A DNA stretch of 64,000 nt from Pedobacter namyangjuensis (GTDB lineage Bacteria; Bacteroidota; Bacteroidia; Sphingobacteriales; Sphingobacteriaceae): positions 1,240,001 through 1,304,000 of the forward strand of contig NZ_QMHQ01000001.1 of the NCBI RefSeq assembly GCF_003313325.1, in the 5' to 3' direction. Of this stretch, positions 1 to 64,000 are shown one piece after another. The notes below the pieces were generated by a model, which was given only the letters and a program-made list of their open reading frames with translations, did not search any database and was not told the DNA's origin. How positions within the stretch are numbered: the stretch's first letter is position 1; each line of letters starts with the position of its first letter. Both the position numbers and the translations under genes were made by a program.

Positions 1-60
1 CCATTGCCAGCATTAGAAATCTCGGTAAATAAAAATACCAAGCAAAACCCTAACTACTAA
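1..60 (+). CDS. C-terminal tail of a SusD/RagB-like lipoprotein (partial)
   Basis: The first frame is open from the window edge to a TAA at 58-60. The 19 codons end in LEISVNKNTKQNPNY, which matches the usual SusD/RagB C-terminus (E-I-x-x-N-x-N-x-x-Q-N-P-x-Y). Only the tail is visible, so the family call rests on this short motif and on the context: secreted hydrolase genes follow on the same strand, as is normal for SusC/SusD loci. The two cyanophycinase-like genes downstream would then be the enzymes of this locus. Confidence 0.55.
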   Translation, partial: PLPALEISVNKNTKQNPNY

Positions 61-66
61 TATTTT

Positions 67-96
67 TTTCTGGGGAGGATAATCCCTTCCCAGAAA
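67..96 (+). other. hairpin between SusD tail and first cyanophycinase gene
   Basis: TTTCTGGGGAGG at 67-78 can pair with CCTTCCCAGAAA at 85-96. The T-run lies before the stem rather than after it, so this is not a standard + strand terminator. It may stabilise or separate parts of a susD-peptidase transcript. Confidence 0.35.
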
Positions 97-111
97 TTTA
101 TCCCAATCTTT

Positions 112-1200
112 ATGAAAAAACTTCTTTTATCAGCATTGGTTATTTCTTGCCTCTCTGCAACAGGATGCGGAAAACCTACAGATAAACCAACGCCAATGCC
201 TAATCCGCCAGTTGTGGTTAATCCAACTAGTAAAAGACCAGGGTCTATAGGTATTGTTGGCGATACAAGTAATGTTACAAAACCGGTAAATGGTGGCTTA
301 GTTTTAATGGGTGGCGGTGCCGATGTAGATGCTGCCTTTAAATGGATGATTGAAAGAAGTGGTGGTGGCGATGTGGTAATTCTTCGTGCCAGCGGAACGG
401 ATGCTTATAATCCTTACGTTAACGGCTTGGGAACAGTAAATTCTGTAGAAACCTTGTTGATCAACTCAAAAGAATTGGCTAACGATGACATTGTGGCTTA
501 CATTATTCGCAATGCGGAAATGGTTTTTATAGCAGGAGGCGACCAATCTAATTACATGAATTTTTGGAGAGGTACCAAAGTAGAAAAAGCTCTAAATTAT
601 TTACTAACCGAGAAAAAAGCGCCAGTTGGTGGTACAAGTGCAGGTTGCGCTATTTTGGGTAGTTTGTACTACAGTGGAGAAACAGGCGGAGTTACTTCTG
701 CCGCAACATTAGCTAATCCTTACGACAGCAACGTGACTTTGTACAATAATGATTTTTTGAAAGCGCCATTTTTGCAAAATGTAATAACCGATCAACATTA
801 TTTAACAAGGGAAAGAGAAGGCCGTTCAATGGTTTTTTTGGGAAGGATTTTGACGGATTGGAATATCGCAGCCAAAGCTATAGCTGTTGATGAAAGAACT
901 GCCGTTTGTATAGATGCTATTGGAAAAGCACAAGTTTATGGAGATTATTCTGCCACAAGACCTTACAGTAATGCCTACTTTTTAGTAACCGATGCTACAA
1001 AAAAACCAGAGCAATTTGTAGCAAATACAAAAGCTACATGGAACAATGGCGAACAGGCTGTAGCTGTTTACGAGATTCCGGCTTCTGTTAATGGTGGCGG
1101 TAATTTTAACGTAACAAACTTTAGCTTTGCCCAAGCAACCGGTGGCAAAGCTTACTGGTGGTCTATAAATAATGGTGTTTTACTAAAAAAGGCGCAATAA
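112..1200 (+). CDS. cyanophycinase-like peptidase (S51), lipoprotein
   Basis: This is a 362-residue secreted serine peptidase of the cyanophycinase/S51 family, which cleaves beta-Asp-Arg polymers or related isoaspartyl peptides. A lipoprotein signal ends at C19 (SATGC), so the enzyme is probably anchored in the periplasm or at the surface. The nucleophile elbow GTSAG puts the catalytic Ser at S176, and DQHY puts a conserved His at H229. The N-terminus after the lipobox is a Pro/Thr-rich linker to about residue 45. A paralogue follows 17 bp downstream and a SusD tail precedes it, so it is probably part of an uptake operon. Substrate is inferred from the family; other isoaspartyl peptides are possible. 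Confidence 0.85.
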   Translation: MKKLLLSALVISCLSATGCGKPTDKPTPMPNPPVVVNPTSKRPGSIGIVGDTSNVTKPVNGGLVLMGGGADVDAAFKWMIERSGGGDVVILRASGTDAYNPYVNGLGTVNSVETLLINSKELANDDIVAYIIRNAEMVFIAGGDQSNYMNFWRGTKVEKALNYLLTEKKAPVGGTSAGCAILGSLYYSGETGGVTSAATLANPYDSNVTLYNNDFLKAPFLQNVITDQHYLTREREGRSMVFLGRILTDWNIAAKAIAVDERTAVCIDAIGKAQVYGDYSATRPYSNAYFLVTDATKKPEQFVANTKATWNNGEQAVAVYEIPASVNGGGNFNVTNFSFAQATGGKAYWWSINNGVLLKKAQ

Positions 1201-1217
1201 TAGTATTAGATTTATTT

Positions 1218-2057
1218 ATGAAAAGATTATTTTTAACAGCAATCTGCTTTGTATTTGCACTTGCGGTGAATGCCCAGACTAAACCTAAAGGCAGTTTGTT
1301 TATAATTGGTGGCGGAGAACGTTCGGATGAGTTAATCAAACAATTGGTAAGCACAGCGAAATTTACGCCTAAAGATTATATTATCGTATTGCCCATGGCA
1401 AGCGAAGTACCAGATACAGGATTTAAGTACATTTCTGCGCAACTCAAAAAACATACAGATTTACCTATCAAAAATTTCAATTTTGCCAAACATAGCACTA
1501 GCGATGTGAAATGGGTAGACTCGTTAGCGGCTGCTAAATTAATTTACATTTTAGGGGGCGACCAAAACAGGTTTATGAAAGTGGTGTTAAATACCCCAGT
1601 TTACAATGCAATACATAAAGCTTATGCAAATGGTTCAACAGTTGCAGGTACCAGTGCAGGTGCTGCGGTAATGAGCAAACACATGATTACAGGGAAACAG
1701 TTGTTGGATACTGTTTACAAAGAAACTTTTAATAAACTCTGGGATAAAAACGTTGAGTTTGCGGAAGGGCTTGGCCTATTGCAAAACACCATTATCGATC
1801 AGCATTTTTTAAAAAGAAATAGATACAATCGCTTAATCTCGTCTTTAAATGCGCATCCAGAAATGGTTTGTGTAGGTATTGATGAAGCTACAGCAATAAT
1901 TGTTCATGGTAATAAAGCTACTGTAGCCGGCGATAGCCAAGTGCTACGTTTAGCAAATCCTAAAGGTTTAAAGACAACAGAAAAAGGTTTAATAAAATTT
2001 ACACAAGCCGAGTTCGGTTTATTTACCGCGGGCGATATAATGGACATAAAACCTTAA
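1218..2057 (+). CDS. cyanophycinase-like peptidase (S51), secreted
   Basis: A 279-residue paralogue of the preceding gene, close to the usual cyanophycinase length. A cleavable signal peptide (ending near VNAQ, residue 20) sends it to the periplasm. The GTSAG elbow gives S146 and the DQHF motif gives H196, with R-N-R-Y-N-R after it. Two adjacent, diverged S51 enzymes, one lipidated and one soluble, suggest a surface step and a periplasmic step on the same polymer. That division of labour is an inference. Confidence 0.87.
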   Translation: MKRLFLTAICFVFALAVNAQTKPKGSLFIIGGGERSDELIKQLVSTAKFTPKDYIIVLPMASEVPDTGFKYISAQLKKHTDLPIKNFNFAKHSTSDVKWVDSLAAAKLIYILGGDQNRFMKVVLNTPVYNAIHKAYANGSTVAGTSAGAAVMSKHMITGKQLLDTVYKETFNKLWDKNVEFAEGLGLLQNTIIDQHFLKRNRYNRLISSLNAHPEMVCVGIDEATAIIVHGNKATVAGDSQVLRLANPKGLKTTEKGLIKFTQAEFGLFTAGDIMDIKP

Positions 2058-2492
2058 CTACCTAATCAACTGCTCTTCGGTAACAGTTTTAATTTTTACA
2101 GAACCACTGTCTCTAGTGGTTTCTGTAGAAAAACCTATGCTGTTAGCCCTCACAAAAGAAATTTTCTTGGTTAGTGGTGCTTCGTTAAAAGTAATGGTCG
2201 ATGCGGTTTCGTCAATGCTATAGGTATCGGTAGTTAGAACAGCCGTATAACGTTTAACCACAGTTCCGTTTGCATCAAAAACCAAGGTGTCTACCTGTAA
2301 ACCTCTGTTTAAAGTATCTCTCGTTTTTAGAATATCATTGTGGTAAGTACTTCCAATAATATATCTTACTGGCCATCTGCCCAATATCTTTTGTTGCACT
2401 AATTCTTTTGCATTAATCTCTTCTTTAGTGCATGCGCTAAGCGTGGCCAAAAAAACAAATATCGATAATAGTAAGTAGCTAGATTTCTTCAT
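2058..2492 (-). CDS. small lipoprotein, unknown function
   Basis: A 144-residue protein with a lipoprotein signal (FLATLSAC, C21). The mature part is a short beta-rich domain with alternating hydrophobic strands, in the style of the lipocalin-like small lipoproteins common in Bacteroidota. No catalytic motif is visible. It is convergent with the cyanophycinase gene, the stop codons being adjacent, and divergent from the symporter at 2662. Function not recognised. Confidence 0.7.
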   Translation of the reverse strand: MKKSSYLLLSIFVFLATLSACTKEEINAKELVQQKILGRWPVRYIIGSTYHNDILKTRDTLNRGLQVDTLVFDANGTVVKRYTAVLTTDTYSIDETASTITFNEAPLTKKISFVRANSIGFSTETTRDSGSVKIKTVTEEQLIR

Positions 2493-2661
2493 TTCTTAAT
2501 ACAAAAACATTGTAAATATAAGTACATAGAACAATAGTTTTTACTATTAACGTTTTAAGTTGGTAATGTGTTACACAACAAATTTGTTTAGGTAGCTAAA
2601 ATTAAATAGCCAACTCGGTCAGAAATTTTTCTATATTTCAGTTTACAAAACTAAATATAAA

Positions 2662-3936
2662 ATGAAGTCTGTCTTCTCCAACTTAACTTTTCAGGTCCTA
2701 TTTGCTATTTTTCTAGGTATTTTAGTGGGCGAGTTTTTTCCTGGGTTTGCGCCACATGCCGAGCTAATTAGCAAAAGTTTTATTAACATGATAAGCATGT
2801 TAATTGCGCCAATAATATTTTTTACCATTGTTTTAGGCATAGCGCATATGGGCGATATGAAAAAAGTTGGTAGAGTAGGAGGCAAGGCGTTATTATATTT
2901 CGAGATTGTAACAACCTTGGCTATTGTTATAGGCTTGGTAGTAGCAAACGTTTTAAAACCTGGCGTAGGTGTAAATGTGCCGCAGGGCGATGTTTCTAAA
3001 ATTGCTACTTACGCTTCTCAGGCAGGAGAAATTAATTGGTTGGAGTTCATCGCACATATCATCCCAAAAAATATATTCGAGGCATTTACCAAAGGAGAGA
3101 TTTTGCAAATTTTGTTCTTTGCAATTCTATTTGGATACGGTTTAAATAAGTTGGGCGAAGCTGGCCATTCGGTAATTAGCACTTTCGATAAAATTTCTAA
3201 AGTGCTTTTTAACATCATGAAAGTTGTAATGCGTTTTGCGCCAATTGGTGCATTTGGCGGAATGGCTTTTAGCGTGGGTAAGTACGGCTTAGATACATTA
3301 TTGCCAATGATGAAACTAATGGGGTCTGTATATTTAACCTGTTTCTTGTTTATTTTTGTTGTTCTGAATGCCATTTGCCATTATTATAAATTTAGCTTGT
3401 GGTCTTATTTAAAATACATCCGACAAGAAATTTTAATTGTTTTGGGCACTTCTTCTTCAGAATCGGTTTTGCCGAGTATGATGAAAAAGATGGAAGATAT
3501 TGGTTGCGACAAATCTGTTGTAGGCCTGGTAATCCCTACCGGATATTCGTTTAACTTAGATGGTACGGCAATTTATTTAGCCATGGCGGTTATCTTTTTA
3601 ACCCAGGTCTTTAACGTCGATTTAACTTTAACACAGCAAATTTCTATAATGGCTGTTTTAATGGTTACATCAAAAGGTGCGGCCGGGGTTACCGGAAGCG
3701 GATTTATAGTTTTAGCTAGTACGTTAACGGCACTTAAAATTATGCCGGTAGAACACATTGCTATATTGTTGGGCGTAGATCGTTTTATGAGCGAGGCAAG
3801 AGCAATTACCAATATGATTGGAAATGGTATTGCCACCATAGTAATTGCCAAAAGCGAAAACGAATTCAATCACGAGAAATATTTGCAGGCCATAAATCCT
3901 ATTGCAATAGAAAAGGCAGAAGAGGATAACTTTTAA
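2662..3936 (+). CDS. dicarboxylate/amino acid:cation symporter (DAACS family)
   Basis: A 424-residue inner-membrane symporter of the DctA/GltP family, importing C4-dicarboxylates or aspartate/glutamate with protons or sodium. Family signatures are visible: the serine-rich re-entrant loop SSSESVLPSMMKKME, the NLDGTAIY motif of transmembrane segment 7, and the glycine-rich SKGAAGVTGSGF loop. Length is normal. It has its own intergenic region and is probably monocistronic. Its position next to cyanophycinase-type genes, whose product is Asp-Arg, is suggestive, but no shared regulation is visible. Confidence 0.9.
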   Translation: MKSVFSNLTFQVLFAIFLGILVGEFFPGFAPHAELISKSFINMISMLIAPIIFFTIVLGIAHMGDMKKVGRVGGKALLYFEIVTTLAIVIGLVVANVLKPGVGVNVPQGDVSKIATYASQAGEINWLEFIAHIIPKNIFEAFTKGEILQILFFAILFGYGLNKLGEAGHSVISTFDKISKVLFNIMKVVMRFAPIGAFGGMAFSVGKYGLDTLLPMMKLMGSVYLTCFLFIFVVLNAICHYYKFSLWSYLKYIRQEILIVLGTSSSESVLPSMMKKMEDIGCDKSVVGLVIPTGYSFNLDGTAIYLAMAVIFLTQVFNVDLTLTQQISIMAVLMVTSKGAAGVTGSGFIVLASTLTALKIMPVEHIAILLGVDRFMSEARAITNMIGNGIATIVIAKSENEFNHEKYLQAINPIAIEKAEEDNF

Positions 3937-4008
3937 TTGCGTTAAAGAAAGCGAGTAAAGAGCAAGCGTTAAAATTTGAAAAGCAATAGCAGTTAAAAAA
4001 TTGATGTT

Positions 4009-4105
4009 AGTCGGGCTTTTCGTTGCAATCTTTTTGCCCCCAATCTCCTAAAGGAGAATGGCAAAAAGTATTTCCACTGCAATCCCGTTTAGTCAACCTC
4101 GGTTT
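4009..4105 (+). repeat. dispersed hairpin element, copy a
   Basis: A two-arm repeat: CTTTTTGCC at 4030-4038 pairs with GGCAAAAAG at 4070-4078, with an inner stem TCTCCT/AGGAGA at 4044-4057. The flanks (GCAATC on the left, TATTTCCACTGCAATCCCG on the right) recur in copies near 4710, 11740, 19040 and 39540. It is intergenic, between the symporter and the cupin gene. Confidence 0.65.
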
Positions 4106-4194
4106 TTACTACTATCATCAATTGTAATTCACAAAGGCTGTTTTTAAGAAAAGGCTTGCGTTGGCTTTAGCCAACGGACTAAAAACAGAATCAA

Positions 4195-4632
4195 TTATTT
4201 TTTCTCATAAACAATTAAAATCGTCAAATCATTATCAGCGTTGGGCGTAATGCTATGCCAACTGCCAGGTCTGGTTAAAATGGCATCGCCGGGTTTTACA
4301 GCAAAGGTTTCGTTGTTCATTTTCATGCTACCCTTGCCACTAATTACATAATAAATTTCGTCTTCTTTTTGCAAATGATAGCCGATTGACGAACCCGCTT
4401 TTAATGTTCGTTTTCTGAAAACTGTTTTCAGATTTTTAGCATCGGCAAAGAAGTTAAAGCCGATCGTTTTGCCACCGCCTTTATGTGTGCCGGGTTCTTC
4501 TTTGGCCACATCTATATCATTTTGTAATATAAATTTAGCAGTATCTATTGTTTGAGAATAAGCATTTTTAGGGAGGCTGGTTAGGGTGCTTATGCTAACA
4601 AGTGCGAGATAGAATAGAGACGATTTTTTCAT
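4195..4632 (-). CDS. secreted cupin-domain protein
   Basis: A single-cupin protein of about 145 residues with a signal peptide. I start it at the ATG at 4632 (MKKSSLFYLALVS), because the 11 extra codons upstream would put charged residues before a clear signal sequence. The cupin core is visible: YHLQKEDEIYYVISGKGSM is the first conserved motif, with metal-ligand positions H, E and E, and PGDAILTRPGSWHS is the second motif with its His. Such proteins bind a metal and small ligands or act as isomerases or dioxygenases. The substrate cannot be read from sequence. No operon partner. Confidence 0.8.
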   Translation of the reverse strand: MKKSSLFYLALVSISTLTSLPKNAYSQTIDTAKFILQNDIDVAKEEPGTHKGGGKTIGFNFFADAKNLKTVFRKRTLKAGSSIGYHLQKEDEIYYVISGKGSMKMNNETFAVKPGDAILTRPGSWHSITPNADNDLTILIVYEKK

Positions 4633-4707
4633 GATGTGGATTCTGTAGGTTCTAAAATTAGGCATTTTGCCAAGTATTTGCCAAAGGCATCAAGCTTTGT
4701 AATGTAA

Positions 4708-4785
4708 ACCCGATTAAAGCGTAAATACTTTTACAAATTCCCTTTAGGGATTTAAGGTAAAAGATTGAAGCGGAAAGCGGGACAA
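4708..4785 (-). repeat. dispersed hairpin element, copy b
   Basis: Same family as the element at 4009 but inverted. CTTTTAC at 4728-4734 pairs with GTAAAAG at 4757-4763, and the inner palindrome is TCCCTTTAGGGA at 4739-4750. The flanks CGATTAAAGCG and GATTGAAGCGGAAAGCGGG match the other copies. It lies upstream of the cupin gene and of the sucD promoter. Confidence 0.65.
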
Positions 4786-4895
4786 GAGTTGCCCAAATGC
4801 TTGCTACGTTCGTTTTCAAATTGTTAGCTTAACAATAAGCTTTTAACTTTTTATGTAAAATAAACCTCGATATGACAAATTATCTGACTTTTGCA

Positions 4896-4927
4896 TTTGA
4901 CATTCCATTGCATTTACCTTAAGTTTG
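4896..4927 (+). promoter_or_regulatory. Bacteroidota-type promoter of sucD
   Basis: TTTG at 4896-4899 and TAAGTTTG at 4920-4927 are 20 nt apart. This fits the primary-sigma consensus of Bacteroidota (TTTG, about 19-21 nt, TAnnTTTG). The predicted start of transcription is about 10 nt before the sucD ATG, giving a short leader. Confidence 0.65.
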
Positions 4928-4946
4928 CAACAAAAAAATAGATATA

Positions 4947-5819
4947 ATGAGTGTTTTAGTAAATAAAGATTCAAAAGTAATTGTTCAGGGATTTACTGGT
5001 AACGAAGGTACTTACCATGCTGAGCAAATGATAGCTTACGGTACAAACGTTGTTGGTGGAGTAACTCCTGGTAAAGGCGGTCAAACACATTTAGACAAGC
5101 CTGTATTTAACACAGTTAAAGATGCGGTTGATAAAGCTGGCGCTAATGTATCTATTATATTCGTACCTCCTGCTTTTGCTGCAGATGCAATTATGGAAGC
5201 TGCCGAAGCAGGCGTTAAAGTAATTGTTTGTATTACAGAAGGTATTCCTACTAAAGACATGATTGCGGTAAAATCTTACCTAAAAGGAAAAGATAGCCGT
5301 TTAATTGGTCCGAACTGCCCAGGTGTTATTACTGCTGATGAAGCTAAAATTGGTATTATGCCAGGTTTTATCTTTAAAAAAGGTACCGTTGGTGTAGTTT
5401 CTAAATCTGGTACTTTAACTTACGAAGCGGTTGACCAAGTTGTTAAAGCTGGTTTAGGTATTACAACTGCAATTGGTATTGGTGGCGACCCAATTATTGG
5501 TACGACTACTAAAGAAGCGGTTGAGTTGTTAATGAACGATCCGGAAACTGAAGGTATCATCATGATTGGTGAAATTGGTGGTGGCATGGAAGCTGAAGCT
5601 GCTCGTTGGATTAAAGAACACGGTACTAAGCCTGTTGTTGGTTTCATCGCTGGTCAAACTGCGCCTCCGGGACGTAGAATGGGTCATGCTGGTGCTATTG
5701 TTGGCGGTGCTGATGATACTGCTGCCGCTAAAATGAAAATTATGGCTGAGTGCGGCATTACTGTTGTAGAAAGCCCTGCAGAAATTGGTGCAGCTATGGC
5801 TAATGCATTGAAAAAGTAA
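4947..5819 (+). CDS. sucD: succinyl-CoA synthetase alpha subunit
   Basis: A 290-residue alpha subunit of succinate-CoA ligase (TCA cycle, cytoplasm), which with the SucC beta subunit converts succinyl-CoA plus NDP and phosphate to succinate plus NTP. The N-terminal CoA-binding Rossmann domain starts with [13 protein letters not shown], and the phosphohistidine loop GHAGAIVGG is near residue 250. Length is that of the family. sucC is not adjacent, as in many Bacteroidota. The gene has its own promoter and a strong terminator, so it is monocistronic. Confidence 0.97.
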
Positions 5820-5839
5820 TTTTTAACTAATATAGATAG

Positions 5840-5872
5840 AAAGCGCCCCGATTTATCGGGGCGCTTTTTTTG
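5840..5872 (+). terminator. rho-independent terminator of sucD
   Basis: AAGCGCCCCGA and TCGGGGCGCTT form a perfect GC-rich stem with a short TTTA-type loop, followed by a T-run, 20 bp after the sucD stop. Confidence 0.93.
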
Positions 5873-6097
5873 TTTACTTACCATAAAGGATAAAGCAACT
5901 AATATGTTTTTTGAAACTTGTTAGGTAGTATATGCCTATCTTTTCTTTAAGCATTTAGTATCTTAGTGGTTTATTTTTTGCCGAAATGTTTGACGTTGAA
6001 ATGAAAGTGAAGGTTTTACTATTCGTTATATTTGTGTAGCAAAGGATGTTTAAAAACTATGCTTGCCAGGATTACGTACATCTATTAAAACACACAT

Positions 6098-6580
6098 ATG
6101 AAATCTATAATCAATAAAACATTAATAGCGCTGAGCCTGTTAGTGGTAACAAGTTTTGTTGCTTGCGCTCAGAAACAAGAAAAAAAGGCAACCCCATCTA
6201 AAACCACAAAAAAAATGGAATACAATAAATTAACCAAAGAAGAAGAAGCGGTAATTGTTCATAAAGGAACTGAATGGGCAGGCACTGGTAAATACGATAA
6301 GTTTTTTGAAAAGGGAACTTATGTTTGCAAACGTTGTAATGCACCATTATATACATCAGACTCTAAATTTGATGCGCATTGTGGTTGGCCAGCTTTTGAT
6401 GATGAGATTAAAGGCGCTGTAAAGCGTGTGCCAGATGCTGATGGACAGCGTGTAGAAATTGTTTGCAAAAACTGCGACGCACATTTAGGTCACGTATTTG
6501 TTGGCGAGGGCTTAACCGCTAAAAATACCCGCCATTGCGTAAACTCTATATCAATGGTGTTTGTGCCAGAAAAGAAATAA
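6098..6580 (+). CDS. msrB: peptide-methionine (R)-S-oxide reductase, lipoprotein form
   Basis: MsrB reduces methionine-R-sulfoxide in oxidised proteins. This 160-residue version carries a lipoprotein signal (SFVAC, C23) and a Lys/Thr-rich linker, so it works outside the cytoplasm. The MsrB domain covers about 42-158: zinc Cys pairs C77/C80 and C123/C126, the GWPAF motif, and the catalytic cysteine C147 in RHCVNS. No thioredoxin-like partner is adjacent. A -7 promoter motif TATATTTG lies at 6027-6034. Confidence 0.95.
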   Translation: MKSIINKTLIALSLLVVTSFVACAQKQEKKATPSKTTKKMEYNKLTKEEEAVIVHKGTEWAGTGKYDKFFEKGTYVCKRCNAPLYTSDSKFDAHCGWPAFDDEIKGAVKRVPDADGQRVEIVCKNCDAHLGHVFVGEGLTAKNTRHCVNSISMVFVPEKK

Positions 6581-6600
6581 GAAGTATTGCTTTATTTATA

Positions 6601-6633
6601 AAATGCCTTAGTGAAAGCTAAGGCATTTTTTTG
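6601..6633 (+). terminator. rho-independent terminator of msrB
   Basis: AAATGCCTTAG (6601-6611) pairs with CTAAGGCATTT (6618-6628) around a 6-nt loop and is followed by a T-run. Confidence 0.93.
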
Positions 6634-6643
6634 TTTTAAAATT

Positions 6644-6709
6644 CGTAACCCTGAATTTATTTCTGGGTCTTTGATGTTAAATAGATGCTGAAATAAATTC
6701 AGGGTTACG
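6644..6709. repeat. 20-bp perfect inverted repeat (REP-like element)
   Basis: The 20-nt arm at 6644-6663 starts CGTAACCCTGAATT. It is exactly reverse-complementary to 6690-6709, with a 26-nt loop. It lies just past the msrB terminator and has no T-run, so it reads as a dispersed palindromic repeat rather than a second terminator. Confidence 0.75.
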
Positions 6710-6782
6710 ACCTTAGAAATCGATTTTTAAAGACCTTTTTTAAGGATAAACCTCATCTAAATTTCAATAAAAAATGATTTTG

Positions 6783-6790
6783 TATATTTG
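6783..6790 (+). promoter_or_regulatory. -7 promoter element of the RlpA-like gene
   Basis: TATATTTG matches TAnnTTTG, 40 bp before the start codon. No good TTTG lies at the usual -33 distance, so only the -7 element is supported. Confidence 0.45.
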
Positions 6791-6830
6791 CCATCCCTAT
6801 TGAAACAGTAAAACTAAATTATATCATTGT

Positions 6831-7202
6831 ATGAAAATTTTCCTGTTCTCTTGGTTTGTTGCTTTTGCTGTGCAGGCGCAAGAGCCAACGTTAACCAAAA
6901 CACCCGATAGTGTAGTAAAAACCCTTATTACAACTTACTATGCTAAAAAATTCGAAGGTAGGAAAACGAGCAGTGGCGAACGTTACCGAGCCAGCAAATT
7001 TACGGCAGCCCACCGTACACTTCCTTTTGGTACTATGGTTAGGGTTAAGAATATTAGAACCGGAAAAACAGTAACCGTTAGAATTAACGATCGTGGCCCG
7101 TTTAGCAAGAAATTTTCTTTGGATATTTCTGGTGCAGCGGCCAAAGCCTTAGGTATTTACAGACTTGGTTATGCAAAAGTTGAGGTTGCTTACGCACGTT
7201 GA
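6831..7202 (+). CDS. RlpA-like double-psi beta-barrel septal ring protein
   Basis: A 123-residue secreted protein with a signal peptide (cleavage near VQAQ, residue 17) and one RlpA/DPBB domain, about 35-121. Visible hallmarks are the YYAKKFEGRKTSSGE start, the RTLPFGTMVRVKNI strand, and RINDRGPF with the conserved Asp. RlpA proteins bind or cleave peptidoglycan stripped of stem peptides at the septum. There is no SPOR domain here, so it is a minimal form. Confidence 0.88.
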   Translation: MKIFLFSWFVAFAVQAQEPTLTKTPDSVVKTLITTYYAKKFEGRKTSSGERYRASKFTAAHRTLPFGTMVRVKNIRTGKTVTVRINDRGPFSKKFSLDISGAAAKALGIYRLGYAKVEVAYAR

Positions 7203-7594
7203 AAACGGTGTATAAATTATAGCTGTTGCAACTCGTTTTTTTAAATTATTAACACTCCTTTAAGTTTGCTAAGCGCTCAAAAAGAAATAATTAGCTTTTT
7301 CTCTGCTTGTTTCTGACAAATTTCTGATTGAAAAACAGGGGTTGTTCAACAACATGTTAACAACTTTAAAACGTAAAAAATCGCTTAGCCTTTATATTTG
7401 TTAAACAAAGTTCTTTACAAGAATCCATCCACAATATTTTTTAAGTTATTAGTGTTTAGTAGGTTACAAAGGCGGTGCAAAGCAGCGTTTTCAAAAAATC
7501 TAAACTAAATACCAATTGCTTGGCGGTTATGGTTTCCTAATAAAGCTTTGTGCAAATCAGTAAATGCAATTTCTAAACGTAAAAAATATAAGCT
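7203..7594 (+). promoter_or_regulatory. leader region of nrdB with a -7 motif
   Basis: This 392-bp non-coding stretch holds a TAnnTTTG match, TATATTTG at 7393-7400, which would give an nrdB leader of about 190 nt. I looked for a cobalamin riboswitch and for paired NrdR-like boxes and saw neither. The rest is AT-rich with no clear structure. Confidence 0.4.
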
Positions 7595-8566
7595 ATGCAA
7601 GATGAGTTATTACTAAGGGAAAATAAAGATCGTTTCGTTCTTTTACCAATCAAATACCCAGAAATTTGGGAGATGTATAAAAAGAGCGAGGCAAGTTTCT
7701 GGACTGCAGAAGAAATTGATTTATCTGATGATCAAAAACATTGGGATAATTTAAATAGCGGAGAGCGTCATTTTATTTCTCATATTTTAGCTTTCTTCTC
7801 TGCTAGCGACGGCATTGTAAACGAAAACTTGGCCGTAAACTTTATGAGCGAAGTACAATTGCCGGAAGCACGCTGTTTTTATGGTTTCCAAATTATGATG
7901 GAAAACATACATGCGGAAACTTACGCATTGTTAATTGATACTTACATTAAAGACCCGGAAGAGAAAGATCGTTTGTTCCATGCTATTGATACTGTTCCGG
8001 CAGTAAAAAGAAAAGCAGAGTGGGCTTTACGTTGGATCGATAATGGAAACTTTGCTGAACGTTTGGTAGCTTTTGCTGCGGTAGAAGGTATTTTCTTTAG
8101 CGGTAGTTTTTGCTCTATCTTTTGGTTAAAGAAACGTGGTTTAATGCCAGGTTTAACCTTTAGTAACGAATTGATTTCTAGAGACGAAGGTATGCACTGC
8201 GAATTTGCATGTTTGCTTTACAGCATGCTGGAAAATAAATTAAGCGAAGAGCAGGTTCACGGTATCATCCGCGATGCGGTAGAAATTGAAAAAGAATTTG
8301 TTACAGATGCGTTACCAGTTAATTTAATTGGTATGAACGCAAAATTAATGCAACAATATATTGAGTTTGTTGCCGATAGATGGATTAGCGAGTTAGGTTA
8401 TTCAAAAATCTACAATACAACAAATCCGTTTGATTTTATGGAGATGATCTCTCTGCAAGGTAAAACCAATTTCTTTGAGAAAAGAGTAGGCGACTACCAG
8501 AAAAGTGGTGTGTTAACCGCTACAGAGGATAAAGCGCAAGCTTTTTCTTTAGACGAAGACTTTTAA
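7595..8566 (+). CDS. nrdB: ribonucleotide reductase class Ia beta subunit
   Basis: A 323-residue radical-generating subunit (R2) that supplies the tyrosyl radical to NrdA for making dNTPs. The sequence is close to eukaryotic R2: EARCFYGFQ puts the radical tyrosine at Y96, SDGIVNEN gives iron ligand D72, ENIHAE gives E103/H106, and [10 protein letters not shown] gives the last Glu/His pair. The C-terminal LDEDF is the tail that docks on the alpha subunit. nrdA follows 138 bp later on the same strand, so the two are probably co-transcribed. Confidence 0.97.
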
Positions 8567-8704
8567 AGGTATAAGGTTAACGGTTTAAGGCAGAAGTTTA
8601 GGAACTCGGTCTTAAAACTTGATACTAAATACTTAATACAATAAATAGATTTTAAAACCTGGTGCCGCTGTTACCGCAATAAGCACCATAAATACTTGTA
8701 AAGG

Positions 8705-11089
8705 ATGTTTGTAATAAAAAGAGATGGCCGTAAAGAGCCGGTAAAGTTTGATAAGATAACAGCTCGTATAGAGAAGTTGTGTTATGGTTTTAATGCTGAA
8801 TTAGTTGATCCGATTGATGTTGCAAGAAAAGTAATTGAGGGTTTGTACGACGGCGTTACAACTTCTGAACTTGATAATCTTGCGGCAGAAACAGCAGCTT
8901 CATTAACAACTAAACATCCAGACTATGCGTTGTTGGCATCGCGTATTGCAGTTTCCAACTTGCACAAAAACACATTAAAATCGTTTTCTAAAACGATGGA
9001 AATGTTGTACACCTACATCGACCCAAAAACAGAAAAACCTTCATCTTTAATTGCAGAAGATGTTTGGCAGGTAATTAACGCTAACGCTGATATTTTAGAT
9101 AGCACAATTATCTACGATAGAGATTTCGGCTTTGATTATTTCGGTTTCAAAACCTTAGAAAAATCTTATTTGTTAAAGGTAAACGGAGCCATTGTAGAGC
9201 GCCCACAACATTTGTTTATGCGTGTTGCCGTTGGTATCCATAAAGATGATATTGAAAGCGTAATTACCACTTATAATTTAATGAGCGAGCGTTGGTTTAC
9301 ACATGCTACACCAACTTTGTTCAACGCTGCTACACCAAAACCTCAAATGTCGTCATGTTTCTTGTTAACCATGCAAGATGACAGTATTGAAGGCATTTAT
9401 GATACGTTAAAACAAACTGCTAAAATCTCTCAAAGTGCTGGTGGTATTGGTTTAAGCATCCACAACATTCGTGCAACTGGTGCGTACATTGGTGGTACAA
9501 ACGGTACTAGTAACGGTATTGTACCAATGTTAAAAGTGTTTAACGACACTGCCCGTTACGTAGATCAAGGTGGAGGTAAACGTAAAGGTGCGTTCGCAAT
9601 TTATTTGGAGCCTTGGCATGCAGATATTTTTGCGTTTTTAGATTTACGTAAAAACCACGGTAAAGAAGAAATGCGTGCTCGTGATTTATTCTATGCACTT
9701 TGGGTTTGCGATTTATTTATGCAACGTGTGGAAGAAAATGGCGATTGGAGCTTATTCTCTCCAGATGAAGCACCTGGTTTAGCAGATTGCCACAGCGAAG
9801 AGTTTAACGAACTTTATACACGTTATGAAAGAGAAGGAAGAGCTCGTAAAACAATTAAAGCACAAGAGCTTTGGTTTGCAATTTTAGATTCTCAGATTGA
9901 AACAGGTACACCTTATTTGTTGTATAAAGATGCAGCTAACAGTAAGTCTAACCAGCAAAATCTAGGTACAATCAAGTCTTCTAACTTATGTACCGAGATT
10001 ATCGAATATACTTCTAAAGACGAGGTTGCGGTTTGTAATTTGGCTTCTTTAGCATTGCCTAGGTTTGTAATTAACGGAGAATTTGATCACCAAAAATTAT
10101 ACGAAGTAACTTACCAAGCTACTTTAAACCTTAATAAAATCATCGATTATAACTATTACCCAGTTAAAGAAGCAGAGAACTCTAACTTCCGCCACCGTCC
10201 GGTTGGTTTAGGCGTACAAGGTTTGGCAGATGCATTTATTTTATTGCGTTTACCTTTTGAGAGTGATGCCGCTAAGCAGTTAAACAAAGAGATTTTTGAA
10301 ACCATTTATTTCGCAGGTATGTCAGCTTCTGCAGATTTAGCGGTTAAACATGGTGCTTACAAAACTTTTAAAGGTTCGCCATTGTCTAAAGGTAAATTCC
10401 AGTTCGATTTATGGAATGTTACACCAGATAGCAACCGTTGGGATTGGGAAACATTACGTAAACGCGTAGTAAAATCTGGCGTTTATAACTCTTTATTGGT
10501 TGCGCCAATGCCAACCGCTTCTACTTCTCAAATTTTAGGTAACAACGAATGTTTCGAACCGTATACTTCTAATATTTACACCAGACGTGTGTTAAGTGGC
10601 GAGTTTATTGTAGTAAACAAACACTTGTTAAAAGATTTAGTGGCTTTAGGTTTATGGACACCACAAATGAAAGACAGAATCATTTTAGCAAATGGTTCAA
10701 TCCAAGACATTGCCGAAATTCCAGATTATATCAAAGAATTGTACAAAACAGTTTGGGAGATCAAGATGAAAAACATCATCGACATGTCTGCAGATAGAGG
10801 AGCATATATTTGCCAATCTCAATCGCTAAACTTGTTTATCAATGCACCAAATACTTCGAAGCTAACTTCAATGCACTTCTACGCTTGGAAAAAAGGTTTA
10901 AAAACCGGTATGTATTACCTACGTACACAAGCTGCTTCGCAAGCGGTTAAGTTCACCGTAGAAAACCAAGGTGGTAAAGCTATCGAGGCTGTAATTCCAG
11001 CAACTATTCCACAAGATCAAGTTGCAGAAGAAATTGTAGACGGACCAGTTTGCTCAATGGAAGAAGGTTGCATTAGCTGCTCAGGATAG
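8705..11089 (+). CDS. nrdA: ribonucleotide reductase class Ia alpha subunit
   Basis: A 794-residue catalytic subunit with one N-terminal ATP-cone (about 1-95), so it should be feedback-regulated by dATP. The active-site set is visible: C218 in SSCFLL, the N427-L-C429-T-E431 motif that contains the thiyl radical Cys, and C444 in VAVCNLAS. The C-terminal [12 protein letters not shown] tail carries the shuttle cysteines. It pairs with nrdB upstream and ends at a strong terminator. Confidence 0.97.
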
Positions 11090-11149
11090 TAATAACAAAG
11101 ATGAAAGAGCAAGTATAAAAGATTACAGCTGGAAAACTGCCTACTTCAA

Positions 11150-11176
11150 CGTCATCGCGACGAACGAAGCAGTCTT
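11150..11176 (+). repeat. single REP-like arm
   Basis: CGTCATCGCGACGAACGAAG followed by CAGTCTT resembles a repeat arm widespread in bacterial intergenic DNA. Only one arm is present, between nrdA and its terminator. Confidence 0.4.
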
Positions 11177-11216
11177 AAAGCAATCTGAACACTTATAATT
11201 CAAAAGCAATAATATT

Positions 11217-11254
11217 TAAGGTTCTGGACATAAAGTTCAGAACCTTATTTTTTG
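11217..11254 (+). terminator. rho-independent terminator after nrdA
   Basis: AAGGTTCTG (11218-11226) pairs with CAGAACCTT (11238-11246), followed by a T-rich tail. Confidence 0.85.
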
Positions 11255-11301
11255 TTTATATTTTTGTAATGCAGTAGGTCATACCTTATGCCTTTTACCT
11301 T

Positions 11302-11520
11302 ATGCCATCAACCTTAAACCATAGCAAACACGAAATTATTCCCTGCGAACGTTGCGGAACGGCTATTGAATGTAAGGCAAATTCTTATACCAAATGTCAA
11401 TGTAGTGTAGTGCAATTGAGCATTAACGAGGTGCAACATATCTCTGAACTTTACGATGGTTGTTTATGTGCTAAATGTTTGTTCGAGCTACAGCAAGAAT
11501 ATAGAGATAGCCTGATTTAA
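11302..11520 (+). CDS. cysteine-rich CWC family small protein
   Basis: A 72-residue cytoplasmic protein with the Cys pattern of the CWC family: CERCG near the N-terminus, CQCS in the middle and CLCAKCL near the C-terminus. These probably bind zinc. The role of the family is unknown. It stands alone between repeats, with a short leader ending in CTTATGCC repeated twice just before the start. Confidence 0.8.
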   Translation: MPSTLNHSKHEIIPCERCGTAIECKANSYTKCQCSVVQLSINEVQHISELYDGCLCAKCLFELQQEYRDSLI

Positions 11521-11922
11521 ATAGCTATCAGTGGCTTCTGAACGACTAAAAAATTAACATTTTTTGAAAATGAATGTCAGCATTTCATTGGCTCTGCAGT
11601 CCCGCTTTACTTTCTGCCATGAAAAATGGCATTCATCCAATCGGGTTTAAATAACAACCTACAGTGGTTCTTGGCAAACTGCAACCCCTCATAGTAGCAA
11701 AAACTTAATTATCTAAACTGGATAGCAGTGGAAATACTTTTACAACAAGTCCCCTTTAGGGGATTTAGGAGTAAAAGATTGTAACGAATAGCCAGACTAA
11801 CTTTAATCCGTTATACTGCATTTGCTTTTCTAATGAAAATTTAAATTTTAAAAGCAGTCTTTCATCTTTGTTCCTTAATCCTTAATCAAAATTGTTAATT
11901 TTGCAGTTCAAATTTTATACGG
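11521..11922 (-). repeat. intergenic region with dispersed hairpin element, copy c
   Basis: This 402-bp gap holds the longest copy of the dispersed element, about 11570-11810. CTTTTAC at 11737-11743 pairs with GTAAAAG at 11771-11777 around a CCCCTTTAGGGG core, flanked by AGTGGAAATA and GATTGTAACG. A second half-element with GCAGTCCCGCTTT and a GCCAT/ATGGC stem lies at about 11590-11650, in the opposite orientation. The aguB promoter is at the right edge. Confidence 0.6.
11896..11903 (+). promoter_or_regulatory. -7 promoter element of aguB
   Basis: TAATTTTG matches TAnnTTTG, 19 bp before the aguB ATG. A TTTG lies upstream, but only 15 nt away, so the -33 element is uncertain. Confidence 0.5.
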
Positions 11923-12798
11923 ATGAGCAAAGTGAAAGTTGGCTTGGTACAAATGACTTGTACTAAAGATAAACAAGAAAATTTAGATAAAGCGATTGCA
12001 AAAGTTAGAGAAGCCGCAGCAAAAGGTGCGCAGATTGTTTGTTTGCAAGAGCTTTTTACCTCGTTGTATTTTTGCGACGTAGAGGATTATGATAATTTCG
12101 ATTTAGCGGAGAAAATACCTGGCCCATCTACAGATGCTTTGCAAGAAGTTGCGAAAGAATTAGGCGTAGTAATTATTGCTTCGTTATTTGAGAAACGTGC
12201 GGAAGGTTTGTACCATAACACTACCGCAGTTTTGGATGCTGATGGTTCTTATTTGGGTAAGTACCGTAAGATGCATATTCCAGACGATCCGGCTTATTAT
12301 GAGAAATTTTACTTTACGCCAGGTGATTTAGGCTATAAAGTGTTCGAAACCAAATTCGCTAAAATCGGTATCTTAATTTGTTGGGATCAATGGTATCCGG
12401 AAGCTTCGAGAATTACTGCTTTAATGGGCGCTGATATCATGTTCTATCCAACAGCAATTGGTTGGGATACTACGCAAGACGAAGAAACCAATAAAGACCA
12501 GTATAATGCATGGCAAACGATACAACGTTCACATTCTGTAGCTAATGGCTTACCGGTAATTAGCGTAAATCGTGTTGGTTTTGAGCAAGAAGGTAGGATG
12601 AAATTCTGGGGTGGAAGTTTTGCTACCAATGCGCAAGGCAAGTTGCTTTACTTAGCTTCGCACGATAAAGAAGAAACAGAGGTGGTAGATATTGACTTGA
12701 AACAGAGCGATTACATCCGCAAGCACTGGCCTTTTTTACGCGATAGGAGAATTGATTCTTATCAGCCAATTACAAAAAGATATATTGACGGGGACTAA
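11923..12798 (+). CDS. aguB: N-carbamoylputrescine amidase
   Basis: A 291-residue nitrilase-superfamily enzyme that converts N-carbamoylputrescine to putrescine, CO2 and ammonia. The Glu-Lys-Cys triad is visible in LQELF, KYRKMHIPDD and ILICWDQWYPE. The family member is chosen because agmatine deiminase, which makes its substrate, is the next gene on the same strand. Together they form the arginine-to-putrescine route through agmatine. Full length, cytoplasmic. Confidence 0.95.
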   Translation: MSKVKVGLVQMTCTKDKQENLDKAIAKVREAAAKGAQIVCLQELFTSLYFCDVEDYDNFDLAEKIPGPSTDALQEVAKELGVVIIASLFEKRAEGLYHNTTAVLDADGSYLGKYRKMHIPDDPAYYEKFYFTPGDLGYKVFETKFAKIGILICWDQWYPEASRITALMGADIMFYPTAIGWDTTQDEETNKDQYNAWQTIQRSHSVANGLPVISVNRVGFEQEGRMKFWGGSFATNAQGKLLYLASHDKEETEVVDIDLKQSDYIRKHWPFLRDRRIDSYQPITKRYIDGD

Positions 12799-12844
12799 GA
12801 AGAAAGTCTGAAAGCGAAAAGCTGCTAAATTTTAATATTAATTC

Positions 12845-12865
12845 TCATCCTGAGCTTGTTGAAGG
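12845..12865 (+). repeat. single REP-like arm between aguB and aguA
   Basis: TCATCCTGAGCTTGTTGAAG is a form of an intergenic repeat arm very common across bacteria. Here it fills the 85-bp gap between aguB and aguA, and no second arm is seen. Confidence 0.45.
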
Positions 12866-12883
12866 TCTCTACACAAAAATACA

Positions 12884-13957
12884 ATGTCAATTAAAGTTAT
12901 AAATACTTCTGAGCAACCAGAATTTGCAAATTCGCCAAAAAAGCAAGGATATCAATTCCCTGCAGAATGGACTAAGCACGAAGCTACTTGGTTAAGCTGG
13001 CCGCATAAGGAGGCAAGCTGGCCGGGGAAAATTGAAACGATTTATAAACCCTATTGCGAGTTTATTAAAATTGTTGCCACGGGCGAAAAAGTGCGAATCA
13101 ACGTGAAAGATGAAGAAATGAAAGCCTTTGCTGTTTCTGAACTTGAAAAAGTTGAAGCTGACTTAAGTAAGATAGAGTTTTACTTTAATGAAAGCAATGA
13201 CGCTTGGTGCCGCGATCATGGTCCTGCTTTTGTGGTTAAAGGAAACGAAAAAGCAGTGGTAGATTGGGGTTATAACGCTTGGGGAGGGAAATATCCGCCT
13301 TACGATTTAGACGATGTTATTCCGACTAAAATTGCCCAGCATTTTAATTTGCCATTGTTTACGCCAGATATTGTAATGGAAGGTGGATCGGTAGAGTTTA
13401 ATGGTGCTGGAACTATTTTAACTAGCACTGCTTGTTTGTTAAATGAGAATAGAAATCCGCATTTAAATAAAGAGCAAATAGAGACTTATTTAAAGGAATT
13501 TTACGGAGCTGAACAAATTCTTTGGGTAGGAGACGGTATTGTAGGAGATGATACCGATGGCCATATAGACGATATTACTCGTTTTGTAAATGAGGATACG
13601 GTTTTAACGGTTTTGGAAAGTAACCCTTTAGACGAAAACCACATTTTACTGCAAGAAAACTACGAGGCTTTAAAAGAAATGAGATTGCCAGACGGCAGGC
13701 CGTTAAACATTGTAAAACTGCCAATGCCTTCGCCAGTTATTTTTGAAGATACTCGTTTGCCTGCATCTTACGCTAATTTTTATATTGCTAATGCTGCCGT
13801 AATTGTACCGATTTTTGACGATGTAAATGATCAGATAGCATTAGATATTATTCAGGGCTGTTTTCCGGATAGACCAGTAGTGGGCATAAACTCTGTAGAT
13901 ATTATCTGGGGATTAGGAAGTTTCCACTGTTTGAGTCAGCAGGAGCCAGCTGTTTAG
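12884..13957 (+). CDS. aguA: agmatine deiminase
   Basis: A 357-residue guanidino-modifying enzyme that hydrolyses agmatine to N-carbamoylputrescine and ammonia. Visible motifs are NDAWCRDHGP, MEGGS, the DGHIDD catalytic Asp/His region and GSFHCLSQQEP, which carries the nucleophilic Cys. It works with the upstream aguB. A 4-bp gap to the next gene suggests co-transcription with the VOC protein. Confidence 0.96.
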   Translation: MSIKVINTSEQPEFANSPKKQGYQFPAEWTKHEATWLSWPHKEASWPGKIETIYKPYCEFIKIVATGEKVRINVKDEEMKAFAVSELEKVEADLSKIEFYFNESNDAWCRDHGPAFVVKGNEKAVVDWGYNAWGGKYPPYDLDDVIPTKIAQHFNLPLFTPDIVMEGGSVEFNGAGTILTSTACLLNENRNPHLNKEQIETYLKEFYGAEQILWVGDGIVGDDTDGHIDDITRFVNEDTVLTVLESNPLDENHILLQENYEALKEMRLPDGRPLNIVKLPMPSPVIFEDTRLPASYANFYIANAAVIVPIFDDVNDQIALDIIQGCFPDRPVVGINSVDIIWGLGSFHCLSQQEPAV

Positions 13958-13961
13958 GGTT

Positions 13962-14333
13962 ATGTTAAAATTAAATCGAATCATTTTATTTGGCAATAAT
14001 ATAGCGGGATTAAAAGATTTTTATCAGTCGAATTTTAAGTTAGAACTGATTGAAGAAATTGAAAATGAGTGGGTAGTATTAAAAGCCGGGCAGATTGAGC
14101 TTGCATTTCATAGTATTGGTGCTGAATATAGAAGTGAAAAAGACTTTAAGGTTGCAAGCAATGTTAAATTAGTTTTTACACTTACAGAAGGGTTATCAGA
14201 TTTCAGAGATAAACTGATAACAAAAGGGATAATGATGAAAGAAATTAAATCCTTTAAAGGCATAGATTTTCTGTTTTGTGATGGGGAAGATATCGAAGGC
14301 AATGTATTTCAGCTGAGTCAAAAAAAGCTGTAG
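13962..14333 (+). CDS. VOC (glyoxalase/bleomycin-resistance) family protein
   Basis: A 123-residue single VOC-fold protein with two beta-alpha-beta-beta-beta halves. IILFGNNIAGLKDFYQSNFKLEL is the typical first strand and helix, and FLFCDGEDIEGNVFQLSQ is the typical last strand with the D/E metal-ligand position. It begins 4 bp after aguA, so it probably shares its message. No substrate can be assigned. Confidence 0.8.
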   Translation: MLKLNRIILFGNNIAGLKDFYQSNFKLELIEEIENEWVVLKAGQIELAFHSIGAEYRSEKDFKVASNVKLVFTLTEGLSDFRDKLITKGIMMKEIKSFKGIDFLFCDGEDIEGNVFQLSQKKL

Positions 14334-14394
14334 TTTTTATCTTTAAATGCTAACTTTACATCATTAAAATATTTCAACTTTACAACATTTCATA

Positions 14395-15138
14395 ATGAAA
14401 TTATTAGAAGGAAAAACAGCACTAATTACTGGTGCATCAAAAGGAATAGGTCGCAAAATAGCCGAAAAATTTGCAGAACAAGGTGCCAACGTAGCTTTTA
14501 CATATTTATCATCTGTAGAAAAAGGACAAGCTTTAGAGCAAGAACTACAAAGTTTTGGTACTAAGGTTAAAGGTTACCGTTCTGATGCTTCTAAATTCGA
14601 TGAAGCTGAGCAACTGATTAACGATATTGTTGCAGAATTTGGTACAATTGATATCGTAGTGAACAACGCTGGTATCACCAAAGACGGTTTGCTAATGCGC
14701 ATGAGCGAAGAGAATTGGGACGATGTAATCAACATCAACCTAAAATCTATTTTTAACGTAACCAAAGCTGCCTCTAAAGTAATGATGAAAGCTCGTAAGG
14801 GTGTTTTCATTAATATGAGTTCTATAGTTGGTGTTACAGGTAATGCTGGTCAGGCTAACTACGCAGCTTCTAAGGCTGGTATTATTGGTTTTACCAAATC
14901 TATAGCTAAAGAATTAGGTTCTAGAAATATTCGTGCAAATGTTGTTGCGCCAGGATTTATTCGTACCGAAATGACAGAAGTTTTAGATCCGGCAGTTGTT
15001 GCGGGTTGGGAAAAAGATATCCCATTGAAACGTGCTGGCGAAACTGAAGATATCGCTAACGTTTGTGTGTTTTTAGCATCAGATATGAGCGCTTACGTAA
15101 CCGGACAAACCTTGTCGGTTTGTGGCGGAATGCTGTAA
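14395..15138 (+). CDS. fabG: 3-oxoacyl-[acyl-carrier-protein] reductase
   Basis: A 247-residue SDR that reduces beta-ketoacyl-ACP with NADPH in fatty-acid elongation. The nucleotide-binding TGASKGIGR is at the N-terminus, and NNAG is present. The catalytic Ser lies in NMSSIVG and the Tyr/Lys in YAASKAG. The PGFIRTEMTE loop and the C-terminal VTGQTLSVCGGML are typical of FabG. It has its own terminator, and no fab cluster is nearby. It is likely the housekeeping copy, but a paralogous SDR role cannot be excluded. Confidence 0.9.
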   Translation: MKLLEGKTALITGASKGIGRKIAEKFAEQGANVAFTYLSSVEKGQALEQELQSFGTKVKGYRSDASKFDEAEQLINDIVAEFGTIDIVVNNAGITKDGLLMRMSEENWDDVININLKSIFNVTKAASKVMMKARKGVFINMSSIVGVTGNAGQANYAASKAGIIGFTKSIAKELGSRNIRANVVAPGFIRTEMTEVLDPAVVAGWEKDIPLKRAGETEDIANVCVFLASDMSAYVTGQTLSVCGGML

Positions 15139-15228
15139 GTGAGTTAGAAGGCAAAATGGATTAAGATGGAGAGTTTATTTCGCTCGTTATTGCAAGCTTA
15201 GCAAAGCAATTTTCATTTATAAATTTAT

Positions 15229-15264
15229 ATGCATAGTTATTAGTTTAACTATGCATTTTTTATT
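15229..15264 (+). terminator. rho-independent terminator after fabG
   Basis: ATGCATAGTTA (15229-15239) pairs with TAACTATGCAT (15246-15255), followed by a T-run. Confidence 0.85.
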
Positions 15265-15408
15265 TTAAAAACTATCGGTCGGTATCTTGGCGTACAAAAT
15301 TTTACCAAATTGTAAGAAAGTGAGGTAACAGCAGATACTATAGTTATGTGTCTATTATTTTAATATCCTAACCTTAAAACTTCATAACATTTAAATCTTC
15401 TAACAATT

Positions 15409-16146
15409 CTATTTAACTACGTACTTACCTTTAACCTGACTTACCGCTGGCAAAGTTTTAAACTTTTCGAAATAGGCATAACCGTGCTGTAGGTTTTGCC
15501 AAAAATCAGCTTGTGCCGGAAATTGAGCAATATACTTTTTCATATTTCCTTCCGTCATTTTAAACGGAAAAATATAAATTGGTATGTCGCTTTGCCCATT
15601 GTCCTTAGCTTCAACGCCCAAAACGTAAACCTCCTTAATTTTATCATCTGTTAGCGGAATACAACCTACGGTTACGCAATTGCCATGAACGTAAATTTCG
15701 CCGCCTGTTTTTCTATTTGGTCCGGTGCGTACTGCATCAATTTTGTTTGGGTAATCTACACCTAACGACAGATGAAAACTACTCATAGGGTTAAACACAT
15801 TTATTTTATAGAAACCTTCGGGCGTTTGCAAATCACCTTCAATTACTTTCGGACCAAGCGTACCAGAGCTTTCGCAAAAATCGTAGGTTTTAAAAAGTTT
15901 ATATTGGTTTTGTCCATTGCCTTTAAGCCAGACTTCTAATTTTTGTTCGGCTTTGTAAGCCGAAATAAATAACTGAAAGTTGCTTGTAAACCCGGCTTTC
16001 TGTAAATCCTTTTGCAATTTTTCTCCCTTTTCTGCATAGGCAGTACGTACCCTTTCAAACTTCAGTTGTGCTGTTTTAAAGCCTTTTTGAGCAGAAGCTG
16101 ATAGATTTATCATCATAGAAAAAATGCAGATTAATAATAGTTTCAT
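15409..16146 (-). CDS. L,D-transpeptidase (YafK/YkuD-like), secreted
   Basis: A 245-residue periplasmic enzyme with a signal peptide ending near SASAQ (residue 20). The catalytic region IYVHGNCVTVGCIPL has the His at H154 and the nucleophilic Cys at C162, in the YafK-type spacing. KTGGE just before it and the TPEGFYKI strand fit the fold. It would cross-link peptidoglycan or attach or release proteins. It is divergently transcribed from the VWA-like gene and has no operon partner. Confidence 0.88.
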   Translation of the reverse strand: MKLLLICIFSMMINLSASAQKGFKTAQLKFERVRTAYAEKGEKLQKDLQKAGFTSNFQLFISAYKAEQKLEVWLKGNGQNQYKLFKTYDFCESSGTLGPKVIEGDLQTPEGFYKINVFNPMSSFHLSLGVDYPNKIDAVRTGPNRKTGGEIYVHGNCVTVGCIPLTDDKIKEVYVLGVEAKDNGQSDIPIYIFPFKMTEGNMKKYIAQFPAQADFWQNLQHGYAYFEKFKTLPAVSQVKGKYVVK

Positions 16147-16283
16147 GTGTTTAGTGTTTGGTAGTGCAATGATATTCCATCATTCTAAAACTAAATAAAA
16201 ATTACAACAATTACCGCTCTATTGGCTCTTTTTACTTTTGCCTTTTTACTTTAAACTTTATGTAGCATCTTTACATTTAAGCC

Positions 16284-18368
16284 ATGGGTAATTTTTTTTC
16301 CGCAACTTCCGTTTTAATTTTTTTAGCATGCTTATTATTAGGTGTGCTGTATGCTTGGTTGCTGTATAAACGCAATAAAAACCTAAGCAGCAAACTAAAC
16401 TACGTTTTGGCTGGGTTAAGAATGTTAGTAGTTGCCGTTACGGCATTTTTAATTTTTGCACCTTTAGTTAAACGGATTTCTTACACGCCCGAAAAACCGA
16501 TTATTGTTTTAGCTAACGATAATTCGCTTTCTGTGGGGCAAATAATACCTGCAGGTTTTAATAAAGCTAAATTTCAATCAGATTTAAAAGAGCTTGAACG
16601 TAAGTTAGCCGAGAAATACGACGTTAAAACCTACAGTTTTAGCGATAGTGTAAAAACAGGTTTGAGGTTTAGTGGCGATGGTAAACTAAGCAATGCTTCT
16701 CAACTTGTAAATCAACTAAACGATGAGTTGGTGAATAGAAACGTTGGTGCGATTATTCTTGCAAGCGATGGAATTTTTAATCGTGGCGGAAACCCAATCT
16801 ACGAATTAAATAAAATCAAAGCCCCTGTTTACACCATTGCAATGGGCGATACGGTTTCTAAACGCGATTTACTTATCGCTAATGTAAACTACAACAACAT
16901 AGTCTATTTAGATAATGAGTTTACGTTGGATATTCAACTTCAAGCTTTTGAAAGTAAAGGAGAAACAGCGCAGCTTAGTGTTTCTGAAAACGGAAGTAAA
17001 GTAGCAACACAATCTATTGCAATAAATGCTGCCACTTTTGTAAAAGATGCAACTGTAAAACTAAAAGCAACTAAAGTAGGTATCCAGAAATACACCATTA
17101 ATGTATCCGCATTAAAAAACGAGATTACCACTAAAAATAACAGTCAAACTATTTTTGTTGAAGTAATTGATGGAAGGCAAAAAGTTTTATTGGCAAGTAA
17201 TGCGCCACACCCAGACTTGGGCGCAATTAAGCAAGCCATAGAAGCTAACAAACATTATGAAGTTACCTTGGCATTGGCCGATGATTTGGCAAATGTTGAT
17301 ATAAATAGCTATAGCTTGGCTATTCTTTATCAGTTGCCTGCAATTACTAATAGCGCTACTGCTTTTGTTAAAAAACTGGCCGATTCTAAAATGCCATTAT
17401 GGTATGTTTTTGGTGCGCAAAGTAATTTAAATGATTTTAGCAGGTTGCAAAATAATGTAAAGTTCTCACGAGCAAATGGTTCACTACAAGAAACTTTCCC
17501 CTATGCTGAACCAAACTTTACCACTTTTAGTATAGACGCTACAGCTTTAAAACAACTAGCAAATTACGACCCTTTGCAAACCCAATTTGCTAACCTAAGT
17601 GTTAACGGTAATTATACCGCTGTATTTAATCAGCGCATTGGTAGGGTAAATACCCAAAACCCTATGTTGTTTTTTATGGAAGACAATGGTAAAAAATTGG
17701 CCTTTTTGGTGGGCGAAGGAATATGGAAGTGGAAATTAGAAGAGGCCAAAAACGAGCCGAGTTTACCGTTGGTAAATGAGCTAATTTCTAAAACGGTGCA
17801 ATATCTTTCTGTTAAGGATGATAAACGGAAATTTAAGGTTTATCCTAGCAAAACAACCTACGATGAAAATGAAAGTGTGTTACTTAACGCCACGCTTTAC
17901 AACGATGCTTATGAACCTATAAACACACCAGAAGTTAAAGCACAAGTAAAAAATGCCGAAGGCAAAGTTTACAACTATACCTTTTCTAAAAGCGGAACAT
18001 CTTACAGTTTAGATGCAGGATTGTTGCCACAGGGTAATTATACTTTTACCGCATCTGCAACCTTGGGTAGCAAAAATTACATCGCTAGTGGAGCCTTTTA
18101 CATCAACGCTTTAATTGCAGAGTATCAGCAAACTACCGCAAATCATCAGTTGTTGTATGCTATGGCACAGCAAACCAATGGTAAAATGGTTATGCCACAA
18201 AACTTGCTTAACTTAGTTAACGAACTAGAAAACAGCGGGCAAATAAAAACGATTAGCTACGAAGATCGCAAGTATGAAGAACTGATTAGCCTAAAGTGGA
18301 TTTTTGCTTTAATTTTAGTACTGCTAACAACAGAATGGTTTTTAAGAAAACGTAACGGTGAAGTCTGA
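16284..18368 (+). CDS. membrane protein with VWA-like domain
   Basis: A 694-residue inner-membrane protein. Two helices lie near the N-terminus (about 5-27 and 38-62) and one near the C-terminus (about 670-688). The segment after the second helix, PIIVLANDNSLSVG, carries a D-x-S-x-S metal-site motif, and IILASDGIFNRGG carries the SDG motif of VWA domains. A long extracytoplasmic Ig-like region follows. Such proteins are conserved in Bacteroidota with no firm role. The stop codon overlaps the next start by one base, so it is co-transcribed with the TRIC channel gene. Confidence 0.82.
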   Translation: MGNFFSATSVLIFLACLLLGVLYAWLLYKRNKNLSSKLNYVLAGLRMLVVAVTAFLIFAPLVKRISYTPEKPIIVLANDNSLSVGQIIPAGFNKAKFQSDLKELERKLAEKYDVKTYSFSDSVKTGLRFSGDGKLSNASQLVNQLNDELVNRNVGAIILASDGIFNRGGNPIYELNKIKAPVYTIAMGDTVSKRDLLIANVNYNNIVYLDNEFTLDIQLQAFESKGETAQLSVSENGSKVATQSIAINAATFVKDATVKLKATKVGIQKYTINVSALKNEITTKNNSQTIFVEVIDGRQKVLLASNAPHPDLGAIKQAIEANKHYEVTLALADDLANVDINSYSLAILYQLPAITNSATAFVKKLADSKMPLWYVFGAQSNLNDFSRLQNNVKFSRANGSLQETFPYAEPNFTTFSIDATALKQLANYDPLQTQFANLSVNGNYTAVFNQRIGRVNTQNPMLFFMEDNGKKLAFLVGEGIWKWKLEEAKNEPSLPLVNELISKTVQYLSVKDDKRKFKVYPSKTTYDENESVLLNATLYNDAYEPINTPEVKAQVKNAEGKVYNYTFSKSGTSYSLDAGLLPQGNYTFTASATLGSKNYIASGAFYINALIAEYQQTTANHQLLYAMAQQTNGKMVMPQNLLNLVNELENSGQIKTISYEDRKYEELISLKWIFALILVLLTTEWFLRKRNGEV

Positions 18369-18979
18369 TGGAATGGAGCACCATAGAATTAATAGAAACT
18401 TTAGGAACCATAGCTTTTGCGATATCGGGTACTTTTGCCGCTATGCAAAAACGCCTTGATCCGTTTGGTGTACTAATAATTGCTTTTGTTACCTCAATTG
18501 GCGGTGGTACCGTTAGAGATTTGCTTTTAGGCGATACACCCGTAGCCTGGATGCGAGACGTAAACTACTGCCTGCTTATTCTGGTTACCTCTTTGCTAAC
18601 TATCTATTTTAAAACCCAAATTAAAAAATTTAAGATTACGCTCTTCCTGTTCGACTCAATCGGGCTTGGACTCTTTACCATGGTTGGGGTTCAAAAAGGA
18701 ATAGTTTTTGGTTTAAGCCCGGGTATTTGTGTTGCATTGGGAACCATAACCGGATGTTTTGGTGGTATTATTAGAGATACGCTTTTAAATACTATACCCT
18801 TAATTTTCAGAAAGGAAATTTATGCCACAGCCTGCATTTTAGGTGGCATACTTTATTTTGCTTTGCTATGGTTTAACCTTAAAACAGATGTTGCAAAAAT
18901 TATCGTAATTGCCTTTATCTTTACCCTCAGAATTATCGTAGTACGCTACAAGCTTGCCTTGCCCAAGTTTGGATATTAA
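18368..18979 (+). CDS. trimeric intracellular cation channel family protein (YadS/UPF0126-like)
   Basis: A 203-residue protein with about six to seven membrane helices arranged as two repeated halves, each with a Gly-rich motif: FVTSIGGGTVRDLLLG in the first and TGCFGGIIRDTLLN in the second. This is the signature of the prokaryotic TRIC channels, which conduct potassium or other cations. The start overlaps the stop of the preceding gene by one base (TGATG), indicating translational coupling. Confidence 0.92.
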   Translation: MEWSTIELIETLGTIAFAISGTFAAMQKRLDPFGVLIIAFVTSIGGGTVRDLLLGDTPVAWMRDVNYCLLILVTSLLTIYFKTQIKKFKITLFLFDSIGLGLFTMVGVQKGIVFGLSPGICVALGTITGCFGGIIRDTLLNTIPLIFRKEIYATACILGGILYFALLWFNLKTDVAKIIVIAFIFTLRIIVVRYKLALPKFGY

Positions 18980-19279
18980 AGGTGTTTGAAAAACAATGTT
19001 GGTAGCTTTTGGCAAATTTAGCCCTGCAGTTCGTTTCAATCTTTTACCGTCAAAAGTCATCGTGTATGAGCGAATGTGCAAATGGTAAAAGTATTTCCAC
19101 TTCCTTCAGGTTTAATTAACAACGTCTTAACCTACTAGCAAAGTTTTTGCACAATAGCCCCGATTGAAGCGATAGCTCCCGGTTTTTAATCCGTTAATTT
19201 TGCACTAACAAAAACCGGGAATTTAGCGTAAAGCGGGATTGACGTTAAGGCAGAGGAAGGAAATTGCGCTCCTAATAAA
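18980..19279 (+). repeat. intergenic region with dispersed hairpin element, copy d
   Basis: CTTTTACC at 19041-19048 pairs with GGTAAAAG at 19084-19091. The right flank, TATTTCCACTTCC, matches the other copies, but the core between the arms is unrelated to theirs. A second stem, CCCGGTTTTT with AAAAACCGGG, lies at about 19178-19219, inside flanks CCCGATTGAAGCG and AAAGCGGGATTG. No gene is seen. Confidence 0.6.
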
Positions 19280-19777
19280 TTAATTGTACAAAAATTCTTT
19301 AAGTTTTCCTTTTTGGTTAGCGTCATTTAGTTCCCAAAGTTTGGTAGACCAACGACTTTTGTTTCCCTGTTGGTAAAGGTAGGGCAGGGTTAGTTGCATG
19401 GCGCCAATGGACAAGGTATTTTTATCGCTAATATTGGGATTTTGCAGTTTGTATTTGGTAAGCCCGGCCATATACATTAGTGTAAAATCGGCATCGGTAT
19501 TAAAAAAATCAGTTTCTTTTTCTTCAAGGTAAAAGGTATAATCGGGCGTTCCGTTCATCCATTTAATTAAAAATTGCCCCGCTTCGGTTCTTTGCTTATT
19601 TTTTTTGTCTATAGGTGTCTCAAACAAGTACGCAACAACTTTTAAAACCAAAGGTTCGGTACCTTTAAAATGAGCATTTTTGTTAAGCTTTATACTTTTT
19701 AGATGTGGTAAATCTTGAGCGGCAGTAGTGCAGTAAATGGCAAAAGAGAAAAAGAATATTAAAATACTTGTTTTCAT
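19280..19777 (-). CDS. secreted protein of unknown function
   Basis: A 165-residue protein with a signal peptide ending near TTAAQ (residue 20). The mature part is mostly helical and has no catalytic motif that I recognise; it contains FLIKWMNGTPDY and FTLMYMAGLTKYKL. It lies 15 bp downstream of the FtsB-like gene on the same strand, so it may be its operon partner. Function unknown. Confidence 0.7.
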   Translation of the reverse strand: MKTSILIFFFSFAIYCTTAAQDLPHLKSIKLNKNAHFKGTEPLVLKVVAYLFETPIDKKNKQRTEAGQFLIKWMNGTPDYTFYLEEKETDFFNTDADFTLMYMAGLTKYKLQNPNISDKNTLSIGAMQLTLPYLYQQGNKSRWSTKLWELNDANQKGKLKEFLYN

Positions 19778-19792
19778 TTGCGCTAGATAGCT

Positions 19793-20092
19793 TTATTTTT
19801 CTGCCTGCTCCTTTACGATAACGAATACATCTTCATTATCCTTTTTCATGAAATATTTTTCGCGTGCAAATTTCTCTGCAGTATTTAGATTGCTGTCTAA
19901 TTCGTTAAGATCTTTTTTTACCAATGCAATTTCCTTGGTGTAAAAGTCTTTTTCCTGCTGTAACTTACTTACCTCGTTTCTGTATTCGTACTGAGATATT
20001 AAGTCGTTTTTATCAAAAAACAAAGTCCAAACACCAAAGGCAACCACCGCTAAGAAGTATTTGTTGCGTAAAAGTTCTAATAAACGTTTCAT
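19793..20092 (-). CDS. FtsB/DivIC-family septum formation initiator
   Basis: A 99-residue bitopic protein: a short cytoplasmic N-terminus, one membrane helix (about 12-28), then a long coiled coil (about 35-75) and the C-terminal AREKYFMKKDNEDVFVI, typical of FtsB/DivIC. It would join the FtsQ-FtsL division complex. In many Bacteroidota this gene sits next to eno. Here eno is 4.3 kb away on the same strand, with two plus-strand genes between them. Confidence 0.85.
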   Translation of the reverse strand: MKRLLELLRNKYFLAVVAFGVWTLFFDKNDLISQYEYRNEVSKLQQEKDFYTKEIALVKKDLNELDSNLNTAEKFAREKYFMKKDNEDVFVIVKEQAEK

Positions 20093-20409
20093 GTTTTTGG
20101 AAAATTGTTACTGCAAATATAGTATTAAAATAAAAACTTCTTACAAAATTAAATCACGCCAATTTTGAAGTTTCCCTCGATTGGTTAGGTTAAAATTGCT
20201 GAAAAAAATCTTGAGCATAAATATATTTTGATGTAAAAATAATTTTTGTACTTTTAGTTTAATAAAATATTTTAAAAGTTTTATTACTTCTATTAATTTT
20301 TTATAAAAGTAATATTTACTTTTTTTGGTAGTTGAGCCAGAACACATTAAAGTTTGAAGATGCATGCTTCGAAAAAAACTTATGCGGAGTTAATAAAGAC
20401 TAATTGAAA
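20093..20409. other. AT-rich intergenic region
   Basis: About 310 bp between the divergent ftsB-like and metallopeptidase genes. It is strongly AT-rich, with long A/T runs and no conserved coding frame. It must hold both promoters, but I could not place a convincing TAnnTTTG on either strand. Confidence 0.4.
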
Positions 20410-22020
20410 ATGACTAAACCAAATATAACTATGCTAAATAATTATTATTACCTAACAACAAGGTTGATGTTCGCTTTGTCAATTATTTTAGTTCTTTCTT
20501 GCAAAAAGGGAACAGGAGATAACCCCTTAACGCCGCCCGTTACACCACCAGTTACAGGAGCGTCAGAATATAAATCAGATTATGCCTACAATTTAAATGT
20601 GGTATATTTTGTGCCAAATAATGCTGTAGCCAATCCAGATTATGAAGAAAGAATTAGCAAAATTTTAATAGAAGGCCAAAAATTTGTAGCAAACGGAATG
20701 AAGAATTGGGGCTTTGGCGAAAAAACTTTTGGTTTACTAAAAAATGCCGAAAATACTCGTGTAAAAATTCACTTGGTTAGAGGACCTTTAAATAGTGATG
20801 CTTACGCAAATTACCCTGCAATCGAAGCATTGGTTAAAACTTACTTTCAGCAAAATCCGCAAGATTTAAAAAGTGACCATTATTTGGTTTTAACAGCATC
20901 AAATAAAAAGTACGACCAAGGAGAAACAGATACGCACACCATACCTTATTACGGCGTTGGAAGGTGGTGTTACGCTGTAGATTTTCCAGGTTTAAAATAT
21001 GAAAATTTAGGTAAACCTGGCAGTGTTGGAGATAAGGCTACCGTTTATATTGGAGGTATGTTACATGAATTAGGTCATGGCATAAACTTGCCGCATAATG
21101 GGCCAACCGTATCGCAAGCAGCAAATCCAGCATATGGAATGACGCTAATGGGTTCGGGGAACTACACTTATGGCAAATCGCCAACCTTCTTAAGTTTTTT
21201 TGACGCAGCTACACTTAATAATTGCCAAGTTTTTAGTAAAGAGGTTAAAACATTTTATGAACCCGTAACTTCCAAAATCTCAGAAATTGAAGCGAAGTAT
21301 TTAAATGGCGAAATTATAGTTTCTGGAAAATATACAAGCTCAAATCCAGCCAGCCACATCACGTTTAGAAATATTGAAAGTTCCGATCCTGATGGGTATG
21401 CGTCAATAACCTTTACCACAACGCCAGGTGCCAATAATTCGTTCAGTATAAAAATGCCAATAGCAGAGTTTATAAAAAGAGGGAATAGTAACTATACGTT
21501 GCAGGTTTTCTTCCATCATCAAAATGGTACAAATACGAGCACTTCTTATTCCTATAAATTTGCAGATAATATTCCAGTGATCGATTTTGGAGATCGCCCG
21601 TTGCTGCCAAGAACCGGATGGGCTATTAATGGGTTCTCTACAGCACAAGGTAGTTTTGTTGCTTCAAACGTTTTAGATGGCAATGCAAATACCTACTGGC
21701 ATACCTCTTGGGATAATCCTCAGCTACATCCGCATTTTATAACCATTAAAACAGGTGCTTCAGCGGTTACAGCTAATGGCTTATCAATAAATACCAGGCA
21801 AGATACGCAGGCAGGCGCAGGTAAAATTAAAGACTTTAGAGTAGAAACTAGTATTGATGGTGTAAGCTGGACAATCGTTTATACAGGTACAATGGCTTTA
21901 AATGGTGTTCAGTATTTTCCATTTAATGGTGCTAAAACATTTAACTATTTTAAAGTAGTTTCAACAAGTGATTATTTGAACGAAAAATTCGCTTCTTTAT
22001 CAGAGGTTAATTTATACTAA
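20410..22020 (+). CDS. lipoprotein zinc metallopeptidase (metzincin-like) with C-terminal F5/8C domain
   Basis: A 536-residue surface lipoprotein; a TTG two codons upstream is a less likely start. The signal ends in LVLSC. A Pro/Thr linker is followed by the peptidase region, with GGMLHELGHGINLPH near residue 219. This is an HExxHxxxxxH zinc site of metzincin type, with Asn where Gly is usual, and a Met turn may be in NPAYGMTLMG. Residues from about 385 to the end look like a discoidin (F5/8 type C) carbohydrate-binding domain (DGNANTYWHTSWDNP). The GH89 gene follows, so both probably attack glycoproteins or glycosaminoglycan-type substrates. Confidence 0.8.
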   Translation: MTKPNITMLNNYYYLTTRLMFALSIILVLSCKKGTGDNPLTPPVTPPVTGASEYKSDYAYNLNVVYFVPNNAVANPDYEERISKILIEGQKFVANGMKNWGFGEKTFGLLKNAENTRVKIHLVRGPLNSDAYANYPAIEALVKTYFQQNPQDLKSDHYLVLTASNKKYDQGETDTHTIPYYGVGRWCYAVDFPGLKYENLGKPGSVGDKATVYIGGMLHELGHGINLPHNGPTVSQAANPAYGMTLMGSGNYTYGKSPTFLSFFDAATLNNCQVFSKEVKTFYEPVTSKISEIEAKYLNGEIIVSGKYTSSNPASHITFRNIESSDPDGYASITFTTTPGANNSFSIKMPIAEFIKRGNSNYTLQVFFHHQNGTNTSTSYSYKFADNIPVIDFGDRPLLPRTGWAINGFSTAQGSFVASNVLDGNANTYWHTSWDNPQLHPHFITIKTGASAVTANGLSINTRQDTQAGAGKIKDFRVETSIDGVSWTIVYTGTMALNGVQYFPFNGAKTFNYFKVVSTSDYLNEKFASLSEVNLY

Positions 22021-22034
22021 AAAGCAAAAAACAA

Positions 22035-22071
22035 AGGAGGAGCATAATTTTAACCTTGTTGCTCCTTTTTA
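22035..22071 (+). terminator. terminator after the metallopeptidase gene
   Basis: AGGAGCA (22038-22044) pairs with TGCTCCT (22060-22066), followed by T's. It lies between two same-strand genes, so it may only attenuate read-through into the GH89 gene. Confidence 0.7.
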
Positions 22072-22118
22072 AAAAATAAAAAAAAAAGAATTCTTACGAT
22101 TCAACTTTTGCTAAATAC

Positions 22119-24293
22119 ATGAAAATTTATAAAACAAAATTGTTGCTAGTATTTTTATTGTTAATAAGTACTTCTATCTTAAAAGCACAAGATTTTAGTT
22201 CAGTAAAATCCATTGCAGAGCGAAGAGTGCCCTGGTTGGTTAAGTCGCTACGGTTTTCTAAAATAGTAGCGAGCGAAAAAGATGTTTTCGAACTCAGTTC
22301 TGATGGTAAGGAAGTTTTTATCGGTGCAACAAATGCAAGTGCGGCGGCGCAAGGTTTAGGATGGTATTTAAAATATTATTGTAATAGAAGCTTGTCGCAT
22401 ATGGGTAGTAATTTGTCTGTAGTTTCAAAATTGCCAATAATTAAAGATAAAGTTAGGATAAGTTCACCTTATCAATATCGCTATGCATTAAATTACTGCA
22501 CCATTAATTACTCTTTTAGTTTTTATACATGGGAGGATTGGGAAAAAGAATTAGATTGGATGGCTTTAAGTGGTGTAAATATAATGCTTGCACCTATGGG
22601 TACAGAATTGGTATGGTACAACACATTAATTAAGTTGGGTTACTCAGACAAAGATGCGAAATCATTTATTCCGGGGCCAGCATTTACGGCGTGGTGGTTA
22701 ATGGGCAATTTAGAAGGTTGGGGAGGGCCTAATAGTTTGCAGTTGATGCAATTACAGGCCAATATTCAGAAAAAGCTGCTTTCTAGGATGAAGGAACTAC
22801 AGATTGAACCAGTTTTACAGGGTTTTTACGGAATGGTACCGCATGATTTGAATAAAAAGGTTAATGCACTTAAAGATGTTGAAATTATCGACCAAGGAAA
22901 ATGGGTATTTACAGAATTTACTCGCCCGGCAATTTTAGCTCCTACAAACGATAAGTTTAATACAGTAGCAGACATTTACTATAGTGAGCTAAAAAAGCTT
23001 TACGGAACTGATATAAAGTTTTTCGGCGGCGAGCCGTTTCACGAAGGAGGTAAAAAAAGCGGAGTGGATATTACTGCGGTAGCCAAAAATGTTCAGGATG
23101 TAATGCAAAAGAATTTTCCAAACAGCACGTGGGTTTTGCAGGGCTGGCAAAATAATCCTGCAGATGCGTTATTAGCTGGTTTAAAAAAGGAAAACACCTT
23201 GATTATAGAGCTTTTTGGCGAAAATACAGCTAATTGGGAGCAAAGAAAAGGTTATGGAGGTACGAATTTTATATGGTCTAATGTGAGTAATTTTGGTGAG
23301 AAAAATGGTTTGTACGGAAGGCTTCAAAGGTTTTTAGATGAAGTTTATAAAGCAAAACATAGTCCGTATGGAAATTATTTGAAAGGGGTGGGCATTATTC
23401 CAGAGGGATTAAATAACAACCCCGTAGCCTATGATTTGATGTTGGATATTGCATGGCGAAATGACAAGCCGTCGCTCGAAAAATGGATTGTGGACTACAC
23501 AACTTACAGATATGGAAGTTACAATCAGGATGTTGTAGATGCATGGAAGATATTCATCAAGACTGTTTATAGTAGTCCAATAGACCAAAAGGGCAAGATT
23601 CTTTACCAAGAAGGCCCATCGGAAAGTATCTATTGTGCAAGACCATCGCTTAAGGTTAATCCGGTGTCATCTTGGGGTACGCGTAAACGCAATTATGATA
23701 TTAAGCTTTTTAAGCAGGCCGTTGCTTTATTTACCAAAGCTGATAAACAATTTAAAAATTCTGAAACTTACCGAACAGATAAAACTGATTTTTTAAGGCA
23801 AGTAATGGCCGATAAAGGCGATGTGGCTTACGATGAATTGGTTAAAGCAATACAGACAAAAGATAAGATGTTGATAAAAGAAAAGGGTAGTAGGTTTTTA
23901 ACAATGATTTTGCAACAAGATAGCTTGCTAAACAATAACCACTATTTCTCTTTGAACAGATGGTTAAATCAAGCTACGGCTTTAGGAAAGGGATTGCCAG
24001 ATGCAAAAAATATATTGTACAATGCCAAAGCTCAAATTACTTTTTGGGGACCGGACAATAATCCGAAAACTACACTAAGAGATTATGCGCACAAAGAATG
24101 GGGAGGTTTACTTTCATCTTTATATTACAATCGCTGGAAGCTTTTTATTGATGACGCAATAAATGATAAAATAACTTCAGCTAGTACTTTTTATGATATG
24201 GAAGTGGAATGGTCTAGAGAATCGAATCTATATCCTCCCAAAAAAATAACCGAAAGTAAGTTGTTGTCAATTCAGAAAAAAATATTGGAATAA
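22119..24293 (+). CDS. alpha-N-acetylglucosaminidase (GH89)
   Basis: A 724-residue secreted glycosidase with a signal peptide ending near LKAQ (residue 24). It removes terminal alpha-linked N-acetylglucosamine, as in heparan sulfate or mucin O-glycans. The family core is clear: YALNYCTINYSFSFYTWEDW, then WEKELDWMALSGVN, APMGTELVW and AWWLMGNLEGWGGP. A Glu in FFGGEPFHEG is a likely catalytic residue. N-terminal beta domain, central TIM barrel and helical C-terminal domain match the normal GH89 layout. It pairs with the preceding metallopeptidase. Confidence 0.95.
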   Translation: MKIYKTKLLLVFLLLISTSILKAQDFSSVKSIAERRVPWLVKSLRFSKIVASEKDVFELSSDGKEVFIGATNASAAAQGLGWYLKYYCNRSLSHMGSNLSVVSKLPIIKDKVRISSPYQYRYALNYCTINYSFSFYTWEDWEKELDWMALSGVNIMLAPMGTELVWYNTLIKLGYSDKDAKSFIPGPAFTAWWLMGNLEGWGGPNSLQLMQLQANIQKKLLSRMKELQIEPVLQGFYGMVPHDLNKKVNALKDVEIIDQGKWVFTEFTRPAILAPTNDKFNTVADIYYSELKKLYGTDIKFFGGEPFHEGGKKSGVDITAVAKNVQDVMQKNFPNSTWVLQGWQNNPADALLAGLKKENTLIIELFGENTANWEQRKGYGGTNFIWSNVSNFGEKNGLYGRLQRFLDEVYKAKHSPYGNYLKGVGIIPEGLNNNPVAYDLMLDIAWRNDKPSLEKWIVDYTTYRYGSYNQDVVDAWKIFIKTVYSSPIDQKGKILYQEGPSESIYCARPSLKVNPVSSWGTRKRNYDIKLFKQAVALFTKADKQFKNSETYRTDKTDFLRQVMADKGDVAYDELVKAIQTKDKMLIKEKGSRFLTMILQQDSLLNNNHYFSLNRWLNQATALGKGLPDAKNILYNAKAQITFWGPDNNPKTTLRDYAHKEWGGLLSSLYYNRWKLFIDDAINDKITSASTFYDMEVEWSRESNLYPPKKITESKLLSIQKKILE

Positions 24294-24306
24294 TAGCGAT
24301 TAAGTC

Positions 24307-24348
24307 AAAAAAAAACGCCTCCTAAAATATTTCAGGAGGCGTTTTTTT
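24307..24348. terminator. bidirectional terminator between GH89 gene and eno
   Basis: A perfect stem ACGCCTCCT / AGGAGGCGT with A's before and T's after serves both convergent genes. Confidence 0.92.
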
Positions 24349-24365
24349 AATATGATAATCGAATA

Positions 24366-25676
<1,311 letters not shown>

Positions 25677-25804
25677 TTAAAAATTACCCTTAGTGTAAAA
25701 AATACAATTACCTATGGCTTTTCCAAAGTTAAAATAATTTTTAAACTAATAGATGCTTATCAAAGTTTTTTAGCGTAAACTTAACTAAATGCTAATAATC
25801 AGGC

Positions 25805-26221
25805 CTAAAGGTTAAAGGTTTGCTTAACCGCAGTATCTGTGTATACACCGGCTGGCGATATTTGGCCGAAAATTTTTAGTTCTAATTCTTCGAATAAAGT
25901 TTTGCCAAAATCTGGGTTTCCGAATGAATATAGTGCTAGGTATCGAGGTGTTGTTTTAAGTATTAAAGCCACTCTAAAATCAGACTTTCCATCGCTTCTG
26001 TGTTGATGGATAATCAATTGTTCAATGTCGCGAAACGGTATAATGTGTGCAGGAGACTTATCATTTAACTTAACCGTAACATGCTTTTGGTTTCCATCGA
26101 AAATAATCAAGGTTTTATCGTTTGCCCCTGCGGTAAGCTTAGAAAGGAAATTTCCCTCAGTTTTACGACTTAAGGTAATTTCGATTTTAGCATCTCGACG
26201 ATTTATTTCCTGAGTTAACAT
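25805..26221 (-). CDS. conserved hypothetical protein
   Basis: A 138-residue protein without signal peptide or membrane helix. It looks like an alternating beta-strand domain (IEITLSRKTEG, KTLIIFDGNQKHVTVKL, PFRDIEQLIIHQHR, FRVALILKTTPRYLALYSF), perhaps a PH-like or small beta-sandwich fold. I do not recognise a family. It lies upstream of eno on the same strand with a 143-bp gap. Confidence 0.65.
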   Translation of the reverse strand: MLTQEINRRDAKIEITLSRKTEGNFLSKLTAGANDKTLIIFDGNQKHVTVKLNDKSPAHIIPFRDIEQLIIHQHRSDGKSDFRVALILKTTPRYLALYSFGNPDFGKTLFEELELKIFGQISPAGVYTDTAVKQTFNL

Positions 26222-26346
26222 TATAAGGTGTTAAAGTTTGTGATAGGCGCACAGTTCTCTAATGCAAGGATACTAATTCTATGCAACTTATTAGCTAAAT
26301 AAGTCAAATTTTGGGTGATTTATTTCTTCTTAAATAGTTAAGTAAA

Positions 26347-26376
26347 TAAAAACGCCAGCTGTTTCTAGCTGGCGTA
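26347..26376 (-). terminator. terminator of aqpZ
   Basis: ACGCCAGCT (26352-26360) pairs with AGCTGGCGT (26367-26375), and the minus strand then reads into a T-rich stretch. It lies about 50 bp after the aqpZ stop. Confidence 0.85.
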
Positions 26377-26423
26377 TAAATTTAGATTAAATGTGGTGTA
26401 AAGCTTTAACTGCGCTTTACCTA

Positions 26424-27113
26424 CTAGTTTGCTTGTTTTTCCGCAAAGATGCTTTTGTAAGCAACCCCTGCTAATATTGCTCCGGCAATAGGGGCTAGCC
26501 AAAATAACCATAGTTGGCCTAATGCTTCTCCGCCAACAAAAAGTGCTTGGCTTGTGCTACGGGCCGGGTTTACCGAGGTGTTGGTAACTGGTATGCTTAT
26601 TAAATGAATTAATGTTAAGCTTAATCCAATTGCTAAGCCTGCAAATCCCTTTGGTGCACGGCTGTCTGTGGCGCCAAGTATTACAAGTAGAAATATAAAC
26701 GTTAAAACAACTTCAGTTACCGCTGCAGATACTAAATCAAATTTTCCGGGAGAAAAATCTCCGTATCCATTCGTGGCAAATCCGCCAATGGGTTGGCCAT
26801 TTCCGGTAGCTATAACGTACAAAATTCCCGCTCCTGCAATACCGCCTAATACCTGCGCTACTATATAAGGTACTAAATCCTTTGTTTCCATTCTGCCGGC
26901 TATCCATGCGCCAATAGAAACTGCTGGATTCAAATGGGCACCTGAAATATGCCCCAATGCATAAGCGATAGATATTACGGTTAATCCGAAGGCTAAAGAA
27001 ACCCCCACAAAGCCAATGCCGGCGCCGGGATAATTACAGGCAAGCACGGCACTGCCGCAACCACCTAGTACTAGCCAAAATGTTCCAATAAATTCTGCTA
27101 CAAGTTTTTTCAT
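26424..27113 (-). CDS. aqpZ: aquaporin Z
   Basis: A 229-residue water channel with six membrane helices and two NPA half-helices, in [11 protein letters not shown] and [13 protein letters not shown]. The arginine after the second NPA and the histidine before LI ([13 protein letters not shown]) fit the narrow AqpZ-type selectivity filter, rather than a glycerol facilitator. A possible -7 motif TATTTTTG reads on the minus strand at 27167-27160. Monocistronic. Confidence 0.95.
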
Positions 27114-27179
27114 TTTTTTGGTTTAATAAAGTTTCATTTTAGTATGAAGCTTACTAAGCCAAAAATATCTTGAAGCTGT

Positions 27180-27740
27180 TTAACCTTCCATTTTTTGCTT
27201 AGCGTCTATCCACCAAATAAGTTCGTTTATAAAAGCGGTAGCTTTTTTGTCTGTCGATACCTCATCGCTTGGTTTGCCATGCTCATCAAATGTTTTTTCT
27301 ACAGTAGCAACCGGAAACATTGCGGGAACTACTAACGCTCCAATTTTCCACAAACTGAATTGAAGCGAGGTAATTACTTGCGAACCACCAAATGCACCTG
27401 CCGAAACGGTAGCTATTCCAATTGGTTTGCGTTTCCATTCTGCATAAAGCAAATCGATAACATTTTTTAAGCTGGCAGGATAACCTCCATTATACTCTGG
27501 CGTTACAACTATAATACCATCTGCCTTTGTTATCTCATCTGCCAATGCCAGCATAGCTGATGTTGGACTTTCTATCAGCTTTAACCTTTCTTCAAACAAT
27601 GGAAAGTCTAACTCTTTTAGGTCGATTATGCTCACTGTTAGTTGATGTTTTTCTTCGAGGAATTTTTTTAAATAAAGTGATACACGATGGCTGTTTCGGC
27701 CATTTCTTATGCTGGCAGATATAATGGAAATGCTTTTCAT
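27180..27740 (-). CDS. NAD(P)H-dependent FMN reductase family protein
   Basis: A 186-residue flavodoxin-fold protein. The N-terminal SIISASIRNGRNSHRVS is the FMN phosphate loop, and VVTPEYNGGYPASLKNVIDLL is the signature flavin-binding motif. Such enzymes reduce FMN, quinones or azo compounds in the cytoplasm. It is upstream of aqpZ on the same strand with a 66-bp gap. Specific substrate unknown. Confidence 0.9.
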   Translation of the reverse strand: MKSISIISASIRNGRNSHRVSLYLKKFLEEKHQLTVSIIDLKELDFPLFEERLKLIESPTSAMLALADEITKADGIIVVTPEYNGGYPASLKNVIDLLYAEWKRKPIGIATVSAGAFGGSQVITSLQFSLWKIGALVVPAMFPVATVEKTFDEHGKPSDEVSTDKKATAFINELIWWIDAKQKMEG

Positions 27741-28349
27741 AAATTAATTTTAAAGTGTTTTTATTAGTAAACAATCTACCTAGTATACAATTGGCAATTA
27801 TTTAAGGATAAATATACAACTAACTAATATCGCAAATTGTTCTTGGGGATTTTGTTGCTCGAATAAGCCCTTTTTTAACACGGCCTTTCCAATCTTTTAC
27901 AGGACGATAAAATTACATTTCTGAACCTGTACAGATCTTTTTTGGTTGGATTTTTTGTCAAATTTTGTAAATATTCGTGTTTTTAAACTAAAATTATATC
28001 TTTTTGATGATTTTTTTTATGTTTCTTTTTATTTTATGCTATAAATCGATATAAAATCACTTAATATTTCATATTTATGCTTTAAAAATTAAATATTTTT
28101 TTTAAATATTGCTATTAATTTATTAATTATGCCGAATAATTACTCTAATTATATATTTATAGTTCTATATTTTTGTTTTATCGTCTAATTTTTATTATAT
28201 TTTTATGATTTTTTTATATTTTTTATAAAAAAATTGATTTTTAGCAATTTTTTTATTTGTGTATTTTGATTTATCGAATTTCCATCTTTTTAAATGGGGA
28301 TATTTTAATAATTAACCAACTAATCAACTAAACTTTAAACAAACTGTAA
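27741..28349. other. very AT-rich intergenic region upstream of SusC operon 1
   Basis: About 600 bp with no plausible gene. From roughly 27950 to 28300 it is almost entirely A and T, with many T4-T7 runs, which suggests curved DNA or an H-NS-like or nucleoid-protein binding region. It separates the divergent FMN reductase and SusC genes and must hold the SusC promoter. I could not fix a -7/-33 pair. Confidence 0.5.
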
Positions 28350-31300
28350 ATGAAAAGAAAATTACTAAGTTGTTTGCTATTCTTTTTTGTTATTACGGCG
28401 ATGAAAGTCTCCGCTCAAGAAAGAATCATTACCGGAATTGTTGTGGCCAAAGATGATGGCTTGCCGATCCCGGGAGTAAGTGTTAAACTAAAAGGCACAA
28501 ACAGAGGGGTGGTTACCAACCCACAAGGGAAATATAGTATTTCTCTACCTTCTACCGGCCAAGAAGTTTTGGTTTTTAGCTACATTGGTTTCCAGGCAAG
28601 GGAAATTAATGCTAACTCAAAAACCATTGATGTTACCTTAGAATCGAGCGCAAATGCGCTAGACGAAGTTGTGATTGCTGCGGGTGGTATAAAGCGTACT
28701 GCAAGAGAGCAAGGTTATGCTACCACAAGAATCGATGCAGAAACACTGACAGCAGGTAAATCGCCAACTATTGCGGGTGGTTTAACTGGTAAAGTGCCGG
28801 GTTTGCAAGTTAACGCAACGGGTACTGGAGTAAATCCTAGTTATCGTTTGGTGCTAAGAGGCGATAGATCTATTACCGGAAATAACCAAGCGCTAATTGT
28901 GTTAGATGGGGCTGTTGTACCAAATGAACTTTTGGGAAACATCAATCCTGATGATGTGGATGATATTCAGATACTGAACGGAGCAAGTGGTGCGGCGCTT
29001 TACGGGTCTGATGCATCTAATGGAGTTTTAATTATAACCACAAAAAGAGGTAAAAAGGGAGCGCCAATCATCAAATTTTCTAATACCACGGCAGTAGAGA
29101 AAATTAGTTTTTATCCGCAGCTTCAAAACAGGTTTGGTTCTGGTACCGATGATTTTCCCGTGGTCTACGAACCAATCGAAAATCAACAATACGGTCCCGC
29201 TTTCGATGGCACACTTAGGCCGATTGGAAGACCTACCGAATCTGGCAACATTCAAATGGCTGTTTATTCACCTAGAAATGATAAGTATGATTTTTGGAAT
29301 ACGGGAGTGGCCAACCAAACAGACTTTTCTCTTTCTTTAGGAGATGATAAATCGTCAACTTACATATCTGCACAGTATTTGGATGGCGATGGAACTACGC
29401 CAAAAGACAATTACACTAGAGCTGCTTTTAGATTTAACGGCGACCGTAGTTTTAGCAAAAATTTTAGCGCTAAGTACAACGTTAGTTTTACGCAGAATAA
29501 GTACAATACTACAAATTCTACGAGCTCTATGTATCAGTTTTTGCTAAACACACCTGCGCAAATTCCTTTGTTAACCTATACCGATTGGCAGAATCCAGAT
29601 AGCTGGGCAAATCCAAACAACTATTACAACGACTATTATGAAAATCCTTATTGGGTAATTGACGGCTATAGACAAGCTACAAAAAATGACTATTTAACCG
29701 GCTTGTTGGAATTTAACTACAAACCTTTGGAATGGCTGAACCTAACCTATAGAGCTTCATTAAGTAATCGTTATTACGAAAATAAAAATTCTAACAGGGG
29801 ATTTGTATATTCTGCTTACGCATTGTCTACTTCGGCAAAAACAAATGAGGGAAGTTCTGTTAACGATAACTTGTTTCAAAACAGCAATTTTAGCACCGAC
29901 TTTATTGCCAACATGAAAAAAGATATAAAGGATTTTTCAATTAATTTTTTAGCAGCAGCATCACTAAGAAGTTTTACTTCTAAGGATTTGTATGCTTCTG
30001 GTGGGGGGTTGCAAGTGCCAGAATTATACAATCTATCCAATATTACGGGTACGCCAGGTGCTTCCGAATCTAATTCTAATACACGTCAATATGGTGTATG
30101 GGGAGATTTAACCGTAGGGTTTAAAAAATACCTTTATTTACATGTTACCGGCAGAAATGATTGGGTATCTATTCTAGCGCCTGCAAATAGATCTTTCTTC
30201 TATCCGGCGGTAGACGTTTCTTTTATTCCTACAGATGCTTTTGATTTCTTGAAAGGCAGTAAAGTATTGGATTATTTGAAATTAAGAGGTGGATACTCTA
30301 AAGTTGGTAACGTAAACGTTGGTACTTACGGTTTGCTTGCAACATTTGGTTCGCAAACTGGTTATGGTTATGGAACAGGATTTACACCTAGCTCGCGTAT
30401 TGTTTCTAACGATTTAAAGCCAGAGATTACTACTGGTTATGAATTTGGTGCAGACTTTAGATTATTTAAAGGAAAAGTTGATGGAACGGCAACCTATTAT
30501 AAAACCAGTTCAACTGGACAAGCAATTACCGCAGGTATTACACCATCAACTGGTTATAGTACTTACTTGCTAAATGCTGGTGAATTGCAAAATGAAGGTT
30601 TAGAAGGCGCATTGCACATTACGCCAATTAACGATGGAAAATGGAGGTTAGTTGTTGGTGGTAATTACACACACAACATTAACAAATTAATATCTCTAAC
30701 ACAAGATTTAACCCGTATAGGTGTTAGCGGTAGCGGAACTATTTTTGGAGACACTTTTGTTCAAACGTATCCAATTATTATCGGAACAGATTATATAAGA
30801 GACTCTGAAGGCCGAGTAGTGGTAGACAGGAATACAGGATATCCGACAGGTACCACCACGGGTAATGTTTTGGGTAATACGCAACCTAAACACAGACTTG
30901 GGCTGGACTTTAACTTGTCTTGGAAAGGATTGGCATTATCTGGTTTATTTGAATATCGAGGCGGTTTTGTTCAATACAGTTCGGCAGCTTCAACCTATGA
31001 TTTTTCTGGTTCAAGTATTCGTACCGTTTACTACAACAGAGAGAAGTTTGTTTTTCCAAACTCTTCTTATTTAGATCCTGTAACAAATACCTACGTTGCA
31101 AATACGGATGTTACTGTTTCGTCTGGTAACTCTGGTTTTTGGTCAAGCAGCCCACGTTTTAGTGGCGTAACTAGTAACTCAATTTATAAAGGAAACTATT
31201 GGAAGTTAAGAGAGCTTGCAGTTTCTTACAAACTGCCATCGTCTGTGTTAAGTAATGTAAAGTTCGTAAAAACTGCCACTATCAGTGCACAAGGCAGAAA

Positions 31301-31448
31301 CTTATTTATTTGGGCGCCAGAATCAAATACCTGGGGAGATCCTGATGTAAGTAGCAACGGCTCTGGAAGTAATGCAGTAGGTATAACTTCATTGTCGGCA
31401 ACGCCACCTACAAGATACTTTGGTGGTACTATTTCATTAACTTTTTAA
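28350..31448 (+). CDS. SusC/RagA-family TonB-dependent outer-membrane transporter
   Basis: A 1032-residue outer-membrane receptor with a signal peptide ending near VSAQ. A carboxypeptidase-like/CNA repeat (about 25-105: ITGIVVAKDDGLPIPGVSV) comes first. The plug follows at about 110-230, with LRGDRSITGNNQALIVLDG and GASGAALYGSDASNGVLIITTK, then the 22-strand barrel. It has no STN domain, so it does not use FecR signalling directly. It heads a SusC-SusD-DUF1735 operon. The substrate is unknown because no hydrolase is linked. Confidence 0.95.
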   Translation: MKRKLLSCLLFFFVITAMKVSAQERIITGIVVAKDDGLPIPGVSVKLKGTNRGVVTNPQGKYSISLPSTGQEVLVFSYIGFQAREINANSKTIDVTLESSANALDEVVIAAGGIKRTAREQGYATTRIDAETLTAGKSPTIAGGLTGKVPGLQVNATGTGVNPSYRLVLRGDRSITGNNQALIVLDGAVVPNELLGNINPDDVDDIQILNGASGAALYGSDASNGVLIITTKRGKKGAPIIKFSNTTAVEKISFYPQLQNRFGSGTDDFPVVYEPIENQQYGPAFDGTLRPIGRPTESGNIQMAVYSPRNDKYDFWNTGVANQTDFSLSLGDDKSSTYISAQYLDGDGTTPKDNYTRAAFRFNGDRSFSKNFSAKYNVSFTQNKYNTTNSTSSMYQFLLNTPAQIPLLTYTDWQNPDSWANPNNYYNDYYENPYWVIDGYRQATKNDYLTGLLEFNYKPLEWLNLTYRASLSNRYYENKNSNRGFVYSAYALSTSAKTNEGSSVNDNLFQNSNFSTDFIANMKKDIKDFSINFLAAASLRSFTSKDLYASGGGLQVPELYNLSNITGTPGASESNSNTRQYGVWGDLTVGFKKYLYLHVTGRNDWVSILAPANRSFFYPAVDVSFIPTDAFDFLKGSKVLDYLKLRGGYSKVGNVNVGTYGLLATFGSQTGYGYGTGFTPSSRIVSNDLKPEITTGYEFGADFRLFKGKVDGTATYYKTSSTGQAITAGITPSTGYSTYLLNAGELQNEGLEGALHITPINDGKWRLVVGGNYTHNINKLISLTQDLTRIGVSGSGTIFGDTFVQTYPIIIGTDYIRDSEGRVVVDRNTGYPTGTTTGNVLGNTQPKHRLGLDFNLSWKGLALSGLFEYRGGFVQYSSAASTYDFSGSSIRTVYYNREKFVFPNSSYLDPVTNTYVANTDVTVSSGNSGFWSSSPRFSGVTSNSIYKGNYWKLRELAVSYKLPSSVLSNVKFVKTATISAQGRNLFIWAPESNTWGDPDVSSNGSGSNAVGITSLSATPPTRYFGGTISLTF

Positions 31449-31459
31449 CATTACAGATT

Positions 31460-33046
31460 ATGAAAAGAATTTTAAACATATCAATAATCTTGCTTCTTGT
31501 TGTCGGCTTTAGCAGTTGCAAGAAGGATTATTTAGACATTAATGATAATCCCAATTCGGCAACATCGTCTACTCCACAGCTTGTTTTGCCAGCGGTATTA
31601 AACAACATGGGAGGTAACTACCTAACTTATTTTAGTTATGGTGGTTATATGGTAGGATACATGGCTAATGCTGGGGGTTATTCTTTTGTAGGTAGCGCTA
31701 CAATTACATATAACTACAATAATAACAGTAATACAGGTTTGTTTACTGCTGCGTATTCAGATTTAAGAAGTTTGCAGTACATTATTAAATCTACAACCGA
31801 CCAACCACAGTATGTTTTGTATAATTCGGTAGCTAGAATTCTGAAGTCTTATTATTATCAGCTTTTGGTGGATGAGTATGGCAACGTACCTTACAGTGAA
31901 GCACTTTTGGGTGCGGATAATGTAACGCCTCATTATGATGATGCCGCAACTATCTATCAAGATTTGATTAAGCAAATTGATGAGTCGATCTTACAGCTAA
32001 GAACATTTGGCTCATCAAGTTCTGTTACTGCATTAGGTACTTCTGATATCGTTTTTGGTGGAAATACTACGAAGTGGATTCAGTTTGCCAATAACATCAA
32101 GCTCCGAATATTAACTAGAGCTCAAAATAGTTCGTTAACGTCATTTGTTAATAATGCATTCGGAACTTTTTCTGCAGAAGGGTTTATGTTGGACGATGTT
32201 TTAATACAGCCAGGCTACATAAGTACAGCGGCAACTCAAAATCCACTCTGGAATTCTTATCAGTCAACTTACACCGGAGCATCAGTAGCTCAATCTGTAA
32301 TTCCATCAACTTGGATCCACAGCTTTTACAATGGTACTAAGCTTAGCGATGCAGGCAGAGGTACATTAATTTACAGAGCATTTTCGGGTAACCCAGTAAG
32401 AGGACAGTTAGGAGTGGAGAGCAATCCGGTTTGGGGTAGTGCACCAAATTGGTACGTTGGAACAGGGACGGGTACAGCCTCTACAGAAGCAAGAGGCTTG
32501 TTGAAGAGCCGTGTAATGGGCTTGTTATTTTTCTCAGCAGCTGAAACACATTTTCTATTGGCCGAAGCGGCATTAAAAGGTCATGTGTTATCTGGTTCAG
32601 CATCTGCAAACTTTGAAAGTGGTATAAAAGCTTCTTACAATTACCTTAATAAATCTGGCACAACAACTACATCGTCAACCACTGCCGTTTTAGATGCTTA
32701 TTTAAATACGTATAAAACAAATAACGCCACCAGTTATTTGGTTAACTATAATTTAGCAACAACAGATGCAGAGCGTTTAGAAGCAATTATTACGCAAAAA
32801 TACATTGCACTAAATTTTGTGAATGGTTTTGAGGCTTGGCAGGAATATAAGCGTACAGGTTATCCTAGAGTTTCTGGTACCGCGGCAACTACCACTTTTG
32901 CTTCGACACAATCTGTTGGTTCAACACCAGATAGATTACCAGTAAGAAGTTTGTATCCTACAACAGAATATAACTTAAACCCAAATGTTCCGCCAGTTGC
33001 TAGCATTGACGCTTTTACGACAAAGATTTTTTGGGATAATAACTAA
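31460..33046 (+). CDS. SusD/RagB-family nutrient-binding lipoprotein (SusD-like 2 type)
   Basis: A 528-residue surface lipoprotein (signal ending VVGFSSC) that forms the lid on the SusC barrel. The start KKDYLDINDNPNSATSSTPQLVLPAVLNNM and the FLLAEAALKG and AIITQKYIALNFVNGFEAWQEYKRTGYPR motifs are typical of the SusD-like 2 subgroup. It begins 11 bp after SusC. Confidence 0.93.
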   Translation: MKRILNISIILLLVVGFSSCKKDYLDINDNPNSATSSTPQLVLPAVLNNMGGNYLTYFSYGGYMVGYMANAGGYSFVGSATITYNYNNNSNTGLFTAAYSDLRSLQYIIKSTTDQPQYVLYNSVARILKSYYYQLLVDEYGNVPYSEALLGADNVTPHYDDAATIYQDLIKQIDESILQLRTFGSSSSVTALGTSDIVFGGNTTKWIQFANNIKLRILTRAQNSSLTSFVNNAFGTFSAEGFMLDDVLIQPGYISTAATQNPLWNSYQSTYTGASVAQSVIPSTWIHSFYNGTKLSDAGRGTLIYRAFSGNPVRGQLGVESNPVWGSAPNWYVGTGTGTASTEARGLLKSRVMGLLFFSAAETHFLLAEAALKGHVLSGSASANFESGIKASYNYLNKSGTTTTSSTTAVLDAYLNTYKTNNATSYLVNYNLATTDAERLEAIITQKYIALNFVNGFEAWQEYKRTGYPRVSGTAATTTFASTQSVGSTPDRLPVRSLYPTTEYNLNPNVPPVASIDAFTTKIFWDNN

Positions 33047-33062
33047 CACAAACTGAAAAGAA

Positions 33063-33980
33063 ATGAAAAGATATTTAAAATTATATAGTGCAATTTTGGT
33101 TTTAGGGATTTCCCTTTTTACTTCTTGCGCAAAAGAAGCCAATCAATTCACAAATGATGGTAACGGGGGTGAAAACGGAATTGTTGAGCTGGCTGATTTG
33201 GTACCGCGTGCTTCTTCAACAGCTTATGCGTCTGTTACAAAATCATTTTTGTCTCAACCGGAAGTAGACTGCCCGATTGTTGTAAATTATACAGGGGTAA
33301 ATGGTGCGCCAGAAGATGTTACCATAACGCTTGGCTTAGACAATTCAATTGTTGCAACTAATACGGCATTGACGGTATTGCCTACAAGTCTTTACACGCC
33401 ATCATCATTTACATTAACTATCCCAAAGGGACAAAAATCTGCAACACTTAACCTGAAATTAAAAACATCACAGTTTAATTTTGCTTTAACTTATGCACTA
33501 GGGATTAAGATTTTATCTACGTCCAAGGGTATATTAAGCAGAAACTATGGCTCGGGTATTTTCATTATCGGTGCAAAAAACGCTTACGATGGTATTTACA
33601 CCGTGGAAGCTGGTAGTTCAGTGTTACGTTATTCTAATCCAACTACACCTACCGTTAACGATGTATTAAACGGTAGTTTAGCTGGGAATCCTAATATGAC
33701 ATTAACTACAGCAACTGCTAACTCTGTGGTAATTACAAACTTAAGATGGGCTGGTGGTACTTCAAGTGTTTCTGGTATCGAATCGTTAACTGCTACAGTA
33801 GATCCGGTTACAAATTTAGTTACCATGTCATCTGGAGTGAATGCAACATTAGTAAACAGAACGGGAATGGATAACAGATACGATCCTGTTACCAAAACAT
33901 TTAGATTAAATTTCCATTGGAACCTGACAAGTACAAAGCGAGAAGTTGCTTTAGTGTTGAAGTACTCTGGAGCAAGATAA
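33063..33980 (+). CDS. DUF1735-containing surface lipoprotein (BT_3987-like)
   Basis: A 305-residue lipoprotein (signal ending LFTSC). An N-terminal DUF1735-like beta-sandwich (about 55-165) contains TLGLDNSIVATNTA and the SFTLTIPKGQKSATLNLKL strand pattern. A C-terminal domain starting GIYTVEAGS resembles DUF4361. These proteins accompany SusC/SusD and are thought to bind glycans at the surface. It is the last gene of the operon before a strong terminator. Confidence 0.82.
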   Translation: MKRYLKLYSAILVLGISLFTSCAKEANQFTNDGNGGENGIVELADLVPRASSTAYASVTKSFLSQPEVDCPIVVNYTGVNGAPEDVTITLGLDNSIVATNTALTVLPTSLYTPSSFTLTIPKGQKSATLNLKLKTSQFNFALTYALGIKILSTSKGILSRNYGSGIFIIGAKNAYDGIYTVEAGSSVLRYSNPTTPTVNDVLNGSLAGNPNMTLTTATANSVVITNLRWAGGTSSVSGIESLTATVDPVTNLVTMSSGVNATLVNRTGMDNRYDPVTKTFRLNFHWNLTSTKREVALVLKYSGAR

Positions 33981-34079
33981 TAACCCGAAGATGTTAGGCG
34001 TCGAATTTAAACCTGACATCTTTACATCACCTTGTAAAAGCATACTCCCTTAAATTTGGGTAGTTAGTATAGTTATAAT

Positions 34080-34118
34080 ATAGAGGTCTGACTGGATGGT
34101 CGACCTCTATTTTTTTTT
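34080..34118 (+). terminator. terminator of the SusC-SusD-DUF1735 operon
   Basis: ATAGAGGTC (34080-34088) pairs with GACCTCTAT (34102-34110), followed by a run of T's. Confidence 0.9.
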
Positions 34119-34123
34119 AAGTT

Positions 34124-35242
34124 TTATTCCCACTTAAAAGTTTTTACCGCAACGGCGTAAATTCCTATTCCCCACACCAAAATTATAAGCATTTGTTGCT
34201 TTACGTCCCATAATCCGGCCCCTTCAAAGGCAACTTTACGCATGGCATCATTTAAGTAGGTTAAAGGCAAAGCTCTGCTTATGGGTTGTAACCAAGTTGG
34301 AAAAGCATCTATACTAAAAAATGTACCCGATAATAAAAACTGTGGCAGGGTAATGATGTTCGAAATAGGAGGGATGGTACTTTCGCTCTTAGCCAATCCC
34401 GATACTACAAATCCAAATCCCATAAAAACAATTACGCCCATGGTAGAGAGTAAAAGCATATTTAGAACAGTTATAGCGCCATGAACCAGCGTAAATTTAA
34501 AAAGGAAGTGTCCTATCAGAATAATAAATAATGCACCCATTAAACTAAAGCCTATACGGGCAATTGCTTCGCCAATAACAATGCTTGAGCGTTTTACTGG
34601 TGTGGCAAAAAAACGCTTGATAACCAAATTCTGACGTAAACTGAAAAATACAAATGCTGTACCGAAAACACCGGTGCTTAGTAACGAAAATCCAAGTTGT
34701 CCAGGTAAAATAAAATCGATGGTCCTATAAAGACGACCTGTAACGGTATTCGATCTGATTTCGGTAACAGTGGGCTTTAAGTTTTGGTTATTTAAGTTAT
34801 AAGATATTTCATTAAGAATAGACTTTAGGATATTTCCTTTATCCATTGATGCTGAGGTATAAGTTACGTTTGTGAAATATGCAGGCACACCATTGGCATT
34901 TTTTTCTACCATAATAACAGCGTCGTAGTTGCCCTTTTCTAACTTATTATCAATTTCCTTTTTGCTGTCGGTTTTGTTAAGTCTAACTAAGCCTGTTTTC
35001 TCTAAAGCAATAATAACAGGGTTTTGCATATCAGATCCCGGAGCAAGAGCAATATCTAATTTGGTGCCACCGCCACCTAAAAATCCAAAAACCAAAATAA
35101 AAATTAAAGGAAATGCTAATGTGAAAATTACAGCAGATGGACTGCGCATAATAGAACGTAAACTTGCTTTAGCCAATGCTAAAGTAGCCTTAGTATCATT
35201 GTAATTCGTTTTTGTAGGCGTTGGTATATTTTTGTTATTCAT
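34124..35242 (-). CDS. ABC-2 type transporter permease
   Basis: A 372-residue inner-membrane permease. One N-terminal helix (about 35-55) is followed by a periplasmic loop (about 65-180) and then five helices. The late segment contains SNIITLPQFLLSGTFFSIDAFPTWLQPISRALPLTYLNDAMR, the classic ABC-2 motif. Its ATP-binding partner lies just upstream on the same strand (49 bp). Probably an exporter of a drug or lipid; the substrate is unknown. Confidence 0.92.
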   Translation of the reverse strand: MNNKNIPTPTKTNYNDTKATLALAKASLRSIMRSPSAVIFTLAFPLIFILVFGFLGGGGTKLDIALAPGSDMQNPVIIALEKTGLVRLNKTDSKKEIDNKLEKGNYDAVIMVEKNANGVPAYFTNVTYTSASMDKGNILKSILNEISYNLNNQNLKPTVTEIRSNTVTGRLYRTIDFILPGQLGFSLLSTGVFGTAFVFFSLRQNLVIKRFFATPVKRSSIVIGEAIARIGFSLMGALFIILIGHFLFKFTLVHGAITVLNMLLLSTMGVIVFMGFGFVVSGLAKSESTIPPISNIITLPQFLLSGTFFSIDAFPTWLQPISRALPLTYLNDAMRKVAFEGAGLWDVKQQMLIILVWGIGIYAVAVKTFKWE

Positions 35243-35290
35243 GTCAATTTTGTTTGGGTTTAAGAAAATAGAAAGCTAATTGAAGATAAT

Positions 35291-36055
35291 TTACTCTCTC
35301 CATTCTTGTCCGGTTAAACTGATAAAAACATCTTCCAGATTTGCTTTTTTAACCTCTTTTTTTCTCTCGAAACCGCTAGCAATTAGGTTGTCAATTAACT
35401 TGTCGGGCGTATCTAAGGCAATGATCTGACCTCGCTCTACAAAGGCAACTCTATCGCATAGTTGCTCTGCTTCATCCATATAATGCGTGGTAATTACCAC
35501 CGTAGTACCTTGATTTCTGATATCTATAATTAAATCCCAAAGATTTCTTCTAGCTTGAGGGTCTAAACCTGTTGTCGGTTCATCCAGGAAAATAATTTTT
35601 GGAGAATTAATTAGGGTAGTGGCAATAGAAAAACGTTGTTTTTGACCGCCAGATAGCGCTTTATATTTTGCTTTGGCTTTATCCTGCAAGTTCACTTTAC
35701 CTAACATTTCCATAGGGTCAATATCCGACCCGTATAATCCAGCAAATAATTCTAAAAGCTCAACTAAATTTAAATTTGGGTAGTAACCTGCCGCCTGAAG
35801 TTGTACGCCAATAATTTGTTTAATGGCATTTGCATCGTTGTCTATAGAAAAACCATTTACCAGTACTTCTCCCGAAGTTTTCTCTCTCAGGGTTTCAATG
35901 ATTTCTAGTGTCGTAGTTTTGCCAGCACCGTTGGGGCCAAGTAAACCAAAAATCTCATTTTCGTAAACATCAAAGCTTAAGCCTTGCACCGCTTTAAAAT
36001 CGTTATAGTTTTTAACAAGGTTTTTAACGCTTATTATCGCATTTTTCTGTTCCAT
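35291..36055 (-). CDS. ABC transporter ATP-binding protein
   Basis: A 254-residue ATPase with Walker A GPNGAGKTTT, signature LSGGQKQR, Walker B IIFLDEPTTGLD and the switch His in VVITTHYMDEAEQLCDR. The C-terminal EDVFISLTGQEWRE is typical of DrrA/CcmA-like exporters with ABC-2 permeases, one of which follows on the same strand. Confidence 0.94.
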   Translation of the reverse strand: MEQKNAIISVKNLVKNYNDFKAVQGLSFDVYENEIFGLLGPNGAGKTTTLEIIETLREKTSGEVLVNGFSIDNDANAIKQIIGVQLQAAGYYPNLNLVELLELFAGLYGSDIDPMEMLGKVNLQDKAKAKYKALSGGQKQRFSIATTLINSPKIIFLDEPTTGLDPQARRNLWDLIIDIRNQGTTVVITTHYMDEAEQLCDRVAFVERGQIIALDTPDKLIDNLIASGFERKKEVKKANLEDVFISLTGQEWRE

Positions 36056-36171
36056 GGTTTAAAATTAGTAAGGTTTGTGCGAATAGAAAATGATTTTTGC
36101 CTAAACGGCATTAATATGTTGATGAAATGATGCTTGAAAAGGATGGACGGTTTTATAAAAAATCTTAAATC

Positions 36172-36205
36172 AAAAAGGATGTTTGCCTTCACAAACATCC
36201 TTTTT
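36172..36205 (-). terminator. terminator after carA
   Basis: AAAAAGGATGTTTG (36172-36185) pairs with CAAACATCCTTTTT (36192-36205). The minus strand reads stem then T-run, 64 bp past the carA stop. The structure is symmetric and could work both ways. Confidence 0.88.
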
Positions 36206-36268
36206 ATTATTTAAAGTTTGGGTAAAAAAATGCTAGAGCTTCAACTTCGTTAGCTTCAGCCTTTTTTA

Positions 36269-37381
36269 TTACCAAGCTAGTTCGCCTTTAACCATGCTCA
36301 CAAAATCATCAAACAAATAACGAGAATCGTGTGGGCCTGGAGAAGATTCTGGGTGATATTGAACCGAGAAAGCTTTTTTGCCTTTTACACGGATACCTTC
36401 TATAGAGTCGTCGTTTAAATTAACGTGTGTAATTTCAACTTTGTCAGATTTTCTAACCTCATCTGGTATAACACCAAAACCATGGTTTTGAGAGGTTACC
36501 TCGCAATGGTTTTTAATAATGTTTTTCACAGGGTGATTTAACCCACGATGACCGTTGAACATTTTCATGGTTCCAATTCCATTAGCTTCCGCCAACAATT
36601 GGTGGCCAAGGCAAATACCAAATAATGGTTTATCAGCCTCTAAAATAGATTTTACCGTATCAATTGCGTAATCCATTGCGCTCGGATCGCCAGGGCCATT
36701 TGAAATAAAATAACCGTTCGCTCCCCACTCATCCATTTCGGCAAAGGTTGTTTTGGCAGGATAAACTTTTACGTAGATATCTCTATCATCAAAATTGCGT
36801 AAGATGTTTTTCTTAATGCCTAAATCTAAAGCTGCTATCTTATAATTAGCTTCTGGATTACCGTAGTAGTACGCTTCTTTGGTAGAAACCTGAGATGAAA
36901 GCTCTAAACCGCTCATATCTGGTACCTCTGCAAGTTTTTTCTTTAATTGTTGCAAGTCGGTAATTTCAGATGAAATGATAGCATTCATTGCACCCTTGTT
37001 TCTAATATGACGAACCAAAGCCCTGGTGTCAATTTCAGAAATACCTACAATGTTTTCGCTTTGAAAATTGTCCTGAATAGATTCCGAAGCTTCTTTTCTG
37101 CTATACTGAATGTTAAAGTTTTTGCAAACCAAGCCGGCAATTTTTATCGAGCCAGATTCAATTTCGTCTTTGTGCATGCCGTAGTTACCAATATGTGCAT
37201 TAGTGGTAACCATTATCTGGCCAAAGTAAGAGGGATCCGTAAAAACCTCCTGATAGCCAGTCATGCCAGTGTTAAAGCAAATTTCGCCAGTTGTTGTACC
37301 AATTTTTCCGGCAGCTTTACCATAAAAAACAGTGCCATCGGCCAATAACAAAATAGCTGGTAACTTGGTGTAGTTAGTCAT
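36269..37381 (-). CDS. carA: carbamoyl-phosphate synthase small subunit
   Basis: A 370-residue glutaminase subunit that supplies ammonia to CarB for carbamoyl phosphate (arginine and pyrimidine synthesis). The amidotransferase domain has the nucleophile C257 in GICLGHQ and the His/Glu in QYHPESSPGPHD (H343, E345). The N-terminal LADGTVFYGKAAG and NTGMTGYQEVFTDPSY are typical. carB is not adjacent within the window. The gene is flanked upstream by a long repeat array. Confidence 0.97.
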   Translation of the reverse strand: MTNYTKLPAILLLADGTVFYGKAAGKIGTTTGEICFNTGMTGYQEVFTDPSYFGQIMVTTNAHIGNYGMHKDEIESGSIKIAGLVCKNFNIQYSRKEASESIQDNFQSENIVGISEIDTRALVRHIRNKGAMNAIISSEITDLQQLKKKLAEVPDMSGLELSSQVSTKEAYYYGNPEANYKIAALDLGIKKNILRNFDDRDIYVKVYPAKTTFAEMDEWGANGYFISNGPGDPSAMDYAIDTVKSILEADKPLFGICLGHQLLAEANGIGTMKMFNGHRGLNHPVKNIIKNHCEVTSQNHGFGVIPDEVRKSDKVEITHVNLNDDSIEGIRVKGKKAFSVQYHPESSPGPHDSRYLFDDFVSMVKGELAW

Positions 37382-37726
37382 TTTTTATAACAATAAGAGT
37401 TGAATGTGAAAAGCTCTTGCTCCTTTTGGAGGTAAGCGAATTAAGGAAAAAAGGAATGGAATTTGGTAACGAGCTACCGTTTTTAAATGCTAAAAAAGAA
37501 GTCTGACCGAACTCATTCATTTCAGGATACAAAGGTAGTTTTTTGACATCATTTTATAAAGGTTTTTTTACGTTTTTTGCATTTTTTATAAATGGGTAGT
37601 TTAAGCCTAGTTATGGTTAAGGGTTAATTCGGTACCGACAGATTTATAATAAAGATATCTATGCCATTTCTATTCAACTGTGGCTATCAGTTGCTAGCTG
37701 ATATTATAATTGTTTGCTTGTTAGTC
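37382..37726. other. intergenic region between carA and repeat array
   Basis: About 345 bp without a gene. It must hold the carA promoter on the minus strand. Near the right end, 37678-37726 is a decayed partial copy of the repeat unit that follows (GTGGCTATCAGTTGCTAGC, then TTGTTTGCTTGTTAGTC). Confidence 0.45.
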
Positions 37727-38425
37727 CTAACCACCGATGCGCACAGATGGACAGAGATTTTACGAATTCATCTGTGTTTATTCTTTTTATCTGTGGTTAA
37801 CAGTTACCAATCGAATGTTATCATTTTATTAGAATTGGTTGCTTTTTAATACTAACCACCGATGCGCACAGATGGACACAGATTTTACGAATCATCTGTG
37901 TTTATTCTTTTTATCTGTGGTTAACAGTTACCAATCGAATGTTATCATTTTATTAGAATTGGTTGCTTTTTAATACTAACCACGGATGCGCACAGATGGA
38001 CACAGATTTTACCAATTCATCTGTGTTTATTCTTTTATCTGTGGTTAACAGTTACCAATCGAATGTTATCATTTTATTCTAATTGTTTGCTTGTTAGTCC
38101 TAACCACGGATGCGCACAGATGGACACAGATTTTACGAATTCATCTGTGTTTATTCTTTTTATCTGTGGTTAACAGTTACCAATTGAATGTTATGATTTT
38201 ATAGAATTGGTTGCTTATTAATACTAACCACCGATGCACACAGATGGACACAGATTTTACGAGTTCATCTGTGTTTATTCTTTTTATCTGTGGTTAACGA
38301 CTACCAATTGAATGTTATCATTTTATTAGAATTGGTTGCTTTTTAATACTAACCACCGATGCACATAGATGGACACAGATTTTACGAATTTATCTGTGTT
38401 TATCTTTTTATTTGTGGTTAACGTT
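37727..38425 (+). repeat. six tandem copies of a ~124-bp hairpin unit
   Basis: Units start with CTAACCACCGATGC or close variants at 37727, 37852, 37976, 38100, 38224 and 38349, so the period is 124-125 bp. Each unit holds an imperfect palindrome: TAACCAC...CACAGATGGACACAGAT on the left and ATCTGTG...ATCTGTGGTTA on the right. A linker with GTTACCAATCGAATGTTATC joins the units. The copies differ by a few substitutions and 1-bp indels. The single hairpin resembles a repeat scattered through many bacterial genomes; a head-to-tail array of six is unusual. Confidence 0.95.
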
Positions 38426-38615
38426 GCTCATTCATTTTTACTAACGACACACAAAGATATTGCTTGGTCCATCTCTGCATTTATTTTAGCTGTTGTTTCC
38501 ATATTGCAACTCAAATATTCTCATCAACCTTTTCTAAATTGTTAATCTCGATCTTTTATCCTTGTTCTTTATTCCAAATAATAAACCATAAGTTTGCCTT
38601 ACTAAACAAAATCAA

Positions 38616-39431
38616 ATGTCTGTTAACAAAGAAATAAAGCGTATTACTACGCATATTTTGCAAGAGATGAAACAACGTGGCGAGCGTATTGCCATGTTAA
38701 CCGCATACGATTATTCTATGGCTACCATTTTAGATGATGCTGGCTTAGATGTGTTACTCGTAGGCGACTCGGCCTCTAACGTAATGGCTGGTCATGAAAC
38801 TACTTTGCCAATAACTCTAGATCAAATGATTTACCATGCCCAAAGTGTGGTGCGTGGCGCAACCAGAGCTTTTGTAGTAGTAGATCTACCTTTTGGTTCT
38901 TACCAAGGCAACTCCAAAGAAGCATTAAACTCTGCTATCAGAATTATGAAAGAGTCTGGCGCACACGGTGTAAAGTTAGAAGGTGGGGTAGAAATTATCG
39001 AATCAGTACAGCGAATTATTACTGCGGGCATCCCAGTAATGGGCCATTTGGGTTTAACACCTCAATCAATCTATAAATTCGGAACCTATACTGTTAGGGC
39101 AAAAGACGAAGCTGAAGCCAACAAGTTAAAAACAGATGTTCTTGCCTTGCAGGAAGCGGGCTGTTTCTCTGTAGTATTAGAGAAAATCCCTGCCAAGTTG
39201 GCCAAAGAAGTAACCGAAAGCATACATATTCCAACGATAGGCATTGGTGCAGGTCCAGATTGCGACGGACAAGTTTTGGTAGTAAACGATATGATTGGTT
39301 TAACCAAAGGTTTTAGACCAAGGTTTCTACGCCAATATTTAGATTTGTATAGTGGAATTAAGGACGCAGCACAATCGTACATTAAGGATGTAAAAGCAAG
39401 AGATTTCCCGAACGAGAAAGAACAATATTAA
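38616..39431 (+). CDS. panB: 3-methyl-2-oxobutanoate hydroxymethyltransferase
   Basis: A 271-residue TIM-barrel enzyme that makes ketopantoate from alpha-ketoisovalerate and methylenetetrahydrofolate (pantothenate and CoA pathway). Signature motifs are [23 protein letters not shown], the metal ligand Asp in [26 protein letters not shown] and [14 protein letters not shown]. Full length. Its promoter must lie in the 190 bp between the tandem repeat array and the start codon. Confidence 0.96.
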
Positions 39432-39489
39432 TAGGAGCAAAGATTAAGGAATAAGGAACAAACATTCGGGAGTAAAGCATAGCTTTTAA

Positions 39490-39625
39490 TAATTCGAAAA
39501 GCAAGAGCAGTTCTTGTCGGAAACATCAGTCCCGCTTTTTGTTTCAATTTTTTTGTGAGCGTCATCTCGAGCATGCTGAAAAATCTTCAACAAAAAGTAT
39601 TTTCACTACAATCGGGTTTATTTAA
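39490..39625 (+). repeat. dispersed hairpin element, copy e, with a nested REP-like arm
   Basis: The left flank CAGTCCCGCTTTTTGTTTCA and the right flank AAAAAGTATTTTCACTACA match the other copies. The core here (39560-39588) starts GCGTCATCTCGAGCATGC, a different repeat family, as if one repeat had inserted into or replaced the core of another. Confidence 0.6.
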
Positions 39626-39669
39626 CAAAAGCCTCTTTTGCAAAACAAAACTCTAATCACTCAGTTTCA

Positions 39670-39711
39670 ATACTAAATACTAAATACTAAATACTAAATA
39701 CTAAATACTAA
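39670..39711 (+). repeat. six copies of the heptamer ATACTAA
   Basis: Forty-two bases made of six exact ATACTAA units end 16 bp before the start codon of the RluA-type gene. Such a simple array in the leader can change length by slippage and so change spacing of promoter or ribosome-binding elements. Confidence 0.95.
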
Positions 39712-39727
39712 GACTCGATACCAAAAT

Positions 39728-40423
39728 ATGCCCATTACCGAATCTGATATTTTATACGAAGACAACCATCTAATTGCAATCAACAAACGTGCAGGCGACA
39801 TAGTACAAGTCGACGAAACGGGCGATGAACCCTTAGACGAGCAGGTAAAAAAATACATCGCTACTAAATATAATAAGCCTAATGGTGCGTTTTTAGGTGT
39901 CGTGCATCGGTTAGATAGGCCCGTAAGCGGTGTAATACTTTTCGCTAAAACGAGCAAAGCCTTAGAGCGAATGAACGCTATATTTAAAAACAGGGAAGTT
40001 AGAAAAACGTATTTCGCTGTAGTAAAAAACAAACCAGCTCGCTTAGAAGGTAATCTAGTTCACTATTTAATTAAAAATCCAAAGAAAAACCTGGTTACAG
40101 CCTACAACAGAGAAGAGCCAAATAGCCAACGTTCTGAATTAAATTACAAGTTTGCCGGAGAAGTTGGTGGATTCTGTTTACTTCAGGTAAACCCAATTAC
40201 CGGTCGCTCACATCAAATTAGGGTGCAATTATCGAGTATGCAATGCCCAATAGTAGGCGACAATAAATACGGTTATCCTCGAGGAAGTCGGAAAGGGAGC
40301 ATCTGTTTGCACGCAAGGCAATTGGAATTTATTCACCCTGTGCAAAAAGAACCGGTTAAAATTTTTGCACCGCTACCAATAGATGGTTTTTGGGAAAGGT
40401 TCGAACATTTCCAGGTTTCGTAA
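39728..40423 (+). CDS. RluA-family RNA pseudouridine synthase
   Basis: A 231-residue enzyme that converts uridines in rRNA or tRNA to pseudouridine. The catalytic Asp is D63 in VVHRLDRPVSGVILFAKT, and NPITGRSHQIRVQLSSMQCPIVGDNKYG is the second conserved block. No S4 domain is present, so it is a short RluA/RluC-type form. The exact RNA site is not known. Its leader contains the ATACTAA array. Confidence 0.93.
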   Translation: MPITESDILYEDNHLIAINKRAGDIVQVDETGDEPLDEQVKKYIATKYNKPNGAFLGVVHRLDRPVSGVILFAKTSKALERMNAIFKNREVRKTYFAVVKNKPARLEGNLVHYLIKNPKKNLVTAYNREEPNSQRSELNYKFAGEVGGFCLLQVNPITGRSHQIRVQLSSMQCPIVGDNKYGYPRGSRKGSICLHARQLEFIHPVQKEPVKIFAPLPIDGFWERFEHFQVS

Positions 40424-40891
40424 CTATTGACAGTCAACTTTTTCAAAAACTATCGATTGTCCGTAGGTTAGTGTCGGGGTATCTTTAAAAACCATTTTAC
40501 CGTTTTTTTGCTCAACATCTCCAAACCCTTCTAAAAGTTGGTCGCCTTTTTTAATAAATGCAACTTGTCTAACAGATTCGGTTCCTTCCGAGTTGAAAGT
40601 ATAATCCGCTAAAAGCGTATCTCCACGCATTTCGCCTTTTATAATTCCAGTGTTGCTGTCTTTTTCTCTCAATTTATAGTTTAGTTTTCCGCTAGTTACG
40701 TTACCACTTGTCATTAAGGTTAGCATAGCAGTATCACCATTTTTGGCGTATTTATAGCAGGTTTGCGAGGTAGACGATGTTATGTTGGTATCTAAACTGC
40801 TTGTATCTGTTGTGTTTTGATCTGTATTTCCGCTTTGGCAAGCAACAAATAAGCTAACTAGGGCAATTAATGATAGCAATTGAATCTTCAT
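40424..40891 (-). CDS. small lipoprotein, unknown function
   Basis: A 155-residue lipoprotein (signal ending SLFVAC) with a Ser/Thr/Asn-rich linker (about 20-45). A beta-rich domain follows, whose strands LNYKLREKDSNTGIIKGEMRGDTLLADYTF look like a lipocalin-style or calycin barrel. It has two cysteines in the mature domain. It is convergent with the RluA-type gene, the stop codons abutting. Function unknown. Confidence 0.72.
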   Translation of the reverse strand: MKIQLLSLIALVSLFVACQSGNTDQNTTDTSSLDTNITSSTSQTCYKYAKNGDTAMLTLMTSGNVTSGKLNYKLREKDSNTGIIKGEMRGDTLLADYTFNSEGTESVRQVAFIKKGDQLLEGFGDVEQKNGKMVFKDTPTLTYGQSIVFEKVDCQ

Positions 40892-41004
40892 GGTATGGCG
40901 ATTAAATAATAATAAAAACAGCAGCCATCGGAAAAAGTTTTAGCAAAACCGAAATTTGAATTGTAATTCTATTTAACGAAATTAGGATAAAGAATTATTG
41001 GCTT

Positions 41005-41838
41005 ATGAATGCTGAACATTGCTTAAACTGCAACGCTGATTTGGTTTTAGGTCAGAAATTTTGCCTTAAATGCGGACAAGCAACTGTTCAGCATCGTTTT
41101 ACTTTAACGCACTTTTTTCATGAGGGCTTCCATGCGTTTACGCATACCGATAAAGGCATTTTCTTTTTATTAAAAGAATTAGCGCTAAGGCCTGGAAAAG
41201 TAGTGCGAGAATACATAGGCGGTAAGCGTAAGAAATATTTTAATCCCTTTACCTTTTTCTTGTTGTTAGCAACCTTGTTTGTTTTTTCGAACAGTTTTGT
41301 TGGTACATCAGAGGCAACGAACAACAATGTTCCCGAAAGCATTAATAATACCGAAAATCCGGAGGTAAAAAGTATTGCAATGGCGCAATATGAAAGAGCC
41401 ATTAAAGTTGCACACTTTACTAAAAAGCACGGAAATGTTTTATCTATGATTGCCGTACCCTTTTTAGCCTTATTTTTTTGGTTAGTTTTTTATCGCAAGT
41501 CCTACAACTACGCTGAACATTTGGTGGCTAATTTAATGTTTGTTGGTTTTTCTAACTTGGCATTTACTATTTTGGTTTTTCCGCTACAAGCTATTTCCAA
41601 AAATACAATTTGGGTGGCTTTTATTCCGTTGCTCGGCCTCGTTATACAGTTCGTTTATTATACCATCGCTTATAAAGGATTTATGCAGTTGTCAGGGTTT
41701 GGACGAACCTTAAAAATCGCTTTTTATAGTTTGTTGGCTATTATACTTTGGGTTATTTTGAGCATGCTCGCAATGGCAGTGTACGTTTATCAAGATTGGC
41801 ATTTTTACGAGTTTTTTAGTAGAATGGCTATAAAATAG
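41005..41838 (+). CDS. DUF3667 membrane protein with N-terminal zinc ribbon
   Basis: A 277-residue inner-membrane protein. The N-terminus has a four-Cys zinc ribbon, CLNCNADLVLGQKFCLKCG (residues 6-24). HFFHEGFHAFTHTDKG then LRPGKVVREYIGGKRKKYFNPFTFF is the DUF3667 signature. Four or five membrane helices follow, at about 85-102, 145-165, 173-200, 205-225 and 240-265. Common in Bacteroidota, role unknown. Confidence 0.88.
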   Translation: MNAEHCLNCNADLVLGQKFCLKCGQATVQHRFTLTHFFHEGFHAFTHTDKGIFFLLKELALRPGKVVREYIGGKRKKYFNPFTFFLLLATLFVFSNSFVGTSEATNNNVPESINNTENPEVKSIAMAQYERAIKVAHFTKKHGNVLSMIAVPFLALFFWLVFYRKSYNYAEHLVANLMFVGFSNLAFTILVFPLQAISKNTIWVAFIPLLGLVIQFVYYTIAYKGFMQLSGFGRTLKIAFYSLLAIILWVILSMLAMAVYVYQDWHFYEFFSRMAIK

Positions 41839-41862
41839 AAAATCCCGATTTTCATCGGGATT
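41832..41862 (-). terminator. terminator after the GH30 gene
   Basis: AATCCCGA (41841-41848) pairs with TCGGGATT (41855-41862). The minus strand then runs into a T-rich stretch. It lies between the convergent DUF3667 and GH30 genes. Confidence 0.7.
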
Positions 41863-41897
41863 AACTAAATCAATCATAACAGACGTATGAAAAATCT

Positions 41898-43340
41898 TTA
41901 CCAAACATAGGTACCGGCTGCGCCTGCTGGTAATGTTGTGGTTACCATTTTGCCATTGTTTTTAATATTAAAAACTTGGTCTGCATTGCTGGTATTCATC
42001 ACAATAAGTACTTTTTTACCATCTACATTCTTAAATGCTACGTTGCTTAACGTGCTACTTAAGGTAGAATTGATTCTAACAGAGCCTGGCCTTACAAATT
42101 TAGAAGCATGACCGATAACATAATATGCAACATTCCTGGTTACGGCTGGGGCAATGGTTATAGCGCCCAAACAATTTGTGCAACCTCCATCTGGGGTGTG
42201 CGGATTGTAATTTGCATCCGCTGCTAAGTTCCACTCTAATACGTTTCGGCTCCAGTTTCTAGTAGCGCCAACTATTAATGTACTTACATGCCATTTCAAA
42301 TCTTCGGCAAAATTACCAGGGCCACCAACCCATTGTTCTGTAAAATAAATGTGCTTATCGGGATAAGCATTACGTACTTGGCTAAGCGCCGAAATATTGC
42401 CGGCATATAAGTGAAATGCAGAACCATCTACATATTTGCTGGCGTCTGCATCAGCTAAAATTGTCATTGGATAATCGGGACGATCGGCATTGTGATCGTA
42501 GAGGATAATTTTTGTCTTTATGCCAGCTTGCTGAAAAGCAGGACCTAGAGCTGTTTTAATAAAATTAGCTTGGTCTTTAGCTTCCATTAATAAACTTGGC
42601 GTATTGCCCGGATGCAATGGCTCATTTTGGATTGTTATAGCATCAATAGTAATGCCTTGGGTTTTCATTGCCTCAATGTATTTAATAAAATACTTGGCGT
42701 AAGCTTGGTAATATTCTGGCTTTAAACTACCGCCTTTGTAGGCGTTGTTGGTTTTCATCCAAGTTGGCGGTGTCCAAGGAGAACCTAAAATTTTGATGTT
42801 CGGATTTACAGCAAGGATTTTTTTAAGCACAGGCACCAAATCAGTCATTTCCTCAGCAATAGAAAAATGCTCCATATTTACATCGGTTTGCCCAGCCGGA
42901 CGCTCGTTGTAAGTAAACACTTTCGCACTCAAATCTGATGCGCCAATACTTACGCGGATGTAGCTAACGCCGATCGCATTTTCCTCGGTAGAAAATAATT
43001 CCTTAATTAAAGCGTCTTTCTCGACTGAAGGCAACTCGTTGATTAAAGTTGCGCTTCCGCCAGTTAAAGTGTAGCCAAAACCATCAATAGATTGGTAGGT
43101 TTGGGTATCATCAACTTCAATGGTAGTGCTACTGTTATTTGTGGCAGTAAAGTTTAAAGCTACATTTTGTTTTTGCAGCAAAACTGATCTATCGCCTTTG
43201 GTTAGCCATAAAGCTACGTCGCTAGCTACGGGATTTGTAATAGGCGGGGTAGTGCCTCCATCTGTATTTTTAACAGCTTTTTTACAGGCGCAGGAAGCGA
43301 GAACAATGGAAAGGACGATACAGCAATTTAATAATTTCAT
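41898..43340 (-). CDS. GH30 glycoside hydrolase, lipoprotein (probable endo-beta-1,6-glucanase)
   Basis: A 480-residue lipoprotein (lipobox LASC). The (beta/alpha)8 barrel with attached beta-sandwich is typical of GH30. GFGYTLTGGSA and SYIRVSIGASDLS begin the barrel. ILGSPWTPPTWMKTN is a family motif, the acid/base is E240 in TIQNEPLHPG, and the nucleophile is E335 in YFTEQWVGG. GH30 subfamilies include beta-1,6-glucanases, glucosylceramidases and xylanases. With GH3 and SusC/SusD beside it, beta-1,6-glucan is the best guess. The start is 11 bp after the GH3 stop, so they form an operon. Confidence 0.9.
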   Translation of the reverse strand: MKLLNCCIVLSIVLASCACKKAVKNTDGGTTPPITNPVASDVALWLTKGDRSVLLQKQNVALNFTATNNSSTTIEVDDTQTYQSIDGFGYTLTGGSATLINELPSVEKDALIKELFSTEENAIGVSYIRVSIGASDLSAKVFTYNERPAGQTDVNMEHFSIAEEMTDLVPVLKKILAVNPNIKILGSPWTPPTWMKTNNAYKGGSLKPEYYQAYAKYFIKYIEAMKTQGITIDAITIQNEPLHPGNTPSLLMEAKDQANFIKTALGPAFQQAGIKTKIILYDHNADRPDYPMTILADADASKYVDGSAFHLYAGNISALSQVRNAYPDKHIYFTEQWVGGPGNFAEDLKWHVSTLIVGATRNWSRNVLEWNLAADANYNPHTPDGGCTNCLGAITIAPAVTRNVAYYVIGHASKFVRPGSVRINSTLSSTLSNVAFKNVDGKKVLIVMNTSNADQVFNIKNNGKMVTTTLPAGAAGTYVW

Positions 43341-43351
43341 ACGGCTAAAAT

Positions 43352-45667
43352 TTAGGGGGTGTAATTGAAGTTAATTTTTTGGTTGCCCAATTGAACAGTG
43401 AATTCGCCTTCGCCAGTTACGGTTTTTAATTCGGCATTTACATAAGCTATATCCTCTGGCTTAATTTTAAAGGTTACTGTTTTGCTTTCTCCGGCTTTTA
43501 AATCAATTTTATCAAAGCCTCTCAAACGTTTTACATCCGGACTGATATCACTCGCATATAAATCAGAAATGTACAATAAAACGCTTTCCTTTCCACTTAC
43601 TTTTCCGGTGTTGCTTACCTTAACCGATAGGCTTAGCGTTTCGCCTTTTTTTAGCGTAGCGCTACTTAATTTTATATCGCTGTAAGTAAAAGTAGTGTAG
43701 CTTAAACCATGGCCAAATACGTACTGTGGGTTGTAATCTGCATCGTAATTGTAAACGCCTTCGGTAGTTTCTCTAGACTCGGACGGTTTGTGATAATAGG
43801 TAAATAATGCGTTAGGAAATTGTGGGTACGTGTAAGGCAATTTTCCCGAAGGATTTACATCGCCGTATAATACATCAGCAATTGCATCGCCACCAAAGTT
43901 TCCTGGTAAATAAGATTGTAAAATAGCACTCATGTTTTTCTCAAACTTGCTTATTACCCTTGGCCTACCTTCATTTAAAACTAAAATAATGGTTTTACCC
44001 GTTGAAGCTAGTTTTTGTGCTAATTCGGTCTGTAAGTCAGATATATATAAGTCGCTTAAGTTGCCTGGTGTTTCGGTGTAAGTGTTTTCGCCTAAACAAA
44101 GTACTATAACATCTGCATTTTTTGCTGCTGCGATGGTTTCATCCATTTTGTCGGCATAATCTTCGAAGTATTTTCCATCCATTTTATAGCTAACACCTGG
44201 TAAATAAGTTACATTGCTAGCACCAACCTTATTTTGCATTGCTTTTACAATCGTATTGTAGTTTTTAGCGAATTCTTCAACTTTTTCGCCTTGCCAAGAG
44301 TAGGTCCAAGCGCCGTTTAAAGTACGCATAGAATTTGCATTAGGGCCAGTTACCAAAACTTTAGCCGTTTTGCTCAAAGGCAAAGCACTTTTGGTATTTT
44401 TTAACAGCGTAATAGATTCTGCTGCGGTGTTATAAGCAGCTTTTTCAAACTCCTTACTACCAAATTTCGGATAATCTTTAATGTTGGTGGTTGGTTTTTC
44501 GAATAGGTTTAACTCATATTTTACAATCAGGATTTTTCTAACTGCATCGTCAATACGTTCTTGTTTTACTTTGCCTTCCTTTACGGCTGCAATTAAATCA
44601 TCGCAAAAAGGCTCGTAGTTGTACGCAATCATAGACATGTCTATACCAGCATTAATAGCCATGATTACCGCCTCTTTATTGCTTGATGCAACGCGATCAC
44701 GCTTGTGCAAGTTTTCTATATCTCCCCAATCTGTAACTACTAAACCTTTAAAGCCCAATTCTTCTTTTAGTAATTTGGTAAGGATTTTATAATTGGCATG
44801 AACAGGAACGCCATTGATTAAACCAGAATTTATCATGATGGTTTTTGCACCTGCGGCAATAGCAGCTCTAAACGCCGGCAAATGATATTCTCGTAAAGCC
44901 TGGTCAGAAATAATTGCTGGAGTTCTATCTTTTCCAGAAACTGGAACTTGATAACCTAAAAAATGTTTTATGGAAGAAGCCACTTTAAAAGGATTTGATA
45001 CGTCGTTATCATCGCCTTCTAGACCTTTAATCATTTCCTTACCTAATTCGGTTACTAAAAATGGGTCTTCGCCAAAGCTTTCCCACTGGCGAGGAAATCT
45101 TGGGTCGGCGCCTAAATCTAAAATAGGAGAGAAGTTCCAAGGAATGGCACTTGCACGAGTTTCGTAAGCGGTAATGCTAGCACCATTTTTAACTAAGGCA
45201 CGGTTAAATGTTGCAGCTTGTCCAATTTGTTGTGGAAACATTGTTGCACCAACGGTATAGGTTGCTCCATGAACTTCGTCTACGCCATAAATTACCGGAA
45301 TTTTATTTTTGCCTTGTTTAGTTACAACGTTTTGTATTTCGTTAATAATATTATACCAAACTTGAGGAGTTCTTGCTCTGTTGTTTGAGGTATTTAAAAC
45401 CGAGCCAACGTGATATTGAAGCAAGGCTTTATCCATTGCTTTTTTATCTAACGTAAAAGGCTCATCGCTAGTGTAACGGTCTTTACCTGTTCCAATAACA
45501 TCTAAAGTAATTTGTGCCATTTGGCCAACTTTTTCTTCCAGCGTCATTTTAGCTAAAAGCGAATTAACCTTTTGGTCTATTGCCGTTTTACTTTGTTTCT
45601 GCTGTGCAAATAAGGTAGTAGCGGCTAAAAAAAGGAGAAGCGTTAGACTATAGTTTTTTATGTTCAT
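43352..45667 (-). CDS. bglX: GH3 beta-glucosidase
   Basis: A 771-residue secreted GH3 enzyme with a signal peptide ending near LFAQ. It releases glucose from the non-reducing end of beta-glucans or oligosaccharides. The catalytic nucleophile is D313 in GLVVTDWGD. GVDEVHGATYT, FPQQIGQAATFN and SSIKHFLGYQ are further BglX marks, followed by the alpha/beta sandwich and a C-terminal fibronectin-III-like domain (about 680-770). It has its own upstream region with two GATACGCTT boxes and a hairpin after susD, so it probably starts a second transcription unit with the GH30 gene. Confidence 0.94.
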   Translation of the reverse strand: MNIKNYSLTLLLFLAATTLFAQQKQSKTAIDQKVNSLLAKMTLEEKVGQMAQITLDVIGTGKDRYTSDEPFTLDKKAMDKALLQYHVGSVLNTSNNRARTPQVWYNIINEIQNVVTKQGKNKIPVIYGVDEVHGATYTVGATMFPQQIGQAATFNRALVKNGASITAYETRASAIPWNFSPILDLGADPRFPRQWESFGEDPFLVTELGKEMIKGLEGDDNDVSNPFKVASSIKHFLGYQVPVSGKDRTPAIISDQALREYHLPAFRAAIAAGAKTIMINSGLINGVPVHANYKILTKLLKEELGFKGLVVTDWGDIENLHKRDRVASSNKEAVIMAINAGIDMSMIAYNYEPFCDDLIAAVKEGKVKQERIDDAVRKILIVKYELNLFEKPTTNIKDYPKFGSKEFEKAAYNTAAESITLLKNTKSALPLSKTAKVLVTGPNANSMRTLNGAWTYSWQGEKVEEFAKNYNTIVKAMQNKVGASNVTYLPGVSYKMDGKYFEDYADKMDETIAAAKNADVIVLCLGENTYTETPGNLSDLYISDLQTELAQKLASTGKTIILVLNEGRPRVISKFEKNMSAILQSYLPGNFGGDAIADVLYGDVNPSGKLPYTYPQFPNALFTYYHKPSESRETTEGVYNYDADYNPQYVFGHGLSYTTFTYSDIKLSSATLKKGETLSLSVKVSNTGKVSGKESVLLYISDLYASDISPDVKRLRGFDKIDLKAGESKTVTFKIKPEDIAYVNAELKTVTGEGEFTVQLGNQKINFNYTP

Positions 45668-45786
45668 GGTTATTTATTTAGATGGCTTTAAAAGCTAAAT
45701 TACTTGTTATCTTGAGCTTTAACCATCGTTAACGGTGTAAAATAAGAGCGTTTACTTTAGTTGGCTTATTAAAAATCAATTTTGCT

Positions 45787-45795
45787 GATACGCTT
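45787..45795 (-). promoter_or_regulatory. GATACGCTT box A, upstream of bglX (proximal)
   Basis: GATACGCTTTAA at 45787-45798, about 120 bp upstream of the bglX start. On the gene's strand it reads AAGCGTATC. It shares TTTAAAGCGTATCA with box B. Confidence 0.6.
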
Positions 45796-45874
45796 TAACC
45801 GCAATATAAATGTGCGTTTTTAAGGTATTGGATGAGTTTTTTAACGTTTTGGGCGTAGCCTGAAAAGCTTTTTT

Positions 45875-45883
45875 GATACGCTT
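45875..45883 (-). promoter_or_regulatory. GATACGCTT box B, upstream of bglX (distal)
   Basis: GATACGCTTTAA at 45875-45886, 88 bp from box A and about 208 bp upstream of bglX. A perfect 16-bp palindrome, AACACAAGCTTGTGTT, abuts it at 45886-45901. Confidence 0.6.
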
Positions 45884-45911
45884 TAAACACAAGCTTGTGT
45901 TGTGGTAAAAT

Positions 45912-45947
45912 GCAGTATAAAAACAGCCTAAACTATTTTTATACTGC
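45912..45947 (-). terminator. hairpin terminator after the susD-like gene
   Basis: GCAGTATAAAAA (45912-45923) and TTTTTATACTGC (45936-45947) form a perfect 12-bp stem directly after the stop codon on the minus strand. This probably ends most susC-susD transcripts before bglX. Confidence 0.75.
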
Positions 45948-45955
45948 AAGTTTTA

Positions 45956-47380
45956 TTATCTAATATTCGGATTTCTATCCTGCTCTGCTTGAGGAATAGG
46001 GAAAAGTAACTTTACGGCAGTTACATTGTAATTTAAAAGATTGTTGTTGCCATCTCTTTGAGCATTCATAACTGCAATAGCACGATTGGTACGTAATAAA
46101 TCGAACCAGCGATGACCTTCGAAAGCTAACTCCAAACGGCGTTCTTTTTCTATTGCAGTGCGCATTAAAGCTTGACTGTTAGCCGGTGTTCCGCCCAAAT
46201 TAACACGTAAGCGAATTTCGTCTACTATGGTTTTTGCTGCAGACCATCCTGTTGCGCTTAACTCGTTCAATGCCTCAGCTTTTAATAACTTAATATCTGC
46301 CAAACGCAAAATGTAAGAGTTAGCCAAATCATCATTACGGTATTTGTTAATAAATGGATAGTTTGCCTTGCTCCAATAATCGTCAGACCAACCTTCTGTG
46401 TTCACATTTCTGAAACTAACGCTACTGTTTTTACGAATTAAATCACCTTCTGCATCAAAAGCAGCAATTAAATCGTTAGTTGGCGTGCAGAAACGTTTCC
46501 AACCAGTACCAACAATTACGCCGGTCATCCAGTTTCCACGTCCGCTTGGGCCACCCCAACCATCATACTGCATTTCCCAAATAGATTCGCTGTTGTTTTT
46601 GTGCGCACCATCAAACAAGTGATCAAATGAGCCTACTAAGCTGTAACCGCCAGATATAGTTGCATCAGCGTATTGCTGAACTTTTGCCCAATCTGGATTA
46701 GGTTTTGAAGCATAAACCTTTGCTAATAGAGCATTTACAATGCCTTTGGTAATGATACCTTTATTTGGCGCTGTAGCACGCACGTTTGGCAATGCCGATT
46801 CTAAATCTGCAATGATTTGTGCATAAACTTCATCTACCGTAGCACGAGGTTTTTGCATTTCTTCTAAATTGGTTGGCGATTTTAGAATTAGTGGAACACC
46901 ACCCCACAAACGAACCAAATGGAAATAGAAGTAAGCTCTTAATGTAGATGCTTCTCCTAAAATTTGGTTTCTTCTGCCGTTTGCATCTAAAGCCGGATCT
47001 TGGATATTCGGCACATTTTCCAATACCTCGTTGGCATTTTTAATGTTCGAATAAAGCCCGCTCCAATCTCTTCCAACGTTACCATTGGTAGCGTTTGCGG
47101 TAAATAAATCAATTTGAATGTTTGCAGGGTTATCACCACCAGCGTAAGCATTGTCTGAGGTTACATCACCGTTTACCATGTAATCCCAAATATGGTAATC
47201 GTTATACATGCCACCATAAGCACCTGCCATTAACTTTTCAGCACCTGCAGCGGTAGTAAAAGCAACGTCACCAGTAACTTGATTAAACGGCTGCTTGTCT
47301 AAAAAATCTTTTTTGCAACCACTTTGCACAGTAAGTACAATTGTTGCGGCCGCTACTAACGAATATATATTTAATTTCAT
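45956..47380 (-). CDS. RagB/SusD-family glycan-binding lipoprotein
   Basis: A 474-residue surface lipoprotein (signal ending TVQSGC). KKDFLDKQPFNQVTGDVAF is the usual SusD start, and LRAYFYFHLVRLWGGVPLI the TPR-type helix pair. ERRLELAFEGHRWFDLLRTNRA and the final IPQAEQDRNPNIR complete the pattern. It starts 11 bp after SusC and forms the glucan importer with it. Confidence 0.95.
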   Translation of the reverse strand: MKLNIYSLVAAATIVLTVQSGCKKDFLDKQPFNQVTGDVAFTTAAGAEKLMAGAYGGMYNDYHIWDYMVNGDVTSDNAYAGGDNPANIQIDLFTANATNGNVGRDWSGLYSNIKNANEVLENVPNIQDPALDANGRRNQILGEASTLRAYFYFHLVRLWGGVPLILKSPTNLEEMQKPRATVDEVYAQIIADLESALPNVRATAPNKGIITKGIVNALLAKVYASKPNPDWAKVQQYADATISGGYSLVGSFDHLFDGAHKNNSESIWEMQYDGWGGPSGRGNWMTGVIVGTGWKRFCTPTNDLIAAFDAEGDLIRKNSSVSFRNVNTEGWSDDYWSKANYPFINKYRNDDLANSYILRLADIKLLKAEALNELSATGWSAAKTIVDEIRLRVNLGGTPANSQALMRTAIEKERRLELAFEGHRWFDLLRTNRAIAVMNAQRDGNNNLLNYNVTAVKLLFPIPQAEQDRNPNIR

Positions 47381-47391
47381 CTTCTTAATTC

Positions 47392-50304
47392 TTAAAATCC
47401 AACATTAACACCAAATAAGAAACTTCTCGATTGCGGATAAGTTCCATAATCTACACCCATTGATGGGCCATTAGCAGAATTTACGTTAACTTCTGGATCT
47501 AGTCCCGAATATTTTGTAAACGTTAGCAAGTTGTAACCAGTGGCGAATAAAGTAACCTTACTCATTTTTAATTTTTCAAGCGCTGATGCGCCGAAACTAT
47601 ACGATAGTGTAGCTGTTTTTAAACGTAGGTAAGATGCGTTTTCTACAAAGCGACTAGAAGTTAACGAGTTTTCTGAACTTGCTCTTAACGCTTTAGGTAT
47701 GTTAGTGATCTGACCCGGAGTAGTCCATCTGTCTAAAACTGCCGCAGATTGGTTTTTAGAATCAAACATACCCTCTAAATCAATTCTAGAAGCATTGAAC
47801 AACTGATTTCCTTGTACCCCTTGGAAGAAAACATTTAGTCCCCAGTTGCCGTAAGTAAAGTTATTGGTAATGCCGTAAATAAATTTAGGTTGTGCCGAAC
47901 CAATGAAAGTTCTATCATCTGGATCTGCAGAACCTGTAACACCATTTCCGTTTAAATCTGCATATTGGGCGGCACCGTTTGTAGGATTAACACCAGTAAA
48001 CACATAGCCATAGAAACTTCCCAATGGTCTGCCAGCAACTACACGTACAGCATCATCACGTTCGTACAAAGACGCAAAGTTTAGAGATTGTGTGGTAGCG
48101 CCTAAATCAGTTACTTTATTTCTGTTGATTGAAAAGTTCAAATCAGTTGTCCATTGGAATTTTTCGCGGTCGAAGTTTTTAGTTGATAATACAAATTCTA
48201 AACCTTTGTTTTCCATCGAGCCTACGTTGTAAGCTTGGCTACCGAAGCCAGACGACGGAGGCAATTGAACGTTAATTAGCAAATCGTTGGTTTTCTTCAA
48301 ATATGCATCGGCAGTAAATGTAACCCTGTTATTAAACATCGTTAAATCTAAACCGATGTTTGTTTGCGTTGTTTTTTCCCATGATAAAGCATCGTTTGCA
48401 GGGTTTTGAAGATTGTATTCGCCTTGCGCATTTATACCATAAAGTTTCATGTAAGCGTAGTCTCCAATACCTTCATCATTACCAACTTTACCCCAGCTAC
48501 CGCGAATCTTTAAATCGTTAATCGTTTTGCTGTCTTTCATAAACTCCTCAGCAGAAATTCTCCAACCTGCAGAAACTGATGGGAAATAACCGAAACGGTT
48601 TTCCTTAGCAAATCTTGACGAACCATCGGCTCTAAAGTTCGAGCTGAACAAATATTTATTGTCGTAAGAGTAAGAAATACGAGCTAAATAGGATTGTTTG
48701 CTCCATTGTGCACGTTGTGGTATGGTTAACGCAACAGATGGTGCAATCGGGTTTCCAGAAGTATCAAAGAAACGAGTTCGCTCATTGTTGTTGTATTTCC
48801 AATCAGACGATTGTAAGGTGTAACCACCAGTTGCAGTAAATAAGTTTTTGCCGAAATTTTTAGTATAGTTTAAAATATTCTCATTTAACCAAACGTTTTC
48901 GTTTGTTCTGTTATCACGATAAACACCTCTTTCTTGGCGGCCATATGTAGTTAAGAAATTATCTGTAGCGTAACGATAAAAGTTCTTGTTCGAGTTTGTA
49001 CTGATAGTCGATTTGAAATATAAATCTTTGGTAAAGTTTACTTGAGCGCCAAACGCACCAATAAACCTAAAGTTTCTATTTCTGTTATCAGAACCGAAGG
49101 CTAGAGCTAATGGATTATCCCAACCACCAGCATTCGGAATGGTTGTATACTGTCCGTTTGGTTCAAAAATGCCAATAGTAGGAGGGGTAGTTAATGCACC
49201 TAAAATTACACCACCACGAGAAACACTGCTATTATCGCCAACGTCTATAGAATTGCTTGAGGTTAGTACCGCATTACCAGTTAATTTTAACCAAGAGGTA
49301 ATGTTTTGCGAGCCGTTGAAGTTAACGGTATAACGATCTAATTTTGCAGGAGATACTACACCTTTGTCTTGTTGGTAGCCACTCGAAAAATAATACTGAC
49401 CGCCTTTTACGCCACCCGACAAGGAAACTTGGTATTGATTCTGCGTTCCAGTACCAAAGGTTTCTTTTTGCCAATCTGTATTGCTATTGCCACCAAAACT
49501 AGTGTAACCCATTTCGGTCATCAAAGCTCTGTACTGATCGCTGTTTAACACATCTTGTTTCTGCCAAAAGTTAGAGAAACCCGTAAATGCGTTAAAAGCA
49601 ACTTGTAATTTACCTGCAGAACCTGTTTTAGTAGTGATTAATACTACACCGTTAGCACCACTAGAACCATAAATAGCCGCCGCAGAAGCATCCTTTAAAA
49701 TGGTCATCGACTCAATGTCGTTAGCGTTTATAAAGCTTGCATCTCTAGACGTTACTCCATCAATTACATATAAAGGACTATTTGAAGCCGTAATGGAAGT
49801 GTTACCTCTAATGCTGATAGAAATACCTGCACCCGGTTTACCAGATTGCGAGCTTACTTGTACACCCGCCGCACGACCTTGAATTGCTTGCAATGGATTG
49901 GTTATTGGTTGGTTTTCTAAATCTTTGGCAGAAACCGAAACAACCGAAGTTGTTAAATCTTTTTTGGTAGTTGTACCATAACCAATAACAACAACCTCGT
50001 TAAGCTGGTTGTTATCTTCAGAAAGCGTCGTGTTAATGGTAGTTCTATTGTTTACATTTTCTTCTATAGTTTTAAAACCAACAAATGAAAATGTTAAAAC
50101 CGCATTTGGAAGCGCTTTAAGTTTGTATGTTCCGTTTGTTTCTGTTGATGCACCGAACTGCGTGCCTTTTACTTTTACTGATACACCAGGAATCGGCAGA
50201 CCTTGCTGATCTTTAACCTGGCCAGTTATTGTAATTTCTTGAGCTAGGGCGAAACCTACACTACAAAAAAGAAGTACAATAAACAGCGTAAATTTTTTTG
50301 TCAT
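47392..50304 (-). CDS. SusC/RagA-family TonB-dependent transporter of the glucan locus
   Basis: A 970-residue outer-membrane receptor with signal peptide (ending FALAQ). A carboxypeptidase-like domain (about 22-100: ITGQVKDQQGLPIPGVSV) comes first. The plug follows, with VVVIGYGTTTKKDLTTSV, IRGNTSITASNSPLYVIDG and ILKDASAAAIYGSSGANGVVLITTK, then a barrel. No STN domain is present, so regulation does not go through an anti-sigma factor. Two GATACGCTT boxes lie upstream, and a sensor-regulator gene follows the same strand further upstream. Confidence 0.96.
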   Translation of the reverse strand: MTKKFTLFIVLLFCSVGFALAQEITITGQVKDQQGLPIPGVSVKVKGTQFGASTETNGTYKLKALPNAVLTFSFVGFKTIEENVNNRTTINTTLSEDNNQLNEVVVIGYGTTTKKDLTTSVVSVSAKDLENQPITNPLQAIQGRAAGVQVSSQSGKPGAGISISIRGNTSITASNSPLYVIDGVTSRDASFINANDIESMTILKDASAAAIYGSSGANGVVLITTKTGSAGKLQVAFNAFTGFSNFWQKQDVLNSDQYRALMTEMGYTSFGGNSNTDWQKETFGTGTQNQYQVSLSGGVKGGQYYFSSGYQQDKGVVSPAKLDRYTVNFNGSQNITSWLKLTGNAVLTSSNSIDVGDNSSVSRGGVILGALTTPPTIGIFEPNGQYTTIPNAGGWDNPLALAFGSDNRNRNFRFIGAFGAQVNFTKDLYFKSTISTNSNKNFYRYATDNFLTTYGRQERGVYRDNRTNENVWLNENILNYTKNFGKNLFTATGGYTLQSSDWKYNNNERTRFFDTSGNPIAPSVALTIPQRAQWSKQSYLARISYSYDNKYLFSSNFRADGSSRFAKENRFGYFPSVSAGWRISAEEFMKDSKTINDLKIRGSWGKVGNDEGIGDYAYMKLYGINAQGEYNLQNPANDALSWEKTTQTNIGLDLTMFNNRVTFTADAYLKKTNDLLINVQLPPSSGFGSQAYNVGSMENKGLEFVLSTKNFDREKFQWTTDLNFSINRNKVTDLGATTQSLNFASLYERDDAVRVVAGRPLGSFYGYVFTGVNPTNGAAQYADLNGNGVTGSADPDDRTFIGSAQPKFIYGITNNFTYGNWGLNVFFQGVQGNQLFNASRIDLEGMFDSKNQSAAVLDRWTTPGQITNIPKALRASSENSLTSSRFVENASYLRLKTATLSYSFGASALEKLKMSKVTLFATGYNLLTFTKYSGLDPEVNVNSANGPSMGVDYGTYPQSRSFLFGVNVGF

Positions 50305-50432
50305 AATCTTTTGGTTAGTTACAATTTATAATTAGTTGGAGTAAAGTTAAGTGCATTTGAGGGTTAAATGCAAGGACTTAAGGATGAAAATTTAGTGTAA
50401 CTTGTTGATAATTAGTTTATTGTGATTAATTC

Positions 50433-50441
50433 GATACGCTT
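50433..50441 (-). promoter_or_regulatory. GATACGCTT box C, upstream of susC (proximal)
   Basis: The same 9-mer as boxes A and B, about 129 bp upstream of the susC start. It is followed by CGGTACCC, and box D has AAATACCC at the same place, so C and D share GATACGCTTnnnTACCC. Confidence 0.6.
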
Positions 50442-50524
50442 CGGTACCCTAACTTACTTGTTAGCTTTAACGCTGATTTACAGTAGTTAAACACCAACTT
50501 AAAGTTGCGGACATTACTTAACAT

Positions 50525-50533
50525 GATACGCTT
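50525..50533 (-). promoter_or_regulatory. GATACGCTT box D, upstream of susC (distal)
   Basis: Fourth copy of the 9-mer, 92 bp from box C and about 221 bp upstream of susC. A short palindrome CAACTTAAAGTTG lies between C and D at 50495-50507. The box is 69 bp past the stop codon of the sensor-regulator gene. Confidence 0.6.
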
Positions 50534-50601
50534 AAATACCCTTGATTTTTTTTGTAAGATAGAATCTTAAATAACAAAAAAATGACAGACTTGACTGGGC
50601 T

Positions 50602-52503
50602 TTAATCTAAAACCAAAAGACTCCAACCGTTTTTATTCGCTTTTTTGAGGGATGATTTACGCTCCTCCATAATGGTTTTTATACGGCTACCGTAAGTCCA
50701 GCAGGTACTTTGCCTAATGTTTAGCACTTCAGAGAGTTTATGAGAAGAGATCTTTCCTTTGGTAGAGTAGATCAGGAAGATCATGTAAAATGCTTTGTTT
50801 ATCGGAATGCGGGTGTTATGGAAAACGGTGTAACTCGTTACCGATTCTTCGTAGGCGCATTTGCTACAACGCCTACTGTGCGCAACATGACCTGGATAAA
50901 AATGTGTGTTTTTGCACTTTTTGCATACGTAGCCATTTTTCCATTTCAGCTCTGCTAAAAACTCGTTACAACTTTCCTTATCAGGGTAGATTTTACTGAA
51001 CTCTTCAAAGTCAACATCCGCACTCATTACCCGGTCTCTGGTAACTTTCTCTACGTTAATTTGTAACTCATGATTGTCTTGTTCTAACAAAACATTCATT
51101 CGTGAAATCTCTTCGGCTTGTTGCAACAAGCGTTCGTTAACTTTTAGAAGTTCCTCATTTTTAGCCTCGATAATTATCGATTTATGGAAAACCTCTTTTG
51201 TCCGCTCATTAACTTGTCGTTCTAGTTCTTTGTTCAGGTTGTCTTTAAGTTTGCCGTTAACGGCCATTTGCTGTATAATCTGGCGTTGTGCTTTTTCCTT
51301 TTTTCTTTTAAGGATGCTCACTTTATCTCCTATGGCAAACGAGAGAAATACCATTTCGAGTACAAAACAGAAGCTAAGACTATAGTAAGAAATTACACCA
51401 AAGTTTAGCCAGCTAATACCTAGCATAATTAATAGCTTTAAAACAAAACCAAAAAACAGGAAACTGTAGCCAAGAACAAAGAAACGAGCCGGCTGATAAC
51501 CTTTTCTGAAAATATAAATACCCGTAAAGAACGCTACCGAAAGCGGTATGAATTCTAAAAATTTATAATTGAAAAGATTTTGATCAAAAACTAAACAATA
51601 AACAAAAAATAAAGATCTAACAGCGATGAGACCGATGATTAATCGGTTAAGTTTAGGTGCTTTTGCTTTTACAAACAATAGTTCTCTGGTAAAAAGCAAG
51701 GCGAAAATGCTTGTTGCGTACAGAAAGAATGCGTAGGCAATCTGATTCCAGCCGGGTGCATTGGGCCAAAGGTATTGGTAGGCAATGCCATCGTTGCTCA
51801 TCTCAAAAAGACCAACACTTATATTGTACAATACATAAAAAAGATATTGTTTTTGGCGCATGGCGATGAACATGATGAGGTTGTAAAAGCTAAAAACCAA
51901 AATCATTCCGTAAAAAATACCGAAATAGAAGTATTCGTCTAACGCATAGGAGATAAACCAGTTAACCGATCTTAAAACGATAATTACGTCGGAAATTTGA
52001 GAAGAGCGGATTTTAAAATAATAAACTTGGGTTTGATCATGATCATTCGCTAGGTAAACCTCAAAATTTTTATGGCTTAACGTTCTGTCGGCAAAGTTTA
52101 GTTTATCGCCTAGCTCTTTTACGATATAGCTTCCATCACCCTGTGGCAAGTAAACCGTTATATGATCTATAGTTTGGTCAAAAAATTCTAGTAGAAACCT
52201 GTTATCGGCTTTGCTATTATGTTTTATTTTGATTTTTGCCCAGTAGCTTGTATTTAGGGAAGTAGTTTGAGGCGTGCTTCTTTCGCTAGGTTCAAATTTA
52301 CTACTAAATGCTTCGCTTTTAATTTGCTCAAATGTGAAACTGTTTTTTTCGTCTTTTAAAACTTCTACTTCTGCAAAATTAAAGATGTGTTGTTTAACGT
52401 TATCATTAATCTGTACAGGTTTTTGCGCCCATAAATTACCGCAAAAAAGCCAAAATATAAAAAAAGGAAGTGCTTTAACTGCACTAGAAATTAACCTAAC
52501 CAT
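50602..52503 (-). CDS. 7TMR-DISM membrane sensor fused to an IS1595-type transposase DNA-binding end
   Basis: A 633-residue protein. A signal peptide (1-26) is followed by an extracytoplasmic 7TMR-DISMED2-like beta domain (about 30-185), which probably binds a carbohydrate. Seven membrane helices lie at about 190-395 (7TMR-DISM), then a coiled coil (about 398-490). The C-terminus (about 500-620) matches the front end of IS1595-type transposases: FEEFSKIYPDKESCNEFLAE, zinc cysteines C527/C530 and C546/C549, then SVTSYTVFHNTRIPINKAFY and the helix-turn-helix HKLSEVLNIRQSTCWTYGSRIK. No DDE domain follows. It lies upstream of the SusC/SusD/GH3/GH30 locus on the same strand. I infer a one-component regulator of that locus. 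A non-regulatory role is possible. Confidence 0.85.
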   Translation of the reverse strand: MVRLISSAVKALPFFIFWLFCGNLWAQKPVQINDNVKQHIFNFAEVEVLKDEKNSFTFEQIKSEAFSSKFEPSERSTPQTTSLNTSYWAKIKIKHNSKADNRFLLEFFDQTIDHITVYLPQGDGSYIVKELGDKLNFADRTLSHKNFEVYLANDHDQTQVYYFKIRSSQISDVIIVLRSVNWFISYALDEYFYFGIFYGMILVFSFYNLIMFIAMRQKQYLFYVLYNISVGLFEMSNDGIAYQYLWPNAPGWNQIAYAFFLYATSIFALLFTRELLFVKAKAPKLNRLIIGLIAVRSLFFVYCLVFDQNLFNYKFLEFIPLSVAFFTGIYIFRKGYQPARFFVLGYSFLFFGFVLKLLIMLGISWLNFGVISYYSLSFCFVLEMVFLSFAIGDKVSILKRKKEKAQRQIIQQMAVNGKLKDNLNKELERQVNERTKEVFHKSIIIEAKNEELLKVNERLLQQAEEISRMNVLLEQDNHELQINVEKVTRDRVMSADVDFEEFSKIYPDKESCNEFLAELKWKNGYVCKKCKNTHFYPGHVAHSRRCSKCAYEESVTSYTVFHNTRIPINKAFYMIFLIYSTKGKISSHKLSEVLNIRQSTCWTYGSRIKTIMEERKSSLKKANKNGWSLLVLD

Positions 52504-52595
52504 AACCGAGATGAACTACAAATGTAATAGAAACTGACTAGGAACTGCTCTTTTACAATGGAAAGTGATATTCGCGTTACTTAGGTGGCAATGGG

Positions 52596-53333
52596 CTAAA
52601 TATCGTTTACATTAACCAATGCGCCATTTTCTATGTTGGTTGAGTGATCAACTTCGAAGATTTTTTTGCCAACTGTTGATGGGTTTGCTAATGAATTTGA
52701 AGCTTTTAATTCTAAGAAACGGTCTAATGATGCGAAATTTTCTTTCTCGGTAGCACGAATTTTTGTTTGCATTTCGGTGTCGACAACACCCGGGTATACT
52801 GCTATGATTTTAGCGGGGTTAGTTTTGGTTTCCTGTTCTGCTGCTACGGTTTTTGTCATCATATCTATAGCAGCCTTGGTAGCACTATATACGCTCCAGC
52901 CTGGGTAAGTTTTGTAGGCGGCTCCAGACGAAATATTTATGATGCTTTTTTTGCAAACCCAAGATTTGGTAAGCGAAAGAAATAGGGAAGAAAGTACAAG
53001 CGGAGCAATGGTATTTAAATTTACGGTTTTAGCAATATCTTGAGGCTGAATATTTTCTAAAGTCGAAATCTTGCCCAAAGTGCCGGCATTGTTAATCAAA
53101 GTTATTTTTTCTATTGTAGTTTCATCAAGTTGTTTTATTAGATCGATTAAACATTTTTCTAGTTTATCAACCTCATTAAGATCTATAGCGATTTGGGTTA
53201 TCTGCTTATAGCTGGGATCGTTATTTTTTGTTCTAGCTAAAGATAAAATTTCAAAACCATTTGTCTGGTAAGCTTCAACAATTCCTTTGCCTATTCCTTT
53301 GTTTCCGCCAGTAATAATTAATACGTTTTTCAT
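52596..53333 (-). CDS. SDR-family short-chain dehydrogenase
   Basis: A 245-residue NAD(P)-dependent oxidoreductase. TGGNKGIGKGI is the dinucleotide loop, LINNAG is present, and the catalytic Ser is in INISSGAAYK. The Tyr/Lys are in YSATKAAID. PGVVDTEMQTKIR with a loop typical of YueD/sepiapterin-reductase-like SDRs suggests reduction of a small carbonyl compound. Substrate unknown. Confidence 0.9.
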   Translation of the reverse strand: MKNVLIITGGNKGIGKGIVEAYQTNGFEILSLARTKNNDPSYKQITQIAIDLNEVDKLEKCLIDLIKQLDETTIEKITLINNAGTLGKISTLENIQPQDIAKTVNLNTIAPLVLSSLFLSLTKSWVCKKSIINISSGAAYKTYPGWSVYSATKAAIDMMTKTVAAEQETKTNPAKIIAVYPGVVDTEMQTKIRATEKENFASLDRFLELKASNSLANPSTVGKKIFEVDHSTNIENGALVNVNDI

Positions 53334-53371
53334 TTTATGAAGATAACCTTTTCAAATTTTAATGCTTGATG

Positions 53372-53407
53372 TAAAATGATAGGCCGAAAACATCGCTTCG
53401 GCCTATC
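53372..53407 (-). terminator. terminator after the DUF1398 gene
   Basis: GATAGGCCGAA (53378-53388) pairs perfectly with TTCGGCCTATC (53397-53407). The minus strand then reads ATTTTA. It isolates the SDR gene from the genes upstream. Confidence 0.85.
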
Positions 53408-53413
53408 GGTAAA

Positions 53414-53803
53414 TTAATGCGGTATTTGTTCTTCTAGAATTTCATCGCCGGCAACGTTAAAATAGGTACAAGTAAATTTATCAAGACAAACTGCCCATTT
53501 TGCAACACCGTTTTTTGCGCAATCGGCAATAAAAGTCATGTAGTCGGTTTTTCCTTGTTGGTGTGCCTTCAAGTCTGCTTTGAAACCGGCTGCATTATAA
53601 TCACTTGCAATTTCTATGGTGTTATATTTTGGCGGGGCCGATGTTTTGTAATTGTTTTCGCCATGATAGTCGGTACGGCCATCGCACATAAAAACTTCGT
53701 AAAAAGTAACACCTAAAGTTTTAATCTCTTTGATGTAGCTCGGGAATTCGGCTCCAGATTTCACTTTGCTGTGAGCCGTTTTGATTTCTTCAACGGTAAA
53801 CAT
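53414..53803 (-). CDS. DUF1398 family protein (YbcV-like)
   Basis: A 129-residue cytoplasmic protein. EIKTAHSKVKSGAEFPSYIKEIKTLGV and FYEVFMCDGRTDYHG near the middle, with the end GVAKWAVCLDKFTCTYFN, fit DUF1398/YbcV. The role of the family is unknown. It stands alone, with its own terminator. Confidence 0.85.
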   Translation of the reverse strand: MFTVEEIKTAHSKVKSGAEFPSYIKEIKTLGVTFYEVFMCDGRTDYHGENNYKTSAPPKYNTIEIASDYNAAGFKADLKAHQQGKTDYMTFIADCAKNGVAKWAVCLDKFTCTYFNVAGDEILEEQIPH

Positions 53804-53856
53804 TTTATTAATTATTTATTGTTAGTAATGGTAAGTTTTAGCTTACCGGATAGATG

Positions 53857-54507
53857 TTATATATTTTGTAATTCTTGTTGTATAATTTTATTCAAAACAT
53901 CAGCTTTATTTAAAGTCATTAAATGACCACCATTTTCTATTATGGAATTTGGTTTTACAAAAGCTAAAGGAAGAATTTTGTCGCTATCGCCATGTATTTG
54001 AAAAATATTATCTGCAGGGATTTTATTTTTCCAAGTAGCCACTTTGTCTAACGCCCATTTTAAAAATAGGGGGCCTGTGTCCCTAAGTATTTGTTTTAAT
54101 AATTTTTTTTCCACTTTGTTTCCTGTTCCAAAAAACCAATTTGTAATAAAATTTGAACTTTTTAATAAATTGGTCGGTAGAAATTTATGTAGACCTAGCA
54201 TGCCAAAAAACCTAAAATAGAAAGGAATTTCAAATTTGGTTTTAGCTGAGGCAATTAAAATTATTTTTTCGGTTTTAATCTGCTTTGCAACTTCTGAAGC
54301 CATGATTCCCCCAAATGATAGGCCGATAATTAAGGGATTTTCAGTTGTTATTTGGGCTAGAATTCTAAAAGTATATTGTTCAATAGTTTCGTTTATTACT
54401 GGAACAATCCATTTTATATGTATTACCGAAAAAGCAGAAAAATCAAGTCTTTTAAAAACTCTTTCATCTGCACCTAATCCACTAAATATGTAAAGCGTTT
54501 TTTTCAA
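53857..54507 (-). CDS. alpha/beta hydrolase
   Basis: A 216-residue compact hydrolase. FSGLGADERVF is the oxyanion loop, the nucleophile Ser is in IGLSFGG, and the catalytic His is probably in ENGGHLMTLN near the C-terminus, with Asp in IHGDSDKILP. The helical cap is small. It starts 5 bp after the bestrophin gene, so they share an operon. Substrate unknown. Confidence 0.85.
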   Translation of the reverse strand: MKKTLYIFSGLGADERVFKRLDFSAFSVIHIKWIVPVINETIEQYTFRILAQITTENPLIIGLSFGGIMASEVAKQIKTEKIILIASAKTKFEIPFYFRFFGMLGLHKFLPTNLLKSSNFITNWFFGTGNKVEKKLLKQILRDTGPLFLKWALDKVATWKNKIPADNIFQIHGDSDKILPLAFVKPNSIIENGGHLMTLNKADVLNKIIQQELQNI

Positions 54508-54512
54508 ATTGG

Positions 54513-55520
54513 CTACAATATAATGTTGTTTTTAGGCAATAGGGCAGGAGGCAAATCGGTTTCACCCAACATTTCTCGCAAATCTATTTCTATTGTTCTG
54601 CTCATTTGAGAGATAGGAACATCGTTTGCACTACCTTCGAAAGGGTTTTCTGTACTTTCGCCTACTTGTTCTAGCGAGGTAAATACCCAAGAAATTAACA
54701 CACTAAAAGGAATAACAAGCCAAATCATCTGGCCAGCAAAAATGCCGGTAATGCCATCATTCAGTTTATCAAATTCTTTCAACATCCCGAAAGGTAACAG
54801 CAAGCAAAATAATTTTATAAAAAATGCATTGATAGATGCAAACTGCCTCGGGTAAGGAAAGTTTTTAATTCTCTCGCTTTTTCCTTGCTGATCGTAAAAA
54901 TCTTTTAGCATCCTTTGTATTTCTACAAACTGATAACTGTCTATTTCTTTTCTGTCGAATACTTCTTTAGCTGTCTTACTTTGTAAACTTAGTAATTGGG
55001 CAGCTTTATTTTTTGTGCTTAAAATATAAGTTAGTTCGGTTGGCGATAAGTATTTTGCAAGCTCTGTTTCTAACGGTGTCTCCTTTTCGGGGATGGAATA
55101 ATAAGCTTGATATTGGGCGTTGTAAGATTTGTTTACGGTTTCCCACGTTCTGCTGTCTCTCATCGCGTAGCGTAATGCCGTTAGCCAAGCAAAATGCCGA
55201 TAGATTAACTCTTTTGCTTTTTCCTTGTCGTTTATAAAATCTCGAGTTGTAGCTCCCCAGGCTCTACTGCTATTTAAAATGGCTCCCCAAATTTGTCTCG
55301 CTTCCCAAGTTCTGTTGTATGTTTGGGTGTTTTTAAAACCTACGATAAAAGCGGTAGCAGTGCCTAACAATGCTACAACAGACCACGGAATTGCGATAAA
55401 TTTAAAACCAAAAACCTGATATAATATTGGCGGAATTAAACCAATAACAAAGGTTGCATAAATATTCCTTTTTGTCCAGATAAGAAATTCTGATAGTTTG
55501 TAAGATTTGCCAGCGTGCAT
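54513..55520 (-). CDS. bestrophin-family chloride/anion channel
   Basis: A 335-residue membrane protein of the bestrophin (UPF0187) family. Two N-terminal helices (about 18-60) lead into FIVGFKNTQTYNRTWEARQIWGAI, the most conserved family motif, and two further helices lie at about 230-285. The C-terminal SMLEQVGE-like region and the ENPFEGSANDVPI segment match the calcium-clasp region of eukaryotic bestrophins. It forms pentameric anion channels. Confidence 0.93.
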   Translation of the reverse strand: MHAGKSYKLSEFLIWTKRNIYATFVIGLIPPILYQVFGFKFIAIPWSVVALLGTATAFIVGFKNTQTYNRTWEARQIWGAILNSSRAWGATTRDFINDKEKAKELIYRHFAWLTALRYAMRDSRTWETVNKSYNAQYQAYYSIPEKETPLETELAKYLSPTELTYILSTKNKAAQLLSLQSKTAKEVFDRKEIDSYQFVEIQRMLKDFYDQQGKSERIKNFPYPRQFASINAFFIKLFCLLLPFGMLKEFDKLNDGITGIFAGQMIWLVIPFSVLISWVFTSLEQVGESTENPFEGSANDVPISQMSRTIEIDLREMLGETDLPPALLPKNNIIL

Positions 55521-55575
55521 GTATTTATTTTACGTTTGTTTACATTGATTTTTAAGGGATGATTTGTTTTTGATA

Positions 55576-56145
55576 CTAAACCCTTAATAACCCTCTAAAC
55601 GCTCTGGCTGCGTAATAACTTTGTGCGCCATTGTGATAAATAAAAACGTTGTTATAGCGTTTGTCGCCAAAAATTGCACCGCCTAATGCTCTAATGTTTT
55701 GCGGGGTTTTTAGCCAGCTAGAAGTTTTTAAATCAAAATCTCCTAAGCTTTGTAGTTTACGGTAATCTTCTTCGGTTAAAATTTCAATTCCCATTTCTGT
55801 AGCCATATCAACAGCATTGTTTTCAGGAATATGTTCTTTTCTAGAATATTGCCCTTCATGGTCGTAAGCTGTACTTCTTCTCCCTTTCGGACTCTCGGCT
55901 GCACAATCAACAAAAATATATTCGCCAGTTTCTTCGTCAAAATCAATAACATCTGGTTCGCCACCAGTAAGCTCCATTTCGTTTAACGACCAAAGTTTAG
56001 TTTTGCTTTTGTTCAATTTTTCAATTACAGCGTTAAACTGTATTCCTTTGTGGCGATGTTCATTTTTCTCGAAACGCGTTTTTAATACTGTAATCAGCTC
56101 ATCACTTTGTGCGGATGACAATTCTTTGTTATTAACTGTTGACAT
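55576..56145 (-). CDS. DUF4256 family protein
   Basis: A 189-residue cytoplasmic protein. LKTRFEKNEHRHKGIQF, MELTGGEPDVIDFDEETGEYIFVDCAAESPKGRRS and YHNGAQSYYAARAFRGLLRV match DUF4256, a widely spread family of unknown role. No operon partner is obvious. Confidence 0.9.
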   Translation of the reverse strand: MSTVNNKELSSAQSDELITVLKTRFEKNEHRHKGIQFNAVIEKLNKSKTKLWSLNEMELTGGEPDVIDFDEETGEYIFVDCAAESPKGRRSTAYDHEGQYSRKEHIPENNAVDMATEMGIEILTEEDYRKLQSLGDFDLKTSSWLKTPQNIRALGGAIFGDKRYNNVFIYHNGAQSYYAARAFRGLLRV

Positions 56146-56247
56146 GATTTGCGCTATTTATTTTCAAATTGCTAAATTTTAGAACGACAAAATTGAGAAA
56201 ATAAATGTAATTATTTTCTAGAGATCGATGTAGCAAACTAAAAAAAG

Positions 56248-56798
56248 TCATAATGCCATCGTTAATATAAAATGCACTAAAACTGCGATGGATGATAGTT
56301 CAAAAATACGAGCCTTGTTGTAAACGTAAAAACAAAACACGTTTACGCATAGAATGATAAAAGAAGAAAATATAAATAAAAAGTGGACTAACCCGTTTGG
56401 TCTAACTATTTTATAATAAACATCTATTAGAAGGTTTTTTTTATTGAAGCCCATGTAAATTATCTTACTGTTACTTTGCAAATCATCCTTAGCCTTTTTG
56501 TCAATATAGCAAACAACTTGATTTACATTCATTTCAATATCGTTCTTAAATATGTTCAGAGTTCCGTTGCCTGGATTGTGAAATGTACAGGGAAACTCGT
56601 TTAATTTAAACTCGAAGTAAGGGTTTCGATTTCTTGATTTTTAATTTCTTTCAGCGTTCCGCGTATCTCAATTAGATTTTTATGGGTAGAAATTATATTG
56701 ACAGGAATGTATAGAACCGCAACAAATGAAAATAACAATATCAATATTTTAAAATTCATGCTTACGTTATGTATCATATTATTAAAATTATTACGCAA
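56248..56798 (-). pseudogene. small membrane-protein gene split by a -1 frame change
   Basis: The first part (56798-56601, 65 residues) has a membrane helix (about 16-34) and EIRGTLKEIKNQEIE, then stops at TAA. In the -1 frame the reading continues without a break: LNEFPCTFHNPGNGT, NIFKNDIEMNVNQ, then two C-terminal helices, ending at 56248. The joined protein of about 183 residues has one helix, an outside domain and two helices, a sensible membrane protein. It is more likely one gene with a frameshift than two tiny genes. It could be a real mutation, a sequencing error or programmed frameshifting at the TTTAAAT heptamer. No family was recognised. Confidence 0.6.
56604..56610 (-). other. TTTAAAT heptamer at the frame change
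   Basis: On the coding strand, T-TTA-AAT is in the phase of a -1 slippery heptamer (X XXY YYZ) and is followed at once by a TAA stop in the zero frame. After a -1 slip the frame is open to 56248. Confidence 0.5.
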
Positions 56799-57063
56799 AA
56801 TATTTAAAAATCCGCTTCCACACCAGAAGTTTTTCGATTAGGCTACATTTGAGGTATTATTAGTCCGTAATTAGCCTGTTTAAGTGTTTCCTGAAAAATA
56901 AATCTATTAGATTATAGAACCAGGTAGCAAAGTTTGGCAAGGATTTGTTCTGGTAAATTCTATAAATCGAATTGAATTATAAGCGTATAAATCATTTCTA
57001 TAATCCCTAAAATTTGGTTAACATTGGTTCAGTTTACCAACATACAATTTTTGGCCAAACAAT

Positions 57064-57636
57064 ATGCCAATTTATACAACAACGTCTGATTTTGAGCTCC
57101 TAGACTTTATGCGCTCTGGAGACCATGGTGCTTTTGAAGAATTGTACGATAGGTATAAAGTTGCGCTTTATCTTCATGCTAAACGAATGTTGCAGGATGA
57201 AGACGAAACAAAAGATGTAATTCAGGAAGTTTTTACTACACTTTGGCATAAAAAAGATGAGTTATTTATTTCTTCATCAGTGAAATCTTACTTGTATAGC
57301 GCAGTGCGAAACAAGGTGCTTAATATTCTCGCACATCAAAAATTTGAGGTGAAATATCTAAATTCTTTACAGCAGGTGATAAACCTAGGCGAAATGAGTT
57401 TAGAGGAAAGCTTAATGGAAAGAGAACTTATTAATATTATAGAAAGGGAAGTTGATTTATTGCCGGCCAAAATGCGAGAGGTTTTTGTGATGAGTAGAAG
57501 AGATCACCTATCTCATAAAGAAATTGCCGATAAATTAAATATTTCTGATAAAACGGTTAAAAAACAAATCGGCAACGCAATTAAAATTTTACGCCCCAAA
57601 ATCAATGTTTTTATTACCATGTTTTTTCCGTTATAA
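57064..57636 (+). CDS. ECF RNA polymerase sigma factor (sigma-70 family, Bacteroidota type)
   Basis: A 190-residue ECF sigma factor. Region 2 (about 12-85) contains GDHGAFEELYDRYK and DEDETKDVIQEVFTTLW. Region 4 (about 125-180) has LPAKMREVFVMSRRDHLSHKEIADKLNISDKTVKKQIGNA, the helix-turn-helix for the -35 box. It is followed by its FecR-type anti-sigma and an STN-containing SusC, so it should turn on that SusC/SusD operon when substrate is bound outside. Confidence 0.95.
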   Translation: MPIYTTTSDFELLDFMRSGDHGAFEELYDRYKVALYLHAKRMLQDEDETKDVIQEVFTTLWHKKDELFISSSVKSYLYSAVRNKVLNILAHQKFEVKYLNSLQQVINLGEMSLEESLMERELINIIEREVDLLPAKMREVFVMSRRDHLSHKEIADKLNISDKTVKKQIGNAIKILRPKINVFITMFFPL

Positions 57637-57659
57637 TTTTTTTTCTTTACTCTACTACC

Positions 57660-57686
57660 AAGGCTAATGTTAATTGTCTTAGCCTT
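57660..57686 (+). other. hairpin between sigma and anti-sigma genes
   Basis: AAGGCTAA (57660-57667) pairs with TTAGCCTT (57679-57686). No T-run follows, so it may be a processing or stability element that tunes the ratio of sigma to anti-sigma. Confidence 0.5.
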
Positions 57687-57713
57687 ACAAAACACAATTT
57701 AGTTTTGTAAGCT

Positions 57714-58865
57714 ATGCAAAAAATAGACGCAAAATCACTTTTAGAAAAGTATAAGTTAGGCTCATTAACTCCGGAGGAGAAGAATCTTTTAAAGGTTTGG
57801 TATGCAAAAACGGCTAAAGATAATGCCTTGATTATTGACGAGTTTGAATTGGAAAAAAATTTAGACGAAGCTTGGTCGAATATTGCTAAAGCAACCCAAC
57901 CTAAAAAATACAATCGATTCACAATTTGGGCTCGTCTATCTGCCGCAGCGATATTCGTTTTGGTAGCAGGTATCTGGTTTTACTTATATCAAGCAAAATC
58001 TGCTGTTGGTAAATCTGTACAAACACAACAACAAATAGCGGTTATAAAGCCAGGTGGCTACAGAGCTACGCTAACTTTAGCCAACGGCAATGTTATTACG
58101 TTAGACGACGCAAATGATGGGAAGTTGGCCGATCAAAATGGAATCGTGGTAACAAAAACTAAAGATGGCCAATTAATTTATAGTGTAAGCAACCGCCAAA
58201 ACGTAAAACCAACGTTTAATACTATTTCTACACCAAAAGGCGGGCAATATCAAATTCATTTGCCAGATGGTAGTAAAGTTTGGTTAAATGCAGCGTCATC
58301 ATTAAAATATCCCACCTTTTTTAGCGGTAGCCAACGTAAGGTTAACTTAACAGGGGAGGCGTATTTCGAGGTCTCGAAAGCTAATTCAGCAAATGGTAAA
58401 AACATGCCATTTGTTGTAGCAAGCCAAAATCAAGAAGTAACCGTATTAGGTACTCACTTTAATGTGAATTGCTATACTGACGAGGACGCCAGCAAAACAA
58501 CGCTGTTGGAAGGCGCAGTTAATGTAACGAGTTTTAAGAAAGACAATATTAAAACCGTAAGCCTAAAGCCGGGGCAGCAAAGCGAAGTAAATTTATACGG
58601 ATTAAAAGTCGCAAACGTGAATGCCGAAGAAGCTATAGCTTGGAAAAACGGAGTTTTCTTGTTTAAAGATGCCGATTTAAAAACTGTGATGAGGCAAATT
58701 AGCAGGTGGTACGATGTTGATGTAGCATACGAAGGCAAATTACCTAACAACGATTTCTCTGGAGAAATAAGCCGTAACCTAAACCTTAATCAAGTTTTCG
58801 AAATCCTGAGCTTTTATAAAGTACACTTTCGTGTAGAAGGGAAACAAATAATAGTTAGTCAATAA
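57714..58865 (+). CDS. FecR-family anti-sigma factor
   Basis: A 383-residue inner-membrane protein. A cytoplasmic sigma-binding N-terminus (1-70) is followed by one membrane helix (about 74-92). The FecR domain (about 165-275) contains TPKGGQYQIHLPDGSKVWLN and LTGEAYFEV. A C-terminal DUF4974 domain (about 310-383) contains DADLKTVMRQISRWYDV. The last domain contacts the STN domain of the downstream SusC and passes the signal inward. Confidence 0.95.
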   Translation: MQKIDAKSLLEKYKLGSLTPEEKNLLKVWYAKTAKDNALIIDEFELEKNLDEAWSNIAKATQPKKYNRFTIWARLSAAAIFVLVAGIWFYLYQAKSAVGKSVQTQQQIAVIKPGGYRATLTLANGNVITLDDANDGKLADQNGIVVTKTKDGQLIYSVSNRQNVKPTFNTISTPKGGQYQIHLPDGSKVWLNAASSLKYPTFFSGSQRKVNLTGEAYFEVSKANSANGKNMPFVVASQNQEVTVLGTHFNVNCYTDEDASKTTLLEGAVNVTSFKKDNIKTVSLKPGQQSEVNLYGLKVANVNAEEAIAWKNGVFLFKDADLKTVMRQISRWYDVDVAYEGKLPNNDFSGEISRNLNLNQVFEILSFYKVHFRVEGKQIIVSQ

Positions 58866-58902
58866 TCTAAATAAACCAAAAACAACCAAAAACAAACAAA
58901 TT

Positions 58903-58926
58903 ATGAAGAACGCCTTTAAGACTTAG
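58903..58926 (+). other. seven-codon open frame in the SusC leader
   Basis: ATG followed by six sense codons (MKNAFKT) and TAG, located between FecR and the leader hairpin. It could be a leader peptide, but a chance frame is equally possible. Confidence 0.25.
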
Positions 58927-58944
58927 GTTATTGGGCAAAAAAAA

Positions 58945-58974
58945 TCCGCAGAAGTGTTGGCGCACAACTGCGGA
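58945..58974 (+). promoter_or_regulatory. GC-rich leader hairpin upstream of STN-type SusC
   Basis: TCCGCAG (58945-58951) pairs with CTGCGGA (58968-58974), with a further GTTG/CAAC pair inside. No T-run follows. It lies in the 190-bp space between FecR and SusC, where an ECF promoter or RNA processing site is expected. Confidence 0.45.
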
Positions 58975-59055
58975 AAAGCCGAATTAATCCTTTCCAGAAA
59001 CTGGATAAAACAATTTTGAGAACTATTTAAGTATTAACCCAAACATTACAAAAGT

Positions 59056-62000
59056 ATGCATTTTAATACGATTACTAAAGCTGTGCGAAAAACATGGCTA
59101 CCGCTTAAATTATTAAAAATCATGAAGTTAACATCGCTTCTAGTGTTTTTGGCTATTTTGAAGGCTTCAGCTAGCTTCAGCCAAATTAACTTAAAGGAAA
59201 ACAACGCTCCTTTAGAAAAAGTTTTGTCAAGTTTAAAAAAGCAAACCGGATATACTTTTTTTTACGATACAAAAGACGTGCGTACAGCGAAAATTACTAT
59301 CAACCTTAAAAACGCAACATTAGAAACAGCATTAGATGAGTTTGCCAAACAGTTGCCCTTAGATTTTAAAATTGTTGGAAACACGGTGCTGCTAAAGCGC
59401 AAAGAAAAAGAAGCGTCATTAAACAGTACGCTAAAAGTTACCGCTATTGTTAAAGGTCGGGTTTTAGACGATAAAGGTTTGCCAATACCTGGCGTAAACG
59501 TTACATTGTCTGGCGCAAATTATAACCAAAACAAAGCCTCTGGCGATAATGGTGATTACAGTTTTAGTGTGCCAACAGCAGGTACTTATACGCTTACAGC
59601 TAGTTACATCGGCTTCGATAAATTTAGCCAAACGATAACAGTGGGCAATAGCGAAATTGTTAGAAATATTACGCTTAACGCATCAACACAAAACTTAGAC
59701 GAAGTTATGGTTGTTGCCTATGGCAAACAAACCAAGGCATCGTTTACAGGGTCCGCTAAAGAATTAAAAGGAGCCATAATTAATGGCGCACCAAGAGCAA
59801 GTTTACAAGAAAGTTTGCAAGGTAATGTTGCAGGTGTGGTGTCTAGTAATGGTTCTGGTCAGCCAGGTGCATTGCCAAACGTACGTATTCGTGGTATTGG
59901 TTCTGTAAGTGCTGGCAGTGGCCCTTTATATGTTGTAGATGGTATTCCAATTGATGCCGGCCAAGTTTCTGGTTTAAACAGTTACGATGTAGAAAGTGTA
60001 ACTGTTTTAAAGGATGCTTCTGCAGCGTCAATTTATGGCTCTAGAGCTGCTAATGGCGTAATTCTGGTAACTACTAAAAGCGGCAAAGCTGGCAACACAG
60101 TGGTTTCGGCTTCTGTACAATCTGGTGTAAATAATATTATACAAGTAAAAGGAAGCAAGCTTTTAAATACTGCCGAAATGGTGGAACTTTTGAAAGAAGG
60201 TTGGGTAAATAAAGGTAACGACCCAAACACTTTTGCAGCCGAAATGACCTTGCAGAATGTAAACCAAAATGTTAATACAGATTGGTTCGATTTGCTAACT
60301 CGTACTGGTAACCACACCCAAGCAGATCTTTCTATTAGTGGTGGTAACGAAAAAACAAAATTCTACGTTTCTGGCAGTCATTACATTGCCAAGGCTCCAG
60401 TTTTAGGTAGTGATTTTACTAGAAGTACAGCTAATGTTAGGTTAAGCAATCAAGTAACTGATAAATTATCAATCTCTGGGGGTTTACAAGTAAATAACCG
60501 TAACAACCATACGCAAGCAGACGGAAGTACCTTCGGTAATCCAATAAGAATGTATGCTTTAACACAGCCGTTTTTAAAAGCATATAATGATGATGGTACT
60601 TACGATTTTAGTTATTTTAACCGTTATAATCCTATTGCGCAGGTTAAAGAAAGCTATACCACTAGAAAAGCTTATGCTTTAATCGGTAATTTCTTAGCCA
60701 AATACGAAATCGTAAAAGATTTAACTATCGAAAATCAATCGAACATTAACTTTTTGTATGGCGAAGATTTTGAGTATAATAAATCTGGTGTTGGTACTTC
60801 TCGTACAGATGGTGGTAGAGCTACCTCAAGTACAGATCGTACTACTAATTGGGTAAACACTTCTATTTTGCGTTACAACAAAACTTTTGGAGATATTGGT
60901 TTAAAAACTTACGTTGGTTACGAGGCACAAAAAGTTACAGAAACAGGCAACTTTGTACAAAGACGTAATTTCTTGCCAAACACTTACACTTTAGATAATG
61001 CTTCAATTTTAATGGATGGCGGACAAGATGCTACTGCTAATTCGCTGAACTCTGTTTTTGCGAATGCATCGGCAGATTATCAATCTAAATACTATTTAAG
61101 TGCATCGTTTCGTAGAGACGGTTCATCAAGATTTGGTTCTGATAGACGTTACGGTAACTTCTGGTCATTAGGCGCTTCTTGGAATGTTATCAAAGAAGAC
61201 TTTATGAGCGATCAAAAGATTTTCTCTGATTTGCGTTTGCGTACAAGTTATGGTGTAAACGGAAATCAAGACATTAGTAATTTCGCTTCAAGAGCGTTGT
61301 ACACAGCTACAGCTTATGATAATTCTCCGGGTTTAATTTTCTCTAACTATGGTAACAACCTTTTAACATGGGAAAAAAATAAACCATTTAACATCGGTTT
61401 AGATTTTGGTGTACTTAAAAACAGATTAACAGGAACCTTCGAATATTATTCGAGAGAAAGTTCTGGCTTGTTGCTAAGCAGACCAATCTCTGCAACTAAT
61501 GGCCTAACAAGTTATTTAGACAATGTTGGTGCTATAAAAAATAGTGGTTTAGAGCTAGAATTAAACAGTATCAATATTCAGCCAAAAGGCGATGGTTTAG
61601 AGTGGAGAACTAGTTTTAACATCTCTACCATGAAAAACAAAATTACCGAGTTAACTAGTCCAATTATTACTGGTGGTTACAACCGATTTGTAGGCGGAGA
61701 TTTTTATCAAATCTATTACCCAGGTTATGCAGGAGTAAATCCAGATAACGGCGAAGCTTTGTGGTATGTTGATGAAACTAAAACTCAAACAACAAACGTT
61801 TATGGCTCGGCAAAGCAATTTAACCAAGGTAGTGCCTTGCCAGATTTCTTTGGGGGTTTGACCAATACTTTTAGCTACAAAGGCTTCTCATTAAGCTTCC
61901 AACTTTACTTTACCGTAGGAAACAAAATTTACGATAATTACGGTGCAAGTGGTGCATCTGACGGTTCGCAAGGTTTTGCACCAACAGCTAAAATGACCCG

Positions 62001-62349
62001 TTATACTTACGAAAATAGATGGCAGAAACCTGGTGATGTTACCTTACAACCTAAAATTGTTTACTTGGGTACACAATCGGGCGCTTCAAGTCAGCAGTCA
62101 ACCAGATTTTTATACGATGGAGACTATGTTCGTTTAAGAGAGGTAACCTTGGCTTATCAATTGCCAAACAAATGGTTAAAGTCTACTAAAATATCGAGTG
62201 CTAGTTTGTATTTCAGAGCAAACAACTTATTCACCTATATCAAAGATGATAGGGTGACTTTCGATCCAGAAGTTGGCATAGATGGGTTTGCCGATAAAAA
62301 CATACCGGTTTACAGAACAGCTTTGTTAGGGTTAGATGTTAAATTTTAA
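59056..62349 (+). CDS. STN-domain SusC/RagA-family TonB-dependent transducer
   Basis: A 1097-residue outer-membrane receptor. The signal sequence is long; MKLTSLLVFLAIL at residue 23 could be the true start. It is followed by a secretin/TonB N-terminal STN domain (about 45-112: LEKVLSSLKKQTGYTFFYDTKDV), a carboxypeptidase-like domain (about 125-205), the plug (VRIRGIGSVSAGSGPLYVVDG, ILVTTKSGKAG) and the barrel. The STN domain links it to the FecR protein encoded upstream, so uptake and gene induction are coupled. Substrate unknown. Confidence 0.96.
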   Translation: MHFNTITKAVRKTWLPLKLLKIMKLTSLLVFLAILKASASFSQINLKENNAPLEKVLSSLKKQTGYTFFYDTKDVRTAKITINLKNATLETALDEFAKQLPLDFKIVGNTVLLKRKEKEASLNSTLKVTAIVKGRVLDDKGLPIPGVNVTLSGANYNQNKASGDNGDYSFSVPTAGTYTLTASYIGFDKFSQTITVGNSEIVRNITLNASTQNLDEVMVVAYGKQTKASFTGSAKELKGAIINGAPRASLQESLQGNVAGVVSSNGSGQPGALPNVRIRGIGSVSAGSGPLYVVDGIPIDAGQVSGLNSYDVESVTVLKDASAASIYGSRAANGVILVTTKSGKAGNTVVSASVQSGVNNIIQVKGSKLLNTAEMVELLKEGWVNKGNDPNTFAAEMTLQNVNQNVNTDWFDLLTRTGNHTQADLSISGGNEKTKFYVSGSHYIAKAPVLGSDFTRSTANVRLSNQVTDKLSISGGLQVNNRNNHTQADGSTFGNPIRMYALTQPFLKAYNDDGTYDFSYFNRYNPIAQVKESYTTRKAYALIGNFLAKYEIVKDLTIENQSNINFLYGEDFEYNKSGVGTSRTDGGRATSSTDRTTNWVNTSILRYNKTFGDIGLKTYVGYEAQKVTETGNFVQRRNFLPNTYTLDNASILMDGGQDATANSLNSVFANASADYQSKYYLSASFRRDGSSRFGSDRRYGNFWSLGASWNVIKEDFMSDQKIFSDLRLRTSYGVNGNQDISNFASRALYTATAYDNSPGLIFSNYGNNLLTWEKNKPFNIGLDFGVLKNRLTGTFEYYSRESSGLLLSRPISATNGLTSYLDNVGAIKNSGLELELNSINIQPKGDGLEWRTSFNISTMKNKITELTSPIITGGYNRFVGGDFYQIYYPGYAGVNPDNGEALWYVDETKTQTTNVYGSAKQFNQGSALPDFFGGLTNTFSYKGFSLSFQLYFTVGNKIYDNYGASGASDGSQGFAPTAKMTRYTYENRWQKPGDVTLQPKIVYLGTQSGASSQQSTRFLYDGDYVRLREVTLAYQLPNKWLKSTKISSASLYFRANNLFTYIKDDRVTFDPEVGIDGFADKNIPVYRTALLGLDVKF

Positions 62350-62362
62350 GCTAAATAATCAC

Positions 62363-63817
62363 ATGAAAAAATTATATAAAATAGTTTGTGCATCAATGAT
62401 TGCTTTATCATTAAGCGCATGTAGCAAAGATTTTCTGGAAATTAATCCAGAACAGCAAATGGCGGTAGATGTAGTGGTAATAGATTTGCCTACCACAAAA
62501 GCAGCGGTAATGGGAACTTACACTATGTTGCAAAGCGCCGCATATTACGGACGTAGCATTGTTGTTTTGCCAGATTTAATGGCAGATAATATGTATATCA
62601 GTCGTAAAAACTCTAATAGGTACACCAGTTACGATTTGTACACCACTAACACCAATGATGGTACGGCTTCTGGTTCGTGGAATATTATGTATCGCACCAT
62701 TGTAAATGCAAATATTATTATTGCCAAAGGCGAAAAACTAACTGTTGCAACGAGCGAGCAAGCTGAAGTTAACCATTTAGTGGGCGAAGCTTATGCTTTA
62801 AGAGCCTTGGCGCATTTTGATTTGTTAAGATTATATGCTTTGCCTTATAACGCAACTGCTGGTGCAACACATTTAGGTGTTCCGGTACTAATAAAAAGCG
62901 GCACCAGTAAGGAAGATATCATCAATCCTAAAAGAAATACGGTTAAAGAAGGCTATACTCAAATTGTTGATGATTTGAAAAAAGCGATTGCTTTAATGCC
63001 TACAACACCAGTTGGATTTAGCGCTTCAAACAAAGGGCATATTAGCCACTATGCTGCAAAAGCATTATTGGCCAGGGTTTATTTATATATGGAAGATTAT
63101 CCAAATGCAGAATTAATGGCAAATGATGTAATTACTGCTAATAAATTTACCTTGTTAACTAATGCCAATTTGGTGAGCGGTTCAACCAATTTTAGAACGC
63201 AAAATAATGCTGAAGCAATTTTCGAAGTAGTTTACAACAGTACCAGCAATTTAGGTACCGATCGCTTGGCAGCTTTTCTTTTTCAAGGCTCTAGTTATGG
63301 CGATGGTTTAGCAACTGATGATTTGTATAATGCTTATACTGCTACAGATGTTCGTCGTGGTTTTATGACAAAAAGCAGTCGAAGCGGTGGAGAGAACCCC
63401 GCAAACTTGATTACAAAGTATAATAACATTACTACATTTGAAGAAGGTGTGAAGGTCATTCGTTTATCGGAGGTTTATTTGATACGTGCCGAAGCTAGAG
63501 CAAAACAAACCGGTAAAGATGCATTAGCAGCGGCCGATTTAGATGTAATCGCTAAGCGTGCCGATGCTTCTAAACCAACTACAACCGCTACAGGTGCTGC
63601 ATTGCAAACCTTAATCTTAGAAGAAAACCGCAAAGAGTTTGCTTTTGAAGGCCACCGTTTGTTTGATCTTACGCGTAACAAATTGGCATTTACAAAACAT
63701 CGTACCGGAGGTTTAACAATTGCCATTCCAGCAAATTCTAATAAAACAGTGTTGCCAATTCCTTTAGCAGAAATGAATGCTAACCCCAATATGCAACAAA
63801 ATGAAGCTTATAAATAG
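62363..63817 (+). CDS. RagB/SusD-family lipoprotein
   Basis: A 484-residue surface lipoprotein. I start at 62363 (MKKLYKIVCASMIALSLSAC) because the lipoprotein signal begins there. The longer frame from 62336 would overlap SusC. Helical TPR-like segments such as YALRALAHFDLLRLYALPYN, the late NRKEFAFEGHRLFDLTRN and the end IPLAEMNANPNMQQNEAYK are typical. It forms the lid of the preceding transporter. Confidence 0.95.
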   Translation: MKKLYKIVCASMIALSLSACSKDFLEINPEQQMAVDVVVIDLPTTKAAVMGTYTMLQSAAYYGRSIVVLPDLMADNMYISRKNSNRYTSYDLYTTNTNDGTASGSWNIMYRTIVNANIIIAKGEKLTVATSEQAEVNHLVGEAYALRALAHFDLLRLYALPYNATAGATHLGVPVLIKSGTSKEDIINPKRNTVKEGYTQIVDDLKKAIALMPTTPVGFSASNKGHISHYAAKALLARVYLYMEDYPNAELMANDVITANKFTLLTNANLVSGSTNFRTQNNAEAIFEVVYNSTSNLGTDRLAAFLFQGSSYGDGLATDDLYNAYTATDVRRGFMTKSSRSGGENPANLITKYNNITTFEEGVKVIRLSEVYLIRAEARAKQTGKDALAAADLDVIAKRADASKPTTTATGAALQTLILEENRKEFAFEGHRLFDLTRNKLAFTKHRTGGLTIAIPANSNKTVLPIPLAEMNANPNMQQNEAYK

Positions 63818-63840
63818 TACCTTCATTAAAAAAGAATAAA

Positions 63841-64000
63841 TGAAAGCAATAATAGTTGCAATTTTATTACTAGTGCCAAGTTTTGTTGGCGCTAGTAATG
63901 TTGTAGAAAATCAAAATGATGGCCCATATATCAGCTACAAAAACGACAAAATTATAGTTAGAACTATTGTAGAAAAGGGTGGAAAGCAAGAAGCTGTTGT
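63841..64000 (+). CDS. secreted protein, cut by the window edge
   Basis: The frame starts at 63841 and is open to the end: MKAIIVAILLLVPSFVGAS is a signal peptide, followed by a mature start containing DGPYISYKNDKIIVRTIVEK. Genes after SusD in such operons are often secreted hydrolases, and this opening resembles the front strand of secreted calcineurin-like phosphoesterases, but too little is visible to be sure. Confidence 0.6.

Follow-up and report, generated by a model that had tools for sequence, protein, structure and literature searches.

A 7TMR-DISM membrane protein with an IS1595-type zinc ribbon and helix-turn-helix end, and a conserved paired site, beside a SusC/SusD locus of Pedobacter namyangjuensis

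Gene locus and protein architecture

The window analysed here is a stretch of 64,000 nucleotides from Pedobacter namyangjuensis. On its minus strand, a putative regulator gene encoding 633 amino acids from an ATG start (50602..52503; frame call, Pfam/NCBIfam and structural model) heads a one-strand run that comprises, by Pfam, a SusC-like TonB-dependent receptor (47392..50304), a SusD-like lipoprotein (45956..47380), a GH3 glycoside hydrolase (43352..45667) and a GH30 glycoside hydrolase (41898..43340). The SusC/SusD pair together with CAZymes makes this run a PUL, and its predicted substrate, read from GH30 and GH3, is a beta-glucan. The gap between the regulator and SusC measures 297 bp and holds no called gene. 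The original prediction had stated that the locus has no ECF factor. An ECF sigma, a FecR and a second SusC do lie on the plus strand, 4.5 kb from the regulator (57064-62349), but they look like an ordinary ECF/anti-sigma unit, divergent and separate from the regulator locus.

The protein begins with a 7TMR-DISMED2 extracytoplasmic sensor domain (residues 45-177, 51973..52371; PF07696, E 2.6e-29, 102.4 bits against a cut-off of 22), followed by a 7TM domain (residues 190-394, 51322..51936; PF07695, 7TMR-DISM_7TM, E 1.5e-45, 156.1 bits against a cut-off of 29) whose helices are also seen in the model. The model then places a long cytoplasmic helix, likely a coiled-coil dimer stalk (residues 395-480, 51064..51321). 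At the C-terminus, a zinc ribbon of the IS1595 type (residues 508-551, 50851..50982) matched PF12760 with E 2.1e-5 and 24.9 bits, slightly below the gathering score of 25.4; the precomputed Pfam annotation includes this domain in only part of the homologues. The last part (residues 563-618, 50650..50817) contains the helix IRQSTCW and scored 26.7 bits with NF033547, the IS1595 transposase model, whose cut-off is 75. Since that match covers model positions 1-57 of 215 only, the helix-turn-helix (HTH) part is present and the catalytic part is absent.

An alignment of 40 sequences, query included (identities to the query of 48-87%), displayed invariant cysteines at 527, 530, 546 and 549, the four named in the original prediction, together with invariant R597, Q598, T600, C601 and W602. 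Parts of the stalk were strongly conserved as well. The AlphaFold2 model of the full protein, built on these 40 rows (mean pLDDT 79, pTM 0.54), presented an N-terminal domain rich in beta structure, then, starting at residue 180, seven long helices, as had been anticipated, and a separate C-terminal domain. The last of the seven helices is continuous with the stalk, so that residues 370-480 form a single helix, and a break with pLDDT <50 (residues 476-497) lies between the stalk and the DNA-binding-type domain. Folded alone (39 rows), the C-terminal domain reached a pLDDT of 90 and consisted of two helices, a small beta ribbon and four helices including the HTH.

No DDE catalytic domain was found in the 633-residue protein: the NF033547 match ends at position 57 and the chain stops at 633. 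No inverted repeats flank the gene, the nearest being a 15-nt, 87% pair within the reading frame. Histidine kinase, receiver and AraC-type domains gave no Pfam match in the regulator at E up to 1, nor did a Sigma70 or FecR domain match there by Pfam. The original prediction of a single frame joining DISMED2 and 7TM domains to an IS1595-type end, with neither DDE domain nor inverted-repeat ends, thus holds, and its C-terminal part does match the IS1595 ribbon, just under the cut-off, and the HTH. By Pfam, NCBIfam and the model, the sensor and a predicted DNA-binding domain sit in one membrane protein: a 7TMR-DISM receptor, a long helix and an IS1595-type zinc ribbon-HTH without DDE.

The whole protein matched at least 1471 proteins at E <= 0.001 (the best 7994 candidates were scored), and its C-terminal 134 residues matched 1209 proteins, with DISM_7TM in all 120 among the matches listed. 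With these numbers, the fusion of sensor and ribbon is not due to chance. Public names of the homologues are misleading and include 'chromosome partitioning protein ParA', 'transposase' and '7TM diverse intracellular signaling domain-containing protein'.

The link of the homologues to uptake loci, which the original prediction proposed to tabulate, was also confirmed. In 82 of 114 sensor-like frames the next gene is SusC on the same strand, at a distance of typically 290 bp. These frames come from 113 fetched loci plus the window, and the window's own gene is counted twice (L001); also included are three relatives within the same genome, namely L002 (short anchor) and two whose matches end before the ribbon (L003 and L004), and an extra frame in L044. 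In the window and the loci of the 80 best among 217 relatives, 81 loci in all, with genes labelled by phmmer against the window's own proteins, GH30 was present somewhere in 79, SusC in 66 and GH3 in 23.

A conserved pair of sites upstream of SusC

Two blocks of the form GGTATTnAAGCGTATC first became visible when aligning 53 regulator-SusC gaps from Pedobacter-type relatives. In the window, both candidate operator copies lie on the minus strand: the upstream copy 1, GGTATTTAAGCGTATC (50525..50540), was matched by the pattern and falls inside a repeat, D2, found pattern-free; the downstream copy 2, GGTACCGAAGCGTATC (50433..50448), lies 92 bp from copy 1 and was retrieved by both the pattern and the repeat finder. 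A general repeat finder with no pattern supplied picked up both copies of the window as a repeat of 25 nt at a spacing of 92, beside seven other short families.

We counted the sites in 84 gaps, which are those of the 82 SusC-next frames minus L001, plus L021, L087 and L096, in which the two genes are separated by a small spurious frame. In gene orientation, GGTA-N4-A-N-CGTAT[CT] was found forward in 71 of the 84 gaps and reverse in none. The remaining 13 had weaker forms such as GGTG, GGTT or GTTA, and one of them (L025) also had a reverse near-match overlapping a forward one. The relatives' gaps include 13 identical pairs, due to species overlapping between genome sets, and removing identical ones left 71 distinct gaps, a number that equals the pattern count by coincidence. 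In all 71, the two best forward matches were 90-93 bp apart, whereas shuffled gaps gave a spacing of 89-94 in 42 of 1420 cases. Both copies scored >=10 bits in 64 of the 71.

Because the 71-gap matrix came from the same gaps, which is circular, we made a held-out test. With a matrix trained on 56 separate gaps (from Pedobacter and its near kin, split by locus list), the spacing was 90-93 bp in 28 of 28 held-out gaps (25 distinct); these come mostly from Chitinophaga, Dyadobacter, Mucilaginibacter, Siphonobacter, Deminuibacter and Nubsella, with one (L028) assigned to the window's genus. The better copy exceeded the best of 100 shuffles in 28/28 and the weaker copy in 20/28; the weaker copies not above the shuffles were those of L024, L026, L084, L085, L089, L090, L093 and L096. 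This conserved two-copy site in the regulator-SusC gap is a cis-element that goes beyond the original prediction.

When the 84 gaps were anchored on copy 2, further columns stood out: TTG is conserved at +75..77 and, after an interval of 21 nt, TA..TTT at +99..105. The Bacteroidetes promoter consensus has a -33/-7 layout, and we read these columns as a predicted promoter of this type, which in the window would consist of TTG (50373-50371), 21 nt and TAACTTTA (50349-50342), spanning 50342..50373 on the minus strand. This would put the two copies roughly 105 and 197 bp ahead of the likely start, the position of which is guessed. Copy 2 ends about 59 bp before the predicted -33 element, and both copies are upstream of it.

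About as conserved as the promoter columns is a second block after copy 2, of the CTAATTATCAg type (+33..43 from copy 2 in the 84 gaps; 50405..50415 of the window, minus strand). A similar ATCA block occurs between the two operator copies in the 84 gaps. Both blocks are possibly the site of another regulator.

At the genome level, a single copy is uninformative, since the 4.33-Mb genome has three matches to the one-copy pattern (two in the gap, one within a coding frame) against two for the backwards control. The third match (C12:641899), inside a coding frame, was discarded as a site and taken as chance. The strict pair, by comparison with its backwards control (0 matches), was found 17 times in 201 genomes, one each in 17 genomes. 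Counted from the match coordinates, 16 of the 17 pairs are located 23-98 bp beyond the end of the matched sensor frame. The other one (G066) lies 1.9 kb beyond it because an rve-type insertion (L250 2405-3852, also L020: an rve-domain transposase of 299 aa and a partner frame of 183 aa) separates sensor and pair; SusC starts 145 bp after the pair, which has thus remained with SusC.

Near full-length sensor matches (E under 1e-180) occur, by our own count, in 61 of the 201 genomes. The strict pair was present in 17 of these 61 and in none of the other 140; the 44 sensor genomes without it have weaker sites, different sites or none. The 81 loci add up to 1.45 Mb and contain 126 sites of >=15 bits, 114 of them before SusC. 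Seven fell in called coding frames, three of which are truly gap (the spurious frames of L087 and L096), and five in other gaps: three before GH30 (in L107, and as a pair 92 bp apart in L111, where SusC is not the next gene), one before a GH5 gene (L102) and one before an unlabelled gene (L077).

The output domain with other sensors, and its relation to transposases

The zinc ribbon-HTH is not restricted to 7TMR-DISM receptors. In one locus (L117, genome G031), a frame of 1090 aa joins seven Reg_prop stretches and Y_Y_Y to the ribbon-HTH (24.6 bits), with no Pfam match to a kinase, receiver or AraC-type domain; its near relatives are in Desertivirga brevis and a Daejeonella MAG. This Reg_prop version has a pair 79 bp apart in its upstream gap and another 78 bp apart in the following gap, and the DISM regulator of the same locus has a pair 89 bp apart. 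A short version of 274 aa (L193) is divergent from SusC and has a pair 79 bp apart in the divergent gap; its ribbon gives no Pfam match, but this version is 50-51% identical to the window's domain. The short forms display an apparent N-terminal membrane helix, as read by eye.

We extended the count to paralogues: 25 sensors from 20 fetched loci and L118, L119, L120, L194 and L195, with L237 and L247 dropped as they have no frame with RQ[SN]TCW. A same-strand [ACG]CGTAT pair at 75-95 bp, <=600 bp downstream, was found for 10 of the 25 and for none on the reverse strand; random windows of the paralogue loci gave 54 in 5000. The spacings were 76, 78, 79, 89 or 90, with an extra 84 or 85 in two loci, and one helical turn separates the class near 79 from the class near 90. 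One half of the sites is constant, mostly AARCGTAT, and the other is of the TGNG, TGTT or GGTA type. Thus, the paired sites track the output domain and not the sensor type.

Sensors of this class can also be neighbours. In L118, two stand in direct tandem and are sisters in the domain tree; in L120, two stand about 9.5 kb apart with SusC-SusD-GH3 between them and are not sisters. The window's own genome has a further paralogue (L116 6438-7313, C12) of 291 aa, with a short anchor and ribbon-HTH, and a GH88-type gene 2 bp downstream. No site was found upstream of it, and a 79-bp pair was rejected for it: the two one-mismatch matches in the genome are both within coding frames.

In a tree of 95 ribbon-HTH domains (151 rows before removing near copies), one branch (99/98; 98% of bootstraps) separates all 82 regulators from the 13 IS rows; the tree is unrooted, with 135 columns, long IS branches and a bootstrap that had not settled, and two of the 13 IS rows are short frames of 138 and 148 aa. 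The Reg_prop form and both short forms are nested among the DISM forms. This fits one capture of the IS1595 DNA-binding part, presumably followed by exchange or loss of the sensor. NF033547 matches were present in 81 of the 201 genomes, 32 of them above the cut-off, and many of the weak ones are the regulators themselves. The window's own genome has no full IS1595 match to NF033547.

The terminal repeats of two IS1595 element types (G007; G127/G099; L183-L188) carry the motif GGTR-N5-RCG, whose register matches that of the operator and which was spotted by eye before counting. As a relic of IS ends, the operator did not hold up: the motif is in only 3 (two types) of 11 elements with proposed repeats, and it is absent from the most similar of the fetched full transposases (G327, L189; 37% identity). 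Descent of the operator from terminal repeats is a lead only, and the resemblance may be coincidence.

Discussion

At the functional level, the interpretation of the fusion protein as a regulator, as first put forward, is supported; DNA binding, sugar sensing and activation are read from sequence features. We consider it likely that the 7TMR-DISM/zinc ribbon-HTH protein is a one-component activator of SusC-SusD-GH3-GH30 acting through the two gap sites. DISMED2 would sense a glycan product, predicted to derive from beta-glucan, in the periplasm, and the signal would travel by way of the 7TM bundle and then the long helix; this helix would keep a pair of DNA-binding domains together. These domains would occupy the two operator copies while the protein is still membrane-bound and bring RNA polymerase to the promoter of SusC. 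In 21 chosen rows from three clades, IRQSTCW was unchanged, several ribbon residues varied and one residue of the HTH region changed from I to K. From this conservation, the HTH would read the constant CGTAT half, and the clade-variable residues suggest that the zinc ribbon reads the variable half (GGTA, TGNG, TGTT).

Several alternatives deserve weighing. Proteolysis in the weak linker, the second option of the original prediction, could free a soluble factor, and the poorly modelled residues 476-497 lie at the right place between stalk and DNA-binding domain. We hold this to be unlikely, given that the strongly conserved stretches of the stalk fit an in-place transmission helix and that the short relatives keep their apparent membrane helix.

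Rather more doubtful is that the same protein works as a repressor or anti-activator, looping the paired sites shut until the glycan comes. A site pair of about 92 bp also fits the geometry of a repression loop, as do spacing classes one helical turn apart. However, none of the sites lies over the predicted -33, and, as both are upstream of it, predicted activation is favoured over repression.

There is also a slim chance that a different factor, or an RNA element, accounts for the paired sites, and that the C-terminal domain of the sensor no longer binds DNA. The fixed strand of the site and the conserved block close by would agree with this. Against it, the pairs stand beside three sensor architectures with a common output domain, the strict pair is nowhere else in the 201 genomes, and both the HTH core and the zinc residues are invariant. 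Besides, the short version has its pair in a divergent gap, and the pair of G066 is still by SusC after the insertion, upstream of the predicted promoter. Finally, a gene-prediction or assembly accident, in which a transposon landed at the end of a receptor gene, has practically no probability and is refuted because the fusion is conserved: IS1595 matches do occur in the family, but the fusion recurs among the C-terminal matches and throughout the 40-row alignment, the regulators stand apart from the IS rows in the tree, no inverted repeats bracket the gene and the genome has no full IS1595 match.

For the origin of the proposed membrane-bound activator, we put forward a tentative scenario that we regard as possible, though on balance doubtful. 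The IS1595 transposase part would have been captured once on a membrane sensor, and the sensors (7TMR-DISM, Reg_prop/Y_Y_Y, short anchor) would have been swapped afterwards. As transposases hold two DNA sites together, two same-facing operators (79 or 90 bp) would be paired by a membrane-held dimer, turning the end-pairing of a transposon into a transcription switch.

To our knowledge, PULs of Bacteroidota have been described with HTCS, SusR-like or ECF/anti-sigma regulators. If our interpretation is true, it would add a further class of PUL regulator in Bacteroidota together with its operator, and with the operator defined, targets could be found by pattern. It would also provide a bacterial example in which a domesticated transposase DNA-binding domain serves a transmembrane receptor as its output. 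In open-licence PMC literature on 7TMR-DISM or 7TM with transposase, PUL and Pedobacter, titles and abstract openings of the papers listed contained no description of such a regulator; in the partial text of a study on a fungal-wall PUL of Chitinophaga pinensis (PMC10449523), GH30 and 7TM are not mentioned. Our best reading, predicted from sequence features, is a new class of one-component PUL activator that sits in the membrane, carries a DNA-binding domain domesticated from a transposase and has a named operator.

This protein shares traits with several known systems. HTCS are the hybrid two-component systems of Bacteroidetes PULs, membrane-spanning regulators in a single chain. The window protein resembles them as a single-chain membrane PUL regulator, and its relative in L117 even has the Reg_prop/Y_Y_Y sensor typical of HTCS; however, neither of the two has a kinase, receiver or AraC-type domain by Pfam. 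7TMR-DISM receptors usually have kinases, cyclases and similar outputs. The window protein shares DISMED2 and 7TM with them above the cut-offs, whereas its output is a transposase-type DNA-binding domain. With IS1595 transposases, it has in common the HTH and, just under the Pfam cut-off, the zinc ribbon (508-618), but it lacks DDE and bracketing repeats and is kept beside one type of locus. CadC and ToxR are membrane one-component regulators with a winged-helix domain at the cytoplasmic N-terminus and one transmembrane helix. The window protein would likewise bind DNA while anchored in the membrane, but with a zinc ribbon-HTH at the C-terminus and seven transmembrane helices.

In principle, the nearest known system appears to be ChiS, described in the available part of its report as a glycan sensor that binds DNA directly (PMC8092284). 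In that same part, its DNA-binding domain is a cryptic HTH variant of proteobacterial genomes that occurs at the C-terminus only, and a figure legend includes 7TMR-DISM among the sensors joined to it (PMC8092284). By analogy, the window protein would also combine a glycan sensor with direct DNA binding. Judged by that description, it is set apart from ChiS by its IS1595-type zinc ribbon-HTH, its presence in Bacteroidota, its link to SusC/D and its paired candidate operator.
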